From assembly GCA_015832175.1 (NCBI GenBank), contig WJXW01000003.1:3100001-3164000 (forward strand): a DNA stretch of 64,000 bases, in the 5' to 3' direction. This stretch comes from Paraphaeosphaeria minitans. Its lineage: Eukaryota > Ascomycota > Dothideomycetes > Pleosporales > Didymosphaeriaceae. A program made the translations under genes and the position numbers. The notes below the pieces were generated by a model. It had not been told where the DNA came from. It made no database searches and was given only the letters and a program-made list of their open reading frames with translations. This document shows positions 1-64,000 of the stretch, one piece after another. The stretch's first letter is position 1. Each line of letters begins with the position of its first letter.

Positions 1-526
1 TCTTGGCGAGACCGGCGGTCTCAACAGCCTTGGGATCGAACACGTTGACACCGTTGTCATTGGCGTCAAACGCCTCGATGAAATCCGTGTAGATCTTCTC
101 GTAGAGGATGTCGAGGTCAGCACCAGGCTGGAGGGCTGTAACCTCGGATATGATGTCCTTGCCAAAGTGCATGTACACCAGGCCAGCGGAGGAGAGCTTG
201 GTCGAGTGGCCGGGGAAAACGGTGGTGAATTCACGCTGGTGGTGGTCGAAGTGCCTTGCGTTCGCATCGTAGGCAGCGCCCACGTCGACAACGGTGTGGC
301 ACGTCTTCAGGATCTCGGGGTCGCGAGTGCGGACGAGGGGAGAGTTCTTGTACGCGGGCAGGAGACGGAGCATGGAGACGGCGAGAGCCTCGTCGGCGTG
401 GAAGTGGCCGCTGGATGGATCAATCAGCACTGCCGTTGGATACCAATCATGTATTCAGACGCACCTGTGGGTGCCAATCAAGGGGCCGTCCATCTTCTGC
501 TTTTTGGCGGGGCTCTCGGTTGCCAT
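1..526 (-). CDS. MYG1: MYG1-type 3'-5' RNA exonuclease (DHH family), 3' part outside window
   Basis: MYG1 proteins are DHH-superfamily metal-dependent exonucleases found in nucleus and mitochondria. Exon 1 is 465-526 (ATG at 526-524); a 54-nt intron covers 411-464 (GTGCGT...CATCCAG); exon 2 runs from 410 off the left edge. The splice rebuilds the family's N-terminal motif IGTHSGHFHADEAL, where the Ser codon is split by the intron. Further on lie VVDVGAAYD and the diagnostic DHH motif (FDHHQREF), both at the expected spacing. About 156 residues are visible, roughly the first half of a family that is usually 330-380 aa. The gene is divergent from ICE2. The start is the first ATG in frame and gives the Lys-rich N-terminus usual in fungi. 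Confidence 0.93.
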
Positions 527-1433
527 TGAGCGCAGGTGTGAAGTAATCGAGTGTCGTGAAGCACGGCTGGGGAGGATTTGAGGCACAGGGGTGGAGCGGG
601 TACGGGCTTGGAAAGTAGGGTGTAGCGGGCGGGTGAACGGGCGTAGCAGGCGGGTGGAGGTGGTTCTCAAGGTAGACATTCACCGGTTGCAGGACTCGAG
701 GTGGGAAAATGCACGGGTGGCGTCTGGCGGAGCGGGCCAGATGTGGCGTCGGCGTGCATCGCCAGCAGCAGGCGCTATGCAGGATCAGGCAAGCGAGCTC
801 TCCACCCACGCCATGTCGACACCAGAAACTTGTCCTTTTGAATTTGTTGCCTGGCGGCGCGAGTGCTGCGAGGAAAAGTGCACGTCTGCGACCGTTCTGC
901 GACCTGCCTCTTTGCCACCCCCGCCTCCACTCCAGCTCCAGCTCCCGGCGCGCATTGCGATTGCGCTCAGCGATCCCCCGGCACTGCACGCGACATCACC
1001 CAGCAGGCTGAGCCAATCGCCCTGCTGTGCCTGTCGGGGAGCCCACGCTGCCTGCCTGCGACTTCAAGAGATTCAGCTTCCCCCGTCATCTGGTCAACTG
1101 TGCCCGACCACGCCCGCCGCTTCCCCGCCGCCTCCCAGCACGCGGAGTTGTGTGGAGCTTCCGTTGCCTTGACCGCCGTCTGACACGTGAAGATAGCAGA
1201 TAGGTAGCCACAGACGCCGCCAAGCACGAGCAGTCGCCAGCATCCCGACAAGCTGTGTCCTGCCTCGACTGCCTCGACCACCACCAGACAGCTCTCACGC
1301 TGCTCCGCTCGACCTCCTCCGCACTCCCCCGCGTAGGCTGCGCGTCGTTCGCACGCGTTCCTCCCTCACGAGGCCGTCGTGCACGCTAGAGACCAGGCTC
1401 GTTCTGTACGAGCTTGGCGAGGAAGACGTGCAG
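527..1433. other. Divergent intergenic region MYG1/ICE2
   Basis: About 900 bases between two divergent starts. It holds pyrimidine-rich patches (around 905-945 and 1100-1140) like those found near fungal transcription starts. Frames on both strands are open over parts of it but have no recognisable protein content. It probably contains both promoters and 5' UTRs. Confidence 0.5.
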
Positions 1434-2856
1434 ATGTGGCTCACCCGTGTCCTCTCCTCGACATGTTTCCTCGGTGCCATAATATTCACAATCCCCCTGG
1501 CCTTCGACATCGGCGGCCGGACATGCGGGCTCGCCTTCTCGCTGTCTCTGAGCGCATACTATTTCGTGTATTCGGTCCTGCGCCTGGCAACGCCCGCCAA
1601 CTCAAGGTTCAGATGGGCCCTGGGTCAACTTTTTGCCTGGACACAGTGGTTGATGATCGGGACCTTGTTGATCTGGAGCCTGAACAAGTTCTCCATCGAC
1701 GCAGACAACAACTCGGGGTGGGTGGAGCGGACGTTTGGCGGAAAGAGATCGCAGGACACCAGTGTTCACGAGTGGATATTTGGCCCTGAAGGACTCTTGC
1801 AGTCCGCCACAATCGGTGCTTGGGATAGTGTCCTGAGATACAGCACGCCAGTATTCCAGATTCTCGAAGGCTTCTGCAGCTTGTTGGTTATACAGGCCTC
1901 GGGTCAGGTCACACGATGGGTCGTGAACGGAGAGCGGGGCGACAGCTGGATGGTAAGAAGGACTCTGGGACCGCTCGGAAGCTTCTCTGACCATGCATAG
2001 ATCAGCCTTCTAATCACCTCTGCCTCCATCATCTCATCGTCGGTCTATTTCCTCTGGCGAATCACCACATTCCCAGAGATCAGTAACGTAGATGCCATTC
2101 TCATCGGCGTGGCCATTACCACCGCTATATTCTTGTGCGCATGGGGTATTGTCAGTGGCAAGGGCAACCCGGTGGAATCATCTCTACTCGTACGTTGCCT
2201 CTGCATCCTCTGTAGAGTCCAGCTAACGTCTGCAGTTCGCCTATGTCACCCTCTGCATCTACCAGATCTTCACAGACTACCAACCAGCACCGGGCTCGGT
2301 CGCCGCGGATGCACCATCAGACCCTGCCTTACCTCCGCTACCTCCAATCATAATGGCGTCGTACACCACACTTCTTCATGCCTTAGGCTCGCTACCAACC
2401 ATCATGCACACAGCCTACAACCTCATGGTCGGTGCCATAATGACCATCTCTCTGTCTGTCATCGTTTCGCTCGCCTACCGCGTCTTCGTTCTCTATGCCG
2501 CCGCTCGCATCATACCTGCGATTCGCGAGTCTGGCACCAGAGCTCTTTCCGAAGAACCCAGTCTCGATGATGAAGACGACACCACCAAAATACTAGGATT
2601 CCTCACTTGGTTCAGCCCAAGTATCATAATAGCAGTTTACACGAGTTTACTCATGCAGCATTTTGCAAGCGGAAATGGAGACGCCAATGGAAGTGCTGTG
2701 CAAGGCGAGTGGTGGAAGAGCCAAGGCGGCGAAACAGGAGGGAACCTCTGGCGGTGGATAAACCTCGGAATTACCATGGCCATGTATGCCATCGAGTTGA
2801 AGATGAGCAAGGAAGACGACGATGGTCGGTTCACGCAGCATTGGAAGACAGACTAA
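1434..2856 (+). CDS. ICE2: ICE2 family multi-pass ER membrane protein
   Basis: ICE2 maintains cortical ER structure and ER lipid supply in yeast. The model has three exons: 1434-1952, 2001-2189 and 2236-2856. The introns are 48 and 46 nt (GTAAGA...GCATAG and GTACGT...CTGCAG), and all junctions are phase 0. The product is 442 aa (yeast Ice2 is about 490). The N-terminus has the family's pattern (TCFLGAIIFTIPLAFDIGG, then CGLAFSLSLSAYYF) followed by repeated hydrophobic segments throughout. A more variable loop near residues 250-265 is Pro-rich. The start is the first ATG in frame; the two codons before it (GTG CAG) are not needed. No damage is visible. The 3' end faces the HET gene across about 660 bases. 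Confidence 0.93.
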
Positions 2857-3519
2857 GGAAGAAAATCTCGACGACGAAGATCAATCGACAAAGCTGCGGC
2901 GATGCATACAAGGCATGACTGCGATGGGACCGGTACGGAAATCGGTGGAAGAAACCAGCCCCGGGGTGGGGCAGCGTCGTTTGTGTTTTTTCCCATTTGT
3001 TTTAACAGCTTCGAGCACGACTTTCAGATACCCGGAATTTGAGTTTGCCACGTGGTTTGGGAAACCAGAAAAATACTGGTGTGCATATATTCCTAAGAAT
3101 AAGAATCATTGTTGTTGCACATGTTGAGTGCTCGGCGGCTGAGTTTTGATATGCAGGTCCGGCCATGTTTGCGACCAGGAGTCAAGGTACATTGGGTCAC
3201 CGGTAGACTGTCAGATAGAGTAAACCCCTCACGACGCGACTGACAAGAGCAAATGGCAGCTTCATCGTATGGCCCAAATTGGTTAGCGCTTCTTCTCTTA
3301 CACGAGATAGGCGCACCTCAGTTCCTACCGCCCACCCCACTTCTCTTCAGCAGCATGTTTCCGTCAGACCTTCCACTTACATTCAGACGCCGCGCAGAAA
3401 AGTACACGATTAGCGAAGGCGAATTTTGCGGGTCTTTACCTTCTTGAAGCGGCTCCAGGATTCCTTCATTACATTCCACAGGCTTCCAGCATTCGCAGTT
3501 CCACGATACCACGCCTGAT
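2857..3519. other. Intergenic region ICE2/HET
   Basis: About 660 bases with no supported gene. It should contain the ICE2 3' UTR (T-rich stretch near 2985-3005) and the promoter of the HET-domain gene. I see no repeat in it. Confidence 0.4.
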
Positions 3520-5016
3520 ATGAGGCTGATCAACGCCCACACAAAGCATTTCGAAGAGTTCTTCGGCGAGATACCACCTTACGCTATACTCTCGCATACG
3601 TGGGACGACTATGAAATTTCTTTCAGAGACTTTTACAGTCTACACGTGCACGAGGAGTACCCACCGGCTTCCCAGAAGATCTACGACACTTGTGACCGCG
3701 CGCTCGAAGACGAGCTAGATTACGTGTGGATTGATAGCTGTTGCATCGACAAGAGTAGCTCAGCAGAGCTTAGTGAGGCAATTAACAGCATGTACAGTTG
3801 GTATTCGAAAGCGCAGGTCTGCTATGCTTTCCTGAACGATTATCTTGCAAGCGATATAAGCAGATCTTCGGTAGAAACTTTAGTTGATTTCAATCTTCCA
3901 GAATGTCGATGGTTTTCTAGGGGCTGGACCCTCCAGGAGATGCTCGCCCCCCGGGACGTCCACTTCTACGACAAAACATGGTCCTATTTCGGCACTCGCT
4001 AAGAACTGGCATCGACTTTATCAAGCATTACCGGTGTTCCTACGGACGTTTTAGACGGTAACAAAGAAGTAGAAGAGTTTTGTGTAGCACAGAAGATGGC
4101 TTGGGCTGCCAAGCGCGAAACGACCCGAGAAGAAGACACGGCGTATTGTTTGTTCGGACTCTTCCAGGTCAATGCACCCCTGCTGTATGGTGAAGGTGGT
4201 AAACGCGCTTTCGAAAGACTCCAAGAAGATACCATTAAGAAGACCAATGATTTGACCATATTGGCCTGGATGAATCCGGGACCTCGGATAAGTGGCATCA
4301 CGAGTATTCTTGCTCCGCACCCGAGATACTTCTCACGTTCGCAATACATCAGACCGCAGAACCGTATTGGCGGCAATCCAGAATTCACGGTCACGAATAA
4401 AGGACTCAAGATCAAGACCTTGGTATACAGACCAAATGGCAAAATCTTCATGCCTTTAAATTGTCTTATCAGGGCAGATACCAATATACTACTCAGCATC
4501 TCGCTGATGAGTGGAAAAGACGGAGTCTTCTTCAGAAATGCAGACTTTGGGGGCCTCCCAGTGCCCCTCGATTCGCAAGGAATAGAAGAGCTGATATACA
4601 TTGCCATGGACACCAAGGGAGCATTGCTGGAGCGAACCGTCACCCTAGCGGTTCCACTTGAAGACGGGAGCTTTGAGTTTATACAGGTAGAAGCTTGGGT
4701 CGATCACAACTACCCTTGCAACCTCTTCAGTCGATCCCTGGCTCAGAAATACTCTATCAAGTATGATTCTATGAAGCGCCGTAGCTACGAGGGAACGCTT
4801 GAAGGACCGGCATACTCGAGAGCGCGCTTTATCGCCAGATACTCTGATACCAAAGCACAACATCTCAAAGAGGAAGACTTTGATAATCATTGCCACCGGG
4901 CTATATTCGACGTGCTGGATGTCGATCTCAGATATGGCATCAGCATCATCTTTGGCCGGCCGGCAATGCATGGGTGCCTCACTACCATGGAAGGACATTT
5001 TGCTCCAGCTTTTTGA
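3520..5016 (+). pseudogene. HET-domain (heterokaryon incompatibility) gene with one in-frame stop
   Basis: HET proteins trigger cell death when incompatible fungal strains fuse. A single 499-codon frame runs from the ATG at 3520 to the TGA at 5014-5016 and is interrupted once, by TAA at 4000-4002. Upstream are the family's opening (PPYAILSHTW), the central WIDSCCID motif and the C-terminal HET block with RGWTLQEMLAPR. Immediately after the stop the same frame continues with the usual sequel (AWAAKRETTREEDTAYCLFG) and a long variable tail. No intron with acceptable signals removes the stop without deleting conserved residues. A CAA-to-TAA change (CpA context) is enough to explain it. As it stands the product is 160 aa, holding most of the HET domain. 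I read it as a recent nonsense allele; readthrough or a sequence error cannot be excluded. Confidence 0.85.
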
Positions 5017-5833
5017 AGTAGACGAATCACAAATACGAGTTTTGATGTGATGGGCCTCTGTTAGTATCTCCCTCTATCACGTAGTGATATGGGCATGTAA
5101 CATACGCAAAACTCGAATGTATGTACGTATCTCTCTATGCGCTATGCGGTCGTAAAATTAGAATCAGGAGGCCAGAAATTTTTGACAATCTTGAAGTCCA
5201 AGCCCGGAACAGGTCTGGTCAACTTCATTACCTGATTATATTGATGCTGTGACTTGGCTCGCAGCATCATTATAAGGCTGAGATACGAGCGTGCAGGCGG
5301 GCCCGCAGCAGGCGTCGTGTAGGACGCCACGTTCGGAGCAAATCCCTCCTCTCATCCTTCGCTCTCACGACCCAATATCCCCCCAGCAGCAGTAGATTCT
5401 CCGTGCACCAATTACTGGGCTAGTGTTCAGGATTGACACTATGCCAAGGTATACTGTGTCGGGGCTTTACGAGTGATCAACCCGCAAAATCTCAGGCAGC
5501 CCTGTGACGGGCCAATGATCACACTTACCCTGTCCGCGGGAATGCTACGCGTCCATAAGTTGAAGCTGTTGAAAACCGCGAGAGGCATGATCAAAAGTGG
5601 AGATCCAGGAACACGTCGGCAGTAACTTGACGTCCGAGGGGGGTTCCCACAATGAACATAACGCCCTACTAGATCCCCTCCTCTGGAAAAATGCGTCTGG
5701 TCTACTCTCTGAGTCACATCATGAAAACTACCTCCGACCAGCCTCTGCATGTGGTTCGTATAAGTACTGCATCAAAACTCCCACCAAAACCGCTCCCATC
5801 CCGTGTCCACGCCCTTCCTCCCTCCACCCCACT
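5017..5833. other. Intergenic region after HET gene
   Basis: About 800 bases with short unsupported frames only. It separates the HET pseudogene from the small Cys-rich reading frame. No repeat or RNA gene is visible. Confidence 0.35.
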
Positions 5834-6319
5834 ATGCACCTCACCACCCTTACCCTCTTCGCCCTCGGCTCCTGCTGCAGCTACCACGACTCCTGCTACG
5901 AACGCGCCACCTACGATGGTATGAAAGACAGCGCCCTGGGCCGCTTCCTGTGGTGCAACGGCCGCGCCGTCGACTGCTCGCATCACATCCCGTAAGCAGC
6001 CTTGAATGCGAAGATGGGCAACGACCGCGGGCAGCTAGCGTGGAACAAATTCGGCGACATTCGACCTTGCGCGGCTGGAGATGAGTTTGTGCTGCTAAGA
6101 GGGGCGGACGGCGGGAAATACAGCGCAAGGTGCTGGGACTGCTCGATGGTGCAGGAGCTGTGGCCCGGGAAGTACTACACGATGTGCAGTACGGTGGGTG
6201 CGGGGTCAGCGGCGAAGAGATCGCATATTGAGGTGAGTGAGTTGTGTGGGTTGGTGGGGGTGGAGAGTGGAGTGGTGCTGATGTGCCGGACGCAGATGAT
6301 TATATCACGAATCGGATAG
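5834..6319 (+). pseudogene. Small Cys-rich, possibly secreted protein, interrupted by one stop
   Basis: Not recognised. From the ATG at 5834 a frame opens with a short hydrophobic start (MHLTTLTLFALG) and a Cys/His-rich stretch, then meets TAA at 5993-5995. The same frame continues for another 108 codons with further Cys and Trp (for example CWDCSMVQELWPGKYY) to the TAG at 6317-6319. A late intron is possible, with donor GTGAGT at 6234 and acceptor near 6295. The nearby GTAAGC at 5992 is a poor candidate: none of its downstream acceptors keeps the frame. The stop can be explained by CAA to TAA. Alternatives are two short unrelated genes or no gene at all. Confidence 0.33.
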
Positions 6320-6539
6320 CCATTTTACCCTGTATTAGGCGGGTGATGGGAAATGAAGTTGCACGGAGGGAGGAGGGAGGCTAGGAGGCTGGGAAGATGC
6401 TGGACAAGGACGGACCAGGGGTTTTGTGTGGTGATTCTCAAATTCACGAGCGTGCCTGGAGAGGATTAGTTGAACGACAAGAACCTTACCTACAGGAAAT
6501 TATGAAGCTCGCTAAGATCTAAGGACGGGTAGATTAAGT

Positions 6540-6956
6540 CAAGCTCCTCGAAGCACGCCCCGTGCAGGAGTTGGCCAGGAACAGACTAATCTGTGTACCG
6601 GTAGTCCTGCGTTTGTTGGAATACTACAAAGGGCGCACTATTCCTGACGACTAACCGCGTCGATGATATTGCCGCGGCCTTCGAGTCTAGAATAAACGTG
6701 CACGTGAAGCATGCAAACTTGACGAGCAAGTCGACAGCCGGATCTGGCGTACGTTTATTGGTCAGACGCCGGCTCGCATTTTGATGCGGAAGAGCTCGAT
6801 AAACTCGCCGCGGTGGCGTTGAATGAGAGGCAAATTAAGAACATGGTAAAGGCGGCGCAGTTGTTGGTGCATGAGGGTGGTAAGTCTTTGACGAAAGACC
6901 ATATCGACATGGTGTTGGCCATTGAAAAGGGGTTTGAGGACGAGCAGGGAACTTAG
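6540..6956 (+). pseudogene. 3' remnant of an AAA+ ATPase (fungal AAA with C-terminal lid)
   Basis: Pieces of the end of a fungal AAA ATPase are spread over all three frames: LLEARPVQELARNRLI, LLEYY, then FLTTNRVDDIAAAFESRI (sensor-1 and arginine-finger region), then LDEQVDSRIWRTFI, then DAEELDKLAAVALNERQIKN (lid), ending KDHIDMVLAIEKGFEDEQGT and a TAG at 6954-6956. At least three frameshifts separate the pieces and the Walker A/B part is missing, so this is an old relic. It is unrelated in subfamily to the BCS1-like gene at 44.7 kb, which has a different C-terminus. Confidence 0.75.
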
Positions 6957-7107
6957 AGGTCATGGACTAGAGACCAAAATGGTCGACGTGTGCTGAAAAA
7001 AAAGACATCCGTGGTAGATATTTATCGCGAGTGTCAGTGCGACTGATGTGCCTGTTATTGTACAAATGCTTAGATGGGAGACGCTGTATTGCATCGTTGA
7101 AAGATGA

Positions 7108-8700
7108 TTAATACCAATCGCCATGATCCTCGTCGGCTTCAAGCCCCGCCGGATTAAGACTCAATATGCGCGCCCGAGGAGTCGTATCTGTGAATGCGCT
7201 CTCAAAGATGCCACTCACAGCCCGCTTCCCAATCTCTTGGAAACTGTTATAGCCGTCGCCTTCGCCGATCACAGAAGCCCACTCAGGGTCCCGAGGGCTT
7301 CGCGCTGGACCCAAGTCGCTCCACCGCGTCACAAGGAGTACCTGCCTGAATCTTTCTGGACCCATCTTCTGCACTGTTTTATCTTCGACAAGCTTCAGTT
7401 CGATAAGATACTCCGTGGGGCATTCGACACATCGACGCATGGGCTGGCAATTAGTACATAACGCAGTAGGACCCGCGAATTTGGTGTGTCGCATCTTGTT
7501 AAAAGTGGCCCTGTAGACGTTCTCTTCCGGGGTTGGTATGTGATCCAAAGCGCACTTGGGTATCGATGTCAAGAGCCCTTTGCGCCAGTGCGCGCAAACG
7601 CTGAAATATGGAGTGTAGTCGCTCCTAGTGAAGAGGAGCATGCGCTTCGCTGCTGGCTGCAGACCGCCCTCCACAAAGACCTGCGACTTGACTCGCATCA
7701 ATACGTGACCATTGGCTGGATGAATGTGAAACATAGTTTCGTGACTCCAACCTGATTCAACGTCTTTGAATCTCCGAGCTAGCGAGTGGACGTTGATGCC
7801 GTAGTCTGGACCATGCTCCCAGGCACGCTTGTAGAGTTGGATGAAAGTAAAAGGTAGCCAACGATAGTCACTGATCCGCAACCGAGGTGGTGGCATCAGA
7901 ACGTTCGTGCTATTTGGACAGTTGTAGACGGGGTTTAAAATGTTTGGTGGTTTGAGTTTCTCCAGACCTGGAGTCGTTCGTACATGCCACTTCGCGCAAG
8001 GGAAGCAGAAGAGATGGGTTGGAAGTTTCTTGTCCATGGAGAGTAGGAACTCTATGCGGTGCGGTAGGTGTGTCGGATGGCGCAGCAGTTCGTAGGCCAC
8101 TTTGCCCAGTCGATTGTGCATGGCATGACATGTGGAAGCTAAATGGGCAATATCAAGAGGTGTGAGATAGTCGCCGATCAATCCCCATAACTCAGGGCAG
8201 ATTTTCGAAAGCAGAGTAGCACCGTCAGGCTGCAAAGTATCATAACTCCACTCTTCCACATGCACATACTCAACAGTATCGTCGGCATTCTCGCTAAAAC
8301 CAAAGGCATGCATCATATCCGTCAGGTCTTTGTGCTCGCCAGTATCTTTATCCAGTTCAGAACGCGCAGGAGCTTGGTGGGAGGCCTTTTTGAGTTTTCG
8401 TGGACCGTTCTTCGAAATAACAGACTGTGAACGGCCTTCGGAGCTGTTTCTCCATGGTGTAAAATCGGTGCTTAGTTTGGATAGCGTAGTCGTAACACTA
8501 CCTGAGCGCCGAACGTCCTGTGGGTACAACAGTAGTTTCCCGTCGCTTCTTGCCGTATCCCTCGAATGTATACTGTTGACATCGAATTCTGCTTGGGCGG
8601 CATTCTTCTTTCTAAGCTTGCCATGAGGCGCCGCATCTTTATTCCGACCAAACCCAAACTTCGATCGGAAACCCGATGGCTTTGGAGCAATGTTTGCCAT
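7108..8700 (-). CDS. F-box protein, single exon
   Basis: The 530-residue frame is intact and starts at the ATG at 8700-8698. The first 150 residues are basic and Ser/Lys-rich, probably disordered. An F-box-like segment follows at about residues 162-200 (LLSKICPELWGLIGDYLTPL, then LAHLAS-like helix and LGKVAYELL). The rest holds Cys pairs (CFPCAKWH near 232 and CTNCQPMRRCVEC near 425) and several Trp-rich blocks, a layout common in fungal F-box proteins of unknown target. By family knowledge the F-box would bind Skp1 and recruit a substrate to an SCF ubiquitin ligase; the substrate cannot be guessed. No transmembrane segment or signal peptide is seen. Confidence 0.83.
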   Translation of the reverse strand: MANIAPKPSGFRSKFGFGRNKDAAPHGKLRKKNAAQAEFDVNSIHSRDTARSDGKLLLYPQDVRRSGSVTTTLSKLSTDFTPWRNSSEGRSQSVISKNGPRKLKKASHQAPARSELDKDTGEHKDLTDMMHAFGFSENADDTVEYVHVEEWSYDTLQPDGATLLSKICPELWGLIGDYLTPLDIAHLASTCHAMHNRLGKVAYELLRHPTHLPHRIEFLLSMDKKLPTHLFCFPCAKWHVRTTPGLEKLKPPNILNPVYNCPNSTNVLMPPPRLRISDYRWLPFTFIQLYKRAWEHGPDYGINVHSLARRFKDVESGWSHETMFHIHPANGHVLMRVKSQVFVEGGLQPAAKRMLLFTRSDYTPYFSVCAHWRKGLLTSIPKCALDHIPTPEENVYRATFNKMRHTKFAGPTALCTNCQPMRRCVECPTEYLIELKLVEDKTVQKMGPERFRQVLLVTRWSDLGPARSPRDPEWASVIGEGDGYNSFQEIGKRAVSGIFESAFTDTTPRARILSLNPAGLEADEDHGDWY

Positions 8701-11283
8701 GGTGGTCGTTCCGGTCGCCAGTCAACAATCGGTTAAAGTCCGCGCTAACAAGGGCTGTAAAGCGACAGACCTGGATTTAGGAGCGATACAATGGAATTAG
8801 AGGTATTTGAGAGTCGCCATGAATAGGTTTTTGTTCTGCAGATAATGTTCCGGTGGCTGGCGGGATCGTCATCGCTCCGTCGTAGCTTCCGCGCTGTCCG
8901 ATCAGATCTTTCACGTGAGCTCTTGGCAGCACGCTAAAAATACGATCAACGAATTGATAGCTATCATGCTCCATCATTGAGTGCGCGGTTTGCTTTCTAA
9001 TGATTGATAGTTAGTTGCACTTCCTCACGGAACTTTTTGCACCGAGATCGCAACAAAGACGAAGAGCAGCCTGCCCGGTTCATTCATTGATGGGGCTTCG
9101 TTTGTTGAGTGCATAGCGAAGAACTTATTTTTGTTTTCACCATGCTCTACTTTTGATATCTCCAACTTGACATCGATCTCGATATGCAATATCGGGTTTA
9201 CAATTCGTTCGAATTTTGTACTTGTGGGCATGGCAAAAACCCTCAAACAATCGCAGCGTAGCACTCTTGGTAAGCCTTCCAAGCTTAGTTGTGCTCACAT
9301 ATGTAGTCTATATGCGTTGGTGCAAAAGCAATTGAAGGAGAACAACCCATTCGCCCGCCTCCGCCGAAGTACATCTGAAGCGCACTTCCACACTTGATTC
9401 CTCACTGAGCTAAGCTAGGCCGACGATCTCGGACGCTTGCGAACCACTTCACAATGCTAAGTGTGCTTGCCAACCTGACCACTCGTCCTAGACTCCATTT
9501 AGAAGTGCGTACCAGCCTGTCCTTTGTGAAATGCCACCGCTGAGCGAGCCCCTCCAATACCCTTTTCAAAAGGCACTCCCGGTCGCGGAAACATGGCCCC
9601 CGGCTGGAAGACTCAAGGTAGGACGTGGCCCAGCCAGCATACCAAACTGCAATACGGTACATTTGGGTCTCCATTACCGGGGTTTTACAGTGAAGCAGCT
9701 TGTGCGCTCCAACCATTTGCTTCCACTCATCGAGTATTGGCCGTTGCTTTTCCTTGCATGGTTGAGGCAAGACTGCCTGAAACTCGTGGCTGACATTGAT
9801 CCATCGTGGAAAGTTATTCAGTTGTTGCTGGTTATCAGTCAGTATATTTTGTTCAGGGAGCGTGGTGGAAACAACTGTTTTGACACTTCGAGATGGTTCT
9901 TGGATGGCATGATTGCAGCGAATGCCTCGTGTTTTTTTTTCATGGCTCTGTCTGTACCATGACTCTGACCTCTCGTGGAAGCGCGAAAAAGCTAGTAACT
10001 GGTTCTGCTCTGACCCTGGTGGTCGTAACGTGTTCTGATCCGTTCTGTTCGGTAGTCTTGAGCGGAGCGTCAGAGTGATGGGCCTTGCCTTGGGTATGTG
10101 TGTACGCCATGTTAAATCGCCTGCTGCTGCGGCAGTGGTTTTCCTCAGATGTTTGAAAGACAAGTATTGGTACAGTGACTCGAGATGTGCGACCTTATTC
10201 AGCCAAGTATCCCTCAAAGAGGTCTGCGTGGTGAAATTTAAACTCGCTTGCTTCAGGCAACGCCGACTTATATGTTAAGTGTCAGATCACGTGGCCATTG
10301 GCAGCGCCCTGGAGCTTAACGGGAACCAAGCCCGTGGAAGTGGTGAACTACAAGTCTAAGTTTGTGAGAATGTGAACTTCAAGTTTATTGACACTAGTCT
10401 AGGAAGTAGTCTCTCGAGAACAAATCAAGTGGAAATTATCAAGCTCTGAGTATCTATGTCGATGTTTTCGCATCAGCGGATTGCAACGACATGACCTTTG
10501 CAGCACGTATCTAAATCCCGTTCAAAACAAACGCTTAAAAAAACTTATTCTGCATCCTATTTCTTATACTTCTATTATAAGCCTCAAAAGGCGACTCCAC
10601 CTCCCCAAGCAGTTCAACGTTCACGTCGTGACTTTCCACCAACACAGGTACAGAATTGTCCCGGTCCCACGAATAAGCTGTGAAGAAGACGCATGCATTT
10701 GCCTCCCCAATGCACTTCGAGGCGAGGCAGGTCGATATCGAGACGACTATCGTATCGAGATTCAACCAATGCTCTCGATACGCTTTCTTACTCACGTGCA
10801 TCCCAACAACACATCATTTCCAGTTCCACCCATCGCACCAACCAGCCCGTCGCAACACCAAAACCCCCATCTCAATCCACTCTGCCCTAGATCATGCAAC
10901 AGGGTCGGGATACTCGCCCTCCGCCGATCTCTTATCTTACGGTACCCCACCAACAAATCAGGGTCCCGCAGTCACGCGACAATAGCGTCATGATCAGCGC
11001 AGCGTGTTTTCATCCCGCGCGTGTGGGGATCCTTCGGAAATCCGACGATACAGACGCGACACGACATCATCCGGCCTCGTGTTGTGACGTTTGTGCGTGA
11101 CCGGTGATCCAGCGCGCTGTCATTGTGCCCTCGGGATCGCGGAGTGGGATGAAACGAGCGGAGTGGGTGGGCCATACGTGCGCCAAGTGCTGGTATTGGC
11201 TGAGCATTGAGCGGGTGATATGTGTGGGCATGAATACATGACGATGGCATTGGTGTGGGTTTGAGTTTACCCAGACCATACCT

Positions 11284-11327
<44 letters not shown>

Positions 11328-13228
11328 ATGCTGACGTCTTGTGGGCGTCCGCGCAAGCAACATCCTGCCTGCCTACTACACACCTGCGCTGCGTCCTTTG
11401 CCGCGGGACGAAGGCTCCATCCAAGCGACCGAGGAGACGGGCATACCTTTTGACGCGCTGATGGAAGTTCCCACAGGCGGTATCCCTGACGAAGGGTAGA
11501 GATGATACTATTAGCCACGGGGAGGGTGTGGTGAGGTATCGATAAGCCCGTCTCGTGGTGACGCCATGCATCGCGCCGAAGACAGCCGACATACAACGTC
11601 CATCTCACCCTCATGCCACCTCGGCCCGCAGCAGCAGCATCTGACGCTTCCAAGCGACGAGAAAACAAGAGCGTATGTGAATGTGCCTCGGAGTGCCTAA
11701 AAGTAGAGGGTGGAATCGCAGCGTGCCATCCGAGGTAAACCGCGGAGATCTCCCACCATAGGGAGGGTCATTTGGCTGTGGCTGAGGCTGTGCGCGGTCG
11801 CTCCCGCACCCATCCCATCTGCCCTACGCGCGCCTCAACCGTCCAGATCCAGATCGTCGAATAAGGTGCTGACCGTCAAGGCCTCGGTACAACACCACAA
11901 TGCCATATCCCACCGATGCGGCATGAGCATGCGAGCCCCTGGGGCTAGATGCAGCTGCGAGGCTCAGCTGCGTAGGGGTCGCAGTGCTGCAAGGCTGGCG
12001 TGTATAGCGTTATTGTACGTTGCGTTGTGCGCCGAATAGGAGGGTGGGTAATAGTGTACAGCGTAGGGAGGAGAGGATTGGGCTAGTTCAGCCGTGCTGT
12101 TGGGGCCAGGCGTCGTACAGATGCAAGTAAGAAAAAATCGGTATACCACGGGTAGGGTTTGTACGCTGCGTAGCGCAGCCTTGCGAGAGTCTAGATGGTG
12201 TTGGCATCGCATCGAGGATTCATCAGCGGCTTCTAGCCTTGTGTCGTAACGATGCTATTCACGGAGCGCGCGATGTCGCTATGATCAAGTTCATGATAGT
12301 GCAGGTGCGATGTAGCAAGCTGAGGGATGCCTTGAGAGATAATCTATGGTACAACCATGCTTTCCCTTGCTTTCGGGGGTATCATATGTGCGCGAGGGAC
12401 GTACAAGAAGGTGATACATGGACAAAGGACGAAGGGCTCAGTTGTACAGACAACTTTGGGGACGACATAGACATGTATTCGGAACACGTGAACCTTGTGC
12501 GTACGAGCAAACAGGCAATTTGATCGATCGAAAAGTGACGGAAAGTGACTTTTGTTTGGATAAAGTAAATGTACAGTCAAAAGTCGGGACTGGCAAGGTA
12601 TTGCGAGGAAAGACAGAAACATTGAAAGGGCGCAAACCAAGCCCTCAAACCAGAGCAGGCAACATCGGCCGCTGTAACGTCTAGGTAGTCGTAGCACTTC
12701 GCGTCCAATCGATCTCTGAATCTTTTCGTACTCATAAATCATTACTCCGTCGCTGAACGCGAAAACAAATCGAGCCAAAAATGATTACACCAGATATTAG
12801 AAGCCGCATTACAAAAAATGAGGTCTAACTCTGTGCGGTCCGGATGGTAGCCAGACCATGTCCGGTTCCGACCTGCGAAACCCGACTGAACACCTGCGGA
12901 CCGGACTGCTGGGCGGAGCGATAAGTGTCGCACGACCCAGGTTAGAAAGTGATACGAAGGATCGATGAAGGGACTATCCGCGCAAAACGCGAGTATGCAA
13001 TGAAATCCTCCAACTTGTCGCAAAGTTAGGATTCGGATTACAGATCGCCTTCGTGCGAAAGTGGCCTTTGCGTTGGCCCGAGGACAGACGCCCATTCATG
13101 CGATACGAGGTGGTGCATGATCGAATGAATCGACGCCTTCTAGAAACGTCATCGGGCTGGTCCGCGGGGCTCGGCGGGCAGGTTTTGTAAAAAACTCAGG
13201 CTAAGCACACGTCCGAAGGACAACACGA
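8701..13228. other. Gene-poor region, 4.5 kb
   Basis: No gene that I can support. The longest frame (9402-10217, minus, about 270 codons) lacks an ATG near its start, matches no family I recognise and has mixed composition, so it is treated as chance. A (GT)17 microsatellite lies at 11289-11322. The part 8701-9000 should contain the F-box gene promoter, and 12700-13228 the 3' region of the zinc-finger gene. Confidence 0.45.
11289..11322. repeat. (GT)17 microsatellite
   Basis: Seventeen uninterrupted GT units in an intergenic region. It opens reading frames in both directions that are not genes. Confidence 0.97.
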
Positions 13229-15509
13229 TCAATCGTGGTTACCTCCGCGGCGCCTATGCTTGCCGGGAAAGTCGACTTCAGGATGAACAACGCGCTGTTG
13301 GAAATCAGTATGCGTTGCGCTAGTGACGAGTGCTGTAGTGGTGGAATCTTACCATGTGGCGGGTCAAGGCGTCATTGCGGGAAAATGTCTTCTCCTCGAC
13401 GCATAGTGCGCATCGAACCTTTTGCTTGCGCGCGTTGTGGATCGTGTCCTCGTGCCGGGTAAGATCGTAGGGCCTCGAGAAGATAGTATTGCAAGGCTTT
13501 CCCGTCGTGGGGTTGATTCGCTCGCACTTATGAGGCCCTGCTTGCGAGTTGCGTTCCAGCAAAGCCGCTGATGTCATGCTGGAGCCCGTCGTCGTCGTCG
13601 CCGTCGCAGAACTGCGATGACCCTCGCGCTTGTGCTTTTGCAGCTTTTGTGGAGTTTCGAAGCGCTGCGAGCATCCGTGATAGGTGCAGGTGTACGTCCC
13701 GCTATCGGCGCTAGAATCTGCGGGCTTCACCAGGCGATCACTCGATTGACTTCCCGGCTCGAGGCCCGCTTCGCTCGCGCTAGACTCCATGGATGTGAGA
13801 TGCGCCGGAAACTGAGGATTGGAATCCGGGACAGCTTGCATGTTGGATGCCGTGCGATATTGAGATGGGGGTGCGAAGGTTGCCATGTCGGTGTAACTGG
13901 TTTGCAGCGACGGTGCTGCAAATGCAAATGTCGAGGAGGGTTGCGAAGTGCCAGCAGAAGACGCTGGGAAGTTTGGTGAGAACTGAGGTGTCGCCCAACT
14001 GTCTCTCCGGTAGGACTGACCAGATGTTGTGTCAAAGGTGGATTGGGTGGCGTTTCTATATTGGTCGCCACCGTTGTATTGGTGGTCGTACTCGCTTGCG
14101 CCACCATCCGGGAACAATGGTACCTTGGACTCATCGTCGGTCTCCCGATAATCTAGTAGTGCGTCCTTTGGTGAGATTGTCTTAACGGCTTCCTCATTAG
14201 ACTGTACTCGCGACTTCATTGCGTAAGCTGCATCAGCCTCCACCTTTTGCTCACGTGCTGCCGCTGCGGTGCCGACAACGCCGCGAGGTGAGTTAAATGA
14301 GTTGAGGGGTTGCCTGTAAGGTGATCCTCTCCGGAAGGGTGAGTCACCGCGTGACACCGTACTGGAAGGAGACTGTGATCGTGCCATCTGTGCTGCCTGG
14401 AGACTACGCTGGACAATGTCGTTGGGGTTGCTGTTGCGCCAGGGCGACAGCAGCGTGTTTGCTGCTGGCTTAGCGTGAGGTATTGACTGTGTTTGCGTTA
14501 CACTAGTCGGGTCAAACGAGTAATCCGCGGCAACATCTGTGTACGTCCTTTCGAACTTTGGAACAGGTCGCAAGTCTATGTCGTCATCGTAAGCAATGAA
14601 CTGATTGAAAAGCCACGAGTCCACCTTGCGGAGAGTCTCACCGTTAGGGGGAACCTTGAATTCCAAATCATCACCATGGCTCGTGTGCGGTGTAGCTGGA
14701 GAGTCGTGACCATGACTTGACACTGACTGTCGCGCCGAATGTGCGAAGCCTGGGACATCCTCATCAGGAACATGCTGGTCCATGAGTGCTTGTTTCATGG
14801 ACATATGCGCTGCCATGGTAGAGTCCATGCCTGTCGATGTCGGTGTGTAGTTGTTGAAGCTATGAGATCCCATGAAAGAATCTTGTGTGGGAGTATGTGT
14901 CGGTGTTGGAAGGTGGTTCGAGACGGTCGAGAAGGTTCTAAGGTTTTCGTCAGCTTTGTTCGATGCGTTGAGTAGAGCTGAGCTCGATGGCAAATTCTCG
15001 GAGAGCGCGACGTACGGAAAAGTGGCGGTCGGAACAACAGGCTGGTACTGTGAGCCTGCAGAGCCTACCGACGACGAAGAGGACGCGCGCTGATGCGTCT
15101 TGCCTGTCCGGCTCTGTGCAAGTGTCTGCAGCGACTGGGTGTGACCAGACATATTCTGGAAGGTGTTCCAGTTGTTGTTGATGGTTGCGCCAGTGGCGTT
15201 CATCGACGGAGGGTATACCGCAGGCAGCTGCGGTGTCGGTGTCGACTGCTGGATCCTGATAGATGGGTTGAAGTCGTATGCGCTCGTCATGAACGAATTC
15301 TGGACCTCGTTGACGGCGATATCGGAATCTGCAAACGTCCGCTGTGATTCGATGTAGTCGTTGAGAAGTTTCTGGTCGTAAAGTTGTTGCGCGGAGAGTT
15401 GTTGCGATAGCTGGTCGAAAGAGAGTTGTTGTGGTGATGTAGGTGAAGGAAGCGTAGCGGAAGAGTGGGTCTGTGGGAGGTGTTGACGTCTTTGTGATAG
15501 TGCTAACAT
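13229..15509 (-). CDS. C2H2 zinc-finger transcription factor, RPN4-like
   Basis: The product is 740 aa: exon 1 is 15509-13353, a 58-nt intron spans 13295-13352 (GTAAGA...CAACAG), and exon 2 is 13229-13294. The start is ATG at 15509; codons upstream are TTG-initiated and unlikely. The first 600 residues are Gln/Ser/Thr-rich, as in activation domains. C2H2 fingers fill roughly the last 120 residues: CTYHGCSQRFETPQKLQKH, then CERINPTTGKPCNTIF with SRPYDLTRHEDTIH, then CALCVEEKTFSRNDALTRH. The last finger is completed only by splicing, which adds RVVHPEVDFPGKHRRR. This finger set is the one annotated as Rpn4 (proteasome-gene regulator) in aspergilli. The name rests on my memory of that similarity; target genes are unverified. 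Confidence 0.85.
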
Positions 15510-18500
15510 AGTGTCGAAGAAAAAGTAAGGGACCAGGGCGGGTGGCAAGTTACTTTATACCGAGGACGAATGACCAACTGATGACTCGGCGAGAGTAGGC
15601 CAGTCCTTGATGAGGTGATCTAGTATGGAACGCAGTGGAATGCTAACAAGCCGGCTACGTTCGGAGACTCGGAGCTAAGAAGACTTGTACCTTGGGCTGG
15701 AACGATTGTAATATGCTGAGCGAACGTGTTCGGCCTTGCTTGCCGCTGAATTTGCGCGGAGACTGACTTCTTTCATATGACGCAACAAGACCGGGGTAAG
15801 CCGCCATTGGAGGGACGATCGGCGCTCGGCAACCAGCCCAACCCTTCTGGAACGATACGCCCGCGAGCCTGCATGCACGCTAATAGCCCTGCATACGAAC
15901 CCGGCAAAAATCGAAGCGGGCTGTGCACGTCTTCGGCTGCCATCCGATTTCTTGATACTGCACCCGACAACAAATCGTTACGCTGCACCAAATATAACGA
16001 GCAATAGGCGTGGAGCACTGCGATGCAGCCCTGTACTGATCGCTGTATCGCTGTATCGCTGTATCGATCAGCAAGCGAATGGTCTGCGGGGGCCTTTGTT
16101 GCATGGATTCGGACAGACCCGGAGAAGCCACGAGCTGTTGCAGCAGACGGACACTGCCCAGTACACGGTACTTTGGCAGGATAGGCGAGCCCAAGACACG
16201 ACTCTGTCCTGGTAACTCCTCCGTAGTGTCGAGGATAGTAGGATAGCGCGCTCGACAATGTTGCACGGCCACAGGCCCGCAAGGAAAGCGTCTCTTGCGA
16301 GGTGACAGCGCCACAGCTCTGGACCTCCGCAGTCACCTGTCATGGCGCGTGACCTGTACCTCCTCTGTGGTGCGTGGCCTCGTGGCACCAGACGCCGGAC
16401 ACGTTCCTTTCAGCTCATTTGGCATCGTGATGCGCAATACAGTTCAGTGCAAAGTTGGAGACAGAGCGTCCAGGTGTCTTGGGAAGCATTCGCTGAGGCC
16501 GGTGAGCAACTGCAGAAGCACGCAGAGTGCCATCTACCTGCTCTCTGGACACGCACCAAATCTCCACCACTATAGTTGGTGAACCTAATAATCATCGCCT
16601 TAGACCAGTTAACTGGGATTCCTGCTCGCCAGCACGGAACGTTCATGGCACCCCGCCGGAGACGCTGTTGTGGTGCAAGATGGGCCTTTGGGGTCACAAC
16701 GTACTCCCATGTCCCGGGGCCTGTAACGGTCGACGCGCCCACCGGGCACCGGGAAGCACAGAAAACTCTGCATCCGAACACAACAGTCGGACCACAAGAG
16801 GTGCCGAGGATGGCCGCTGTCCAGCCGTCGTCAAAACAAAGTTGGTGTCAATAACGTGGTGGAGCAATTTTTACTACCATGAGGCTTGTGAGCATTGAGT
16901 GGCCCGGAAAGGCCGTCTTGGCAGGGTCTTGTGGCAGTGCAGACGATCAAGCCACATCTTGGGTCTTGGATGCACTGCAACGGGCGACTGGCCAACCGCA
17001 CCAGTGTTACGGGTGTCGGTACTGCTACTGATCCAGATCTCAAAGACAGCATTGCACTCTCGCAGGCTGTCGTGCGGTGCTCAAACTCGCCAAGGTCGTG
17101 GTGAGCTTCGCTTAAAGGCCTATGACATCATTCTTGCTCTACATTCTACGGGAATAATCGCATGCGAGCAGCCACGCTTCCGATGCTGAATCTTCCATTC
17201 CGGCTCATTTTACATTCCATTCTGGGTAGCTCAGTCTCTAAGCAGACCACACTTTATCAGCTTCCTCGATATTGGCACGACCGTCTCTTCTTGTAACTGT
17301 TGTCGCATATCAATATTGAAGATCGCCAACGGCTGTGGGGCCTCTATCGGGCGCCAGCTGTCCTAGCGTCATGGTCCCCCAATCCGAGAACACGGGTTGG
17401 AAGAGATGCCAGGGCAGTGCGGGGCAGGAAACGCCCTGCGTCAACTACTGGAACCCTCTTCTCGCTTCGATGCTGATTTGGGAACTTGGAATGCCGATCA
17501 TGACGAGTCGCTGCCTCATTCCTCCTCGAGTCTCCCTGCAGTCGGCATGCACTTGTCTTTCATGACAAATGGATCATTCGCTTCCCTTTTACCGTTCTGG
17601 TGCAGTAGACTATGGGAATGCACAGGTGCCGTGCGCCGTTGCCGATGCGTCCTGCGGTCCGCATATGCAGGGAAGCAAGAAAATCTTGCAAGCCAATTCA
17701 ACGCGCGGCGTGGCTTCTGCATGGCTCGTTTCATTGAACGTCAATGCTCGTTTGAATTCGTACGTGCAGCCGGTGTGTGTGCCCCTATGGACAGCACACC
17801 TACCGCATCTGTTAGACTGAGCATTCATCACTCAGCACCTAGTAAACTTTCGCAATGCCCAGCAGTGAACCTGCGAAGCATTTTCTGTTCTTCGGCGTGG
17901 GCGATGGTTGGAAATCAACAACTCGGCGCAATGCATCGGCCCACAGACAACAGCGTTACCTTCGGATAGATATCTGCCGACCTCGGTAGAAGTGGTATAC
18001 GGCGCATATACGGCGCACACGCGGCGCAAGCTCGGTTGTTGGGTGTAGTTATCTTTGTAAAACCCTTAGCGCTCACTTGTCTAAAATTTCGTTGGCACCG
18101 GGTAGGGCTGTGGGAAAGAGCTCGGCCCGCGGCCCCCGCGGAATCGGAGCCTTACTCGTAAATCCCTTTTGCTTGCTCCTGCACGAGTCCGGATACCCGC
18201 AGCCTATGGCCTCCACTCCGATTCCGATAATTCGTCCGCGAAGCAGCTACTGTTAAAGCAGCCCGATTACACGTGGAAGGCTTTGCTTGAGGCTGAGCTA
18301 AATAAGCTGACCACTAACCGCAGACTTTTCGTGTCGCCAAGCTTTTGGCCCTGTCCTCGCAACGCGAGCTGGAGATGGATAAATCTGAACTAGATATAAA
18401 TCTGAACTAGACAAGCGAAGGCGGCGACTGCGAAATCTACGGGAATCTGGGGAAAGGCGTCCAAGGCGTCAACTTCTCCCGGCTCCCGTGATGCCGTCGC

Positions 18501-20352
18501 CACCACGTGGGTCAATACCATCTCACCGGCGCACTCTAGTCACCGCTAATTCCCGGGCGGTGAGTATGCGGCAACATGGACGCGTACTCTAATTGTACGA
18601 GCTGATGTTCAATTTGAAATCTCCTGGTCGTCATTTCTATAAACGTACTGTAGTGTCTTCGGCATTGCGGTTTTCGGCACAGACCCTGGACGAGTAAACC
18701 TTAGACAAATTGGTGCAGTGAAGGACGGCTTCAGCTGTGGATTTTTTTGAAATTGCTGCACCAATCATGTACATGTGCTCGCGAATCTCTACGTCAACTT
18801 TTAATCAGAGGTAAATTGACCCAGGACCGCCGTTGTCACCAGCTCTCCGCAGAAAAATCTTCCCATATATGCTATGCGTTATTGATGGCTCGATGCCATA
18901 TTTTATCTCAGATTGTCACCATTACCATGTGTCCTTGCCGTTGCGACTATACATCCATAGACAGCGTCCCTAATAAAGATTACCTCACAGCGATCTGGCA
19001 TCGTAGACGTGCAGCTGCATGTGTTTACTTATGCCCTTGGAAAAAACGACTAGCGATTGAAATGTTTCGCGCACTTTGGCAAGCCATGGCAAAACCCAGC
19101 ACATGATTTTAGTACCCTACTAAAACACAGACATTTCAAATTTATCAAGTGAAAACCACACAGATATGAACCCCTTCTTGCTCTGCATGTATCAACACGA
19201 TGACATAGGCTATCGACCACCTGAAGCCCGCACAATTACCGTATTGGGAGTGACTTGACTTATTTGCGATTTGACATCGAATCTTTTAAGCTTCTGGCAA
19301 GGTTTATCCTACTGCTAGAAACGAGGTCTATCTCCTTTGACTCAACCTACTACTGACATAAGCCAATTTTTAAGGCAAAACAAAGATCACCATAGGGCCG
19401 AAACAAGGTGTCCTTAGCAGCATATCGCGACAGTCGACTCCGGTTCAACCAAGTCGCAATGGCTTACTTCTTAGTCTACCAGTCACTTTGCATTCCTGGA
19501 AAGTATAACCAGGCCTTGTAGTCATCTGTGATCAGATTCATGTTGATGTATTAATTTGATAGGGAATGTAACTTCACAAAACACGTAACTTCATGTCGAG
19601 AGCAATGGCCTGCTCTATGTAGAAGCATATATGTGAAAGATATGCTTACGGTCGCCAATATCGTGCGCAATAGAACGACTGCCGTCGTCTCGCAGCCCGT
19701 CTGCGCAATCCAAACGTAGTATCTGGAACGTGGCCACTACAGCATACTATAAATGATAGCGCGCTCACTATACTGGTCGACTCTTAAGTGTGCTAGAAAT
19801 CTGAGCATTGATTCAGAAAAGGTTATCAAGCCATGTCCTTCTGCAAAATGACGCTAGGAAGGAGAATGGCGAAATCAGGCTCTTGAAACACAAGCGAGCA
19901 CCTGGTAATTTTTTGCGTACAGCATTTGAGACATCTAAGACCTTTCATTTCCCATGGGCCTCACAGATAAACCTGGCGTCGTTCAAAGCAGGAATTATTG
20001 CGCAACTCATGGAAAGGGAAAATGAAAGCGCTGGCCGTTACTTTTCCATCAACGGAAACTACTTTAGTATGCCGCCCCGGGCCCCCACTTCGGCTTGACC
20101 CACAGCACACACACACAAATTACAACATGTTATCGCTGTCTCGAGTTCTAAGCCGATTGCTCCGTGGTGTCCATTTTATTCCGAAATCGCTCCTGACGAC
20201 CACGGAATTGAAGACGTACACTGCAGTGATATAAATATGTATTCCACGTTTTCTGACACAAACTCCTACGACGCGAACAAGTACTGCTTCGATATTTCGC
20301 TGCCAGACAACTTGTGCCACGACGTCGGACTTATAGAGCTGATAGCTTCGTC
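15510..20352. other. Gene-free region, 4.8 kb
   Basis: No coding region I can support on either strand. Short frames (for example 15773-16336 minus and 17397-17969 plus) show no domain, no codon pattern and no family resemblance. A short octamer tandem repeat lies at 16041-16066. The stretch 18.7-20 kb looks more AT-rich than the flanks. It might be decayed repeat DNA, but I cannot name an element. Confidence 0.45.
16041..16066. repeat. Octamer tandem repeat (CGCTGTAT)x3
   Basis: Three perfect copies of CGCTGTAT in a row plus a partial fourth, in noncoding DNA. Confidence 0.9.
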
Positions 20353-21763
20353 ATGGATGACCACGAACTGCAAGCGATCAACCCTCGCGAGGTTGAGGCC
20401 GACACCAATTCAAGCGAGCCAAACCTGCCAAGGGTAGATGGAGGCAAAGATGCATATCTGGTCCTGGCATCTGTCTTTGTACAGGGAGCCTTGATCTGGG
20501 GTGAGAAGTTAACCTGATCAGCCCGGTTTGGTTACGAAGCTAACATCCAAGAGGCTTTGTGTACGGATTCGGTGTCTTCCAAGAATACTATTCACGACAA
20601 CCGCAATTCTCCGGTAACGTGTCGGGCCTTGCTGCTATCGGCACGACAGGATCTGTTAGTCGCCCTGAACAATGAACTACCAGATCGTCGGATTAATGTT
20701 AGAATAGGGCATAATGTATCTCACGTCGCCGCTTGTGTATGGCTTCTTTCAGTGGCATCCAGAATGGCGTAGGACCGTCAGCCTGATTGGCTTCGCTATC
20801 ATGCTGTCCGGCATGGTAGGCGCTTCGTTCGCAAACTCGGTCACACAATTGCTCGTAACGCAGGGAGTTCTATACGGTCTGGGAGGCTCACTGCTCTTTT
20901 TCCCAGTCTATTCTTACCTCGATGATTGGTTCGTCAAGCGCCGCGGTCTAGCATTCGGCGTAATGATTGCTGGCGATGGAACGGGAGGTGTTGTCATTCC
21001 TTTGATCACACAGTGGATGCTTGACAGATGGGGTTTCCGAACGGCGATGCGCGTGTGGTCCATTATTAGCTTCTGCTTCGTCTCTGCGTCGCTGATCTGC
21101 TTGAAGCCTCGCCCAAAGGTTCGAAACACTGCCGAAACAGTCTCCCGAGGCTTCGACATGCGTTTTCTCAGAAGTCCCGCTTTCTGGATCCTCCAGGCTG
21201 GAAACATATGCCAGGGTCTGGGCTACTTCATGCCGATCCTATACATGCCTTCTTTTGCTGCTGCCCGGGGCTGGCCTAACATCACTGGCACTATCGCCGT
21301 TTCTCTGTGCAACATATCCCTCGTTGTTGGCGCGACCGCGACTGGCTGGATTGTCGATCGATACCATGTCACCACGGCCATCATGATTTCCTGCGTTGGC
21401 ACTATGGTGGCTGTTTTCATATTCTGGAGCTTCTCGGTTTACCAACCCATGCTGTTCATCTTCGCAATCACCTACGGGATCTTTGCTGGCGGTTTCCCTG
21501 CCACATGGTCGGGCTGCGCCAATCCGGTGCGCCGGAAATATCCTGTGGAGAATGGCATGATTGTCGCACTATTCACAGCAGGCAAGGGGATAGCCTCCGT
21601 CATTTCTGGTCCAGTGAGCGGAGCACTGATCGAAGCCGATACATGGAAGGGCCAAGTAGGGTTCGCGTATGGCAGTGGTTATGGGTATATGATAATCTTC
21701 TCAGGTATCACCGCGTCATTTGCAAGCATTGGATGGATAGGACGGCGATTAGGGTTAGTGTAA
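20353..21763 (+). CDS. MFS transporter, monocarboxylate (MCT/MCH)-like
   Basis: Plasma- or organelle-membrane carrier of the major facilitator superfamily. Exons are 20353-20500, 20554-20654 and 20708-21763; both introns are 53 nt (GTGAGA...AAGAG and GTTAGT...AATAG). Product 434 aa with about 11-12 hydrophobic helices. The opening GGKDAYLVLASVF, the WGFVYGFGVFQEYY segment in TM1 and the loop after TM4 (DDWFVKRRGLAFG) are typical of the fungal MCH branch, as is the cytosolic loop with KPRPK. The start ATG at 20353 gives a short acidic cytosolic N-terminus. The frame is intact. It is convergent with the methyltransferase 150 bases downstream. The substrate is unknown; members of this branch carry carboxylates, riboflavin or other small molecules. 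Confidence 0.92.
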
Positions 21764-21916
21764 AAGTTCAAAATTTGGGATACTTGGAGATTGTGGTCAA
21801 ATTGGAGTTCCGCACACAGACCGTAGGGGCAACTCTGGTCACAGAACGATTCCATCCTGACGCATATTCAGATACTTTATCTGATTACGCCGAGACCATA
21901 GTGCAGGCGAACCATA

Positions 21917-22552
21917 TCATGACTTTCTCAACGCCAGTACGAGGCCACCGCTTTCTTCTTCTTTGAACTTTCGATAATTGTGCAAGTTGTTCTCCAATAC
22001 TTCCACTGTCCCACTGTCTTCTAGTCCTCTCACTATCTTTTCGAAATCCGATTCTTTCCAGAAACTCTCCAGGATAGTGGCTATGAGTATACCACCAGCT
22101 TTTACAATTCGTACGAGCTCTGGTAACGGCTCTGCTCCTACGTGCCCGTGGGTGAAAGTCCCACTGCACGTCAGCGCATCGTAAGTGCCGTCCTTGATAT
22201 CAAGCTTTCTCGTCAAGTCTGCAACCTCCAGCTTCCGGTATGCGCCGGTCTTCTCTGCTACCTTGAGCATGCCTTCACTAAGATCTAGGCCGTCGATCGT
22301 CTTGAAGCCGGACTGTTGAAGTGCGACGCCAACAAGGCCGCTGCCACAGCCTGCGTCGACTACGATTGCGTCCAGCGTAGGAACCTTGAGATACTTTGGC
22401 ACCATCTCGGCGACGATTTGTGGCGCAGTGAAACTGTAGGTTTGCATATCTGCATCGTAGCTGGATGCCCATTGGTCGTAGAGCTGCCGCGACTCATCCT
22501 TGCTTTTGGCTGCGAAAACACGGTCGAGGAAAGACTTATCAGTGGAAGACAT
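21917..22552 (-). CDS. SAM-dependent methyltransferase, METTL27/WBSCR27-like
   Basis: The 211-residue class I methyltransferase is a single exon. The ATG at 22552-22550 is the first in frame; the codons before it would need a TTG start. Motif I (VVDAGCGSGLVG) lies at about 64-75, the acidic end of strand 2 in GLDLSEGML, and the family's LYDQWASSYDADM at about 24-36. The TCSGTFTHGHVG segment is characteristic of the WBSCR27 group. It probably acts on a small molecule, but the substrate is unknown. It is convergent with the MFS gene. No frame damage. Confidence 0.88.
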   Translation of the reverse strand: MSSTDKSFLDRVFAAKSKDESRQLYDQWASSYDADMQTYSFTAPQIVAEMVPKYLKVPTLDAIVVDAGCGSGLVGVALQQSGFKTIDGLDLSEGMLKVAEKTGAYRKLEVADLTRKLDIKDGTYDALTCSGTFTHGHVGAEPLPELVRIVKAGGILIATILESFWKESDFEKIVRGLEDSGTVEVLENNLHNYRKFKEEESGGLVLALRKS

Positions 22553-24138
22553 AGTGATGTTTTCGTTGTTATTGATGAGATGTAATTGATTGCGTGTACT
22601 TCTTGTCAATGGCTGTCTAAAAGCCAAATAGTGCGGCTGAGCTTACGCAGAATGACGTCACATGTCTCCAGACATCAACGAATATCTTAGGTGAAAATAC
22701 CCAAACAGCTTACAGCTTCGGAAGGATATGTGGATGTGACACCCTGAAGTGCGTCAGAAATCTAAATACCTACTCTTCGAAAGTTCAACATTGGATATTT
22801 GCGTTCGGCGTGGCCATGTCATCCTTGGTTCTCATCAGCGTCAACACAATGGAATAAGTATCACCGCAGCTTCCGACTCGTCTATCAATATTGATCAGCC
22901 ATGAGAATATCCCAAAGTCGTTAAGTTTCTTGAACAGGCATCCCACGTATTGCTCAGTCGCAACGCGACTACACATGGCGTCCACAGGCTGGGTAAGGTA
23001 GCCAGGACACATGGATACGTTGCGAAATCGAGACATGCTCCTAAGAAAAAACTGCAGATGTTGGGCGACAGGAGTATAGGAATACTCAGTTCACTCAAAT
23101 TTACTGGCGTTACCTTGTTGAGTGGCTCAGACATCAATTCTTGTGGCAAATGAAAGATAAAAATGCAACATCCTCAGTTGTAAGCTGTCGCACTCATTGG
23201 GCCTCAACAAGGTTGTTGCGTCGCGGGAAGAATACATTTTCCTAATATCGGTATAAGTGCTGATAGCATTGACTACCTAGCAGGCATAAAGTTTCCGCGT
23301 CGCACAGTCACGCTTTGTGGAAATCCGACCAACGAGCACTGTTCTACACATCTTATAGCACGAGTAGAATTTCATCTTCGACATCCTCTATCACCGCAAT
23401 CCATAAGAAGCACGCCCATGACATCGAGAGGAGATCAGATTGCTGAGAGAACGTAAAAATGTGGACGATATAATTTTGCTACTCTGCGGCACAGAAGGAG
23501 TTCACTGGGGAGTCGCTCAACCGACGGTATGACATGAAAGCGACACCATTACTCCCCTCGAACCATAGACAGGCAACTTTACCAGGAAGAGCAGGAATGT
23601 CTACAGCTACAAAAGCCTTCACGGAACACCCATACACATACTATAGTATTCGGGTTATATACACATGGGCCTTATCACCTCGAAGAACGACTAAGAGACT
23701 TCAGCTACCTCGCCATAAGCAGCCATCGTGCAAATAAAAGTGAGCAAGAAGAAGCTTATTCGATTGCCGATCATGCAGAACGCACGTGGATGCCAAGTTC
23801 TCGAATATTACTGAACCGGGTAGGCGGAATCTAAATTTGCGCTTAGCTTCGACGTGCGCTTTACGCAGACAGATCACAGAAAGGCCTTGGCCTAGTGCGG
23901 GTGGTTTATTTTTTTTTTTCAATCCTTCTATGCTTTGCCCCACGCAATGCGTATCTCCGTTCGATCATGTTTTGTATCCTGTGAGCGCTCGAGGCTCACG
24001 ATGAGATCTGTAAAGTAAGTGTGTACGTACCCACTTTACAACCATCAATACGCTCATTCCAATCTTCTCAACACTCCCTTACAAATCTTCAACATCTTAC
24101 ATTCTCAATTCCTATATTCTAGATACATTTTTCACCAA
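22553..24138. other. Intergenic, no gene seen
   Basis: About 1.6 kb with only short frames. The first part should hold the methyltransferase promoter. No repeat or RNA gene is recognised. Confidence 0.4.
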
Positions 24139-24997
24139 TATGTGTTACTCCATCACCTTCGCACTCGCTACTTTGAACCAGCGCAATACCGCTGGCCCGC
24201 GGGTAAAAACGGCCGTTTCAAACCGGGCACTGTCTGGTACGTCGTTCTGCAAGGCAAAGATGGCAATAGGGAAGGCACAGTCATTCCATTGGCAGACTTG
24301 AAGGCAGCAGCCGGAACTGTTATCGATATTTATCTTGAAGACAACGACTTCGCGCTGAGGAATACCAAGAGCTAGATCAAGGAGTTTGCGAAGAAGAAGA
24401 TCGGTGTTTGCTACTTCAGCGCTGGAGCATATGAGCCTTGGCGTGAAGAAAGATGAGGAGCTGTTCCTACCTGCCGACAAAGGAAAGAAGATGTAAGAAT
24501 AGGATGAGTAGTGGCTTGATCTCAAGAGCTCCAACGTGAAGAACATCATGAAGGCCAGGGTCAAAAGAGCGGCTGATGCTGGGTGTCACGCAACTGATCC
24601 TGACCACATTGACGGATACGGAAGTGATATGTCCTTTTATTGAGGTGCAATGCTGATTACCTGCAGAGCAATGATAGCAAAGGGGAAGCACAACAGGATG
24701 GTTTCAAGTACGACGACCAAGTGTACATCGACTACGTTAGTTGGCGCTCCGCAACTGCGACCAAGTACAGCATAGTTAAGGGGTTGAAGAACGCGCTTGA
24801 GATATCCGAGAAAGTGCTGGACGTGGCCGGGTTTGCTGTCAATGAACCGTGCCACGAGGTGGATGGGGAGTAGCACCTGGGACTGCCCTGACTACGCACC
24901 CTTCACCCAGGCCGGAAAGGCTGTCCTCAACATCGAGTGTAATGAAAATCAGAGCGTCTACTGCAAGGACTCGACAAATCCTACCGTCAAATTTTGA
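24139..24997 (+). pseudogene. GH114 (endo-alpha-1,4-polygalactosaminidase family) pseudogene
   Basis: GH114 enzymes are secreted TIM-barrel hydrolases acting on galactosaminogalactan-type polymers. Successive family motifs survive in different frames: GTVWYVVLQGK near 24230, KKIGVCYFSAGAYEPW near 24390-24440, FLPADKGKKM then WLDLKSSNVKNIMKAR near 24460-24570, DAGCHATDPDHIDGYG near 24575-24625, GLKNALEIS and FAVNEPCHE near 24780-24860, and YAPFTQAGKAVLNIE near 24895-24940. In-frame stops sit at 24373-24375 (TAG), 24494-24496 (TAA), 24500-24502 (TAG) and 24509-24511 (TAG). At least three frameshifts are needed. The two TAG codons around 24505 lie where the family has Trp, so TGG to TAG (G to A) is likely. 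No functional product is possible. Confidence 0.85.
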
Positions 24998-26901
24998 CAG
25001 CTCTCAAACCAATGGGTCTTGATGTACCTACTGGGTGGAAAGTGCTAGTTGGGACCTTCTAGGTCTGCTGCAAGCGCATTTGGACTAGAACTGATTAACC
25101 TAGGACATATGCCCACATGCTCGATATATGGGCAATGTGTTTCATCCTGTTGTTTCTTTTTCATTGGGCACACACTTTCAGTGCTCAGTATTCCATTGTC
25201 TTTTTATTTTCCGTCGATTTCGATGCTTCAATGCTATGGCTTTTGCAACATGCAAGCTTATTCCTGGTAGATGCGGCACTACTTTCGTGGATCAATGAGT
25301 GAAGGCGGTAATACTACCACGATCGTTCCATGAACGTATTGAGTGATTAAGTTATGTGTCTCTTATATTCTAACTGATTCGCAGCAGCGAATGACCTCTT
25401 GACCCCGTGCGATGATATGCCCGAGCTGTTGGAATACACAGTGACTGGTCTGTGACTGTAAGAGTTACCTTAGAGAGCTACTTATTGATGTTATGTTAGG
25501 ATTGTGCTTTGCAAAGCCGGTTATTTCTGGGAGGAAGAAAGTGACGGGATACTCGACGACGGGTGAGAAGGAGGGCGTGCTGGGCACAATCAAGAAACAG
25601 AACCAGCCAACGATCGAGGCCAGCGATGCTGGTGATGGGCAGCATCTGAGTCTGCCCGGGGCGTGAGATGGTTTTGCCATCACGGACGGGAGACTCGTAA
25701 CGGGTGAGAATCCGGCGAACGCAACAGAAAACTGCGGAGGCCGTGAAAGCTTTCGAAGTTCTGTGATGCCTTCCTTGGGTTGATCACAGCATCTCTGTTC
25801 ATGTGATTGTCGTCTGGGAGGCTCGGTCACAATTACACCTACATCTCCTTTTTCACACCTTCATCGTGGCGACAACGTACATCTTGTAGTGCCTTTGCTG
25901 TATCAGAGCAGCATCCTTGGACAGCCGAGGTCCCCCTTCTCTGGTGTAGCAGATGCTATGGAGATAATCGCAAAATACCGTAGCCTTTCATAGCATTGGG
26001 TTTGGGTGCCCGCACTTGAACAAAATATAACTTTCCAAATTGTAGGTACTGCTCCCTTACTAGAAAAGACGCATAGTCACGCATGGGCGGCTGCTCTCAA
26101 AATATTTGCAAGGAAGATCTTCGCGGAAGTCGTGGGAGAGAAGAAAGCAGTTACGAAGCGGAGAGGAAGTTGGGGATAAATATGCGCATCCAGGCAAGGC
26201 TGCGCAACGGAACAGCTGACAAGCTGCACCTGTCTGGTCCTGCCATGTGGATATCGTCCACCGGTCAGAGGCCTGATCGAAGCCTTGGCACTACAATTCA
26301 TCTCCGGATTCAGGATCGAAATGCATCGCGATGTTGCTTTGGTAGATCAAGCAGCAGTAGAAGGTAACGCAATGGTTGCACCTCTCGCAGGGATTCGCTG
26401 TGGGACTTCACCTGCGAGCCGAGTCGCGAGATGTCAGGACCGGAAAGGCGTCTGGTATATTCGCTGGTATCGCAGTTCTCATCGGGATACAGTACAGTGC
26501 TGTTTCGGAACGTGCTTGTGGTGGGCGGCAGCCTCGCTCGGACGCGTACCTACCTAGCGGCCAAGACGCTTACCTACCTAGGTACCTACCTATCGTACAG
26601 CTGGAAGGCGGCGCACATATATGCAAGTCATCTGTTCGTCCTCCTGGCATCAGTTCGACGTTCGCTGGAAATAATGACCACGATTGTTTTTTGTTCGAAA
26701 GGGTACGCATGCGATGGCCGTGACGACCACGCACCTACCGGTGCTCCTCCAGTCGGCTTGGCGCGGCTGTGAGGCTGTTTGTGGCATGACCTCATCATTC
26801 TGCAGGTAGTTTAGTTTTGTGATAGCCCGTTTCTGCGATCACTTAACGACTACGGATATCACATACCCTTATCTTCGCCTCCTCGAGGCTTTTGACAAGC
26901 C
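24998..26901. other. Intergenic, no gene seen
   Basis: About 1.9 kb without a supported gene. A cluster of TACCTAC/TACCTAGG words lies at about 26547-26595, including the palindrome TAGGTACCTA. The last 200 bases should include the promoter of the reductase gene. Confidence 0.4.
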
Positions 26902-27864
26902 ATGGTACTGATACCGGGCGTCCTGCCACCGTCGCACAGCACCTGGCAAGCTGTGTGCACACTGTTTCAGTACTTCCCTCTGGTATGTTTACTGCGCGCT
27001 CGCGAGACTATGGCTTACATAGTGCGCAGGTAACATCGTTACAATGGGTGCTCGACTGGTATCCTATGGGCAAGACATCCAACACATCGCGCTTCAACGT
27101 CTCCGGGAAATGGGGGTGGGCTATCACTGAGTCCACAGGCTTCGTCACGCTCCTGTACATAATGTATACCCTGCCTGAGCAACAGGGTATAAAGACGCTG
27201 CCGTGGGGCAACTGGACAATGGCTGGCTGTTTCGTACGTTCCCAGCGCCAATGCATCCTCCTCTCCGCATGCTAACCATCCATAGGTGATCCACTACGTC
27301 TACCGTGCAATTCTCTCCCCGCTCTTCCTCAACCCAAGCATGTCCCCCATGAACCCGATCATCTGCCTCGGCATGGCCCTCTTCCAGATTTTCAACGCCG
27401 TCTCCATCGGTGGCTGGCTTGCCGGCTACGGGCCAGTCACCGACCAGGACTGGGCGGGCCGCTACTTTTCCATGGAAGTGGGCCTCATAATCTGGGCCTG
27501 GGGCCTCCTCGGGAATGCCTTCCACGACGACGACCTCCGCGAGATTCGCAGATCCGCAGATCGCAAGCAGCGCAAGGAAGCGGAGAAGACGGGCAGGCCG
27601 GCTGATGGTGTGGACAAGGTGTATATGATTCCAAAGAACGGGCTGTTCAGGTATGTGCTGTATGCTCATTACTTTTGCGAGTGGATCGAGTGGGCGGGCT
27701 TTTGGGCCATAGGTGGCTGGAAGTGTCACCCGGCGAGGACGTTCTTGGTCAACGAGATTGCGACAATGTTGCCGAGGGCGTTGCAGGGGAAGAGGTGGTA
27801 CGAGGGAAAGTTTGGCAAGGACAAAGTGGGAGATAGGAAGGCGGTCATACCCGGGCTGATATGA
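26902..27864 (+). CDS. 3-oxo-5-alpha-steroid 4-dehydrogenase-like (SRD5A family) membrane reductase
   Basis: Three exons: 26902-26982, 27030-27233 and 27286-27864. The introns are 47 nt (GTATGT...GCGCAG) and 52 nt (GTACGT...CCATAG) with phase-0 junctions. The product is 287 aa, close to the family length. Several hydrophobic segments are followed by the C-terminal Steroid_dh domain: HYVYRAILSPLFLNPSM near 97-115, then IPKNGLFRYVLYAHYF and EWIEWAGF near 215-245, ending in a basic tail. By family knowledge it reduces a C4-C5 double bond of a sterol-like or polyprenol substrate in the ER using NADPH. The fungal branch is divergent from mammalian SRD5A1-3, so the substrate stays open. The frame is intact. 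Confidence 0.87.
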
Positions 27865-29017
27865 ATGCCTGCAACCTATGGCCAGTCGACACGACGCGCA
27901 CCACTTCGTGCTGCACGCCGATATCACGATACATACTTGGGCTTTCTGTGAGTATCGTGTCGGAAGCCAGAGCACTCTTGGTATACCAGCACCCCTTACA
28001 AAGCTATACATAATCATAATTCAATACGACAAGGGATTCACGCTCCCACCGAAAAAGCCCCCCCTGAAAACCGATCAGATACCCTACTGCATACCACCCG
28101 CGCGACCGCTTTGTCTAAAAGGATATTCTTCAGCACCAGCACGAAAACCTATAGTGATATTTCAAGCACCTACGGGCGGCACCCTCTCCTCAATCCAGAA
28201 AACATCACAACACCATCAATCCTCTTGCCTCTTTGCCTCCCCCATCCGCCCCCTCACTAGGCTCCACCGCTCACCCTCCCTAGAGGTGGTGGGCACGTAA
28301 ACGTCTCTATCTTGGGATTGTGAGGGCAAAGGCATGGGGTGAAGTGCTTTTGTGTCGGGTTGTGCAAGGTCAGATAGATGGGGCTACGCGATGCCCAGTG
28401 GCTGCAGGAAGAAAGCTCACATCATGTTCATCAATGGCAACCTGTAATGTATCTCGCGGGACGGTAAGAAGGCATTCGGCCCCATCGAGCTTATATCCAT
28501 CCCTGGGCATGGATATCCATCTGCACGCGAGGCATGCCATTACTTTCCCGTGTACTCGATCCAGCACGCAGCACCTCGACTTCAATCCCCAAGATGCCCA
28601 CGATTTACCTGCGGACACGCGATGAGAAAGCTGTGTCTTACCTAGTGATGGCACATCACTCCAGTGTTCGGGCCAGGCGAGCCCGGGGGTTGGAACATGC
28701 GCGTTACCCGTGTCGGACGTCAGCCGGACCTCGCCAACGTTCTGTTTCAACCTCAGCCTCCATCCATACAGAGCAGGCCGCGCCGCTTAATTGGCATAGC
28801 AAGTCCGCAAAGCTCTGAAGGAGATATACCCGGTTTCCCTCTGCTCTCCCTGGGTTTGTCTTCTGTCACCGTGTTTTGTCGTCCACCACCTATCCTCTCG
28901 CATTTCTCGCATGTGCTCTGAGCCGCCATCCACTCATTTCACTGTCGTTCGTTCCTAGCTCCAAGTGAGCCCTTTCCGTTCCTTCATACCTGCGCGCAGT
29001 AGCTTCGTCGAGTCCAA
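27865..29017. other. Intergenic and putative promoter/5' UTR of the repeat-precursor gene
   Basis: About 1.15 kb. The 3' flank of the reductase gene comes first. The last 200 bases are rich in C/T (near 28840-28985), as in fungal 5' UTRs, and lead directly to the ATG at 29018. No gene is seen. Confidence 0.4.
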
Positions 29018-29530
29018 ATGCGATTCTCCAGCACCGCCAGCGTCATCGCGCTGGGCGCGCTCTTTCTCAACGCATCCGCAGTCCCGCTCCAGCAAGGCGA
29101 CGGTCTTCGAGCTGTCGAAGCCTCGGTCGCCAGAGGCATAGCCACGTTCAAGGTGTACGTGGTACCTTCCGACAAACGAGGGGCATCTACTTCCAAAGCC
29201 GACGTGATACCCAAGGACAAGAGAGGCATCACGACATCCAAAGTCGACGTTATACCCAACGACCGACGGGGTGTGACCACGTCAAAGGCCGATGTTATAC
29301 CCATAGACACGCGGGGCGTGACTACTTCCAAGGTCGATGTCATACCCAACGACCGACGAGGTGTAACTACTTCCCAGGTCGACGCTATACCCATCGACAC
29401 GCGGGGCGTGACCACGTCAAAGGTCGAAGTCTTACCCAACGATACAAGAGATACCGCGATCCACACCGTACCGCGAGTTCGCGTTGGCAGCGGTCGGACC
29501 CGTGCAGACAATAAGCCCGCGCCCCAATAG
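29018..29530 (+). CDS. Secreted repeat precursor with Kex2-type sites (KEP-like)
   Basis: The 170-residue, intron-free frame starts with a clear signal peptide (MRFSSTASVIALGALFLN, likely cut near ASA/VP at 19-23). A short pro-segment ends in VAR. Seven units of exactly 15 residues follow, from residue 40 to 144, each starting with G or the equivalent and ending in [KRT]R. Typical units are GITTSKVDVIPNDRR, GVTTSKADVIPIDTR and GVTTSKVDVIPNDRR. Units 1 and 2 end in KR and units 3 and 5 in RR (Kex2-type dibasic sites); units 4, 6 and 7 end in TR. A 26-residue basic tail follows. No Cys and no membrane segment. Known relatives in design are fungal KEP proteins and dikaritin precursors, whose Kex2-released cores become signals or cyclic peptides. 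No UstYa/DUF3328 gene (HxxHC motif) is seen in the window. The core sequence is not one I know. Confidence 0.8.
   Translation: MRFSSTASVIALGALFLNASAVPLQQGDGLRAVEASVARGIATFKVYVVPSDKRGASTSKADVIPKDKRGITTSKVDVIPNDRRGVTTSKADVIPIDTRGVTTSKVDVIPNDRRGVTTSQVDAIPIDTRGVTTSKVEVLPNDTRDTAIHTVPRVRVGSGRTRADNKPAPQ
29135..29449 (+). repeat. Seven tandem 45-bp coding units (15 aa each)
   Basis: The period is exactly 45 bp with no frame-breaking indels. Units 3-6 also form a 90-bp super-repeat: a VIPN-DRR unit alternates with an IPI-DTR unit. The most divergent copies are the first and the last, as expected of an array that grows by central duplication. Confidence 0.93.
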
Positions 29531-30746
29531 GCCCCGAAGAAAAGAACAACGGAGGTGGGGAACGACGGTCCAAGTCGATCTCTACGGGAAACCGGGTTCA
29601 AGACATGGGCAAAGTCGAAAGCCAGACGGGAGGGTCCGATGAGAGCGCAAGTTTCTACGTTTACATAAAAGAGTAAGCTTCCGAAGTGTTTTGAAGAGCG
29701 TGCCGGAGAGAAGAGGCATGACCCTGGCGTTGATGGGAATGTACAGTGAGATGTAACTATTGACGTTCGGATGATAACGCAGAGGAATGTGATTATGGTC
29801 AACGCCGAGAAATGTGTGAGACGGAAGACAAGTGACGAGTGAATGTTGACTTTGATCTCGTGTCTCGTTGTAGACATGACGCCTTCACCTCGAGTCTTCA
29901 TGATGGTCTTCACATGGTGATGATGGCTGTTTGATGATGATTGTTGATGCAGTCGTTCCGACGATGGATCAAGCATCACTCTTCAACATGACATGTCGAG
30001 GCCAGCTGCACCGAGGCTCGGAATCAGGTGGTCCGATGTTGCTGGTCGGTACACTACTGGCCGGCCCCAATCGCGCGACAGTAGCTGGCTACCGTTGCGC
30101 GCCGCTCTTCAACCAAGCTCGGGTCCTTTGAGCTAGAACCAGCTCGCACACTGGACGCTGATGCTCAGGTGCTGATGGGGAATCAGAGACGATGCAAGGT
30201 TGCGTCAGGCGGGCTGCAGCATGGTGATGCAGGGAACAGAGGGTGCAGACAGCCGATGGCAGCGAGTGCAAGGCGTTGAGGAGTGCACAGTAGTCAGTCG
30301 TAGTCAGCATGGAGAGAACAAAGACGATGATGCGATCGATGGTGCAGTTGCAGCACGAGCGCGGCTGCGTGCAACGTTGCGAGGAAACGCTGATATTAAT
30401 AGCAGGGTCAGTATAGCAACGAATCCGGGCGGACTGACGTATTCGAGGCCGGAACCTGAACTATGAGGGCGGGAAGCCGGGATGATGCCATGGAAGCGGG
30501 CCAGCGAGCGCGACATGATGCATTTGCAGAGATGCGATGGTTCGCAGTCTGGAATGGGGTTGCGGGAGTATCTAGTCGCTGTTAGGAGGGCGCGAAGGCA
30601 ACTGTGGATACCATGGTCTAATAGACTACCTAGGTGCAGCTGCCCAAACGAGCAACTCGGCTCTTTGTTGGCCCGGAGGCGTCCCGTCGAGCGCTGTTGG
30701 GCGGCTTTCAGGTGGCCGTTGGGAAGCAATTGCTGCATGCCGGCGC

Positions 30747-31084
30747 TTGTGTGTGTGTGTGTGTGGTTTTCACTTGCATTGTGTGTGTGTGTGTGCTCTT
30801 CACTTGCATTGTGTGTGTGTGTGGTCGTCGCTTCCATCGTGTGTGTGTGGTCGTCGCTTCCATCGTGTGTGTGTGGTCGTCGCTTCCATCGTGTGTGTGT
30901 GGTCGTCGCTTCCATCGTGTGTGTGGTCGTCGCTTCCATCGTGTGTGTGTGGTCGTCGCTTCCATCGTGTGTGTGGTCGTCGCTTCCATCGTGTGTGTGT
31001 GGTCGTCACTTGCATCGTGAGTGTCTGCCCGTCAACGTCACTTTCATCGTGTGTGTCTGTCTGTCTGTCGTCGTCGCTTGCATC
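30747..31084. repeat. Minisatellite of 24-26 nt units with (GT)n core
   Basis: Units of the form (GT)4-5 followed by GGTCGTCGCTTCCATC recur at least seven times between about 30820 and 31010. They are flanked by related copies with CACTTGCATT. Unit length varies through the number of GT steps. Confidence 0.9.
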
Positions 31085-31223
31085 ATGTGTCCGTCCGTCT
31101 GATCGTCGCGCCCATTGCTGCTGCGTGCCTTGATCTGCGAGGGTTGTTTGCCGGGTGCCGGTCCCGCGTGTTCCAAGGCGTGCAGGGTCAACACGAGCAT
31201 CCAGGCAGTGCCCCAGTGGGCGT

Positions 31224-31512
31224 GGGCTGGCAGTGGCAGTGGCAATACCTGGCAGTAGATGGCAGTGGCAGTGGGCAGTGGGCTGGCACTGGCAGTGGGT
31301 GGGCAATGGGCAGTGGGCAGGCACTCAGCAGGCAATAGGCACTGGCAGTAGGCAGGCACTGGGCAGTGGGTGGGCAGTGGGTGGGCAGTGGGTGGGCAGT
31401 GGGTGGGCAGTGGGTGGGCAGTAGGCAGTGGGCTGGCACTGGCAGTGGGTGGGCAGTGGGTGGGCAGTGAGTGGGCCGTGGGCAGGCACTCGGCAGGCAA
31501 TGGGCACTGGCA
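31224..31512 (+). repeat. G-rich minisatellite (GGGCAGTGGGT-type units)
   Basis: Units of 10-12 nt such as GGGCAGTGGGT and GGCACTGGCAGT are repeated about 20 times. Between 31361 and 31421 five or more near-perfect copies put runs of three G at short intervals on the plus strand, which fits a G-quadruplex-forming pattern. Confidence 0.9.
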
Positions 31513-31893
31513 CCACCGCACTCGCCTAGTCACTATTCCATCCACTGCCACGCCGCTGCTGGGATCGCAGCCTCCTTGACTGCTTCTCCACTCCTCTGCG
31601 CCCTGCTGCTCATCCGTCGTCCCAGTTCGCCCTGCTCGATTCGCTGCCTTCTCCACAAATTAATCGTCAACAGTAGACTCTCCGACCAGCCGTCCACTCG
31701 TGTGCCGAGCAGCCTTGTCTGCCGCTCTTTCCTGGCACACGTTCCACGACCAGGAAGTCGCTCGTCGTATCGCATCACACTCTCTGACACAGCACGCCCG
31801 TATCGCATCACTCTCTGACACAGCAAGCCCTGCCTGGCCTCAATTGCCTCGCACAGTGCAAGTGCATCTCACTACTTCTTCATCTCTCTCGTC

Positions 31894-33375
31894 ATGACCA
31901 CCAACGGCACGGCCGGTACGTCGCTCGTTGACTCTCCTACTCCTCCTCCCACTCCTTCTTCTCCTACCTCGCCTCCTTCTCCTACCTCGCCTCCTGCCGC
32001 CCCGTCGTCTCCTTCGCAGCCTGCACCCTCTCCTTCGCAGCCTGCACCCTCTCCTTCGCAGCCTGCCCCCTCTCAATCGCAGCCGAGCGTCGTGCCAACA
32101 TCGCCTTCTGCAGAGCCGCTTACGACCTCGCCCGCACCCCCCTCGCAGTCCTCGGTGGACCTACCAGCTTCGTCCGCGCCCGATACTGAGCCTTCTCCAG
32201 CGCCCACCAGCGAGCCGCCGTCCTCAGCGCCCGTGTCGCTCCCCACGAGCGACCCGGCACCGACGACTCAGCAGCCTTCATCGACCCCGGAACCCCCATC
32301 CTCGGCACCCGAGCCGTCAAGCAGCGAAGCACCACCATCCTCGGCCGCCGCCCCCTCGAGTCCTGCGCCCTCTACCAACCCCGACACAACTTCCACCGTC
32401 ACCGCCCAACCCACACCCACATCGACCCAGATTATCACTTCGGTGGTGACGCCCAGTGCGACGAGGCCCGATGAGACCCCGACCCCCATCACCATCATCG
32501 AAACTGTCATCAAGTCGAGCACACCGAACCCCACCACCAACAACGACGGCAATGCCGCATCGCCGGCAAGCTCTGGGGCCAGCTCGACAGACCCGGCATC
32601 GCTCCAGAATCCCCAGAACAAGCATGAAACCGGCGGTTTGAGCCCTGCTGGAAAGACGGCCATCGCCGTCGTCATCCCTGTTGTTGCCGTCGCACTGCTG
32701 CTGCTAGCCGGCCTCTGGTTCTGGCGCAAGCGCAAGTCGAACAAGAGTGCCGAGGAGGCGCGCAGGAAAGAGGTCGAGGAGTACGGTTTCAACCCCAACG
32801 AGGACCCTACCCTCCCCGCTGTCGGCATGCACTCGGAAATGGCCGAGGACCAGAGCGGATACCGAGGATGGGGCAACACCGCCACCAGCTCCAACCGCAA
32901 GGCTTCTACCACCCTCACCAGCGGCATGACCTACTCGGACAGCAACAGCAACCCCGGCGACGCCTACGCTAACCCTGGCTCCCCTACTCACGCCTACTCC
33001 GACGCCCACTCCGCCGACCCTCTCGTCAACGGTCGACGAGAGACCTTGGACTCGGATGGCATTGGCGCCCTTGGTGCCGCTCCTGTTGCCGGCCAGAACC
33101 AGGCTGGAGTTGCCCGCGGTCCTTCCAACGCATCTTCGTCATACTCTGCTGCCGAAAGATCAGACAACTCGGGCGACTACCCTCACCCCATGAACCACCC
33201 GCAGGAGTATTACGACAACAATGGATACTACCCCTCATCCGGTCCATACGACAACTCGTACGGTGGAGGCCAGCAGCCTATCATCAGGGACGTGTCCGCA
33301 CGGCGAAACACGAGGATTGAGAACCCATCCGTGTTCCCCCAACAGGGGAATAGCGGCATCGCACAGAACTTTTAG
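31894..33375 (+). CDS. Mid2-like single-pass cell-wall sensor/mucin-type protein
   Basis: The 493-residue frame is a single exon. Residues 1-250 are almost entirely Ser/Thr/Pro, including three tandem PAPSPSQ units, and would be heavily O-mannosylated. One transmembrane helix follows at about 254-277 (AVVIPVVAVALLLLAG), then a basic stop-transfer (WRKRKSNK) and a cytosolic tail of about 210 residues. The tail ends in RRNTRIENPSVFPQQGNSG, a conserved ending of this fungal group. There is no classical signal peptide at the ATG; either the helix acts as a reverse anchor or a short upstream exon was missed. By analogy it reports wall stress to Rho1/Pkc1. No Cys-rich WSC domain is present. Confidence 0.78.
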   Translation: MTTNGTAGTSLVDSPTPPPTPSSPTSPPSPTSPPAAPSSPSQPAPSPSQPAPSPSQPAPSQSQPSVVPTSPSAEPLTTSPAPPSQSSVDLPASSAPDTEPSPAPTSEPPSSAPVSLPTSDPAPTTQQPSSTPEPPSSAPEPSSSEAPPSSAAAPSSPAPSTNPDTTSTVTAQPTPTSTQIITSVVTPSATRPDETPTPITIIETVIKSSTPNPTTNNDGNAASPASSGASSTDPASLQNPQNKHETGGLSPAGKTAIAVVIPVVAVALLLLAGLWFWRKRKSNKSAEEARRKEVEEYGFNPNEDPTLPAVGMHSEMAEDQSGYRGWGNTATSSNRKASTTLTSGMTYSDSNSNPGDAYANPGSPTHAYSDAHSADPLVNGRRETLDSDGIGALGAAPVAGQNQAGVARGPSNASSSYSAAERSDNSGDYPHPMNHPQEYYDNNGYYPSSGPYDNSYGGGQQPIIRDVSARRNTRIENPSVFPQQGNSGIAQNF

Positions 33376-34380
33376 GTCACTCATTGATCCCAAGGCCATT
33401 GGATGTCTTTCTCCTTTCTCTCACTAGCATCTCGATTATATATCCACAGCGGCGTTCGTCGGCGATTCTGCAGCACTTCTTTTGAGATCAGTATGGTCAT
33501 TTTGCTTCTATATTTTCCCCACACCTGCATCGAGCGCAGGTATCGGAATTGAACGGTTGGTTGGTTGGCTGGTTGATTGGTCGGTTGGACAGCAGCATGC
33601 TGTGCTGGGATGCACAGGCGGACGGGTGCGACGCAAGGCGGCAAACCCCACGTTTGTGCGAGGGCGGGGTAAACTAACGTATATATATACACTCGAAGTG
33701 GAGAGGGTGGTACACAAAAGTGCGGCATTCGCTTGGGCTGGAAACTTTTCTTATTGTCATGGGACTGGACTTGGTGTATCTTGAGACGATGGTGAGGGAT
33801 GAGAGGAGAAGAAGTAGTTTGGGGAGTCGCGCAGCTTGTGAGTGAGCCGTTATACACTTTGTAATGAATCGGATTTCAAATTGCCTCTTGTGTGCGTGGG
33901 GCTACATTGGTATGTGTGCTGCGTGACTGACGGTGTGATCCGTGTTGATGGCGTTCAGGTTCTTCTGCGGGGGGCTGGAAGCAAGAATAACAAAGAGTAG
34001 GTAGGGTGCCCGGCAATATGCTCTCAGGTGAAGGCTCGCACGACGGAACATGCCGTCTTCACATGAAGATATCGACAAAAGAGAGTTTCGGCCTCGATTG
34101 ATAACAAATCCCAGCGCTCTCCTGAAGCTCGGTTCTTCGCTGCAAGGCTTCTTTCTTGTACCCTCATCACTAGGGTGCATCGGTCTGACAATGATGGTTT
34201 GGAACTCAAGTCACTTTGAAGACAACGGAAGCGCAAATTGAGATTCGTCATCGAATGTTCCGCATGTGCCGTGACGTGACGGTATAGCTGTAAACATGGC
34301 AACAAGAGGAGAACAAACAAGAAAGAAAGCAAGCAAGCAAGCAAGCAAGAATCAACATGAACCAGCAAGAACCAAGAGAC
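33376..34380. other. Intergenic region between convergent genes
   Basis: About 1 kb. The 3' flanks of the Mid2-like and patatin genes meet here. It contains a GGTT/GGCT-rich stretch near 33552-33590 and an (AAGC)5 microsatellite at 34327-34349. No gene is seen. Confidence 0.4.
34327..34349. repeat. (AAGC)5 microsatellite
   Basis: Five AAGC units and a partial sixth, just beyond the 3' end of the patatin gene. Confidence 0.93.
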
Positions 34381-37300
34381 CTATCGGACTTGCATAGACA
34401 GCGACAAGGCCTTGGCCAACTCTTCCTCGTCCGTTCCTGTGTTGGTTCTCTTCAATGGTTGCGCCTCGTAACGACTGCGCTCCAGCACCTGCGCCAATGC
34501 CTCGTGGTCGTCATCCGGATGGCCCACCTCTCCAAGCCGTGCGACGGGCTCGGAATCGAGTTCGAAGAGCCCTTCCTCCAGAGACAGACCTGGCAGAGCC
34601 ATGTGGTAATGACCTCGGGTCGTCATCTGCTGCACCGGCGCCAGCGGGGGGCGACTTGCTTCGGTTCGACCTTGGGCCCAGCTCGAAACGTCGTCGGGCG
34701 TTTCGGGGAAGCTCAGGTTCACGTTGGACTTTGAGCTGTTGCTGGTTCGCGAGGAGCCCTGGAGTTCGTAGGAAATGTTGCTGTCGCTGGATGGCCGGTC
34801 CAGAGAGATGCGGTTGCGGTTGTGGCGCTTCTCACGCAGAGACTGCCTCTTGGAGGCCATGCTTGGCCGCTCGAGGATCGACGACGTGTCGGAAGCTGGG
34901 TCGGTCAGAGACGCACGGCGATGCGCTGCGCTGTGTTCTACTTACGAATCCTTTTGAGAACATCTCCGTCGGCAAGACTCCTCGGAAAGCCGCTGATTGG
35001 GAACCCTGACTTTACGAAATACCTTGCTTTGTCGTCGGTGAGGTGCAGATCGATCGCTACGATGGACGTCTCGGAAGTGACAGGTATCGCAAGTTTTCCC
35101 AAATCGAAACGTCCCCTCTCAATCATGTCTCTTATGGCTTGAGCAGTGATTGGTATGTTGTGAGCGCTCTCGTCATGGTTGACTTCTTGCACGTGGAAGA
35201 AAGGTTGGAATCTTTCGCCTCCTTGGTGATTCCGCATGTATTCTCCCAGCTTGCGTAGGTTCCCGGATCCAGCTGCAAATCTGCAACGAATCATACCTTG
35301 CCTGTGTCAGAATCCACCTTCAAGACACTTGGGTGCATCGGACGTACCAGATATAGTGATGTGACCGCCTGCCTCCTTGCAGGGTCCAGACTTCTCGAAC
35401 TAGAACGAGCTAGCCACTAAACGGTAGGCTATCATTTTGATCTTATTCTGCATGTCACTTCTTTCCAGACACTTCTTCATCTCATCATGCAAGACGTGGA
35501 TTTTGTCCTTGTCGTCCATTTTCGGAGTTCGATCTTTAGTCCTTGGGTTGATGCGTATGTATCTCTCGACGGCAATCTCGGAGTAATTCCCGCGTATCTC
35601 TTTTCTGAACTCTTTCCAGGTCAACTCGGCATCGAGTACACTCTCAATGCGCTTCTTGAAAATGGTGACCCAGCTTTCCATCTCGCCGAAAGCTCTCAAT
35701 GCGGGCATGGAGCGCTTCTCTTCGATTGAAGGCTTGGCTGAGCCGAACACCCTGCGGATGTGCATGCGCCTGCGATCGGAACGCGTTGCATGGAGAGACG
35801 GATCTTTGTCGGACCAGTAATGAGCAGTGCCCAAGGACAGCAGAACATCGGCATGACGGTCTTCGACGTCCGGCCAGAGCAGTTTGCTCTCGTAATTCGC
35901 AATTCTTACTGGATTGTTGTGAAAGATCGCGCCGTCGACGAAGCCTTCCGTGGTCCGTGGGTTTTTGAAAGGTTTGAAGAACGTGGGGGCAGCCGATGTT
36001 GCTCGAGCACTTGGGCATGTCTTAGCATATATGGTGTGCTTCAGTGGAACATAACACTCACGCTTCGCGTATAAGAAGGTCATTCTTCGGATCGTCGGGC
36101 CTTATCAGTTGGTAACCGACTTGAAAAGGGTCAGAATATACCACTCAAATAGGGCAGAATGGTTACCTTCATCATCATCTGCGCGATTGTAGTTCGTGAA
36201 TATCACGGCTTGCTCGCCCGTTTCGGTAGCAGATGTTACCGCCACCTTCCGTGTGCAAGGGATCAATGTTTCGTGTACACCTCCGAACATTGACTCCTCT
36301 CCGAAACACTCTGCCAAAGAATCTTCAAGGGGAGTAGCGCGATATGTTGGCTTGCCAAAGCTGACTCCTCCCAGAAATCTGGGAGTGAACGCTTTGTCTA
36401 CCATCTTGTTGAAAAGGGCGATGCAATGTGGTACGCTCCAGTTCTTGATGCCGAGCCCCAGTGCTAATATACCTCCCGTACTAAGCACCCAATTAGTAGC
36501 CGGCTCGCACATTGGAAGACGCAGAATTCACGACTCCCGCATATCTACAGCAACGCACCTTGTACCCACGATAAGATCGAAGAAGTCTTGGACAGGTATC
36601 CCGCGTAATTCGTTCTGGAGCTGACTTAGTATCTCAAGAATCACGATTCCTCTCATCCCGCCCCTATCGACGTTAGAGATAGCCTATCGATCCGCAAAGA
36701 GTCATACCCATCCAATGAAAGGACGCGGACACCCGCAAGTGGCGGTTTAAAATGTATGTCCCATGGTTCCGGAAATATGGTGTCAATCTCATGTAGAGGG
36801 CAGGATCCAATGGTATACGAGCCTGGTAGATCGCTGTGTGGTTTGCCGTACCCCTTGATGCAGGGCGTGCATATCACATGTCCACAGGGAAGCGCATGCT
36901 CGGCTACCTCTCTCAGGCAGCAAAAGCATGCGGTGTGACTGATGAAGCGCTGGGCCCCTCCCAAATGGCTGTAAAATTTGTTCAGGTTACCATGGTGTAT
37001 TTTGCTGACAATCTGTACTTCATCAACAGAAGGTGACATCAACCTTCTAGAACTAAGGATGTTCTGGAAGTTAGTAAGTGAGGCTCGCAGATGGTTCGCC
37101 CAATCTTCCATGAAGTTATCAAAGGTAACTAGATGAAAAGGTGAAAAGTTAGCGAAATGAACGAAGATGAGGGAATAGGGCACAAGTGGGTTTCCTAGCA
37201 CAGCTGAGGTCTGCAGCACTCAGACCATGACGGCATCGGAACCAACCAATTGTAACCTAGTATTGCATACAGTATGCTTCATATGGGCCAGTGCCAATAA

Positions 37301-39338
37301 TGTGACCGCGTTTATTCTGGTGGCCTTTCGGGTGCCGTTCTTTGACGTTTACGCACTGTTCGCCACGCTTGTTGCGATATGTGCATGGACAAAAGATAGC
37401 GCAATAATCTTCGAGTGCGTAGTCACAGTGTTGAAGGTAGTATTTTTCCAGTATTTGTTCAGCAGGCCCTGTGTAATAGTCAGTGACAAGTCATTGAGCC
37501 TATGCGAAACACGTGCCCTGCAAGCTGTGGCGAGCACAATCCAACAAGATGCACGACGCAACCATATAGCTCAATTCCTTGAACATCGTTCGCGGATTGT
37601 CTCGGTGTCTGGATTGCATAGCCACAGCTAATCTTAGGATGTTACCGCCAAAATGCGAAGGTATCGGATTGATCTTGAAGGAAATGTCCATGAAATCAAA
37701 AGGTTGATGGAGGTCCTGCGAGAAGTGGTCGAAAGCGCATTGCAGATAAGTATTCAACGTCTCAGAGTTGGAAAGCATGCGGGATCTACGTTTCGCGTTG
37801 AAGGATTCGCTACATCGTCTAGTGATCTCGTCATGGAGTTTCTCGACCTGATCATCGATCATCATGTAGCGGCCCTCCCCAGGAATGCGTACCACAGTAA
37901 TGGATGAGTAGTAGCACTCGAGGAGATCTTTCATGGTGTGAATTTGTTTGCCTCGCTCCGACCAGTGATCCTTCAGCGCCCGGAAATTCGGATATCTGTT
38001 GATTGCCCCTGATACACTGGACATGAGGAGCTCTGTCGCATACTCCGGATCCCATTCTCCCTGATTTACTTTGGTATCCGTTGCGTTCAGTGCGATTATG
38101 GCGTGTGGTAGAGTGGGTTGGTTCAAGGATTTTTCGAGCGAGGTCGATGCCCAGTCGATCAGCAAGGAGACGACTGTAGATTCGAAAACTCTAGGTAGAC
38201 ACAGTTAGTAGGGATTGTATTGGGCATACGCAGGTACATACTTGGGGTTACGAAGCACGAAAACTATCACGTCTGAGAAGGTGTACAGCAGGCGAGGGTA
38301 AAGCTCCGTGACTGCGTATTGTCGCTTCAACGTCTCTGGTGAATTTGCCCACTTGATGTCTCTTGGCATACAGTGAAGTGGTTTTGTAATTTTGTTCCGC
38401 TTGCGATGCTCTCGCGGGGTGTGCTCGTCTTTTCTCTTCTCTTTGTGCGGGACAGGTGCACCACTACGATACTGTGTAGCCATTGGTGTGTTTTCGCCAC
38501 CCTCAAGGCCTTCACAGTCAGCGTAGAGCATAGGGTAACCCGAGGTGTAGGTTTTGGGGTCGCTATACAAATGTACGTCGCCCGAGGTCGGCACACTCCC
38601 ACCGTTGGCCAAGGATCCCGCTACGGGAGAAGGGAAGCCCCAGTTCTGAGTAGCAGACTTTCTCTCTTGCTGGTCAATAAGCATCTTTATGAGAGTACTT
38701 TTCCCTGCACCTGTCTGTCCGATGAACGAGACTAGCTGCGGATATCGGGATCGGTAATCCCCGTTGTTGCTCTCGACCATGATGGCCGAGTAGCGGCCGT
38801 AGTCTTGGAAGATGGGTCGATTTTGACTGTCTCGGTCTAGACCAAACCACGTAGTGTCCTCATCCTCCATGTGTAGCGCATGTTGCTCGTAATGATCCTG
38901 ACTTGGGGTCAAGATTTCCTTCAACCTCTTCACAATCGTAGGGTTGGCTTTTTCGTGTGGCAAGCCATCTGGCCCTTTTTTCCCAGGTCGGTGCGGAAGT
39001 TGCAAATCCCAACAAGCATCACAAAAGCTTGTGTCGCAGTACGAACAGTTCCATAGTGGGGATTTCTGTTCATCACAGAAACCGCAGGTCTTCGGGTGCG
39101 TTTCTTCTGCGGGAGGTTCGTTCTGGTCGTGTGAGGCTAATTCAGCGTTTGAGAACGACTTTATTGTGTGGTTCTCGCTTGCTCTGGAGAACGAGCTGCG
39201 ATGCTGACCAGGCTTCTCCAAGCCATCTGTTTTCGAGCTTCTGCTGACTGGGATCTCAGGTGGTGGTCGTCCAGTGTAAGGAGGAGGCCGCGAGGAAAAT
39301 TGGCCATCTTGGGCTTTTCTGCGCGCAGTGTGCGACAT
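34381..39338 (-). CDS. Zn finger / P-loop / RING-like / patatin / UIM protein, ten exons, one internal TAG
   Basis: Patatin domains are serine lipid acyl hydrolases. Exons (minus): 39338-38242, 38190-37511, 37468-37271, 37128-36708, 36663-36559, 36480-36167, 36119-36062, 36009-35348, 35296-34946, 34895-34381. This gives 1467 codons in one frame including the terminal stop. From the N-terminus: Cys-rich finger at about 85-109 (CGFCDEQ...CSYC...CDAC); P-loop GQTGAGKS at about 207-214; RING-like cluster (CFCCLREVAEHALPCGHVIC); oxyanion loop DGGGMRG; nucleophile elbow GTSTGG, with Ser about 834 split by an intron; catalytic Asp in VDGA at about 983; two C-terminal ubiquitin-interacting-like motifs (EELAKALSLSM). 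TAG at 35400-35402 (codon 1161) stops it after the catalytic Asp but before the UIM tail. Frame and splice sites downstream stay intact. The exon 2 donor (GTTTCG) is the weakest call. The design recalls fungal NLR-like or incompatibility proteins. Confidence 0.82.
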
Positions 39339-40024
39339 CTTTAGAAACGCGCCGTCAACCCTAGGTATCAGGCTATCGTGAACTGTATAGTTCTCAGGCA
39401 CCTGCTCAGGGAACGGGTCGAATATGTAAATCGCATTCTAGGCGCAAGGCTGAGTTTCAGCCTTGTTGATGAACCGGAAGCGGAAGGTCAGCCGTGTCCA
39501 TCAATATCGTGCAGCATAGCTTTCAACCGTCTATTGGTCGTGATGTACCCGAGAACGCCACTTGGGGCCAGAATTATTAACTTTTGGGGGTGTTGCAGAC
39601 GATGTGTGCGCAAGTAGCGCCGATTGCAGCCGCGCCTGCATTTCTCAATCAGTTGCTCCCAGTAGGTGGTACTTACCTAGATTTGAACAACCTTTCAATT
39701 TCGGCTGTTTAGAGAAAAGGACCGGGTCTCACCAAAATCCTAGCTAAGTTAAACTGTGCATGTTCAACCAATCGAGGTGGTATATAACTGAGGATCTGAT
39801 GAGGCTGAAGCTGAGAACACCTCGTATTACTGGAATTGAAGTACAGGCGAATGGCTGCTTTCTACGAGTAGTGTCGCGGACAAGCTTTGTAATGCGGACT
39901 TTCCGAACCCCGCAGACGTTGTGCACCCATTCAAAGGCTCGCACATACGGACCAGGATTCTTTATTTTTTTTCAAAAAAAAATCATAAAATTGTTTTACA
40001 GGTGATCCGGTCTCATCGATCTTG
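39339..40024. other. Intergenic region
   Basis: About 690 bases between two minus-strand genes. It holds the promoter of the patatin gene and the 3' flank of the kinase gene. Homopolymer runs (T8 and A9) lie near 39960-39990. No gene is seen. Confidence 0.4.
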
Positions 40025-40912
40025 TTATTCCGGCTTCCAGTCATCATCATCCTTACTGGCTACGATTTCGTGCACATCCAGCCTGTTCTCAATGATCTCC
40101 TTACCATTCACAAGATCATTCTCATCTGCCCTTCTAGCAGCGCTTACTTCATCATCCGCAATGCCTGCTCTGACGTGTCGATATATTAGACGATTCCTAG
40201 CGACTTCTCTATCCACTTCTACGAACCACAATTCATTCATCATGGCTGCAGCATATTTCCATGGCGGTTTATCAAGGGAAAGATAGTTGCCCTCGAAAAT
40301 GATGATCCGGATCGAAGGTGCAATGGCAATGTCGTCAGCAACTATTGAGTGGCAAAGCAGGAAATTAGTAGGTAACATGGATCCTTTGAAATGTACTTGC
40401 CTGGGTCTTTCGTTGCATGGTCAAAAGACGGGGCGAAGAGCGTCTGTGTTTCGGGGCACAATGGCTCCCGTAGTTTCTTGACAAGCTTCAAGAACGACTC
40501 GCCATCGAAGGTGAATTCGGCTCCACGACGAGCGTGTGCAGAGACAGGATCAGGTAGGGCGTCGAGCTGACGCCTAGAAAGATGGTAGCCATCCATAGGC
40601 AGGAAGGCTGAAAGCGGGTTACCGTTGCAAGTGCCTGGAGATTGCTGAGCGTGCAGCTCATTCAAGCGGTTTGACACTATGGCTGCGAGGGTGGTCTTTC
40701 CTGTGACAAAGTTTGAGAGGTAGCATCAGAGATGATTGGGAAAGGTGGCGTACCTGAGCCCGGTATCCCTGACACGGCGATGAGGAGACGCTTCGAGGGC
40801 GGAACATTTTGGTACGATTCTTTGCTGGATCAGCACGTCTTGCTTTGTGAATCTCAAGAAGTGAAGACGCACCCCACGTCTTCTTTACAAGACGATCGAC
40901 TTGTTCCTCCAT
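40025..40912 (-). CDS. YFH7-like P-loop kinase (uridine/phosphoribulokinase superfamily)
   Basis: Four exons: 40912-40873, 40819-40754, 40700-40401 and 40341-40025. Product 240 aa. Introns 1 and 2 are 53 nt each (GTGCGT...CAAAG and GTACGC...CACAG). Intron 3 (40342-40400, 59 nt) has a GC donor (CAG/GCAAGT...CAATAG); the nearby GT donor would shift the frame into a stop. The start ATG gives MEEQVDRLVKKTW, the family N-terminus. Walker A SGIPGSGKTT is rebuilt across intron 2. Later come FLPMDGYHLSRRQLD (substrate loop), a TFDGESF segment, IIIFEGNYLSL (Walker B region) and ARNRLIYRHV with lid arginines. It belongs with yeast Yfh7 and eukaryotic nicotinamide-riboside/uridine-kinase-like proteins; the substrate is unproven. 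Confidence 0.88.
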
Positions 40913-42683
40913 GTCGCGTGCCAATTGGTACCGTAGGTTTTGTATACAAGTGACACGTCCTCGCGTCCTCGCGTCCTTTTCAATGTAGGCACCGGGCACG
41001 AGATTTTATATTCGTCAAGCAAAGCAGGACTACTCCGTAAGGTAATCTGATGCGGGTGAAGAGCGCGCAGGTTGTCTTTTTTTGCTTTTCGGATGAACCC
41101 TGCCGCGCGCGAAATGCAGATCGTGGGTTGCAGCCATGGTGTTGGCTGGCACGGCCCGATGACGTTCGATTGCGGGGATAAAAGCACACGTGACGAGGCG
41201 CGCCTACACGTATGTAATAGAATCAAGTACTCTAGTCTTTATCTAAGATCATAATCATGTTCAAGGCTTGTAGACTAACCGGATGATGACGTTTTTGTGT
41301 TTGTCAGGGGCTTCGAGTCGCAATCAGATCTTACCTACCGTAGGGATGAGGCTGGCCAATGACATGCAAGGTGCGATTGGATCTCACGTTGGGTGATGCC
41401 CTACGGACCTGCAACAACTACATTCAATCGAAAAATGCGTTCTCATCCGATCAAGTTGCCATCGTTGATGCGCTGGGAGAGACTAAAAGTCCTTTGAAGT
41501 CAGAATAGACTAGGTACGCACGCCACTTTCTCACAGTGACAACTCCACACCGGTCTCAATACTTCGCATGCACGACTACGCGTCCTCTGGCACAAACTCT
41601 AGCCTGGATGCGATCACTGGGGAGGAAACTCATTTGTTTTGCTCTTATCATGACCAATCTAGCCGCTTGTACGGACAGTGCCATCCGAGGTCTTTTATTT
41701 GCAGCTTGGCACGAAGGATTTCGTGCGGAAGATGGGACTTGTCCTCAGCGCCAGTGGTCTGCCCCACGGAAAAAATACATGCTTACCCAGTTTGATGCCA
41801 TTCAGTCAGCGTTTCCTAATGGTCTCTTCGTAATGTCACGGGTGTATGAACAGACGGCAAGGAATCATGCATTATGTTTTGCTGCAGTCGATAGCTAGGT
41901 ACATTTCATCTTCTACCTGTGTGCTTGCACGCCCAAATAACCTTATAGTCGTCTTCGCAATCGTTGAAAGCTACCATAGGCGCCTAACACCGATATTTCC
42001 TTGGAGGGTGATGCTGCATGTGGCAATTCACAAAGAGATCATCACAGCATAGCCCTGGCAACATGTCTCCATGCGGCCATCATACACAGTATGCGAACCT
42101 ATTTGAGCAAAAAAATCAATATAGATACGTCGACCTGTAGGTATTGAGTATGAGCTATACTATTTCTAGTTCAGTATCGAGGAGTTTGCTCGTGGCAGAT
42201 ACTGTCTTATTGTAATCCTGATGCCTCAATCCGGCTTCGAGAGCGTTCTACTGTCAGGTAAAAAGTCTCATGGCGAGCTGCGTTAATTGACATCATACGT
42301 ATAGACCAAACACTCTAAAACAAGCAAACCCGCTTCTCTGGTTTATTTCAAGAGCACGGAGCAAGAGGCTCGAACGAGCTTGACTGGACATACTCATTCA
42401 GTCATTTCGGTTCACGCCACAATGTATTTGGTAATGGGTGTGATGTCCGAAGACTAGCCTATAGGGCGCTTCTTAACCGGTTTCGTTGTGCTTTCACTAA
42501 GCTCGTAGTTGAAATTTCAAGTGGCCAAGTCGCGCTGACAAAGTTTCATTCACAGCAAAAAAAATACATGGTGGTTAGCGCATTGTGTCTCAGAATCAAC
42601 TCGTTGTATATGAACACGCCAATCGCAACATTTATGATACCCGCGCGTTACGACACCCTAACGCGCCTCAACCCGCAACTGCC
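40913..42683. other. Intergenic, no gene seen
   Basis: About 1.8 kb between divergent genes. A 120-codon plus-strand frame ending at 41898 matches no family I know and has no context supporting it. The last 100 bases before 42684 are the likely 5' region of the J-domain gene. Confidence 0.4.
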
Positions 42684-43898
42684 ATGTCCGCCTCAGAGCA
42701 TACGTGGTATGAAATCTTGGACGTGAGCCCGTCAGCGACTTACGAGGAACTGGAAATTGCGTGGCAGAAGATGCTCCGCGACAACGCTCCCGAGGACCTT
42801 CCGCCCTTCAGCAGAGCGCTCGCCATGAAGAAGGTGAAGGATGCCAATGTTGCATGGGCCGTTCTACGGGACTGGGACGCGAGGCTGGGCTACCACGAGA
42901 AAATCGGAGTGCAACTAGAGGACCAGCAACGACTCAAGGAGAGCTACCGACGAAAGAAGGATCAGCAGCCCAAAAGCGACGATCAAGCCGAGAACGATAG
43001 CCGACCGCAGGTCAGCACACCTTTTTCGCGATGGGCTCAGAACGGGACCCGCGCCGGCGCATCTTTCGGGCGTGGCCAAAAACCGTCCTCTACCTCTAGC
43101 AACATCTTCGGTCGACCATCTGGAGGCTGGCGCGAAACACCCCGTCCTCGCGATATCTCTCCCTCTCCCTCTCCCTCTCCCTCCCCCTCCTCCTCCTCCT
43201 CCTCCTCCTCCTCCGACGAGGACTCCGCAAACTGGGCCGACGAAGAACCACCCTACCCCGAGGGAGCGACCCGCTACGCGACCACAGATATAGGCACCGA
43301 GATCCACATCCTCATCAGCAAGTGGCGACTCAACCTCCACCTATCCTCGAAGTTCAAGTTCCTAAACGACGTCTCCGAGCTCTCCAACCGACACGAAGAC
43401 GACAGCATCAGTTTCAAAATCAGCCTGGCATACACCTCCGACCCCGGCGAAGCCCACGACGCAATCATCAACGAGCTCACCGTGAAGGTCGAATTCCTCC
43501 CCCAAGAACGTAGCCCCGGAAGCGCGCCGTGGGGTATCGCACGTCTGCAGACTGTGTTTAAGGAGTCGATTTCGGACATGCCGAGTCTCACCGTCACGCT
43601 CAGTGCAGGATCGCTGGGGCAGAGCGAGTGTCGCTTGCCTTGGGAGTTTGGCTTCGACTTCGATTTGAATGAGGGGGTTCGGTCGCATCGGCGGGGCACG
43701 TGCTTGATCTTCAGCTGTGAGGGATTTCCGGGGTACTTCCCGGAGTACGTTGGCGTTGAGAGTGCTGAGTACGAGCTGAAGAAGGACAAGGACGTTCGTG
43801 CCAATATGTACAAGGACCTGGGGGATGACAAGGTTTTGAAGATGGAGTACGGTAGAGTTACAATGTGGCGTTTGGCTGCTGTGGGTTGGCGGGGCTAG
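42684..43898 (+). CDS. J-domain-like protein lacking the HPD motif
   Basis: The start is the ATG at 42684; the open frame extends upstream but without an earlier ATG. Product 404 aa, single exon. Residues 6-72 look like a J domain (TWYEILDVSPSATYEELEIA, then KVKDANVAWAVLRD and LGYHE). However, the loop where Hsp70-stimulating proteins have His-Pro-Asp reads RDNAPED, so it is probably not a normal Hsp40. A Ser/Pro/Arg linker with a (CT)n- and (CCT)n-coded Ser/Pro run (43155-43212) follows. The second half, from about residue 190, is a folded domain unknown to me with the patterns TEIHILISKWRLNLHLSSKF and WEFGFDFDLNEGV. No membrane segment or signal peptide. Confidence 0.72.
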   Translation: MSASEHTWYEILDVSPSATYEELEIAWQKMLRDNAPEDLPPFSRALAMKKVKDANVAWAVLRDWDARLGYHEKIGVQLEDQQRLKESYRRKKDQQPKSDDQAENDSRPQVSTPFSRWAQNGTRAGASFGRGQKPSSTSSNIFGRPSGGWRETPRPRDISPSPSPSPSPSSSSSSSSSDEDSANWADEEPPYPEGATRYATTDIGTEIHILISKWRLNLHLSSKFKFLNDVSELSNRHEDDSISFKISLAYTSDPGEAHDAIINELTVKVEFLPQERSPGSAPWGIARLQTVFKESISDMPSLTVTLSAGSLGQSECRLPWEFGFDFDLNEGVRSHRRGTCLIFSCEGFPGYFPEYVGVESAEYELKKDKDVRANMYKDLGDDKVLKMEYGRVTMWRLAAVGWRG

Positions 43899-44675
43899 TG
43901 GACGTGGAGTGGCGGGACCAGGGGGGTGCGTTTATTGATGAAAGGTCAGTTGCCTCGAAGGTTGTTGGCATATTTTTGTGCGGACTCGTTGGGTTTTCTT
44001 CTCCAGGATCTTTGAATCCTTGGTCGTAAGGAAATCGTATGCGACTAGTTTCTGGAGAATGCAGTATCTTCCAGTGGATTAGTATGCTTGAAGCAAAGCG
44101 CTTCATTTTATGCGTTAGAAATTTGTATCATCAATTGGTGGCAGCATTCATTAATTACAAGTACGCCGTGTCTCTTTGCTAAATATTCCATCAAACAATG
44201 AAGTGTATATCTTGTGATTGCTACACATGTACTGTCTCACGCATCAGCACACTATTCTTCTAGTGTCTCTTACGTGTACTGCTCTAGTGCGCCCCGTGCG
44301 TACAGTTGTGAAGGTAGTAGTCAATTTCCCGAGGTAAGGCAAAGGTATCTCCTAGCTCAATCGCTGGGTAGTCGTTTGATTCCCGCGCTATTTACCTCTA
44401 TGTAAACGCTCGAATGCGGCTCTTTGCATATCTATCCATGTCAGTAGTACATATAGAGCTATCCCCCCGGCCGCTTTTGAAGACGCAGAATAATCCACCC
44501 TACTTGAAAATACCACAGAAACACCGAGGGCATGCGAACCGAAGTATCAAGCAAGATGAGGGTACATGCCGAACCCTCCCCTGGCGAAGACAAAAGTCTT
44601 GTACTTTATGGTGAGCCGTACCGCAATGTATACGGGTAGTAGTAGGTGACTTGGAACTTTTAGACAATGGAACGC
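43899..44675. other. Intergenic region
   Basis: About 780 bases without a supported gene or repeat. Confidence 0.35.
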
Positions 44676-46348
44676 CCAGAATTTAGATGACGAGCTACTT
44701 GAAGACTATCTACGAGATTCTCCCACGCACCAGGAGCGCACGCTCCCAAGGGAGTCATCCTCCTCATGTGGCACCTCGACAACATTTGCTCCTGGCATAC
44801 GCTCTAAAGCCTGGACCATCTTGGACATTGCGTGTCGCGTCACCGCGCCATCCGGCATACCTGTGGTGATGATACCGCTATACCGCATCGTTTATGGCAC
44901 GGTCTTGAAGAACAGCAAGCACAGTATCTCCACCGCGACCACCAAGCTCATCATTGCAACTGGCGCAATCATTAGCATCAAATCTTTCTGGGACTTGGTC
45001 TCACCAAGCCTCATGCTTTGGCTTACTTGCAGCATGACCTTTCCAACCGAGCACCAAACCGCCCGAAGGATGCAGGCCTGGATAGCACCCATGTCGGAGG
45101 CACTGCAAATCGCCACACGGCGTTCCTCTCCGGCCAAGCGGAGTCAACAAGACCACACGCGAGGTTGAGTGGCACGGTGATATGATGACGGCGATGACCA
45201 GCGTTTGGTTCTGGTTTGAGGGCTACCCGATCAAGTTTGAGGTGCTACCAAAGCCGCCTGATTCGCAGCTGGTTAGAGTTGTTTAGGAATCCAAACGCGA
45301 CTCGGAGACATACTGGGTCAGAAATTTTGTTATCCGTATTTCGACACCCGGGTGGTCTAAAGCTTTACTTGAGCGGTTTGTGAATTGTGTAAGTGCAGCC
45401 AAGGCTGTGGACCCTAATACCACAGTGCTTTTTGAGACAAATCCAGAAAACTCTCAGTTTGGCAGGGGGTCACAACCTTGGAAGTACCGGCTGAGGGCCT
45501 CTCGTCCTCTCGAGACGATTGACTTGGACGATAACGTCAAATCGGATCTGATCGCGGATATCGACCGCTTCATGGATGAATCGAGGTCAAAATGGTACGG
45601 CAATCGAGGCATACCGTATCGGAGAGGTTACATGTTCTTTGGACCGCCAGGGACAGGCAAGACCAGCGTATGCCATGCTTTAGCCCAGTAATTCGACTCT
45701 AGCCTGTACATCATGAGCTTGAATGAGGTTGAGAACGAGAAATACTTGAAGAAGCTATTCGGCAGCCCACATAAAGACGATTTTCTCTTGCTGGAGGACA
45801 TCGACTGTGCAGGCATTGTGAGAGAGAACATGAGAGGCGAGGGAAAGAAAGCCTCGGTGCCGAACGATAAAGATGCCAATACACCTTTGCAGCAGGCCAC
45901 GGAGGGAAATCTTGGAATTAGCTTAGCCGGGCTACTCAGCGCGATCGATGGTCTTCCTGACGGCGTCGTCCTCGTCATGACCAGTAACAAGCCAGAGACC
46001 CTAGAGCAAGCGCTAATCCGACCTGGCCGCATCGATAAACAAGTGTTCTTCGGGAATGTCAATCACGCTGTGGCAAAGAGTATCTTTGTCCGCATGTACC
46101 AGGACGATTCAAACGCTTCAGGCTCCCAAAAAGGCCTCCCTGCAACACGGCTAGACGAGCTAGGCAATACATTTGCTTCTCGGATTCCCAACCTCCAATT
46201 GACGCCCGCAGAGATTCAAGGTTTTCTCATAGAGCACAGCAGTGCGCCGGAGACTGCCATTGCAGATGTTGATCCATGGGTTTCTGACGTGCTGACAGCG
46301 AAGAAGGCGGACAGGAACATTATCGGGGCTGCGATACCACCACCCTAG
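44676..46348 (+). pseudogene. BCS1-like AAA ATPase with two internal stops and an N-terminal frameshift
   Basis: BCS1-like proteins are membrane-anchored AAA ATPases; the family founder inserts the Rieske protein into mitochondrial complex III, while fungi have many paralogues. The N-terminal part (about 44676-45167) is in one frame; near 45165 the frame shifts by one. The rest (45168-46348) is in one frame: VWFWFEGYPIKF, then TAG at 45284-45286, then YWVRNFVIRIST, Walker A GPPGTGKTS at 45643, TAA at 45689-45691, LYIMSLNEVENE, Walker B LLLEDIDCAG, VLVMTSNKPETLEQALIRPG (sensor 1 and arginine finger) and a lid domain ending GAAIPPP. Both stops can be explained as CAG/CAA changed by C to T. The catalytic motifs are otherwise perfect, so the loss seems recent. 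The first stop could alternatively lie in an unrecognised 45-nt intron (45242-45286). Confidence 0.83.
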
Positions 46349-46757
46349 AGGGTTTTTGGGTGTCGTTTGGGTGCTGTGGACGACCACAGAAGGTTTGCGC
46401 CATTTGGTTGCAATGGCACCGAGAGCTGGAGTGAACAGGAATTTGAATTTGTTGAGTGCAAGAGTGATGAACCGTTTGGGAGCAATGATGCGCTATATGC
46501 ACTGGATAGTAGCACCTGCCAGAGGTGACTTCCTCGTCACGAATCAGACAAGCATCACTAGAATATGCAAAGCAATCACGACCGCACAGAGTGAAAAGCG
46601 AGATGTTGCCATCGCAGTAAGCGTTGAACTTTATAGGATGGGTTATGTACAAGGTTTTCTAACAGGCGGCGTATGAGATGATTAGAGGGCGAGGTAAGTA
46701 GATAGGTGGAATACATGGCAGAGCGCTAAATCGAACAACCCAGTAGGAGAAGCGAGT
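46349..46757. other. Intergenic between convergent genes
   Basis: About 410 bases holding the 3' flanks of the BCS1-like pseudogene and GUT2. Nothing else is seen. Confidence 0.4.
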
Positions 46758-49102
46758 CTATTTGTTCGCCTTGGAGTCATCGCCCATGACAGGGTTGTGT
46801 CCGGGCGGGATCTTGGAGTCCGATTCGAGGAGCTCGTCAGGCTTGTCTGTGGGACTGTCAGCGATCTGTCGCTATAGCGAGGGCAACATGACTGTACTTA
46901 CCGTGTCTCGCATACATATGGTACTCCTCATCGGTGTACTTGCCCACACGCCCAGCCTCGACATCCTTCCTGGTCAAAGCCAGTTTGCTCTTCGGCAGAC
47001 CCATGCTGCCTAGGTACGCAACCGAGTTTTTCCACTCTGCCTCTTTCCGTTTGGAGTCCCACTTGAGCTCCTCGGCCATGAGGTCGATGACCACAGGCAG
47101 TGCCTCGAGCGCAGCCTGCGCGTTCAAGAACGCAAGGCGCATGCGTCGGGCAATAACGTCCGTGGCGGTGTACGCATACTCGTGGCGCACGCAGTATCGC
47201 ACTTCGCCATCGATGTAGGGGTACAGCTCGGAGATTCGCTTGCCGCGGACAGGGAAACGCTGCTCGGTGGGGGCAGATAACGATGCAACGGTCCAAGCGC
47301 GGTCACCATAGGCAGTGCACAGGTACTTCGCGATCTCGGTCTCGATGCCGTAGTGCTGGACGAGGTTGATGAAAAGGGTCTTGGAGTAGCCGTGGGCGCC
47401 GACCAGACGAACACGGTGCGTCTGGCAAGTGCCATCTAGAGGAGCCTCATCAAGGACTTCGGTTCCGCTGACACGGGGAGCGTTGGTGAGGGGCTTGGTC
47501 GTGATACCGAACTCCTTGATCGCTTCGTCGACAGTCTCTTCTGCCATCTCACGGTACGTGGTCCATTTACCACCGGCGCAGGTCAGCAGACCAGAAGGCG
47601 ACATAGTGACCAAGTGGTTGCGGACGAGACCTTCTGTCTTGCCAGCTTTGGGATCGCGTACGAGGGGACGAATGCCGGACCATGCGGCGAGAACATCGCC
47701 TCGGCGTACAGCAATGTCGGGTTGCAGGTAACGGCGGATCTCCTTGAGAATCCAGTCGATCTCATCCTCACCGGCAACCGGGTCTTTTGTGACGGTGGTA
47801 GCCGAATCAGTCGTACCAGCGATAGTGTTGCCTTGCCAGGGAAGGAAGAAGATGACTCTGCCGTCAGACGTAGATGGGTCGATCAGTCCCATGTTTGCTG
47901 GGCTGAAGTAGCCAGGGAGGATGACGTGCACACCGGAGCTGGGTGCCACAATTTCCTCAACAGATGGCTCATCGAGCTTGCGAATGGAGTCTGTGAAAGG
48001 TCCCGTAGCGTTGATGATACCCTTGGCCCTGATTGTGAACTCCTCGGACTTCTTGCCGTTCAGCTCAGTGATGCAATCCTTGACGCGAGCGCCATTGAGT
48101 TTCCCAGAAGCGTCTTTCTCGAGGCCGGTAACCTCCATGTGGCTTACAACGGTCGCGCCGTACAAGGCTGCGGTCATGGCGAGGGACACATTCATCCGAG
48201 AGTCATTGTGTGCACCATCTTTGACAATTAGCGCTAATTCACCAGACGAGGGTTGAGTCACCTACCGTAGTAGACCAAAGCACCAAAAAGGTTGTCCTTC
48301 TTCAACATGGGGAATGCATCCAGAGCCTTGCTTTTGGTCAAGAAGTATGAGCTCTCAATGTTCTCCGAACCAGCCAAGAAGTCGTAGAACTTTGTACCGG
48401 CCCAGAAGTATGGAGCCTGCCACCACTTCTGAATGGGAATCATGATGGGAAGCCATTGTGAGAGATGCGGGGCGGTATCCAAAAAGTACCGTCGTTCGCG
48501 GAGTGCTTCGACAACAAGCTTGTACCTGTAGGACTGCGCTTAGCAGTCGCATTTGAGTAGGAGTGTCGGCCTTACTGGTTGTAGTCCAAATTCCACACGG
48601 CCTTCTCCAAGTATCGTACACCACCGTGCACAAGCTTCGTGCTCTTGCTACTCGTGCCACTGCTGAAGTCGTCTCTCTCCACCAGCGCGACCTTCAATCC
48701 TCGCGTCGCAGCGTCGAGCGCGATGCCCGTGCCAGTCGCGCCTCCTCCGATGACCAACAGGTCGTAAGGTTCGTCTGCATCCTTCTCAGCGGCTTCTGCA
48801 GTGCCCGCACCACCAGAGCCCCAGCCAATGGCACCGTTGACCTTGTCTGCAGCACTGGACAGTACGCCAGAGCTTCGCTTCAGATCCGCAATCTGCTCCT
48901 CCCTCGACTTCGCATTGGGGAAACTGGGCGGACGGAACACGCCGCCCTCGCCGTACGTGGGAGGCGGGACTTGGGCCGCCTCGAGACCGGGAATGTCGCG
49001 AGGACGGTAGATGGAATAGAGGGCCGCTCCTCCTACAAGACCCGCGCCCGTGGTGTAGAGCAGCGGCCTGAGGATGCGACTTCCGCGTGCGCGCGTCGCC
49101 AT
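46758..49102 (-). CDS. GUT2: Mitochondrial FAD-dependent glycerol-3-phosphate dehydrogenase
   Basis: Oxidises glycerol-3-phosphate to dihydroxyacetone phosphate on the outer face of the inner mitochondrial membrane and passes electrons to ubiquinone. Exons: 49102-48576, 48525-48266, 48218-46902 and 46846-46758. The introns are 50, 47 and 55 nt, all GT-AG (for example GTAAGG...CTACAG). Product 730 aa. Basic N-terminus and hydrophobic stretch at 13-31 (mitochondrial import and anchor), FAD-binding [18 protein letters not shown] at 118-135, [32 protein letters not shown] rebuilt across intron 2, and the DAO C-terminal domain. The last exon adds [14 protein letters not shown]. It is somewhat longer than yeast Gut2 because of a Gly/Ala-rich linker at about 85-108. 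Intact. Confidence 0.97.
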
Positions 49103-50220
49103 GGTAGGGATGAAATTTCTTGACGACCGTTTTCCAGGGCACCAACAATGCGCAGTCCTTGTTCAGGGCGCACGTCGCTTTTTCTTCTTCCTCGTGTACT
49201 GCTATGCAGTCGGTGTAAAGATAATCCAACAATGAGTGCGAGCAGACTCAGGCGCCAGGCCGCTTTCACAAACGCAACGGTATTAGCTCCCTCGAAGCGC
49301 CGGAACAAAACTGGATGCAGGCGACAGCTCACCTGGGATGGTGTTCAAGACAGCATGGCGAGCAGCGAGCAAGAGTAGGCAGAATTTTCCGGTTAGTGTC
49401 GGCGTGCCAACAGGGAGGTGGATGAGAATTGTGGGCTTCCAAAGGTCACAGAGGGATGAATGACGAAAGACGCGACTCGGGCTGGCGGCGCCGTGCTGGG
49501 GCGGAAACACTCGGCAGAATAGCTGGCAACCCCGGGATTGGGGACAACGGCGACCGACCCGTGGTTTGCGGCGATGCATGCAGCATGCATTGGCAGCGTT
49601 CCGCGGCCGTTTCTTATTTCTTTTCCACCGTCCCTCGCGCGGCCGTGGGACATGGCGGTGCTGGGTAACTCCAATAATACGAAGTACCTATAGCTCAATG
49701 ACGGCTGCTCCTTTACCCAGCCCACTGTTCCGCAGAGCCTCACCAAGCTCAATTACGATGGATCGTCACGGAGCCCCACCTGGTGCCACCCCCACGCCCC
49801 GAGGCAATGCCCCAGCCCCATACCTAGGTATGGGGGGGAGGGTAGCTCAAAGACCATTTCCCCATATCGATGCACGTCTGACTTGAATTGCGTGCAGGCG
49901 GGCAGTGCGCAATGTGTCGAGTCAAGCTGGCCTCATTGTCTGCTGTTCACATCCGAGCCATGTGTGGATATGCATCCATTTGCCTTCCCACGTGCCTGCG
50001 CATCGACACCGATTGGGACTCAACATCGGTCCGACGTTCCCCACAGAAAAAGCCGACTTCCGACTCCACCTTGACCAACTTTCCCATCTGTCCCTCCCAC
50101 AGACTAATTCCATATCCACTCGCGTCCCACCATGGACTAATTTCATATCCACTCGCGTCCTACCACATAGACTGATTCTCTATCCACTCCCGCCCCCTTC
50201 CCCACCCACTGCATTTCTCA
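49103..50220. other. Intergenic region with short tandem repeat
   Basis: About 1.1 kb. It contains the GUT2 promoter and the 3' flank of the VTC5 gene. Three degenerate copies of a 33-35-nt unit (GACTAATTCCATATCCACTC...) lie at 50102-50192, next to the VTC5 stop codon. The palindrome CATACCTAGGTATG lies near 49819. No gene is seen. Confidence 0.45.
50102..50192. repeat. Three copies of a 33-35-nt direct repeat
   Basis: Units begin at 50102, 50135 and 50170 and share GACTAATT[CT]CATATCCACT-type sequence; the third is truncated. Position just beyond the VTC5 coding end suggests the 3' UTR. Confidence 0.8.
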
Positions 50221-53083
50221 CTAGAAGCCCCTCAACACCCAAATGAAAAACAGAACGTCCACCACGACGTTCGCCGTGAAAACCCCATACACCATTCCCG
50301 TATGCGTCCATCCCAGATCATCCTTCCTCGACTGCATGCTAACGATAGCTACGACACCCAGTATAAGGCTTACGATCGTCCCCAATGAAACGACAAAGTC
50401 AACAACGCCCACCTCCTTCTTGCGACTCGTCATCGCCATCGTACCCAGGAGTGCGTCTATGATAAGCGCCATCACCAAGCTTGTCGTGTAAGAATATAGC
50501 TTTGTTGTTTCCGCCTTGTGCCGTCCCACTTCGAGCTCCCTGAGAAGACTGCGACGTTCACGAGCAGTCTCACGTCGTTGAGAGAGGAGAGCTTCGACAT
50601 CTTGCTGCGGATCGCGATATTTGCGAAAGAGGCCGCTAAAGTAGCTTTGAGTGCGTGATGTCGCGGCAGAAGAAGCGAATGTGCCATATACGTTTGGCGG
50701 GTTGGCCGGGGAATCTTCGTCGTCACTGGTCTCTGCGGATGATACACCAGACTCTTCCTCCGCATGTTCCTTGATACCGAACAATCTGCGTGTCTGCCTT
50801 GCCAGTCCTTCGAACATCTCTTGTCCTGGAAACTTGACTTCGGCGTCGGGATCCACGTAGATGTAGTAGCCCTCGTCTTCATCCTCGGGATTGTCATACT
50901 CGTTCCAGTACCGTTGTTGTTCCGGCTGCGGCTGTTCCGGGATTGTCGATTGTTTTCTCTTCTTACGGAATGCTCGCAATGGCGGGGCTTCTTCTACGAA
51001 CTCGGGCGCAGACGTAGCCGAGGTATCGTACAAGGGCGTTGACGGGCTCGTACGACCTCCGGTGGATGCACCTGGTGTTCCGAAGGCCGAATGTTGGGAT
51101 GATTCAGCCGTGCTATTTGCCTTTCGACGTTCTCGCTTTGTTGTTGGTGGGAGCTTTCGAATGTCTCTCTCAAGCAATGGTATCTAAGACTGTCAGTGCT
51201 ATTCTGGCTAGAATGTGCCCTTATATGAAGTAGGATTTGGGTGGTAAGAAGGAAGGTGGTTTAACTCACCCAAATCGGTGCAGACATCGCCGTCGGTTTG
51301 CAACATGCCCATACTGCTTGGGCTTGTAATGAAAATCCGCGAACTCGCTCAACCTGTGGGGGTCAGTGTGCATGCATATGACGGTTTCTGCCAACATACC
51401 AAGTGACTGCGATCTAGAGTTTGTATCAGTGCTAATGCATGAGTTCCCTCTTTCCGGATCTCCAAAACGGCGTGGGGAAAGCTGATCGCTCCCGCGCGAC
51501 CAGCAGACATCCAATCCTCGTTACCCAACTTTTGTTGCAGCGAACTGTTCATGAATACATCTCTGTCCAACGTAGCCCACATTCCTCCCGAGCTGTTGTT
51601 GTGTAGGCCCATGAGCCTAGTGCGTTTGGAGCATATCCCTACAATCGGTCTGATACCCTTGTGCTCCTCCAGCCATTGATGGGCAGTACCAACGGCTGCC
51701 GAACTATCAGTAGTCGGGCGCGAAGGATCGGGTTCCTTCAGACTAGGAAGGCTCAGCTCCGCTAGTGGCACAGATGTGTCGAGGAAGCCTGGTAAATACT
51801 TTCTGTCTAACTTGGCCGTGATTACGTCTTCTGGCGACTTCTCAAGATCGAGTGCGAGCGCCGCGTCGCCAGAAGAAGTCCAACGAGCATTGCCGGCAGC
51901 GTTTACTTGCAAGGTACCTGCTGTGTCTTCGCCAGAACCAAGCGAGCTGGCATTTTGCTTGATGGCGAACGACTCCGGATGGTCGAGGACCAATAGACCC
52001 ACACCATCTTCGCTACCTAAGAACCGATCGGTAGTTGCGGAGGACATGCGACGAAGGGAAGTTGCTTCGGGTGAGCCCCTCGTCGTAGGTGGGCTAGATG
52101 CTGCGATGAGCCGCATGTGTTGCAATAGAAGCACCTCAGTCTCAACAATGTGATCTGGGTGTATCCAGTAAGTAGCCTTGTTCCCACGGGAACCCAGTGG
52201 TGTCAAAGACAGTGCAACATCGAAATCAATTTCACTCCCATCCCGGCAAGTCTGAGCAATCCGCCCGAGAGGCGTTGAAGACTTCACGCCATTGGGAGAC
52301 TCGGATGCGCTGGCGGCATCGAAACGGGCGCGCAAAGCACCAAGAACTTCAATGTATTGATCAAGCAGGTATCCCAGGTCCAGCTGGTAGAAACTGGCTG
52401 GACTACTTGTGACTTCACTCCTAAATTGGCGTTCCGGTTCGGCGTCCTTTGTCCAACGCCTGTATTTTTTCAGAATCTTACGAAAGCCTGTTCGCTGAGC
52501 GACTTGGAAACGTGATAGAGCGCGAATTTCTTCGCCCGTCCTGCTCAGTGTTAGTGGTGGTGCCGAAAGGGCAACAGCCGCGGCTATGCAGAGGCTGAAT
52601 TCTCAGCATGATTAGCCATTCCAGTTGCAAACAATTGCCGCACACAGAATCCAAGGACTCACTTATTCACGTCCGCGTCGATCTTAGCAAATTTCTCCAC
52701 TATGCTGGCAGGGAGCTGGTCACCATGCGCGCGCCGCGACTGCAGACGCTTGAGGCTTTTGTGAATGTGCTCTAGCCTGCGCTGTATCTCTCCACTCTTA
52801 CTTCGGACGAATAAGTTGATGCGGTCATGTTGAGCCTTTAGGTCCCGATAGAAGGTGGCACCGAAGGCCTTTTCGCTCGACTCGCCCTGGCCCGGGATAG
52901 AGAGCGCTCTGCTAATTCCAGATGTCGTCTGGTGTTTGATAATGTCTTTGAGGTAGTCGTAGTCAATGTTGTCTGTAGCTCATTAGCGTCTCGCAAGCCA
53001 GAGCTGAGTGAAGGGTGGCGTCGATGCATACAGTGAGCCCATTCTGGCGTAGACCGCTGGCGCAGCGTATCGCCGTATTTCAT
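50221..53083 (-). CDS. VTC5: VTC5-like SPX-domain subunit of the vacuolar transporter chaperone complex
   Basis: Vtc5 stimulates polyphosphate synthesis by the VTC complex in the vacuolar membrane. Exons: 53083-53032, 52972-52663, 52540-51400, 51353-51270 and 51183-50221. The introns are 59, 122, 46 and 86 nt, all GT-AG. Product 849 aa, near the yeast length. The SPX domain opens with MKYGDTLRQRSTPEWAHY, completed across intron 1, then NIDYDYLKDIIKHQ; inositol pyrophosphate binding is expected here. A middle region of about 500 residues includes FSLQAQAVWACCKPTAM. The C-terminus has an acidic linker and three transmembrane helices of the VTC1/DUF202 type (SLVMALIIDALLG; VSLGTIVSLILGVVAIVSM; GVFTANVVVDVLFFIWVL). 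No VTC4 catalytic signature is obvious, in keeping with an accessory subunit. Confidence 0.94.
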
Positions 53084-54881
53084 GTCCTATGGGGAAGTGG
53101 AGGTAGTGACTGTTGCAGCGGCTTTGCGCGGAGGATTCAGCTTTGTGCAATCGTCACACAAAGATGTCGGTGTCGATATCTGGCTGGGAGCGTTAGCTGC
53201 TGCGTTCATTCACTGTCTACCAGCGGCAGTTTATGACGCGCCTACCAAGCAAACGCAGGCTTTCGAAGTGACGGTGTTGGGACCAGGGACAGATATCGGA
53301 GGATATCCGGTGACTTGGACTGGACGGGAGTGATGAGCGGGAGGTTCCTTAGTGCAACGGTGGTCCGCGAAGCAATAATAGATAAAAGTCTGGGAGGTGT
53401 GGAGGCGAGCGATGACGCAACCACCGAGGTGGAGACGGTTCCAATGGCGACTGCAAACGCAAACACGTTGAGACTATTCCAATGGCGACTGCAAACGCAA
53501 ACACGTTGAGACTATTGCAATGGCGACTGCAAAAGCGAACACGCGTGAGGGAAGGGCACAGCGGCACGCGTCTGTATATGAACTACCAATGGGCAATGGC
53601 AATGGCAGGGACGGAGAGGAAAGGGAAGGAAAGGAAAGGAACTGGCGATGCAGCGATGCACGCATGCGGAACGCGTCCACTTACATAGTAAGCGTGCGCT
53701 GCTCGTCCACACGTGCATGCCCTGGCAGGCTGAATGGCAGAGGTGCTGCGGCTGGTCTCTGGGCACAAGCGTGGGTAGCGGATGGTCCGATTAGCGTTCT
53801 AACATCTGCACAGTTCAAACCCACGCCTCGCTTGCGCATGCAGCATTGAGCCTAAGTCCACGATGACCCTTTCGCACGATTTCCGTGTTGTGGCAACTCT
53901 GCGGTCCACGCCAGGACAGGTGAAGTGGCTCGATGGCGGTGATCTATTGGCCTTCTGGCTGAGAATCCCGAATCCGGACGACGAGAGGGGCCCGCGCACT
54001 ACGAAGCGGGATGCATGCGTTTGTTCTGGCCGTGCAGCCCTATCTATGCTCCCGTCCGTGAAGAGCCGACCCAGAGGCCGCCGCTAGAAGTGTTTACCCG
54101 AACTCCCTGATTCCGTCTATGAGCAGCAAATGTCAAATCGTGACTCGCGTGCGCTTCATGCGTCGGTATGGCGTGGATGAGGCATGCAATACGACCCAGT
54201 CCTCCACACTGACGTCCAGAATCGTTAGGGTCTAGCTGCGGCCGGGTGCTGGAGTGAACTCGGGGGAACCTCATTGGCATTCGACTATCTATCTGTCGCC
54301 TCGTAAGGTTGCTCCAGATAAGGTCTGGCCAGTTGAGGTCTTCCTATAGGCCGGTTGCACGCGTGAACGTGCTACCTACAACCTCTCAACGCCCTACACC
54401 ACCTGTAGAGAGGGAGCGCGGGATTGTCGAGTCATCACAACGAATCCCGATCTTTTTTCTTTTCGATTGCGCATCGGGAAATGCAAATTTCGCATGAAAA
54501 ACCAATGTGCACGACCGGGGTGCGAACGGCCCATGTACAGGGACTGCAGGGCATCTATTGGACCCGACGGGTACAAATACGTTCTCGAGCGCGTGGTCTC
54601 GCGCTCACCTACCCGAAACGTGAACACAGTGGCATAACCCCACAATTCAATAGGCCTGCATGGAAACCAAAGCTGCAGGTTGCAGTCCTTTGCCATCACA
54701 CCTCGTACCGCAGCAATGCAGTTGCTACAAGAATCTTCACATCTTGTCAAACGCAAAAGATAAGCTTGAATCAACCAACCAATTCATTCCTTGTACGAGC
54801 ACGCCAACTATTACCTATATACACTGCGTGAACGCCTAAATGGTCAGGGCCCGCAACCGTTCTTCCTATCGGCCAACAAGC
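53084..54881. other. Intergenic, 1.8 kb, with 38-nt tandem repeat
   Basis: VTC5 upstream region and ILV6 3' flank. It contains the 38-nt repeat at 53441-53543 and an A/G-rich patch at 53605-53645. Frames over it are repeat-driven. No gene is supported. Confidence 0.45.
53441..53543. repeat. 38-nt tandem repeat, 2.7 copies
   Basis: Two identical 38-nt copies (53441-53478 and 53479-53516, starting CCAATGGCGACTGCAAACGC) are followed by a partial diverged third copy. Confidence 0.95.
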
Positions 54882-55911
54882 TTAACCCGGGGGAAGGGTG
54901 CTCGTATCAACAACGTCCTGGGCGTCCTTCTCCTCGGCCTCGTTGGGGCCGTGCAGTGGAGAACGCGGTAGCGCCATAAGACCTGTGGGTTGTTAGCCAT
55001 GCGCCTGGTTGCCATGAGGTGATCGTCTTACCCGTCCTTGCAGACTCCAAGATTCCGAAAGGAGCGATGAGTTTCATAAAGGCATCGATCCTATATGACT
55101 TGGCGGATACCTCGACAATGCAGTTGTTCGTGCTGATATCCAGGACTTTGCCACCGAACTGATGTGTCAGGAAAGTGATGTCCTTTAGATGCTCGTGTTT
55201 CTGACGCAGGGCTTGACTGGTGGGCAGGTTGCCGGGGTGGTAGTCCTTCTTCAGCGTCTCGCGAGCTGCCGCGTTGGCAATTGCATCGCGCTCTTCTTCA
55301 GACAACTCTTCCAGCGGGACACCTTCCTCGATCTCTGGCATGTGAGCCATCTCTCGGTGATGGGCGAGGAGTTCCTCAAAGTACTCAGGGCCCAAGATGG
55401 AGACCTTGGCGAGAAGGAGCTCGCGCTGTACGAGAGGAGACTGGGTGTAGTCGAGAACGGCCCATACCGGGACGAGGTCTTCCAGTTGGCGGCGAGCCTG
55501 CTCAATGACACCGTCCTGGCCCTGCAGCACAATGGTCATGCGCGAGAGGTCGTCGACCTCGGTGTTGCAGACGACCAAGCTGTCAATGTTGAAGCCGCGG
55601 GCAGCAAGAATTCCCGAGACGCGAGACAGCACACCAGGCTCGTTCTGCACCAAGCAGTTCAAGATGTGACGCTTCGGCGGCGCTTGCGAGGGCAGAGGGG
55701 TCTCATAGAGAATGCTGCTGACAGCGGCCTGTGCGGACCATGCCGGGCGGTCTTCTGTAGGGAGCGGCGCAATGCGACGGTGCAGGGCTTTGTAGGCCAG
55801 GGCTTGTGTGGACGAGGAGCTCGATGCGCGGGTTTGGCGAATGCCGTTTGCGCACTGCGGGTTGAGCAGGCGGCGTAGGGGGAGTGCCTGTACACCTCGC
55901 CGAGAAGCCAT
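54882..55911 (-). CDS. ILV6: Acetolactate synthase regulatory (small) subunit, mitochondrial
   Basis: Regulatory subunit that makes acetohydroxyacid synthase (Ilv2) sensitive to valine; first step of Ile/Val/Leu synthesis, in mitochondria. Exons 55911-55032 and 54982-54882, intron 49 nt (GTAAGA...CCCACAG). Product 326 aa. The ATG at 55911 begins a basic, Arg-rich import sequence (MASRRGVQALPLRRLL). The longer open frame upstream lies in the divergent promoter. First ACT domain from about 81 (RHILNCLVQNEPGVLSRVSG, RGFNIDSLVV); second domain from about 165 (ELLLAKVSILGPEY) to TNNCIVEVSAKSYRIDAF. Splicing gives the conserved ESARTGLMALPRSPL ending. Intact. Confidence 0.97.
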
Positions 55912-56180
55912 TGTAAAGACGACTACCGCAGCGACCGTAATTGAGTTGCTGGGAAAGGTGGAAGCGTCGATGACTGTCCGTGGGCGGTGACAAGTCGCGG
56001 GTGCGCTCGCTCCAGATTTCTGAGCTTCATCGTTCACAGCGCCGAAGTTCGCTCCGACGCAAACAGGGATTGGCACGCACAAGCCAGCCTTGGCACCGGC
56101 TCGACACGCAGCCTCGCCTCGAAGTTCTTTGCACCTCAACACCATCTTGCTGCGCCCGTGGAAGACGCCGCACCGCAACC
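55912..56180. promoter_or_regulatory. Bidirectional promoter ILV6 / KH-domain gene
   Basis: Only 269 bases separate the two divergent start codons, so both genes must share this region for promoter and 5' UTRs. I see no clear TATA box. It is open in both directions, so neighbouring frames extend into it. Confidence 0.55.
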
Positions 56181-58143
56181 ATGTCCGACAGTCCTCGCCC
56201 GCGCTCGCGCTTCGACAAGACCGAGTCCGACCGCCCGCCGCGCTCGCGCTTTGATCGCCGCTCGCGGTCGCGATCCCCCTCCAGCAGGGAGCCGGACTCG
56301 CGTCGCACGCGCACGCGCAGCCCTGTTGCGCGCGAAGGCACAGATAGCCCCGCAGCTTCCGAGGCCAAAAAGGCGAAGGCTACGGACGCTGCTGCCAAGG
56401 CGGCGGCGGCGGCTGCGAGGATCAACGCGCAGATTCAAGCGAAGAAGGGCATCCAGCATGTCGACGTGCCTCCGATTCGCGCTGTACGTATCCGACAACC
56501 TCGACAAGATAACACCTCGCTGACCTTATCGCAGGCGCCTAGTCCTCCAGTCATTCGGTCGCCGGCCGTCAATGCCGAACGCAACACCTCCGGCGAGATC
56601 TTCCAGCAAGATGGCGACTACATCAAGGACATAGAAATCAATGACCTGAAAAACCGATACACACTGACCAAAGGAGCTGTGCAAAAAAGGGTAATTAGCT
56701 TTTGCGTCTGTCACTGATTCTCCCAGGGCTCTTCCCTTGAATCCCCGTCTCCGGCTGTGTGGGGTTCTGGCTTGCTGGACAGCTGCCTACCACCAGCCGG
56801 AACGGGAGCCCATGTTGAGCGTTTTCAGAGCTTACAGACATCTAGCCGCCCCACACATACTGCAGTTGCTGACCTCTATTGTGCCATCTAGATCAAAGAC
56901 GAGACAGGCGCCGGTACGCTCTTCCCGAACATTGCTTAACCAGTTAGAATACCTGCTTATACGTGCACAAGATGTCACTACTCGAGGCGAATACTATCCG
57001 GATAAGGCCATGGCCACTGCTGCTGCAAGTACGCATCAGACATCCTCGGAGTTGTTGCTGACATACCTCAGAACCCACCGTTGTACCTCCGCGTCACCAG
57101 CACCTCCAAGGAAGGTCTTGAGGCTGCCGTGCAGCAGATCCAAGACCTGATGAATCAGGAGTTGCCCGATCTGGTTGATCAACGTAGATTCCGTCGTCGT
57201 GAGCCCGAACAGTTTGAGCGTGACGAGTTCGGAAGGGTATGTATATTGCGTGCCAAACTCTGGGGAAAGCTGACGATCGCAGCGCAAATGGCCCGAGGAG
57301 AAGCTCCCTGTTGATCTGGAACCCATCACGGGCTTCAACCTGCGCGCGCAAGTGGTTGGTCGCGGTGGTGATAACGTCAAGTATATCCAGCAAGAGACCG
57401 GCTGCAAAGTTCAGATCAAAGGCCGCGGCTCAGGTTTCATGGAGCAGCAGACCGGCGCCGAAAGCGATGAGCCCATGTTCCTTCACATTGCCGGACCGAA
57501 ACCTGAGGGCGTTGAGAAAGCGAAGGAGCTGTGCGAGGAGCTTCTGAACAAAGTGAGGAGCGACTATCAGTCTTTCAAGGAGAACGCATCCCAAGGTCGG
57601 TTCGGTGGTGGCGACCGCTATGGCGGAGGAGGAGGACGTCCCGGCTATGGCGACCGTGGTGATCGCGATCGCAGTCAGAGCTATGGTCATGGTGGTGGCT
57701 ACAGTAGCTACAGTGGTCATAATGGTCACGCTGACCTTCATTCTCCAGTCGGAGGAGGCAGCGCGACCAACCAGGCCGCCCAGGATTACAACGCACAATG
57801 GACCGCATACTACGCTGCGCAAGGACAGCAAGGACAGCAAGCACAGGCAGGACAGCAAGCCGAGGACCCATATGCAGCTTACGGTGGATACGAGGCGTAC
57901 GTGCAGATGTACTACGCGTACTACCAGCAGCAGCAGGCTCAAGCTGGAACCCACCAGTCACCTCCTCCAGGTACTGCAGCTGCTCCCCCGCCCCCGCCTG
58001 GAGAGCCTGCTCCTCCCGGTGCTGCTCCCCCGCCTCCGCCTCCATCTGGCTCGCCTCCTTCAGGCTACGGCGCGGTATGTATCCCAACTGCGTCTACTAG
58101 CCTATGCTAATTGTGTCAGGTTCCGCCGCCTCCTGGTTTGTAA
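56181..58143 (+). CDS. KHDC4 (BLOM7)-like KH-domain RNA-binding protein
   Basis: Seven exons: 56181-56483, 56535-56690, 56892-56913, 56972-57024, 57072-57236, 57283-58074 and 58120-58143. Product 504 aa. The N-terminus is Arg/Ser-rich (SR-like). The first KH unit (EIFQQDGDYIKDIEINDLKN, then AVQKR/IKDETGA/DVTTRGEYYPDKA) is assembled from exons 2-5. The second is FNLRAQVVGRGGDNVKYIQQ followed by KVQIKGRGSGF, the KHDC4 signature. A Gly/Tyr/Gln-rich tail with many Pro ends in VPPPPGL. Exon 3 is only 22 nt. Intron 4 (57025-57071) fits only with a GC donor (GCAAGT); the GT three bases further breaks the frame. By family it acts in pre-mRNA splicing in the nucleus. Intron 2 is long (201 nt) for this genome. 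Confidence 0.92.
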
Positions 58144-58579
58144 GCGTGAGGGTTAGTGATTCTTCACGCTGTAGTGATGTTCCCGCTACAGTCCTGATTA
58201 GGGCAGCATGCTTTGATTTTGTTTTCTTCATGTGAATTGAAAGCCTGGAGATACCACCGCCGTTGTGCTTTAGGCATACCGACGGGCCGGCTTCGGCCCA
58301 TGTCCTTGACGGCAGTTGTTAAAATAGCTTTGAATCAATGAAAATACATGTGAACCATCATCCATGGATAATTGTGTATGCACAGTGCACGCGAGGAACA
58401 CTCAGATCTTTTGGATAGCGCCTGTAGTCGAGGTGTTCGAGTTTACCCTGATGACTCCAAGTCGGACCTGATTGGCCCAAGCTACCCCAGACTCCCCGGG
58501 CCGATTTCGCAATCATCAAATTTCGAGACAGACATTCGCCGTCCTCCGCCTCCACCGCGTTGTGCCAGATAATAGCGTA
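58144..58579. other. Intergenic region
   Basis: About 440 bases: 3' UTR of the KH gene (T-rich near 58213-58230) and promoter of the aconitase gene. Nothing else is seen. Confidence 0.4.
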
Positions 58580-61355
58580 ATGATGCGGTCGCCCGTAATG
58601 CGGGCCCGACAGGCTGTCAATTGCAGGGTGAGTGCCATCTCTACGCGCCGCAGCAACGCTTTGTCCGTCTGCGCTTGTCTATTGAGCATGCGACGCCTTT
58701 CTCGAGACATTGAACGCTAACGTCTCCAGTCACTGCTGCATGCCTCCCTCCCAACCTTCCACGTCCCTCTGCGAAGATGTCTTGCGACCACACACAACGT
58801 TTCACCGTCGCAAAAGTTTGACATCGTGTCTCGCACGCCGCCATACCAGAAGCTGCTCGGACGTCTCGAAGAAGTTCGCCGCGTGCTCGGCTCTACAAGG
58901 CAACTGACACTTGCCGAGAAGATTTTGTACTCACATCTTGCCAATCCTGAGGAGTCGCTACTTTCCAATACCAACAATGGCAAGGATATCAGGGGAAAGG
59001 CGAACCTCAAGCTCAAGCCTGATCGCGTGGCCATGCAGGACGCCTCGGCGCAAATGGCACTCTTACAATTCATGTCCTGTGGTCTTCCGAACACAGCAGT
59101 TCCTGCTAGCATTCACTGCGATCATATGATCGTTGGCGAGAAGGGCGCGGATACCGACCTACCGAACTCGATCGCAGGAAACAAAGAGGTTTTTGATTTC
59201 TTGGAGAGCGCGGCAAAGAAGTATGGGATTGAGTTCTGGCCGCCTGGCGCGGGTATTATCCATCAGTCGGTGTTGGAGAATTATTCAGCTCCTGGTCTTA
59301 TGATGCTCGGGACGGACAGTCACACACCCAATGCGGGGGGTCTCGGGGCCATCGCGATTGGTGTTGGCGGTGCTGATGCGGTTGACGCTCTCGTAGACGC
59401 CCCGTGGGAGCTGAAAGCGCCCAAGGTCTTGGGTGTCAGGCTCGAAGGCGAATTAAGCGGATGGGCTTCGCCAAAGGATGTAATCTTGAAATTGGCGGGC
59501 GAGCTCACAGTCAGGGTACGTGAAGATCCAATCCGTGGGGAATACAGTCAGCTAACGGATCCAGGGCGGAACCGGATTCATCATCGAGTACTTTGGTCCT
59601 GGCGTCCAGACACTCAGCTGCACGGGCATGGCTACAATTTGTACGCGAATCTTATCATTCATACTGATGAGACAAGCTGACATGGTGTGCAGGTAATATG
59701 GGTGCTGAAGTTGGCGCTACAACATCGCTTTTCCCCTTTTCGCCAGCTCACGTGCCGTACCTGGAGGCCACACACCGTGGCCAAATTGCTCAGGAAGCTT
59801 CCAAGATTGCGAACTCGCCCATGCAACGGAATCTCCTACGCGCTGATTCCGAAGCCGAATACGACAAGGTTATCACTATTAACCTCTCAACCTTGGAGCC
59901 CCACATCAACGGGCCCTTCACGCCCGATCTTTCCACGCCTCTGTCCAAGTTCAAGTCAGTTGTTGAAGAGAAGGACTGGCCCAGGACCTTCGGCGCTGGC
60001 CTCATCGGAAGTTGCACAAACAGCTCATATCAGGACATGACACGTTCTGAGGAAATTGTCAAGCAAGCAGAAGCTGCTGGTCTCAAGCCCAAGGCAGAGT
60101 TCTTCATAACTCCCGGTAGCGAGCAGATCAGGGCTACTTTGGATCGCGACAACACCCTGTCCACCTTCACCTCTGCTGGTGGTACTGTCCTTGCAAACGC
60201 ATGTGGTCCTTGTACGTGATGTCCCAGTACGAAGCCGTTATGTCTTAGACATGATTGGCTGGTTCACAACCCTTCCTGTTGTCACTTGACTGACTTTGCT
60301 GCATTCACATAGGTATCGGCCAGTGGAAGCGCAATGACGGCCCAGCCAAGGGTGAAGCTAATGCCATCTTCACCTCATACAACCGGAACTTCCCCGGTCG
60401 CAATGACGGCAACCGAGGCACTATGAACTTCCTCGCATCTCCCGAGCTCATTACGGCAATGTCTTATTCTGGATCCACGACCTTCAACCCCATGACTGAC
60501 AGTATTTCTACGCCATCCGGCGAGGCCTTCAAATTCTCCCCGCCAAGGGGCTCTGATCTTCCTTCTGCGGGTTTCGCGGACGGTAACCCTGAATTCTTCG
60601 CCACGCCGGGAGTTCCTGACCCCAGTGTCGAGGTTGTTGTCGACCCCAACTCCACCCGGCTGGAACTCCTCGACCCCTTCCCCGCCTTCCCCAACTCGGA
60701 GCTTCAATCTCTCCGTGTTCTCTACAAGGTCAAGGGGCAGTGCACGACGGACACCATCTCTGCCGCCGGGCCGTGGCTCAAGTACAAGGGCCACCTTACC
60801 AACATCTCCGAGAACACACTAATCGGCGCGGTCAACGCAGAGACGGACGAAGTCAACGTCGCATACGATGTGGATGGCAAGAAGTCTGGAATCCCCGAGC
60901 TCGCAAAAAGGTGGAAGGAGAAGGGCCAGGAGTGGCTGGTGGTTGCGGAGCACAACTACGGCGAAGGCTCTGCGCGTGAGCATGCGGCGTTGCAGCCCCG
61001 ATTCCTTGGTGGCCGTATCATCCTGTGCAAGTCATTCGCGCGTATCCACGAGACCAACTTGAAGAAGCAGGGTGTGGTGCCCCTGACATTCGCGGACGAA
61101 GCGGACTACGACCTCCTCGATTCGTGTGACGAGGTTGCGACGAGGGGGCTTTTGGATGTGCTGAAGAGCGGAGGCAAGGGCGAGGTCGAATTGGTGGTCA
61201 AGAAGGACGGAAGCGAGAAGGTCATCAAGACCAAGCACACATTGAGCGAGGATCAGTGCGGATTCGTACTGGCAGGAAGCGCATTGAACCTTCTAGCGAG
61301 GAGTGCTGCCGAGGCAAGAGAAGAGGTCACGAGGCAAAGCGAACTGTCAGATTAG
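58580..61355 (+). CDS. ACO2: Second mitochondrial aconitase (Aco2/AcoB type, homocitrate dehydratase in lysine synthesis)
   Basis: [4Fe-4S] hydro-lyase. Family members of this branch act on homocitrate to cis-homoaconitate in lysine synthesis and partly on citrate. Exons: 58580-58627, 58730-59515, 59565-59640, 59693-60211 and 60313-61355, introns 102, 49, 52 and 101 nt, all GT-AG. Product 823 aa. Exon 1 and the start of exon 2 give an Arg-rich import sequence ([16 protein letters not shown]). Landmarks: [21 protein letters not shown], cluster cysteines in [12 protein letters not shown] and ANACGPCIGQW (Cys of the latter rebuilt by splicing), [10 protein letters not shown], and swivelling domain [16 protein letters not shown] shorter frame beginning inside exon 2 would lose the import signal. 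Intact. Assignment to ACO2 rather than ACO1 rests on overall resemblance. Confidence 0.95.
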
Positions 61356-61555
61356 ACTCCGAAGAGTGGGTGGAGGTGGGATTACGACGTTGTATATCTG
61401 GGAATGTAAACTGTATACTGTATGCTTTCAACTTCCAACTTGCCAAGGTTTGAGCACTGGAATGGAATGTGCCTGGGCTCTGATCCCTGCAGCGCGGATC
61501 TGCAGTGACGCCCGAAGGATTTTCCTTTGAACAAGGATATCGGGAACGACCAATA

Positions 61556-61748
61556 CCGCAAAATCTGGCGTAAAGCATTTATGCTAGGCTTAATTCAGAG
61601 TGTGAGCAGCCAATGAAATTCTTACTTCTGCAGCTGCTAGGCGAAGAGGCTGAAGTTGCGGGTTCTTTTGATCGTTTCTTAGCCTCTTATTGGGTGCCCC
61701 ACGCTCCCAATTAAGCCTAGCATGAATACTTTACGCCAGATCTTGCGG
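61556..61748. mobile_element. 193-bp MITE-like element with 40-bp terminal inverted repeats and TA duplication
   Basis: The left arm 61556-61595 and right arm 61709-61748 are reverse complements over 40 bp with three mismatches, all transitions. The outer ends read CCGCAA[AG]ATCTGGCG inward. TA flanks both ends (61554-61555 and 61749-61750), as expected of Tc1/mariner-type insertion. The 113-bp interior has no coding capacity. It lies 200 bp past the aconitase stop codon. It could also be a large transcription-terminating hairpin, but the arm length and TA flanks favour a non-autonomous transposon. Confidence 0.65.
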
Positions 61749-62667
61749 TATGACGAACATGCCTCCACGCGTCGACTGCAACGCGACTAATGAGAAAAGA
61801 GCGACTTTTCGTCGCGAACTTTACGTGGAGCCAAAAATAACGCATTCGCCGCAACTCGGAAAGATTGGAAAGGGCTCCGTTGCGCCAACAAAATTCCCTC
61901 AAAACGACCCCCTCATCGCATGCAAATACCCGGAGGAGCAAGTTTTCAGCAACACTTCTGACCGGTGACCCAGTCCGCGCCGAGATGCCACGCCTTGGTT
62001 GGCCGCCAGTAGCAGACGCGTCTTGGTACCGAGTAGAGCCACACGCATCAGCCACGCAATCAAGAGCCACCGCTAAGCCTGAAGCGGGAACCGTTCGGCA
62101 AAGACGGAACCGCATTAGTCACGAGGCCTGTCCGCAAAGGGTCTAGTGCGGCTGTTGGCGCAGCCTTATGTCACTGTCGAGGCCGCACGGATCAGTGGAG
62201 ACACGGGGTGGAGGTGAGAAGGCTGCGAGATTCGCGGAGCTGGCATAGCGTGGAGCCGCGTTGCCGAGAGCAGAAGCAAAGAGCGCCAGCTGGGACAGGG
62301 TCCCGCGGTGCTTTGGCCGGCCGGTGACCCACTTGGGACGGGTAAGCGGTCATGATATCGCGGCGACAGCTTGGCTGGGGGAGAGGGCGTGGATATATAA
62401 CTTGTGGCTGTCCCGCGGGGTGCGAGGTTCTGCATCACAGGAATCTATCTGCTATTCCGTCTGTCTTGCTATCTGCTATCGAAATCAGCACATCACATCA
62501 TCACAACAGACTTCATCCCAGACTTGATATCGCATCATTACAACAGACTCCATCCCAGACTTCACACTACTGTGAAGGCACCAAGCAGGCCTCGAACGTC
62601 TTCGTCATCAACACTGCGGCCTCAAAGAAAGGGTCGCAATAGCTTCACACTCCCAAGCCTAAGCCCG
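61749..62667. other. Intergenic/promoter region of the small conserved gene
   Basis: About 920 bases. A TATATAA box lies at 62394-62400, and two related copies of an ACAACAGACT[TC]CATCCCAGACTT-type unit at about 62503-62565 form part of the likely 5' UTR. No gene is seen before 62668. Confidence 0.45.
62394..62400 (+). promoter_or_regulatory. Candidate TATA box
   Basis: TATATAA in a GC-rich setting, 268 bases upstream of the ATG at 62668 and followed by a C/A-rich leader. The distance suits a fungal promoter with a 5' UTR of about 230 bases. Confidence 0.4.
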
Positions 62668-63206
62668 ATGAAAGACCACTACGACTACGCCGTCGACCCC
62701 CACGATCTGACCAAACGTCTCAATCGCATCCCGAAGTCGCACTCCACACCCAACGATGGAAACCGTAAGCTGCTCCCCCCCCTCAACCCACCCAACCCAC
62801 ATCCACTAACCCTCTCACAGACGTCGCTCGACTGCCCCGACACCCCGGACGCGCAGAAGGAACCACGTCCTCCTCCCCGACCGCATCCCTCTCACGCCTC
62901 CCCACTTTCCGCAAATCCGCAACCATGTCGACAACCTCGTCTGCCTCGACACAGTTCTCAGGCATGCGCGCGTTCCCCTCGGCACACGAGAGCAAAGCCA
63001 TCGCCGAGGTGCGCAGGGGCGACTTCTCCAAGCCGAGAGCCGGCGGCGCGAGTAGGAGGTACAGCGGCGGGAGCGAGGGCGCGAAGAGCGTGCCCGAGTT
63101 CCAGTACTACGGAAGGCATGCGAACGAGTGGCTGTTCAACGGTTGGAGCTTCAGTGAGAGTGTCAAGAAGGGGTGGGGGAAGGTGTTCAAGGGGAGGGAG
63201 GAATGA
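62668..63206 (+). CDS. Small conserved fungal protein of unknown function (160 aa)
   Basis: Exon 1 62668-62764, intron 56 nt (GTAAGC...CTCACAG) at 62765-62820, exon 2 62821-63206. The N-terminus MKDHYDYAVDPHDLTKRLNR is followed by a Ser/Pro/Arg-rich linker. The C-terminus has the pattern VPEFQYYGRHANEWLFNGWS and a basic end, which I recall from small uncharacterised ascomycete proteins. No domain, membrane segment or signal peptide. A second ATG at 62925 lies inside exon 2; splicing keeps both parts in one frame and supports the longer form. Function unknown. Confidence 0.75.
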
Positions 63207-64000
63207 GGACGTGGGCGGGTTCCTGGGTCCGTTGGACGCAGCGCATGCAAGGGATCTTGTGCGCGTGTCGTTCGCTCTGGTTCGATGCGAAATAGTAATA
63301 CCACAATGTCATCTTCGTCGTTTTATATTCTTCCGTCCTGCCATGTATGATCGTGGGCATGTGGTTGTGGAACTTGGCTGATTTCGTAATCAGCCGCACT
63401 CAGTTCTCGAAAGAACAGGTGGCAGCAGATACGCTTCGACGCTGTAGTGTGAAATGTGGATGACCCTATAACGTAGATTCTAAGATTGGCTAGAGTCCAG
63501 GATATGACACATAATCAGTGTATCGGACCGGCCAGTGAAGTGGAGGGATAGTGCTTCAGACGCGATCGCGGCCGTACTAGGTACCTACTTGGTCTTAGTT
63601 AGCAGATCTCACTGTGCCGACATCTCTCCAGCATCGCGCATCCAGTTTGTTCGCATCAAACACCCCAACGACTTGACTGTAATCACGAGTCGTGACGAAG
63701 AGGACTGCTCACTCGTTCGCTTGCTTCACTACAGGCGCTCATCATGGCTGCCCATCCTGTCATCGAACACCATTTCTCCTTCATCTCGTCCTGGGTCGTA
63801 CATCGCCAGCCGTCGCATCCGAAACTTTGCACAGAAACACAATGCACAGGTCGTTTACAAGCCGGTCGAACTAATGCATACATTTTCCGTCTCGAGCGGA
63901 CTGCCTGTGAAAAAATGTGCTGTGCAGCGCCAGGCCTATCGTCTTTCGGACGTTGAGCGATGGACGAAAAGGAACAAATTTGCCTATAGTCAAACATCCG
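63207..64000. other. Right-end intergenic region
   Basis: About 800 bases with short frames only. A 70-codon plus frame (63744-63956) and a 104-codon minus frame (63683-63997) are unsupported. A gene may begin beyond the edge. The palindrome TAGGTACCTA occurs near 63577. Confidence 0.35.

Follow-up and report, generated by a model that had tools for sequence, protein, structure and literature searches.

The closest described systems belong to the KEPs, an established class of fungal repeat precursors, of which one survey counted 1193 (PMC6339444) and another 7878, 2560 of them without homologs (PMC7329392), according to the available portions of both texts. The criteria given in those portions are three or more tandem repeats, each no shorter than 8 aa and bounded by KR/KK/RK/RR sites (PMC7329392), and repeats amounting to at least 15% of the protein (PMC6339444), and peptides of 9-24 aa are the commonest size class in most Dikarya (PMC6339444). 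Linear peptides derived from KEPs are on record for agaricomycetes, detected by mass spectrometry in Coprinopsis, and knockouts of six KEP genes in Coprinopsis had no visible phenotype in pure culture, as stated in the available part of PMC9769878. In Ustilago maydis, Kex2 cuts Rep1 into peptides, which assemble on the hyphae as amyloid-like fibrils, and the accessible text of the same review describes Kex2 as preferring an aliphatic P4, tolerating Thr and Pro at P2, and disfavouring Asp at P3 (PMC8528282). Dothideomycetes pheromones have a PYG[LM]P[IV]G or a two-Cys core in the excerpted text of PMC6339444. Paraphaeosphaeria minitans (Coniothyrium minitans) is presented, in the parts available of two papers, as a mycoparasite studied for Sclerotinia control (PMC9785797, PMC12859388). 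Its genus stands in a survey table under KEP type G-8, with a di-histidine motif and DUF3328 nearby in 45/49 (PMC7329392, table as available), which is a different type from the precursor described below.

We analyzed a 64-kb stretch of P. minitans DNA, hereafter the window, in which the ORF at 29018-29530 on the + strand is almost certainly a gene. The features of the locus are as follows.

26902..27864, + strand: 3-oxo-5-alpha-steroid 4-dehydrogenase-like gene, the upstream neighbour (PF02544 on the third exon); exons 26902-26982, 27030-27233, and 27286-27864, read by eye
28830..29017, + strand: pyrimidine-rich stretch (70% C+T) upstream of the ATG
29018..29530, + strand: predicted KEP precursor gene, single exon, 170 aa (ORF, homologs P0001 and P0002, pN/pS 0.24)
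29018..29080, + strand: predicted signal peptide MRFSSTASVIALGALFLNASA, 21 residues (hydrophobicity, conservation, A-x-A)
29081..29134, + strand: pro-leader, 18 residues, with C-terminal AR (PR in both relatives)
29135..29449, + strand: seven 15-residue units ending, in order, in KR, KR, RR, TR, RR, TR, TR; unit starts at 29135, 29180, 29225, 29270, 29315, 29360, and 29405
29450..29527, + strand: C-terminal tail DTAIHTVPRVRVGSGRTRADNKPAPQ, 26 residues

The units have a common length but differ in sequence, the seven copies averaging 0.66 in pairwise identity; the most divergent, copy 1 (GIATFKVYVVPSDKR), is also the sole copy of the seven with F or Y. Together they account for 105 of the 170 residues (62% of the protein), and Tandem Repeats Finder detected the array at periods of 45, 90, and 135 (scores 164, 295, and 332). 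Pairwise differences between copies 2 to 7 number 36, 37, and 114 at codon positions 1, 2, and 3, most of them being synonymous; the pooled uncorrected pN/pS of the sense frame is 0.24 for these copies, rising to 0.31 with copy 1 included, and adjacent pairs give 0.27. When neutral change was simulated from the consensus, pN/pS averaged 0.99 and never fell below 0.41, with 0/2000 replicates as low as 0.24, a comparison that is indicative, the copies being non-independent and the null a simple star. The sequence thus shows a coding sense frame under purifying selection. Three other frames tested had pN/pS of 1.8-2.0, and two of the three contain stops. The antisense ORF at 28984-29979 (- strand) overlaps the array in such a way that its wobble positions coincide with those of the sense frame, and its copies give a pN/pS of 0.45. 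We rejected this ORF as a real gene: its constraint is weaker (0.45 versus 0.24), Pfam found nothing in it at E 0.001, and the sense frame is the one predicted for both database homologs. A spurious minisatellite ORF is ruled out by the pN/pS values and the homologs. The seven units of exactly 15 residues behind a signal peptide, each closed by KR, RR, or TR, which the first-pass annotation had read from the letters, are confirmed as an ORF at 29018-29530; the array is real, since its pN/pS is not that of chance and its leader, period, and closing Arg recur in two homologous proteins.

The predicted signal peptide has a mean hydropathy of +1.97 over residues 7-18; all 21 residues are the same in the Paraphaeosphaeria sporulosa homolog, and 17/21 are the same across the three proteins. 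Its putative cut site reads A-S-A, A-S-A, and A-F-A in the three proteins, as in the A-x-A rule for signal peptide cut sites, and the N-terminal signal peptide expected of a KEP is thereby predicted. The C-terminal tail shares 19/26 residues with P. sporulosa, and SGRT occurs in all three proteins. Upstream of the ATG, the pyrimidine-rich stretch, which was picked post hoc, is matched in C+T content by 0.3% of same-length stretches of the window on the + strand and would be compatible with a fungal promoter or 5' UTR. Pfam gave 0 matches to the precursor above the curated cut-offs; RTX_C (20.3 bits versus a cut-off of 30.2) and four other matches, all below their cut-offs, were set aside. AlphaFold returned no confident fold (mean pLDDT 37.5, with 170/170 residues below 50), which is weak evidence because the input held three sequences only; the low-confidence model has a strand in every unit.

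In a protein database of ~5.8 billion sequences, 2/81 candidates matched the precursor at E <= 1: P0001, the hypothetical protein DPSP01_007888 of P. sporulosa (140 aa, 5 units, E 1e-54), and P0002, from a JGI source (156 aa, 6 units, E 6e-49). An iterated profile search recovered the same two among 796 candidates and no further relatives at E <= 10. Of the 39 residues that precede the units in the window protein, 33 are found again in P0001 and 26 in P0002. Across the 18 units of the three proteins, G1, P11, and R15 are present in 18/18, and 17 units carry D at position 13, where the remaining one has E. The last unit is recognizably the same in all three, K/R-V/I-E-V-L/V-P-N-D/E-T-R followed by D. 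The first-pass annotation had made its reading depend on conservation of frame and dibasic sites in sister species; with the predicted proteins of the relatives included, 18/18 units retain the closing Arg and the period of 15 residues, and therefore this point is answered in favour of the reading at the protein level. Mean unit identities are 0.66, 0.80, and 0.73 within proteins and 0.74, 0.64, and 0.67 between proteins, and because these values are mixed, we make no claim of concerted evolution.

No paralogs were seen in the genome, where a protein search returned, besides the gene, only the opposite strand of the same locus (E 2.6e-4) and a match at E 0.5 that is interrupted by stops; a degenerate DNA pattern for the units was uninformative (64+48 genome matches versus 71+55 in the control). 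The window's own precursor protein is absent from the database results, though the neighbour protein of the same assembly is present there. The product of this steroid dehydrogenase-like neighbour (287 aa) is 100% identical to PMIN03_011125 of P. minitans and has 209 database entries at E <= 1e-100, the best 120 of which span Dothideomycetes to lichen fungi. The second match, among the matches listed, is from Didymosphaeria variabile (89%), a member of the same family as P. minitans (Didymosphaeriaceae, Pleosporales). A P. sporulosa neighbour that could serve for synteny is absent from the best 120 of the 209 rows, and the best cluster is represented by P. minitans. Set against the 209 entries of its neighbour, the two relatives of the precursor indicate that it either occurs in a small lineage only or has been left unannotated in many genomes. 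With two relatives in ~5.8 billion sequences, the depth of homology is thin. P. sporulosa is a saprobe or endophyte, and the presence of the precursor in this species argues against a role limited to mycoparasitism.

The closing sites fall into two classes. Of the 18 units, 7 have K at P2, 4 have R, and the other 7 have T, giving KR/RR at 11/18 sites and TR at 7/18. At the 11 KR/RR sites, P4 is N (9), S (1), or K (1), and Ile in 0/11; the four internal TR sites have Ile at P4 in 4/4, and the three last-unit TR sites have N, so that Ile-P4 occurs in 4/7 when all TR sites are counted. The association of Ile-P4 with TR (Fisher p of 0.0007 with the last units left out and 0.011 over all sites) is suggestive only, because the units may share descent. 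Since Kex2 takes an aliphatic P4 and tolerates Thr at P2, IDTR fits the extended motif, and the Ile-P4 of the internal TR sites is suggestive of this extended specificity. P3 is Glu at 1 site and Asp at 17, and this Asp would count against fast Kex2 cutting on the preferences described in the available text of PMC8528282. Given N at P4 and Asp next, the last unit of each protein may stay uncut. The AR or PR at the leader end could serve Kex2 as a non-dibasic site ahead of unit 1, Pro at P2 being tolerated in the same excerpt, and unit 1 may therefore also be freed N-terminally. In yeast, Asp also occupies P3 at a cleaved site of the alpha-factor leader.

We propose that the precursor is a Kex2-processed repeat protein that releases linear 13/14-mers acting outside the cell, a reading that we consider probable. 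The precursor would enter the ER via its signal peptide, a Kex2-type protease of the late Golgi would cleave behind the closing Arg of every unit, and the basic residues would then be trimmed by a carboxypeptidase of the Kex1 type. Each molecule could thus yield as many as seven short linear peptides, presumably free of UstYa-type modification: the KR/RR sites would give 13-mers such as GVTTSKVDVIPND, and the TR sites 14-mers with -IDT or -NDT ends. We infer expression, secretion, cleavage, and trimming of the precursor, as well as the linear final form and the function of its products. The predicted cores have 13-14 residues and a charge of 0 to -2; hydropathy lies between -0.52 and +0.41 in 16/18, the other two being at +0.68 and +0.73. 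F, W, Y, or C occurs in just 1/18 units, which has both F and Y, and linear peptides are for this reason favoured over dikaritins. A precursor of the Kex2 type that releases linear peptides is well supported by these sequence features, and so is the earlier proposal of linear released cores, with 13/14-mers now predicted; its remark that most copies lack Cys and aromatic residues extends to 17/18 units over the three proteins. The peptides most likely act extracellularly, as a signal or in biotic interactions.

A more specific form of this model, which we put forward tentatively and hold to be doubtful, is a lineage-specific family of linear hormones in Paraphaeosphaeria and near kin. Precursors of this family would have two site classes, N-D-[K/R]-R and I-D-T-R, in the second of which the Ile at P4 would stand in for the lost basic P2, and a -ND 13-mer and an -IDT 14-mer would be released at different rates. 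The peptide might even be a divergent Ste2 ligand, given the STE2 receptor locus in the genome and the lack of a plausible precursor with either of two known pheromone motifs. If the Ile-P4/Thr-P2 pairing is not mere shared descent, it could offer a natural test of extended Kex2 specificity.

The window has 170 ORFs of 110 aa or longer, and the genome context was assessed with a Pfam scan of 20 large ones, the antisense ORF included, which lie in the region from 13.3 to 43.9 kb. Besides the steroid dehydrogenase, three matches were above the curated cut-offs, namely a C2H2 zinc finger, an MFS transporter, and a methyltransferase, and patatin, RING, ABC, and DnaJ matches fell just under theirs. 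The steroid dehydrogenase-like neighbour is outside the peptide system. The MFS transporter (+) adjoins the methyltransferase (-) at 20708-22642, and the C2H2 zinc-finger ORF lies at 13323-15554 (-); these ORFs are perhaps a small metabolic cluster, or a product of chance. A 26-bp GT-rich minisatellite of about 10 copies (30755-31024) and, after it, GGGCAGT-type repeats at 31261-31512 lie between the KEP gene and the next large ORF. The 493-aa ORF at 31894-33375 (+), for which Pfam gave nothing at 0.001, combines an extended Ser/Thr/Pro-rich region with a single hydrophobic segment and basic residues directly behind it, and we take it to resemble a fungal wall-stress sensor. Genome-wide, there is one match for the proprotein-convertase (Kex2-type) P-domain and one STE2 locus, together with 27 profile matches for UstYa (PF11807, DUF3328), some of them pieces of one gene. 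In agreement with the first-pass annotation, which saw no UstYa-like oxidase nearby, none of these 27 falls within the 64 kb of the window; on the contig, 178,643 bases lie between it and the start of the nearest one, a distance that should, at the gene density assumed, exceed the 15-gene range given in the available part of the KEP survey. Two UstYa matches lie close together near 659-663 kb of contig C16, and the UstYa loci are candidate dikaritin-type clusters elsewhere in the genome.

Other fates of the secreted product have to be weighed. It could remain mostly uncut and serve as a repetitive wall or surface protein, as Asp at P3 and TR at 7/18 sites would slow Kex2 and the low-confidence model has its strand in every unit. 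Nevertheless, the closing Arg is kept in 18/18 units, the same modelling gave no confident fold, and no hydrophobic GPI-like C-terminus is visible, and we regard an uncut protein as unlikely. Surface-active peptides, like the U. maydis repellents (Rep1), would arise by analogy from the same type of precursor, and alternating V/T/V residues could form strands, but the predicted cores are short and in 16/18 cases near-neutral in hydropathy, so that this role seems quite unlikely to us.

A cyclized or modified RiPP of dikaritin type, with its modifying enzymes encoded elsewhere in the genome, would share the precursor layout and could draw on the genes behind the 27 UstYa profile matches, pieces of genes among them. 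This reading is very unlikely in view of the 0/27 matches in the window, the 178 kb to the nearest on the contig, and the presence of F, W, Y, or C in 1/18 units. The slimmest chance goes to the peptides being the alpha-type sexual pheromone of the lineage, the Ste2 ligand. One STE2 locus is present, and two motif scans of the genome found no plausible canonical precursor: PYGxPxG had 1 exact match, in a stop-broken frame (with one mismatch, 40 versus 73 in the reversed control), and C-x-[FLIMV]-PGQ-x-C had 3 matches, in open frames of 28-55 aa. However, the core has no motif of the Dothideomycetes pheromones described in the available text of PMC6339444, and two motif scans leave room for another pheromone gene. 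Moreover, the units start with GV in 12, GI in 5, and GA in 1 of 18, and only GA fits the Ste13 dipeptide XA/XP. A Kex2-processed precursor of linear peptides remains our preferred reading.

The precursor had been announced as undescribed and as a candidate new fungal peptide system. The former stands only in the narrow sense that four strings from the unit had no match in the 5.39 million open-access papers searched, and is qualified by the ortholog already deposited as a hypothetical protein, which may also be in the supplementary list of the 7878-KEP survey, a paper available to us in part. Searches of the literature found nothing on KEX2 in C. minitans, the sole match concerning Aspergillus niger, and nothing relevant on the P. 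sporulosa genome and peptides among the matches listed. On Kex2 subsite preferences they found one unrelated paper, and on peptide precursors of Pleosporales two, one of which is a survey already cited here. The latter is an overstatement: because KEPs are already a known class, with 7878 in one survey (PMC7329392, as available), the precursor is a new addition, not a new system.

Precursors of the dikaritins (ustiloxin, phomopsin, asperipin type) have the same signal peptide and Kex2-flanked repeats. Their core needs an aromatic residue for cross-linking, and 17/18 units are without F, W, or Y; unlike dikaritin loci, the window is devoid of UstYa over its 64 kb, and an aromatic residue or Cys occurs in 1/18 units. 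The alpha-type pheromone precursors of Dothideomycetes also give linear secreted peptides from a Kex2-cut repeat precursor, and the PYG[LM]P[IV]G or two-Cys core is absent from 18/18 units. Rep1 is likewise a Kex2-cut repeat precursor in the accessible text of PMC8528282, the likeness being one of precursor type; as a point of difference, the window cores are short and near-neutral in hydropathy.

The KEPs come closest. As described in the available portions of Le Marquer 2019 (PMC6339444), Umemura 2020 (PMC7329392), and Vogt 2022 (PMC9769878), they likewise combine a signal peptide with near-identical repeats that end in Kex2-type sites, and a linear product is expected in both. None of the KEP motifs quoted in the accessible text of PMC6339444 was found in the units by eye, QKLKVD sharing only KVD. 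Whereas the surveys, in the same portions, count KR/RR/KK (PMC6339444) or KR/KK/RK/RR (PMC7329392), 3/7 sites of the window precursor are TR. By hand count, the 4 KR/RR sites of the P. sporulosa protein delimit 3 clean single-unit fragments, in keeping with the three tandem repeats required; the 4 of the window precursor delimit two single units and one TR-joined double unit, reaching three repeats only with the double unit counted; and the 3 KR sites of P0002 delimit two single units. Surveys that count only KR/RR/KK/RK can therefore undercount units where TR sites occur. The repeats make up 62% of the window protein, against the 15% asked for in the available text of PMC6339444, and its predicted peptides are within the 9-24 aa size class of the same source. 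To the KEPs, this precursor adds a concrete peptide family in the P. minitans lineage.
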